NCBI GenBank assembly: GCA_023132135.1
Contig: JAGLYR010000128.1
Coordinates: 1-11,543 of the forward strand
DNA: 11,543 bases
Source: Candidatus Eiseniibacteriota bacterium
Lineage (GTDB): Bacteria; Arandabacterota; Arandabacteria; JAGLYR01
Reading direction: 5' to 3'
The position numbers were made by a program, and so were the translations under genes. The notes below the pieces were generated by a model that made no database searches, was not told where the DNA came from, and worked only from the letters and a program-made list of their open reading frames with translations. Positions 1 to 11,543 of the stretch are shown piece by piece; positions within the stretch are counted from its first letter, which is position 1, and every line of letters starts with the position of its first letter.

Positions 1-11
1 ACGAGGAACCT

Positions 12-413
12 ATGTCTGCACAAGTCGCCGCCGGAATCATCCGGAATGCTGACGGGAGGATCCTTATCGCCGAGCGGTTTGATGAGTGCCCGTACGGGGG
101 CCGCTGGGAATTCCCGGGCGGAACCCTGGAGGAGGGTGAAACGCTCCAAGAGTGCCTCCAGCGGGAGTTGGAGGAAGAGTTGGGGATCCGGATTCGCATC
201 GATGAACCATTCGTCGTGATCGAACGGCCCTATGCGAGCCCCGACATCTCCCTTCACACGTTTCTCTGCACGCACATCGGCGGTGACCCCACGGCCATCG
301 AGTGCAACGCATGGCGCTGGGTCGACTCCAGCGAACTGAGAGAAGCCAACCTCACGGGCGCGGACCGGGAAGTGTTGAAAGCGCTGGAGGAGCTGTGGGC
401 AGAGCAAGGCTGA
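12..413 (+). CDS. Nudix hydrolase, MutT-like (8-oxo-dGTP diphosphatase type)
   Basis: A 133-residue single-domain protein with a complete Nudix box at residues 37-59. It matches GX5EX7REUXEEXGU exactly: G37, E43, R51-E52-L53, E55-E56, G58-I59. The preceding WEFPGG (32-37) is typical of MutT-type nucleotide-pool sanitisers and MutT/MutY C-terminal-like domains. Nudix enzymes hydrolyse nucleoside diphosphate-X compounds using Mg2+ bound by the REUXEE glutamates. Length and motif spacing fit a cytoplasmic MutT that removes 8-oxo-dGTP, but substrate cannot be read from the motif alone and another dNTP or NDP-sugar is possible. The ATG is preceded by GAGGAA at about 3-8, supporting this start. Upstream sequence is cut by the window edge, so no promoter or operon partner can be assigned. 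The gene converges with the S9 peptidase gene, with 42 bp between stop codons. Confidence 0.93.
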   Translation: MSAQVAAGIIRNADGRILIAERFDECPYGGRWEFPGGTLEEGETLQECLQRELEEELGIRIRIDEPFVVIERPYASPDISLHTFLCTHIGGDPTAIECNAWRWVDSSELREANLTGADREVLKALEELWAEQG

Positions 414-455
414 GGAACGCCATTTCGCCCTCTCGCGCCCTCGCCCCCTCGCCTC
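414..455. other. C-rich intergenic tract between convergent genes
   Basis: The 42 bp between the Nudix and S9 stop codons is almost pure pyrimidine on the plus strand, built of loose CCCTCGC-like units. The minus strand therefore has several closely spaced G runs (GG, GGGGG, GGG, GGG). No stem-loop followed by a T tract is visible on either strand, so no intrinsic terminator can be supported here. Confidence 0.4.
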
Positions 456-2477
456 TCAGTCCTTCAGATACTCCCCAAACCACTCATACATCGTCTTCCA
501 CCACAATTCCGCGTTCTGGGGCTTGCGCACGAAATGATCTTCGTCGGGGAAATAGAGTAGCCGCGCTCGCACGCCCTGGCGCCGATGAGCCGTGAAACAC
601 TCCAGCGCCTGCTCCACAGGAACCCGGAAATCGTTCTCGCCGTGAACGATGAGCATGGGGGTCCTGAAGTTCGCCGCATATGTGTGCGCCGACCATTTCT
701 TGTAGAGGTCCGGATTCGTCCACGGCGTGCCTTCCATCTCCCACTCCGGGAACCAGAGCTCTTCCGTCGCCCCGTACATGCTGGTGAGGTTGTAGACCCC
801 ATCGTGGTTCATCAGGCACTGGAAGCGATCGGTGTGTCCTGCGATCCAGCAGACCATGTAGCCGCCGTAGGACGCGCCCGCCGCGCCCACCCGATCGTCA
901 TCGATGAAATCGTAGGTTTCCAGGAGGTAGTCAAGACCCTTCATCAGATCAATGTAGCAGCCTCCACCCCAGTCCCCGCTGATGGCGTCGGTGAAATCCT
1001 GACCGTACCCGGTGGAACCCCGGAAGTTGATCATGCTCACCACGTAGCCGGGCGCCGCGAACATCTGGGCATTCCAGCGGTAGTGGAAATCATCGTCCCA
1101 GGACCCCTGGGGCCCGCCGTGAATAAGGAAGATCATAGCGTACTTCTTCCCCGGGTCGAAAAAGGGAGGCTTCAGCAGAAGCCCGTGGACCCGATCGCCC
1201 TCGGCGCCCTCGAACGAGAACTCCTCCACGTGCTTCATGACGACATTCTCCAGAGTCTCCTCGTTGTGGCGCGTGAGCGGCCGGACTTTCTTGCCCGAGG
1301 AGGTCGCCATGTAGATGTCAACCGGATGGTCCATCGCCTGGTGGCAGTAGACGAGATTCTTCCCGTTGGAACTCACCCGGACGTTGGTGATGTATCCTCC
1401 GCGCACCAGCTCTTTGACCTCGCTGTTCTTCACCGAGACGGAGTAGATGTTCGCCCGGCCCTGATCCACGGCGCTGAAGTACAGCTTCGAACCGTCGGGA
1501 GCCCAGACGAAGTTCCTCATCGACCGGTCGAAATCCGCGGTGAGGCTTTTCCTTTCCCCGGTCCGGCGGTCATAGAGCATGATCTGCCGCCGGTCCGCCT
1601 CGAATCCGGCGCGTTCCATGGCCACGTAGGCGATGTATCGGCCATCCGGGGAATAGGCCGGCGAATGATCGTTGGCTGTGTTGTCCGTGACACTCCTGGC
1701 CGGTCCACCGATAACCGGCATGACAAAGAGGTCGTTGTTGGTGCTGATGGCCACCACGGGGTCCGGATTCAGGCAGTAGCAGATCTCGCTGCCGTCGGGC
1801 GAAAAATCATAGTCGTCGCCGCCCCCAAGGGAGATGGGGGGGCAGTCCCGGGCGCCGGGCGTGAGATCCCTAGGTTCACCGCCCTCCGACGGAACCACAA
1901 AAAGGTGGCTCCACTTGTTCTCCCTCCAGTGATTCCAGTGGCGGTAGAGAAGATCGTCGATGATCCTGGCGCGGATCTCGCTCTCGGCGCGTTCGTCGTC
2001 TCTGGCCTTGTTGCAGGAGTCGGTCTCGCAGTCGGCGTACACGTCTGATGTAAAAGCCAGGTGTGTCCCGGTCGGAGACCACTTCACACCTCCGGCCCCC
2101 GTGGAGATGTCCGTGATCTGCAGCGCCTCTCCCCCGGTCGTCGGGAGCATCCAGATCTGCGGACTCCCGTCGCGTGTGGAGATGAAAGCGATCCTGCTTC
2201 CGTCCGGAGACCACCGGGGATGAGTATCGTTGGCCTCGGAGGTGGTGAAACGCCGGGTTTCCCCCGTCTTGATGCTGACGATCCAGATATCGGACGTGCT
2301 GCTGTTATCTGCCTTGTCGAAATCCCGCACCACGTAGGCGACCCACTTGCCGTCGGGCGAAATCTGAGGATCGCCCAGGCGATCGATAGCGTACAGATCG
2401 TCGAAGGTCAGGACTCTTTCCGCCGCGGCCGGAATCGCCGCCAACATGATCATCACCACAAACAGAACAAGACGCAT
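456..2477 (-). CDS. Secreted S9 family prolyl oligopeptidase-type peptidase (dipeptidyl aminopeptidase/acylaminoacyl peptidase)
   Basis: A 673-residue serine peptidase. The ATG at 2477 is chosen over one 66 bp upstream because it follows AAGGAG at 6 bp spacing and begins a clear signal peptide (MRLVLFVVMIMLAAIPAAA), predicting export. Residues of about 20-400 hold TolB/PD40-like beta-propeller repeats marked by recurring SPDG/SPTG/APDG phrases followed by aromatic-hydrophobic strands. The C-terminal alpha/beta hydrolase domain has HGGP (453-456, oxyanion region), the nucleophile in GASYGGYM (Ser536), the acid in HGENDFRVP (Asp616) and His648 in PDEDHF. The complete triad implies an active enzyme. 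Families of this type cleave oligopeptides, releasing N-terminal dipeptides or acyl-amino acids; the propeller excludes large proteins. Exact specificity is not visible. It is the last gene of the speD-speE operon, 13 bp after the zinc-ribbon stop, so it is probably co-transcribed with polyamine genes, an unexpected pairing. Confidence 0.93.
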   Translation of the reverse strand: MRLVLFVVMIMLAAIPAAAERVLTFDDLYAIDRLGDPQISPDGKWVAYVVRDFDKADNSSTSDIWIVSIKTGETRRFTTSEANDTHPRWSPDGSRIAFISTRDGSPQIWMLPTTGGEALQITDISTGAGGVKWSPTGTHLAFTSDVYADCETDSCNKARDDERAESEIRARIIDDLLYRHWNHWRENKWSHLFVVPSEGGEPRDLTPGARDCPPISLGGGDDYDFSPDGSEICYCLNPDPVVAISTNNDLFVMPVIGGPARSVTDNTANDHSPAYSPDGRYIAYVAMERAGFEADRRQIMLYDRRTGERKSLTADFDRSMRNFVWAPDGSKLYFSAVDQGRANIYSVSVKNSEVKELVRGGYITNVRVSSNGKNLVYCHQAMDHPVDIYMATSSGKKVRPLTRHNEETLENVVMKHVEEFSFEGAEGDRVHGLLLKPPFFDPGKKYAMIFLIHGGPQGSWDDDFHYRWNAQMFAAPGYVVSMINFRGSTGYGQDFTDAISGDWGGGCYIDLMKGLDYLLETYDFIDDDRVGAAGASYGGYMVCWIAGHTDRFQCLMNHDGVYNLTSMYGATEELWFPEWEMEGTPWTNPDLYKKWSAHTYAANFRTPMLIVHGENDFRVPVEQALECFTAHRRQGVRARLLYFPDEDHFVRKPQNAELWWKTMYEWFGEYLKD

Positions 2478-2483
2478 TACCCT

Positions 2484-2489
2484 CTCCTT
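2484..2489 (-). promoter_or_regulatory. Ribosome binding site for the S9 peptidase gene
   Basis: AAGGAG on the minus strand lies 6 bp before the ATG at 2477 and directly after the TAG stop of the upstream gene (2491-2493). It decides the start in favour of the signal-peptide form over the longer reading frame that overlaps the upstream gene. Confidence 0.75.
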
Positions 2490-2490
2490 A

Positions 2491-2946
2491 CTAGTAGGAA
2501 TCCTGCATTCCCTCCTTGAACATCCGGAGGAACTGCTCGTCAAGATCCACGATCTTCAGCCGATGCCCAACACAACCCTTCCTCCGGCACCCCTCCAGAA
2601 CACTCCCATGGGGAAGATGCAGCGCGAACATGGGCGCCGAGCACAAACTGCAGATCTCCTGGGTCTCGCCAAGATCCGTTCCACAGTGAGGGCAGGACAG
2701 CCCGATGATTTCCCCCTCCGGAATCTCGAAGGTGTACTTGTTCTCGAAGCTGCCGTACCTGGGATCCAGATAGAGGATGCCCTTCTGCCCGCCACACTCA
2801 GCGAGAACTGAGATGGAAGGGTTCTCTCCGATCCTGACCGAGGCGTCGATCAGATTGCAACCCTTCGGGCATGCTACATGCCCAAGATGGATCGTTTTTG
2901 AGGGAACGGAGATGATGATTTCGTCCTCCCGGCGCTTTTCGCTCAT
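2491..2946 (-). CDS. Cysteine-rich zinc-ribbon protein, unknown function (internal start within the speE fusion frame)
   Basis: A 151-residue product starting at an ATG 7 bp after a perfect AGGAGG, in the same frame as speE. I do not recognise the family. It has nine cysteines: C26-x3-C30, C51, C85-x2-C88, C99-x2-C102, C120-x4-C125. The CPHCG...CSLC portion (85-102) resembles a zinc ribbon. The rest is probably beta-rich (runs such as EIIISVPSKTIHL and GILYLD) and ends in an acidic helix. No signal peptide or membrane segment is visible, so it is likely cytoplasmic. The strong ribosome binding site suggests it is, or recently was, an independent gene of the polyamine operon, possibly made both free and as a SpeE tail. 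A metal-binding or nucleic-acid/ribosome-associated role would be a guess from the fold alone. Confidence 0.6.
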   Translation of the reverse strand: MSEKRREDEIIISVPSKTIHLGHVACPKGCNLIDASVRIGENPSISVLAECGGQKGILYLDPRYGSFENKYTFEIPEGEIIGLSCPHCGTDLGETQEICSLCSAPMFALHLPHGSVLEGCRRKGCVGHRLKIVDLDEQFLRMFKEGMQDSY

Positions 2947-3795
2947 GATGGTTCCTCCTGAAGGATCCTGGTTGCCGGCAATCAGATCGCCCCACCACGT
3001 CGGCAGCGCAAATGATGCTCTGTGAACATCCGGGTTGTAGTGGCGACCAACAAACCGTCTCTTTGGAGTGTCAACGGGCCTGCCGCCGCTGGAAGCCAGC
3101 ACAAAGGCCATGTCCCCGCCAATGTAGGTAGGAACCGGGGCGCGGAAGACATGAAGCGAGCCAAAAGCCTTCCAGACATTGCCGGCGGCCATCCGCAGGA
3201 TCCTGGGGTCATGCGCCGGGATTCCCGCCTGCTGCGCCATGACCCCGCCCGGAGTGAGGCACTCCCGGACGGCCCGGTAGAACTCCGTCTCAAAGAGGAC
3301 CTTCCCTGGGCCGACCGGATCGGTGGAGTCGATGAGAACCGCGTCAAAGGAATGGCGTCGGGCTGCGGACTTAACAAAGGCAGCTCCATCACCCGTCACC
3401 AGCTTGGCCCGGTGGTCGGAGAAGGAAGAGGCGAAAGCGAGATATTGCCTCGAGACAGCCACCACCCGTTCATCGATCTCAACCAAGGTTGCTTGCCGGA
3501 CAGACTCGTGCTTCAGCACCTGGGCAAGAGTGCCGCCGTCACCCCCGCCAATGATGAGAACCGACTCCGGCGGGTGAACCAGACCATTGATGGGCACCTG
3601 GGCGAGTGTTTCATGATAGACCCACTCGTCGCCCTCCGTTGTCTGAACGATTCCATCCAGAACGAGAATATGGCCGAGTCGCGGGTGCCGGTACACAGCG
3701 AGATGCTGATACCGCGTATTCTCCTCGTGGACGCGCTGAATCCGGAAACCCTGCCGGATGGAATCGAATGGATCCTCGTACCACCATTCCGGCAT
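2491..3795 (-). CDS. speE: Spermidine synthase fused in frame to a C-terminal zinc-ribbon domain
   Basis: A 434-residue reading frame. Residues 1-283 are a full-length bacterial spermidine synthase (usual length about 280-300): LVLDGIVQTTEGDEWVYHE (44-62), the nucleotide/dcAdoMet loop GGGDGG (83-88), acidic VEID (105-108), GDGAAF (135-140) and catalytic DSTDPVGP (156-163). SpeE transfers the aminopropyl group of decarboxylated AdoMet to putrescine in the cytoplasm. The synthase reaches its normal end near ALPTWWGDL, but no stop codon follows: the frame runs through AGGAGG and an ATG (residue 284) into a 151-residue cysteine-rich domain. The start is the ATG sharing its A with the speD stop (TGATG), preceded by GAGGA, so translation is probably coupled to speD; a 17-codon longer start lies inside speD and is disfavoured. 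This may be a true fusion, a lost speE stop codon, or a sequencing error. The synthase assignment is secure; the fused state is less so. Confidence 0.9.
   Translation of the reverse strand: MPEWWYEDPFDSIRQGFRIQRVHEENTRYQHLAVYRHPRLGHILVLDGIVQTTEGDEWVYHETLAQVPINGLVHPPESVLIIGGGDGGTLAQVLKHESVRQATLVEIDERVVAVSRQYLAFASSFSDHRAKLVTGDGAAFVKSAARRHSFDAVLIDSTDPVGPGKVLFETEFYRAVRECLTPGGVMAQQAGIPAHDPRILRMAAGNVWKAFGSLHVFRAPVPTYIGGDMAFVLASSGGRPVDTPKRRFVGRHYNPDVHRASFALPTWWGDLIAGNQDPSGGTIMSEKRREDEIIISVPSKTIHLGHVACPKGCNLIDASVRIGENPSISVLAECGGQKGILYLDPRYGSFENKYTFEIPEGEIIGLSCPHCGTDLGETQEICSLCSAPMFALHLPHGSVLEGCRRKGCVGHRLKIVDLDEQFLRMFKEGMQDSY
2954..2959 (-). promoter_or_regulatory. Perfect Shine-Dalgarno AGGAGG inside the speE reading frame
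   Basis: AGGAGG on the minus strand lies 7 bp before the ATG at 2946. It is the strongest ribosome binding site in the window and is translated as part of the speE-zinc-ribbon frame, because no stop codon separates the two domains. It supports a separate start for the zinc-ribbon protein. Confidence 0.75.
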
Positions 3796-4187
3796 CACGA
3801 TTCCTCGCCGGGCATACCCCTCTTCAGCTCCACAACCTCCACGCACGCAGGCTCAAGCCTCTTGCGCAGGTAGTCGAGGGCCCTCTGAGCATCCCCTCGC
3901 CCACACATGAAGACGTCAACCGCAGCATAGTTGGATTCCGGCCAGGTGTGAATGCAGATGTGCGATTCGGCAAGCGTCGCCGTCCCGGTGACGCCGTGGG
4001 GAGCAAACTGGTGCACGCAGAGATTGATCAGCGTAGCTCCACCGGCTGTCACGGCCTCGCCGAGGAGTGCCTCAATGCGCTCGGCATCGTTCAGGAAATC
4101 CGCGGGCGCGCCCCACATCTCCGCCAGAACGTGGACCCCGACGGTGGACACTGGACCCGGTGGGTATGCCGTGTTCTGTTTGGCCAT
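3795..4187 (-). CDS. speD: S-adenosylmethionine decarboxylase proenzyme, prokaryotic class 1B
   Basis: A 130-residue SpeD, the usual length of the short bacterial/archaeal class. The enzyme decarboxylates AdoMet to give the aminopropyl donor for spermidine synthesis. It is made as a proenzyme that cleaves itself between E74 and S75 in LAESHICIHTWPE, turning Ser75 into the pyruvoyl cofactor. Ser75, His80 and Cys95 have the same spacing as the known Ser63/His68/Cys83 of the Thermotoga maritima enzyme, so processing and catalysis should be intact. The ATG at 4187 follows GAGGAG at 6 bp spacing. A longer frame starting at 4361 is rejected because it would begin upstream of the predicted promoter and be translated through a leader hairpin. 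The stop overlaps the speE start by one base (TGATG), placing substrate supplier and consumer in one coupled operon. Confidence 0.96.
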   Translation of the reverse strand: MAKQNTAYPPGPVSTVGVHVLAEMWGAPADFLNDAERIEALLGEAVTAGGATLINLCVHQFAPHGVTGTATLAESHICIHTWPESNYAAVDVFMCGRGDAQRALDYLRKRLEPACVEVVELKRGMPGEES

Positions 4188-4199
4188 CCCACTCTCCTC

Positions 4200-4245
4200 G
4201 CCTGGACTGTGTGCGAATCCGGATGGATTCGCACACAGTCCAGGC
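4200..4245. repeat. 21-bp perfect inverted repeat in the speD leader, abutting the ribosome binding site
   Basis: Arms 4200-4220 and 4225-4245 are exact reverse complements around a 4-base centre (GGAT). In the speD mRNA this would be a very stable hairpin whose 3' foot ends one base before GAGGAG (4199-4194). No T tract follows on either strand, so it does not look like an intrinsic terminator. It could modulate translation initiation, protect the 5' end of the transcript, or be a dispersed palindromic (REP/MITE-like) element. No second copy is visible in this window. Confidence 0.85.
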
Positions 4246-4277
4246 AGAGCAATAGAGAAGTCGATAATAGATCCTGG

Positions 4278-4296
4278 AACATCTTGACAAGATGTT
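4278..4296. promoter_or_regulatory. 19-bp perfect palindrome, candidate operator for the spe operon
   Basis: AACATCTTGACAAGATGTT has two exact 9-bp arms around one base. It lies immediately downstream of the predicted -10 hexamer for speD, spanning the expected transcription start. It also overlaps the -35 of an alternative weaker promoter (TTGTCA, 15 bp, TATTAT at 4264-4269). This position is typical of a repressor operator. No known regulator family is recognised from the half-site. Confidence 0.5.
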
Positions 4297-4299
4297 AAG

Positions 4300-4328
4300 T
4301 ATGTAGCCTCCCGGGACCGCGTCGTCAA
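4300..4328 (-). promoter_or_regulatory. Candidate sigma-70 promoter for speD-speE-S9 operon
   Basis: On the minus strand TTGACG (4328-4323) is followed after exactly 17 bp by TACATA (4305-4300). The -35 is near consensus and the -10 is weak (3/6). Transcription would begin near 4293, inside the palindrome, giving a leader of about 105 nt that contains the 21-bp hairpin. The location just beyond the exporter stop codon (4358) fits a separate transcription unit. Confidence 0.45.
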
Positions 4329-4357
4329 GTGCAAATGTGAGCGTCCACGGCAGCGAT

Positions 4358-6100
4358 TCATGAAGAATCCAGGCTGGTCCTCAGTCCTTGCTTTTCGATG
4401 ATCTCCACAACCCTTCCCGCGTCCATCCGCACCACTCGATCCGTCAGGTCCATGGTCTCCTTCCGGTGCGTAACCACCACCACGGTCCGGCCTTTCCAGA
4501 GATGACGGAGCCGCTCCATCAAGGATTCCTCGGTGCCGAAGTCCAGCGAGGTGAGGGCCTCATCCAGGAGGATGACAGGCGGATCATGAAGAACCAGCTG
4601 GGCCAGAGCGATCCGCTGGCGCTGGCCGGCAGACAGGTTGCCGCCCACCTCGCCGATCGTCGTGCCATATCCCTTTGCGAGATGCTCCACGAAGGAATGG
4701 GCTTCCGCCGTCCGGGCCGCTTCCACAATAGCGTCACGGTCCGCACCCAGTTTTCCCAGGCCAATGTACTCGGCAATCGTCAGTCCGAAAAAGGTGGGCT
4801 CCCGGTCGAGCCACCCGAACTGGGATCGCCACAGCGAACGGTCCACAGTCTCGGCCCCGTGTTCGTCCAGAAGGATGTGCCCTGAGTTCAGTTCATACAA
4901 ACCAAGGGCAAGCTTGATCAGCGTGGTCTTTCCCGAACCATTCGGCCCTGTCAGAGCCGTCATCTCTCCCGGAGGGAAATCGAGATCAACACCATGAACG
5001 CCGGCATCCGTTTCCGGATAGGTGAAACTCACACCGCGGAACCCGAGATGGCCTCGGCAGCGGCGGAACGGATCTCCGCCTGAACCCGACTTCTCCGGTT
5101 CCGCACCGATGAGGTCCGAAACCCGCTTGGCCATGCCCAGAACTGTTTCCATGTGTATGTAGGAAAGAGCAAGGGTTCCTCCGGCGGCCGCAACAAGAAA
5201 CACAAAGGTTGAATACGCCGTCAGATCGCCCAAGTCCATTTGCTGTCTCTGCACATACCTGGTTCCCAGCCAGATCGTCACTCCTCCCAGACCGACGGTG
5301 GCCACCGTCGCCAGTGAGTGAAACAGCGCGTTGTACAGGACAGCCCGGTCCTGGAGCCCCTTGTTCTCATCCACCCTGCGATCGTGCCGTTCGCCGAAAT
5401 AGGACTCCAGGGAAAGCGTCTTGATGATCCGTATTCCAAGGAAGCTCTCCTGCGCGGTCATGGCCACCCTGGCCAAGGATTCCTGGATGGCGTTCCCCAG
5501 GACCCGGAGCCGTCGTCCCACAACAAGTCCCAGGGCCATGATCAGGAGAGCTGCAACGGAGAGAAGAGAGGTGAGACGCCAGCTCGCCGAGAACAGGTAA
5601 ACCAGACCCACAATAAGTACCGGCCCGTGGCGGAGGAATGCAGGAATGATGAAGGTGATCAACCGCTGGGCAAAGCCGGCGTCGGCGCTGATCACCGAAA
5701 CAAGATCCGCGGATCTGCGGCGCTCGTGAAAGGTGACCGGAAGCCTGAGGGCACAACGGAAGATCTCGTGACGCAGATCCGCAACCACACGGTTGGCAAT
5801 TCGGCTGGAAATGAGAGCATTCGAGAACTGGCAGGCGGCAAGAAGGATCAGGAGAAAGAAGAAGTAGACCAGCAGCCGTCCCATTGGAAGGTCGACCGGA
5901 TTCCCCGCGGCAACGTTGACGGCCTGCTTGGCGAACCAGGGAAGAGCAAGCATGGTGATGCCGGTTCCGAAACCGGCGATGACGCCGATCGCGAACCGCA
6001 AACCGTGCGGGCGGAGGTGGGGAAAAACAAGCCTGAACACCGTGATGAAACGGGCCCCGCCGCTCTCTCCGTGATTCGAATTCCCTGTTGCGCGCGTCAC
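4358..6100 (-). CDS. ABC exporter half-transporter (MsbA-like, permease fused to ATPase)
   Basis: A 580-residue fused exporter subunit of standard length. Residues 1-330 form the ABC type-1 transmembrane domain, with hydrophobic segments near 35-57, 75-97, 150-170, 177-196, 262-282 and 295-315. The nucleotide-binding domain has Walker A GPNGSGKT (385-392), Q-loop Gln427, signature LSAGQ (489-493), Walker B VILLDE (509-514), D-loop SLD (518-520) and H-loop His545. All catalytic residues are present, although the signature has Ala for the usual first Gly. Such proteins dimerise in the inner membrane and export lipids, peptides or drugs on ATP hydrolysis. The substrate is not readable, and it could be a homodimer or need a partner encoded elsewhere. 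The start is GTG, preceded by GAGGAG at 5 bp. It is transcribed in the same direction as its neighbours but has its own predicted promoter. Confidence 0.94.
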   Translation of the reverse strand: MTRATGNSNHGESGGARFITVFRLVFPHLRPHGLRFAIGVIAGFGTGITMLALPWFAKQAVNVAAGNPVDLPMGRLLVYFFFLLILLAACQFSNALISSRIANRVVADLRHEIFRCALRLPVTFHERRRSADLVSVISADAGFAQRLITFIIPAFLRHGPVLIVGLVYLFSASWRLTSLLSVAALLIMALGLVVGRRLRVLGNAIQESLARVAMTAQESFLGIRIIKTLSLESYFGERHDRRVDENKGLQDRAVLYNALFHSLATVATVGLGGVTIWLGTRYVQRQQMDLGDLTAYSTFVFLVAAAGGTLALSYIHMETVLGMAKRVSDLIGAEPEKSGSGGDPFRRCRGHLGFRGVSFTYPETDAGVHGVDLDFPPGEMTALTGPNGSGKTTLIKLALGLYELNSGHILLDEHGAETVDRSLWRSQFGWLDREPTFFGLTIAEYIGLGKLGADRDAIVEAARTAEAHSFVEHLAKGYGTTIGEVGGNLSAGQRQRIALAQLVLHDPPVILLDEALTSLDFGTEESLMERLRHLWKGRTVVVVTHRKETMDLTDRVVRMDAGRVVEIIEKQGLRTSLDSS

Positions 6101-6139
6101 TTCTGCTCCTCAGATTGTGTCCGGAACGTGGCGCGCATA

Positions 6140-6168
6140 ACTATAGTGGGTCGGGGCAAGAAGGTAAA
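6140..6168 (-). promoter_or_regulatory. Candidate sigma-70 promoter for the ABC exporter gene
   Basis: On the minus strand TTTACC (6168-6163), a 17-bp spacer and TATAGT (6145-6140; 5/6 to consensus) lie in the 90-bp gap after the M14 gene. The predicted leader is about 35 nt and contains the GAGGAG preceding the GTG start. No convincing terminator is seen after the M14 stop, so read-through from that gene is also possible. Confidence 0.5.
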
Positions 6169-6190
6169 ACGGAAATTCACCTAGCGGCGG

Positions 6191-8875
6191 CTAATTCAGT
6201 TTCACGATCTTTTTCGTATACCTCCCCTCTGCGGCGAGCAATCTGCAGAAATACACCCCCGACGCAATCTCCTTGCCGGCTTCGTCTCTGGCGTCCCACG
6301 TCACTTCCTGCGGTCCCGCTTCAACTACTCCATCAATCAGAGTGCTCACCAGCCTTCCCTGCACATCATACACCGCAAGATGAACTCTCTGCCTCTCTTG
6401 AACCGAGAACGAAATCGTCGTCAACGGATTGAAGGGATTCGGGAACGCGCCGTCCAGCGCCACCTCAGACCGGCCCACCGAGACACATTCCACCGACGTC
6501 ATTTCCGACATCATGTACGTGGCCACATTCTGGAGAAGATCTTTGGCGGCGGCTCGATCGCCAATCGCGGGGTAGGAAAAGGACAGGAATACCACCCCAC
6601 TCCTATCCCCGGCCTTGGCCCCGTCGTACACCAGAACCCCTGCGTCCGCCGGACGCGAGGTGTTGCCGTAAACAATGTAGGCCCCTCCCGCCGGATGCGC
6701 CGCGTCCTGAGAACCCCAACCCAGGAAGTCGATGTTGATGGTCCCGGGAAGCGGGTTCGGTTCCGTCGCAATCGGATGCTCGCTTTGTGCAGGGACAAGC
6801 CACAGGTTGCCTACCTGATCGCCATTCCAGTCATCCACGTGAAGCACGGAATCGGCGAAGTTGGGATAGCCGGGATAACCCACGGCGTCGTAGGCCACTT
6901 CGCCGCCTTCAATCAGCAGATTTCCTCCGGAATCGACGAAATCGATGAGATTTCCCCGCCGAATCGAGGAGCTGACCGGCGAGGTGTTGGACCCGCAGGA
7001 CCACACGACAAGATCGTACGTCGGCCAGGCAGCCGGATCCGTCCCCGCGGACGTCTCCTCCACAACTTCATAGCCCAGAACAGCCAGGTCCGCCGCCAGA
7101 TCCGCCGCCGAGGTCTTCTCTCCCTTCACCACGGTTTCGACTTCGAAGCCGTCCTTCTTCTCGAGCAACCGCTTCCCTTCGTCGTTGTCTATCACGAGGA
7201 TGATGCCGGACACCGACTCAAGGACGAAGTCGAACGTCGTGTCGCCCTGAACGTCGGCGAACTCGTGCCCCGGGGCGTAGCCCGTCGCCCAGGCCCGGAT
7301 ATCGTACTCCGAGGGCGACACATTCAGTGTGTACGATCCGTCTACAGGACTGCTCGTAGTGCTGTCGGCCGGATTTCCGGACATGTGATAGAAAGCCTCC
7401 ACCTTTGCCATGAGCGGGGCCCTCGAATCCGTTGTGACCGTTCCGGTGATCTCGAACTGGGCCGTCGTCCCCAACTGGACATCGAGAACCGTGGCTTCCT
7501 CCCCGTCCACCACAACGCCGGCGAAGGTCGCCGGCAGGTGGCCGCCCGCGGCGAACGTGAGCGTGTACGTTCCCGGCAGCAGAATCCGGTGGTAGTCGCC
7601 CACATCGGGATCGGTGCGATCGATCCATGCATTTCCGTCCACTTCGACCGTGGCAGCCAGGGGGTCCCCCGTCGAGGCGTCCGTGACAAGCCCCCGCACC
7701 CCAAGGAGGGTGTTCTCGATGTACGCGGCCATCGCTTCATCATTGTCATCCCAGAGCTGGGGAAGGTGGGACGCGGAGGGCCATTTCACGTCGTTCAGCT
7801 CGATCGTGACTTCTTTGTTGTACAGCCAGTCGTAGTTCCAGTCCTGCATGCCCCCGTGGATTACGTACCAATCCGCCCCGTTGGTAATGCCGTGATAGAA
7901 GGAAGAGCTGTTCCACATGGGCGAGTTGTGGATGGAATAGGACTCGGACATGAAAATGAAGAGATCGTCATCCGGAGTCCGGGGGAAGCGGTTGTCCCAG
8001 GGGTAGTTGACGACAAGGGCGCCGGTGTGGAAGTTGGCCGAGAGATCGAAGGACATGGTGTCGGAGAAAACCATGACAACCTGTGTTTCGGGCTCGCGGC
8101 CGTCCGGAGTATTGTTGGGATCCGTGACCCAGTCCGGGAAGTCACGGTTCAAGTCCGTCCCGTGGGCGTTGTACCGGCTCCCGGAGTTGTTCCCGTCCGG
8201 ATTCATCATAGGCATGATCCAGAGTTCCACTTCGTTCACGAGCCTCTCGAGATCGGGATCCGGCGTGGGCGACTCGTAGTTGTCCGTGAGAAGTTCGATG
8301 AACTGGAGGCAGTTCTCTGTTCCCGGCGGCTCGTCGCCGTGCATCGTGGAAATGTACTTGAACTCCGGCTCGTCCTCCTGCACATCCGGATTGTCCGTGA
8401 TCTTCATGAACCAGAGTTCCCGCCCCTGAACGGACTGGCCGATGGAAATCAGCCGCGTGATATCCGGGTGATCGGCAGCAACTCCCTGGAGATACGTCGT
8501 CATGGCAGCGTAGTTGTGGTAGTTGTCCCACTCATCCTTCGTGTCCCCCTCCTGCTCCTGGAGTGTCCGCCACATCTCAAGCGCCTGGTTCGGAATACGT
8601 TTGACCGTATAGCCGAGGAGCTGGATGAGCTGGACTTCGGCCCTGTTCACGTAGGCGCGAATCCACCCGTCACCGACGGTGTCGATATCAATCCCCAACT
8701 CCCCGATTTCGTACACGGACGCGTGATCGGCAATGTAGATCACGACAGGAAACTTGTCGGAAAAGGGGACGACATCCGGATCGAAACCCAGGACCGAGCC
8801 GGACAACCCAAGGAGAGCAACCGCTGCAAACAGGGCTACCAGGACGAATCTGCGGTGCAGACAAACAGGACTCAT
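6191..8875 (-). CDS. Secreted multidomain M14 zinc carboxypeptidase with C-terminal FlgD/T9SS-type domain
   Basis: An 894-residue exported protein. The ATG at 8875 has AAGGAG 8 bp upstream and starts a signal peptide (about 1-30); the longer frame from 8941 would begin inside the predicted promoter. Residues about 115-390 are an M14 peptidase domain: zinc ligands HGDE (His179, Glu182) and His283 in NFHTG, Arg234, Asn243-Arg244 in TDLNRDFP, and likely catalytic Glu359 in VTIEL. The set is complete, so it should be an active metallocarboxypeptidase removing C-terminal residues outside the cytoplasm. Residues about 392-470 and 474-553 are two carboxypeptidase regulatory-like beta domains. Residues 556-790 form an alpha/beta domain resembling a GATase-like or CARDB-associated flavodoxin-like fold, which I cannot name securely. 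Residues 805-894 begin with GAFPNPFNPLTT and end KKIVKLN, a FlgD-Ig/T9SS sorting-type domain implying surface attachment or secretion. Substrate specificity is unknown. Confidence 0.93.
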   Translation of the reverse strand: MSPVCLHRRFVLVALFAAVALLGLSGSVLGFDPDVVPFSDKFPVVIYIADHASVYEIGELGIDIDTVGDGWIRAYVNRAEVQLIQLLGYTVKRIPNQALEMWRTLQEQEGDTKDEWDNYHNYAAMTTYLQGVAADHPDITRLISIGQSVQGRELWFMKITDNPDVQEDEPEFKYISTMHGDEPPGTENCLQFIELLTDNYESPTPDPDLERLVNEVELWIMPMMNPDGNNSGSRYNAHGTDLNRDFPDWVTDPNNTPDGREPETQVVMVFSDTMSFDLSANFHTGALVVNYPWDNRFPRTPDDDLFIFMSESYSIHNSPMWNSSSFYHGITNGADWYVIHGGMQDWNYDWLYNKEVTIELNDVKWPSASHLPQLWDDNDEAMAAYIENTLLGVRGLVTDASTGDPLAATVEVDGNAWIDRTDPDVGDYHRILLPGTYTLTFAAGGHLPATFAGVVVDGEEATVLDVQLGTTAQFEITGTVTTDSRAPLMAKVEAFYHMSGNPADSTTSSPVDGSYTLNVSPSEYDIRAWATGYAPGHEFADVQGDTTFDFVLESVSGIILVIDNDEGKRLLEKKDGFEVETVVKGEKTSAADLAADLAVLGYEVVEETSAGTDPAAWPTYDLVVWSCGSNTSPVSSSIRRGNLIDFVDSGGNLLIEGGEVAYDAVGYPGYPNFADSVLHVDDWNGDQVGNLWLVPAQSEHPIATEPNPLPGTINIDFLGWGSQDAAHPAGGAYIVYGNTSRPADAGVLVYDGAKAGDRSGVVFLSFSYPAIGDRAAAKDLLQNVATYMMSEMTSVECVSVGRSEVALDGAFPNPFNPLTTISFSVQERQRVHLAVYDVQGRLVSTLIDGVVEAGPQEVTWDARDEAGKEIASGVYFCRLLAAEGRYTKKIVKLN

Positions 8876-8899
8876 TCTAAGGGCTCCTTCCAGTGAAAA

Positions 8900-8918
8900 G
8901 CGTCTCGCCAGGAGACGC
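8900..8918 (-). promoter_or_regulatory. GC-rich leader hairpin followed by TTTT upstream of the M14 gene
   Basis: GCGTCTC and GAGACGC form a perfect 7-bp stem with a 5-base loop in the untranslated leader. On the minus strand it is followed directly by TTTTCA, then by the AAGGAG ribosome binding site. It has the shape of a short, weak intrinsic terminator or attenuator, or may only stabilise the 5' end. The U tract of four is too short to call it a terminator firmly. Confidence 0.4.
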
Positions 8919-8940
8919 AACCATGTCGTTACCACCATCA

Positions 8941-8969
8941 ATTATACAACATTCCGGAGCCGAATTCAA
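8941..8969 (-). promoter_or_regulatory. Sigma-70 promoter for the M14 peptidase gene
   Basis: On the minus strand TTGAAT (8969-8964) is separated by 17 bp from a consensus TATAAT (8946-8941). This is the best promoter match in the window. It predicts a leader of about 60 nt with the 8900-8918 hairpin and excludes the longer ATG at 8941 as a start. Confidence 0.65.
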
Positions 8970-8981
8970 GCAAAGGCCGCA

Positions 8982-9010
8982 TTGACTCCCGCCCGCCCAT
9001 CCTCTACATT
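8982..9010 (+). promoter_or_regulatory. Sigma-70 promoter for the membrane protein/Fe-S gene pair
   Basis: TTGACT (8982-8987), a 17-bp spacer and TACATT (9005-9010) precede the ATG at 9030. The start would fall around 9017, giving a very short leader of roughly 13 nt with just enough room for the AAGGGGG ribosome binding site. Its -35 is 12 bp from the -35 of the divergent M14 promoter, so one bound regulator could affect both. Confidence 0.5.
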
Positions 9011-9029
9011 CCGTGGAAAGGGGGACACT

Positions 9030-9854
9030 ATGGTTTGCATCAGGGCCTTGATGATCATCGCCATCGCCGCGGGTGTCGCGTTTCTGCTTATGGTCGTCAT
9101 GATGACTGCATCGGGGGTCAAGACCGCGTCTGAGGGGACGCTCGTCATCGAATACCGTCCGGACACCGATGGACCCGCGCGCCGACCCCACCTTATTACG
9201 CCAAAGATTGAGTCCGACCATCCCGTCACGTCCGTGCAGGTTCACCACACGACCGGGAACGGCTTCATCACCGGAGTTCTGGAACAGATCCCCGGAACCT
9301 CCTGGTGGGCAACGACGCTTCCCGGACATGAAAAGGGGGTCCGGACCTACTACTACCTGACAGCGGAAGACGCCTCCGGCCGCCGGGTCGCTCTTCCCGA
9401 GGACGCAACGGATGTGTGGACGGGTGAGTACGACTACTTCAAGTTCCGCTCCGAGGGCCAGGCTTCCCGCTGGGCCTTGATTGTCCATATCTTCCTGATG
9501 TTCGTTGCCGTCTTTCTCTTCATTCACGCGTTGTACTACGCGCTGTCTGTGCTGTACGGCATCGACCGGACCGGCGAGATGATCGCTACGGCTTATGCCG
9601 GGGTCATTGCTTTCTTCATCACCGGTTTCCCCATTGGGTGGATGATCGAGAAACAGGTTCTGGGGAACTACTGGGAGGGCATCCCCCTCGGGTGGGACAT
9701 CACCGACAGCAAGACGCTGTTCATCTTCGTCTTCTGGATGATTCCGGTGATCCTGAGATTGCGCAGAAGGCTTTCCGACTACGGCTTCGCTCGCTGGGTG
9801 ATCGCCGCATCGCTATTCACAATCGTGATGTTCCTGCTGCCACATAGCCTGTAG
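9030..9854 (+). CDS. Membrane protein with periplasmic beta-rich domain, unknown function
   Basis: A 274-residue protein I cannot assign to a named family. One transmembrane helix (about 5-27) is followed by a predicted extracytoplasmic domain (30-145) with alternating strands and phrases such as YYYLTAEDASGRRVALP, resembling an immunoglobulin/fibronectin-like fold. Four further helices follow (about 148-176, 185-206, 228-244, 254-271). A notable segment between helices 3 and 4, NYWEGIPLGWDITDSKTLF (213-231), has the look of a conserved functional loop; His153 and His167 in helix 2 could be haem or quinone contacts, which is conjecture. The ATG at 9030 follows AAGGGGG and a promoter; the frame is open further upstream, but that part overlaps the M14 gene and lies before the promoter. 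The Fe-S protein gene follows after 28 bp, suggesting joint function, perhaps a membrane redox complex. Confidence 0.82.
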   Translation: MVCIRALMIIAIAAGVAFLLMVVMMTASGVKTASEGTLVIEYRPDTDGPARRPHLITPKIESDHPVTSVQVHHTTGNGFITGVLEQIPGTSWWATTLPGHEKGVRTYYYLTAEDASGRRVALPEDATDVWTGEYDYFKFRSEGQASRWALIVHIFLMFVAVFLFIHALYYALSVLYGIDRTGEMIATAYAGVIAFFITGFPIGWMIEKQVLGNYWEGIPLGWDITDSKTLFIFVFWMIPVILRLRRRLSDYGFARWVIAASLFTIVMFLLPHSL

Positions 9855-9882
9855 CGCAGAAAACGAGTAAGGTGGAGACACC

Positions 9883-10920
9883 ATGGCATCTCCTGAAATC
9901 CACAGGCTACTGGCGAAAGCCTTCGGCAAGGGGGACTCCGAAAGCTTCCCGCTGATTCTCGAGATGATGGTGGGACCGGCCGCCGCGGAGCTCCTCATGG
10001 CTCTCCCCGCCACCGCAGATGAGTTAGCTCAGAGGTTCCCAGGATCGGGGCAGCAGCTCCAGAGTGTCCTCGACAAAGGTTTCGAGCAGGGGCTTCTCCT
10101 CAAGCGGGACAGCCCCGGGGGCGGCATTCGGTACCACCTGTCCGGAGAAATCACCGAGACCATCCTGGTGGACGCCAGAAACGACGGGCTGGGCGATCGG
10201 TTCCTGGATCTGTGGCGTGAGGAGTTCCGGGAATTCGTGGAAACCCTCGGTCCTGTTGATGACCCGTATGACGTGGCCCGCGTCATCCCCGTGGAAGGCA
10301 TGATCGGCACGGCCCAGACGGTCCTTCCCTACGAGAGTCTGCGGGCGATCCTCGAGAAGGCCGAGAGGCGGGTGGTACTCGACTGCGCTTGCCGCAAACG
10401 GGCCCAGAACTGCGACATGCCCATTCGCAACATGTGCTTCTGGCTGGATGATGCTGCAAACTACTTCCTGGAGCGGGGAGCGGGACGGGAAATCACGGTT
10501 GAACGCGGGATGGAGATCTTCTGGCAGGCGGACCAACTGGGCCTGGTTCACCTCACGGATGTTCTCCTTTACGAGAACACAGCGGCCAGGGTGGGGTGGA
10601 TCTGCAACTGTTGCACGTGCTGCTGCGCTATTCTGAAAAAGGTGAGACGCTCCAAGGGGACGGTCACTCTCATGCGCTCTTTCCGGGCCGAGGTGAACTC
10701 CCTCCTCTGCGAGCGCTGTGGACTCTGCGGCAGATTCTGCCACTTCGGCGCTTTCCGGTTCAACGATGACGGTGTTCCTGTCATCGACGCCGACCGCTGC
10801 GTCGGGTGCGGCCTCTGCGCCAGCCAGTGCGCCCATGACGCCATCAAACTCGTACGAGTTGAGGATCCAGGCATTCCGGAATCGACACAGCGACAGATCA
10901 TCGAAGCGATTGGAGAATGA
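9883..10920 (+). CDS. Iron-sulfur protein: possible winged helix, Cys-rich core and two [4Fe-4S] ferredoxin motifs
   Basis: A 345-residue soluble protein. Residues about 25-90 look like a winged-helix fold (DELAQRFPGSGQQLQSVLDKG, then LLLKRD...RYHLSGEI). A central domain carries C168-A-C170, C177 and C185, then the dense cluster C241, C243, C244, C246, C247, C248 (CNCCTCCC). The C-terminus has two CxxCxxCxxxC motifs, C276/279/282/286 and C306/309/312/316, each expected to bind [4Fe-4S]; both lack the proline that usually follows the last cysteine. The whole suggests electron transfer between several Fe-S centres, possibly coupled to the membrane protein encoded 28 bp upstream. I recognise only the ferredoxin part with certainty; DNA binding by the N-terminus is a guess, and it may instead be a protein-interaction domain. 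The ATG follows AAGGTGGA at 6 bp. The last 23 bp overlap the convergent sigma-factor gene. Confidence 0.88.
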   Translation: MASPEIHRLLAKAFGKGDSESFPLILEMMVGPAAAELLMALPATADELAQRFPGSGQQLQSVLDKGFEQGLLLKRDSPGGGIRYHLSGEITETILVDARNDGLGDRFLDLWREEFREFVETLGPVDDPYDVARVIPVEGMIGTAQTVLPYESLRAILEKAERRVVLDCACRKRAQNCDMPIRNMCFWLDDAANYFLERGAGREITVERGMEIFWQADQLGLVHLTDVLLYENTAARVGWICNCCTCCCAILKKVRRSKGTVTLMRSFRAEVNSLLCERCGLCGRFCHFGAFRFNDDGVPVIDADRCVGCGLCASQCAHDAIKLVRVEDPGIPESTQRQIIEAIGE

Positions 10921-11482
10921 TCCTTCTCAGCAATGCGCGGGCGCGGTGGAGGTGCGTTTTCACAGTGCCCATCGGGAGGGCGAGGATTACCGCCACCTCG
11001 TTGTAGTTCCTCTCTTCCAGATGGTACAGCGTGATCACCGCGCGATAGTGAGGAGGAAGCTTCGCGATTGCACGTCGCACGTGCAGACGCATCTCTTCAT
11101 CGAGCAATGCCCGCTCGGGCGTGTCCTGCGTTACAGCGGCGAGAGCCCCGGCGGCACGCCCCTCGTCATCTGTGTGGATGAGCGGAGCCCTCTGGTGCCG
11201 CTTGACGTGTGCGAGAGCGAGATTGACCGCGATGCGGTACAGCCAGCTCGAGAACTTCGAATCACCTCTGAAGGTCGCCAAAGCCCTGAATGCCGTCACC
11301 AGAGCTTCCTGCGAGAGATCATCGGCATCCGCCCTGTTGCCGGCGATGCGAAGGACGACCGAGTACACCAGGTCGCGGTACCGATCAACCAACCCCGCAT
11401 ACGCGTCAAGGTTTCCGGCAAGCACCCTCGCCACAAGTTCCATATCCGTTGCATCCGGCCCGCTCTGTCCACCGCCCTCCAT
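10898..11482 (-). CDS. ECF-type RNA polymerase sigma factor (sigma-70 family, RpoE-like)
   Basis: A 194-residue group 4 sigma factor with regions 2 and 4 only. Region 2 spans about 23-96, with DADDLSQEALVTAFRAL (52-68; 2.1-2.2, core binding) and FSSWLYRIAVNLA (77-89; -10 recognition). Region 4 spans about 133-190, with the helix-turn-helix NYNEVAVILALPMGTVKTHLHRAR (159-182) that binds the -35. The linker is about 35 residues. ECF factors redirect RNA polymerase to a small regulon, normally under an anti-sigma factor encoded just downstream. Here the downstream side is the convergent Fe-S gene with a 23-bp overlap, so no such partner is present; regulation may come from a distant anti-sigma factor or from transcription of this gene. 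The ATG follows TTGGAGAA. The 61 bp upstream within the window shows no clear promoter. Confidence 0.95.
   Translation of the reverse strand: MEGGGQSGPDATDMELVARVLAGNLDAYAGLVDRYRDLVYSVVLRIAGNRADADDLSQEALVTAFRALATFRGDSKFSSWLYRIAVNLALAHVKRHQRAPLIHTDDEGRAAGALAAVTQDTPERALLDEEMRLHVRRAIAKLPPHYRAVITLYHLEERNYNEVAVILALPMGTVKTHLHRARALLRRIILQSLR
10906..10938. terminator. Weak imperfect hairpin at the convergent gene ends
   Basis: GCG-ATTG-GAGAA pairs imperfectly with TTCTC-(AG)-CAAT-(G)-CGC across the overlap of the Fe-S and sigma genes. It is in the position of a bidirectional terminator but has bulges and no T tract on either side, so this is only a weak suggestion. Confidence 0.2.
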
Positions 11483-11543
11483 GGCTTCTCCAACTGGTTT
11501 CAGCCCGGACTAGTCTGTGGAATGCTGCCCTATTTCCTCGACA

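Follow-up and report, generated by a model that had tools for sequence, protein, structure and literature searches.

Does a spermidine synthase gene that continues in frame, with no stop codon, into a downstream zinc-ribbon gene encode one fused protein, two products of a single frame, or two ordinary genes whose separation is missing from the assembled sequence? The question is raised by a stretch of 11,543 nucleotides from a Candidatus Eiseniibacteriota bacterium (assembly GCA_023132135.1, contig JAGLYR010000128.1), referred to here as the window. As argued below, the join probably does not represent a novel type of system; either speE has lost its stop codon recently or the sequence is wrong at one base.

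The joined frame and its junction

On the minus strand, a frame of 434 codons (3795-2491) stays open from SpeE through a linker and a zinc-ribbon protein to a TAG (Table 1). Approximately residues 1-271 constitute the SpeE part. An ATG at 2946-2944, in frame and 283 codons past the SpeE start (that is, residue 284), begins a cysteine-rich protein of 151 residues with a weak zinc-ribbon match. The sequence-only reading had described one uninterrupted frame with an internal Shine–Dalgarno sequence and ATG, and our re-reading of all three elements bears out both the description and its coordinates. This is a dual-start arrangement, with a Shine–Dalgarno sequence and an in-frame start lying within a longer gene. 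The predicted fusion, of about 48 kDa, would contain the junction-spanning peptide ...DLIAGNQDPSGGTIMSEK..., and the predicted free zinc-ribbon protein, of about 17 kDa, would begin (M)SEKRR.

Table 1. Features of the joined frame and its gene cluster (positions in the window).
Feature	Positions	Strand	Details
S9 (prolyl oligopeptidase) family peptidase, next gene	456..2477	minus	ATG 2477; Pfam Peptidase_S9 2.3e-64
Zinc-ribbon protein, 151 aa	2491..2946	minus	ATG 2946, TAG 2493-2491; family alignment and Pfam
Junction after ...TWWGDL, tail I A G N Q D P S G G T I	2947..2982	minus	12 codons
Shine–Dalgarno AGGAGG	2954..2959	minus	7-nt spacer to ATG 2946
speE, spermidine synthase plus 12-codon linker, without stop codon	2947..3795	minus	Pfam Spermine_synth (PF01564) 1.5e-47
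speD, S-adenosylmethionine decarboxylase	3795..4187	minus	Pfam AdoMet_dc 2.1e-38

Four linker codons, CAG 2970, TCA 2961, GGA 2958, and GGA 2955, could each become a stop through a single base change, and a substitution at either GGA would also change the Shine–Dalgarno sequence. The +1 frame has a TGA at 2984 and a second at 2945, the latter overlapping the zinc-ribbon start as ATGA, a common form of gene overlap. Upstream, the speD TGA and the speE ATG share one base (TGATG). The speD start at ATG 4187 is a likely one, picked by inspection; the listed reading frame opens at 4361.

SpeE, the zinc-ribbon protein, and their relatives

Domain content and equivalog score place the first part among the polyamine aminopropyltransferases. 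It scores 263.6 bits against NCBIfam NF002010 (cut-off 260), which is equivalog level, and 238.1 against TIGR00417, under the cut-off of 249.55; it also matches E. coli SpeE (3o4f, E 3.6e-54), and the motifs GGGDGG and DSTDP are intact. The assembled frame aligns with B. subtilis SpeE through D-L-I and with E. coli SpeE beyond it. In about 35 SpeE relatives, leaving out a few loci in which the pattern hit another place, the stop lies 7-16 residues past a conserved ‘LP’; the closest (52% identical) terminates ...LPTWWQEVMEEAQA-stop. This C-terminus, a usual SpeE feature and no condition of membership, is absent in the window, where the sequence after LP reads LPTWWGDLIAGNQDPSGGTI, 18 residues up to the ATG, and the frame runs 169 residues past LP. 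Since the relatives end at positions that fall inside the linker of the window, a two-gene origin is indicated.

Two further observations concern speE. The second-closest relative (49%; locus L041, with the same gene in L073) has a TAG in place of Leu in the conserved ‘FALPTWW’, after which PTWWQDS continues in frame; this may be a premature stop, a read-through site, or an error. Among the eight sampled genomes of the phylum, the only close speE is that of the window genome. Because its closest relatives lie beyond that phylum, the gene may have been horizontally acquired.

The second part, judged by full-length alignment and invariant Cys and His residues, is a member of a family of stand-alone zinc-ribbon proteins. 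Other lineages have about 29 near full-length relatives, each a free-standing protein of 142-158 residues; identity is 32-49% across almost the entire length, and in an alignment of 26 sequences, Cys 26, 85, 88, 99, 102, 120, and 125 and His 128 are invariant. The N-termini of the relatives (M..KKRE...IEIPSKAI) align with MSEKRREDEIIISVPSKTI of the window, and the alignment begins at the window ATG. It is for this reason, and not because of the motif alone, that ATG 2946 very probably marks the true start of a gene. The full-length relatives have an in-frame stop 1-63 codons ahead of their start, a usual feature of the family and no condition of homology, versus 302 open codons here. The sequence-only reading had left it to homologues to decide whether SpeE and the zinc ribbon are one gene or two; these support two, for the full-length zinc-ribbon relatives are separate and start at the equivalent of ATG 2946.

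The family is uncharacterised and present in many of the sampled lineages. In three loci (L016, L068, and L008) the stand-alone gene lies between an agcS-like symporter gene and era, a conserved neighbourhood. The window genome has a second, stand-alone and more distant copy of about 34% identity (G000, contig C58:4356-4730; L002). Related domains also occur within redox and signalling proteins: in five loci (L111, L115, L009, L011, and L012) thioredoxin-like 2Fe-2S (NuoE/HydC-like) subunits end in a C-terminal zinc ribbon of the same family, and four frames of 626-630 residues (L098, L100, L112, and L116) have a related stretch at about residue 430-540, which in L112, the one scanned, lies between the HisKA and HATPase_c domains of a histidine kinase. 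Accordingly, a fusion would be tolerable, and a role as a domain is not foreign to the family. The AlphaFold model of the window protein is fair (pLDDT 81); a Foldseek search with it gave no PDB match below E 0.9, and a PDB sequence search only short zinc-ribbon similarity.

Lost stop codon, selected design, or sequence error

The full fused protein was used as a query in 386 genomes, counting matches at E 1e-30 or better. Although 122 genomes had matches, none but that of the window itself covered both parts, and a conserved SpeE–zinc-ribbon fusion was rejected on this ground; such an absence shows only that the join is not widespread. The phylum sample comprised eight genomes of one class, and the other seven have no close speE. 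With one genome having the join and none comparable in the phylum, it rests on a single assembly. Linked speE and zinc-ribbon genes were not seen in six neighbourhoods examined, nor in L008, L013, and L016; a DNA-level plasmid search returned one short speE match only. The join was found in no other genome among those searched; the literature search was brief.

How unusual is the junction? For random sequence with this base composition, a downstream start is expected to be in frame and preceded by 11 stop-free linker codons about 23% of the time, so the stop-free linker alone is weak evidence. Across 432 kb of the window genome, window included, the pattern AGGAGG-N4-10-ATG occurs 33 times, with at least 80 codons downstream in 21 cases. 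Besides the window site, only one has more than 300 open codons upstream, which we take to be a chance occurrence within a single GNAT/FemAB-like protein. The fold around the zinc-ribbon start is unremarkable (z 0.30), and therefore no regulatory device is indicated. A hairpin sequestering the Shine–Dalgarno sequence was considered as a coupling device; a small one is present in the fold and is not unusual, being matched or exceeded in strength at 33 of the 305 sites with AGGAGG in the part of the genome that was sampled.

These results bear on the readings in which the arrangement is a design. It is tempting to propose a selected dual-product gene, whose fusion and free zinc ribbon are both functional in a ratio that matters, given the strong internal Shine–Dalgarno sequence at optimal spacing, the modularity of related zinc-ribbon domains, and the documentation in Salmonella of in-frame alternative starts giving two proteoforms (PMC11005335). 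We regard this as unlikely, since there is no conservation among the searched genomes to show selection and both the fold and the hairpin are ordinary. A more specific form, in which the zinc ribbon would tether or regulate SpeE and the internal start would supply free module in a controlled ratio, as a bifunctional polyamine gene, seems to us a shade less likely still. An obligate fusion, with only the 48-kDa protein made and the internal signals a relic, is very improbable: the frame is indeed uninterrupted, but the Shine–Dalgarno sequence is perfect and optimally spaced, and the zinc ribbon retains the N-terminus of its stand-alone relatives.

A sequence error is a more serious contender, and we hold it possible, if not probable, that the true genome has a speE stop in the linker, and two ordinary separate cistrons. 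The SpeE and full-length zinc-ribbon relatives are all separate, one base at any of the four linker codons named above suffices, and the assembly is in 345 contigs. A substitution would be a simpler route than an indel. Nevertheless, an indel between 2982 and 2950 would bring into frame the TGA at 2945, the only nearby out-of-frame stop other than that at 2984, and leave an ATGA overlap; speD and speE, just upstream, overlap as well. Against an error, the interval 2982-2950 is without homopolymers of more than two bases, the other window genes looked at (speD, the S9 peptidase, and an ABC transporter) are all intact, and good consensus sequence is generally reliable at this scale. The specific indel suggested by the sequence-only reading, restoring the TGA at 2984 (at GATCTGATT), is disfavoured. 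SpeE would then end ...LPTWWAI and lose the conserved D-L-I that aligns with the end of B. subtilis SpeE, and the relatives carry 7-16 residues past LP.

We consider it somewhat more probable than not that a cluster of speD, speE, the zinc-ribbon gene, and the S9 peptidase gene was joined by a recent loss of the speE stop, with the free zinc ribbon still made and SpeE made as a fusion. A single base change is enough for such a loss at several codons of the linker; the speE stop would have been lost, probably recently, when one of the 12 linker codons acquired a substitution. The tight spacing suggests one mRNA for the cluster. Ribosomes starting at speE could not stop before 2491 and would make the SpeE fusion on its short linker, while those starting at AGGAGG/ATG 2946 would make the zinc-ribbon protein. 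Two products would be the natural prediction from this DNA. The frame, the motif, the start, the family assignments, and the lack of the join in the other genomes searched are observed; that the DNA is correct, the mRNA single, both products made, and SpeE activity retained is what we infer. Against stop loss, the join is in one assembly of one species, and a one-base consensus error would look identical. We place a real join over an error at about two to one, a judgement and not a computed value.

Provided that the DNA is right, the locus would capture two genes in the act of fusing through stop loss, before the downstream start has decayed, and would add a new domain combination for SpeE. 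An error, on the other hand, would be a warning against inferring domain fusions from single draft genomes.

Comparison with known systems

Like class I SpeE (NF002010; 3o4f from E. coli and 1iy9 from B. subtilis), the window protein has the full domain, intact motifs, and the speD-speE order; it differs in having no stop codon and in a C-terminal zinc ribbon absent from all relatives searched. With the stand-alone zinc-ribbon family, whose members have about 150 aa and match Pfam Zn_Ribbon_1 weakly, it shares the N-terminus and the Cys/His set. The window copy, however, is in frame with speE, whereas several of the relatives examined lie by agcS and era or near other genes.

CheA and IF2 are encoded by genes with internal in-frame starts that give two N-terminal proteoforms. 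The joined gene likewise has one frame, an internal Shine–Dalgarno sequence and start, and a predicted long and short product, but its arrangement recurs in none of the other genomes searched. Bacterial genes that yield two N-terminal proteoforms from an internal start in the same frame have been documented (PMC11005335).

Polyamine enzyme fusions are also known, among them the bacterial AdoMetDC–aminopropyltransferase proteins (Green et al. 2011, as cited in PMC12803844). They share with the window the joining of a polyamine enzyme to the product of a neighbouring gene; they combine two pathway enzymes, with the partner N-terminal to the aminopropyltransferase, and are reported to have been functionally tested. 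In contrast, the window join, seen in one genome, puts an unrelated zinc-ribbon partner at the C-terminus. Set beside these systems, it is best classed as one unconfirmed case of two genes fused through stop loss, in which the downstream gene has kept its start.
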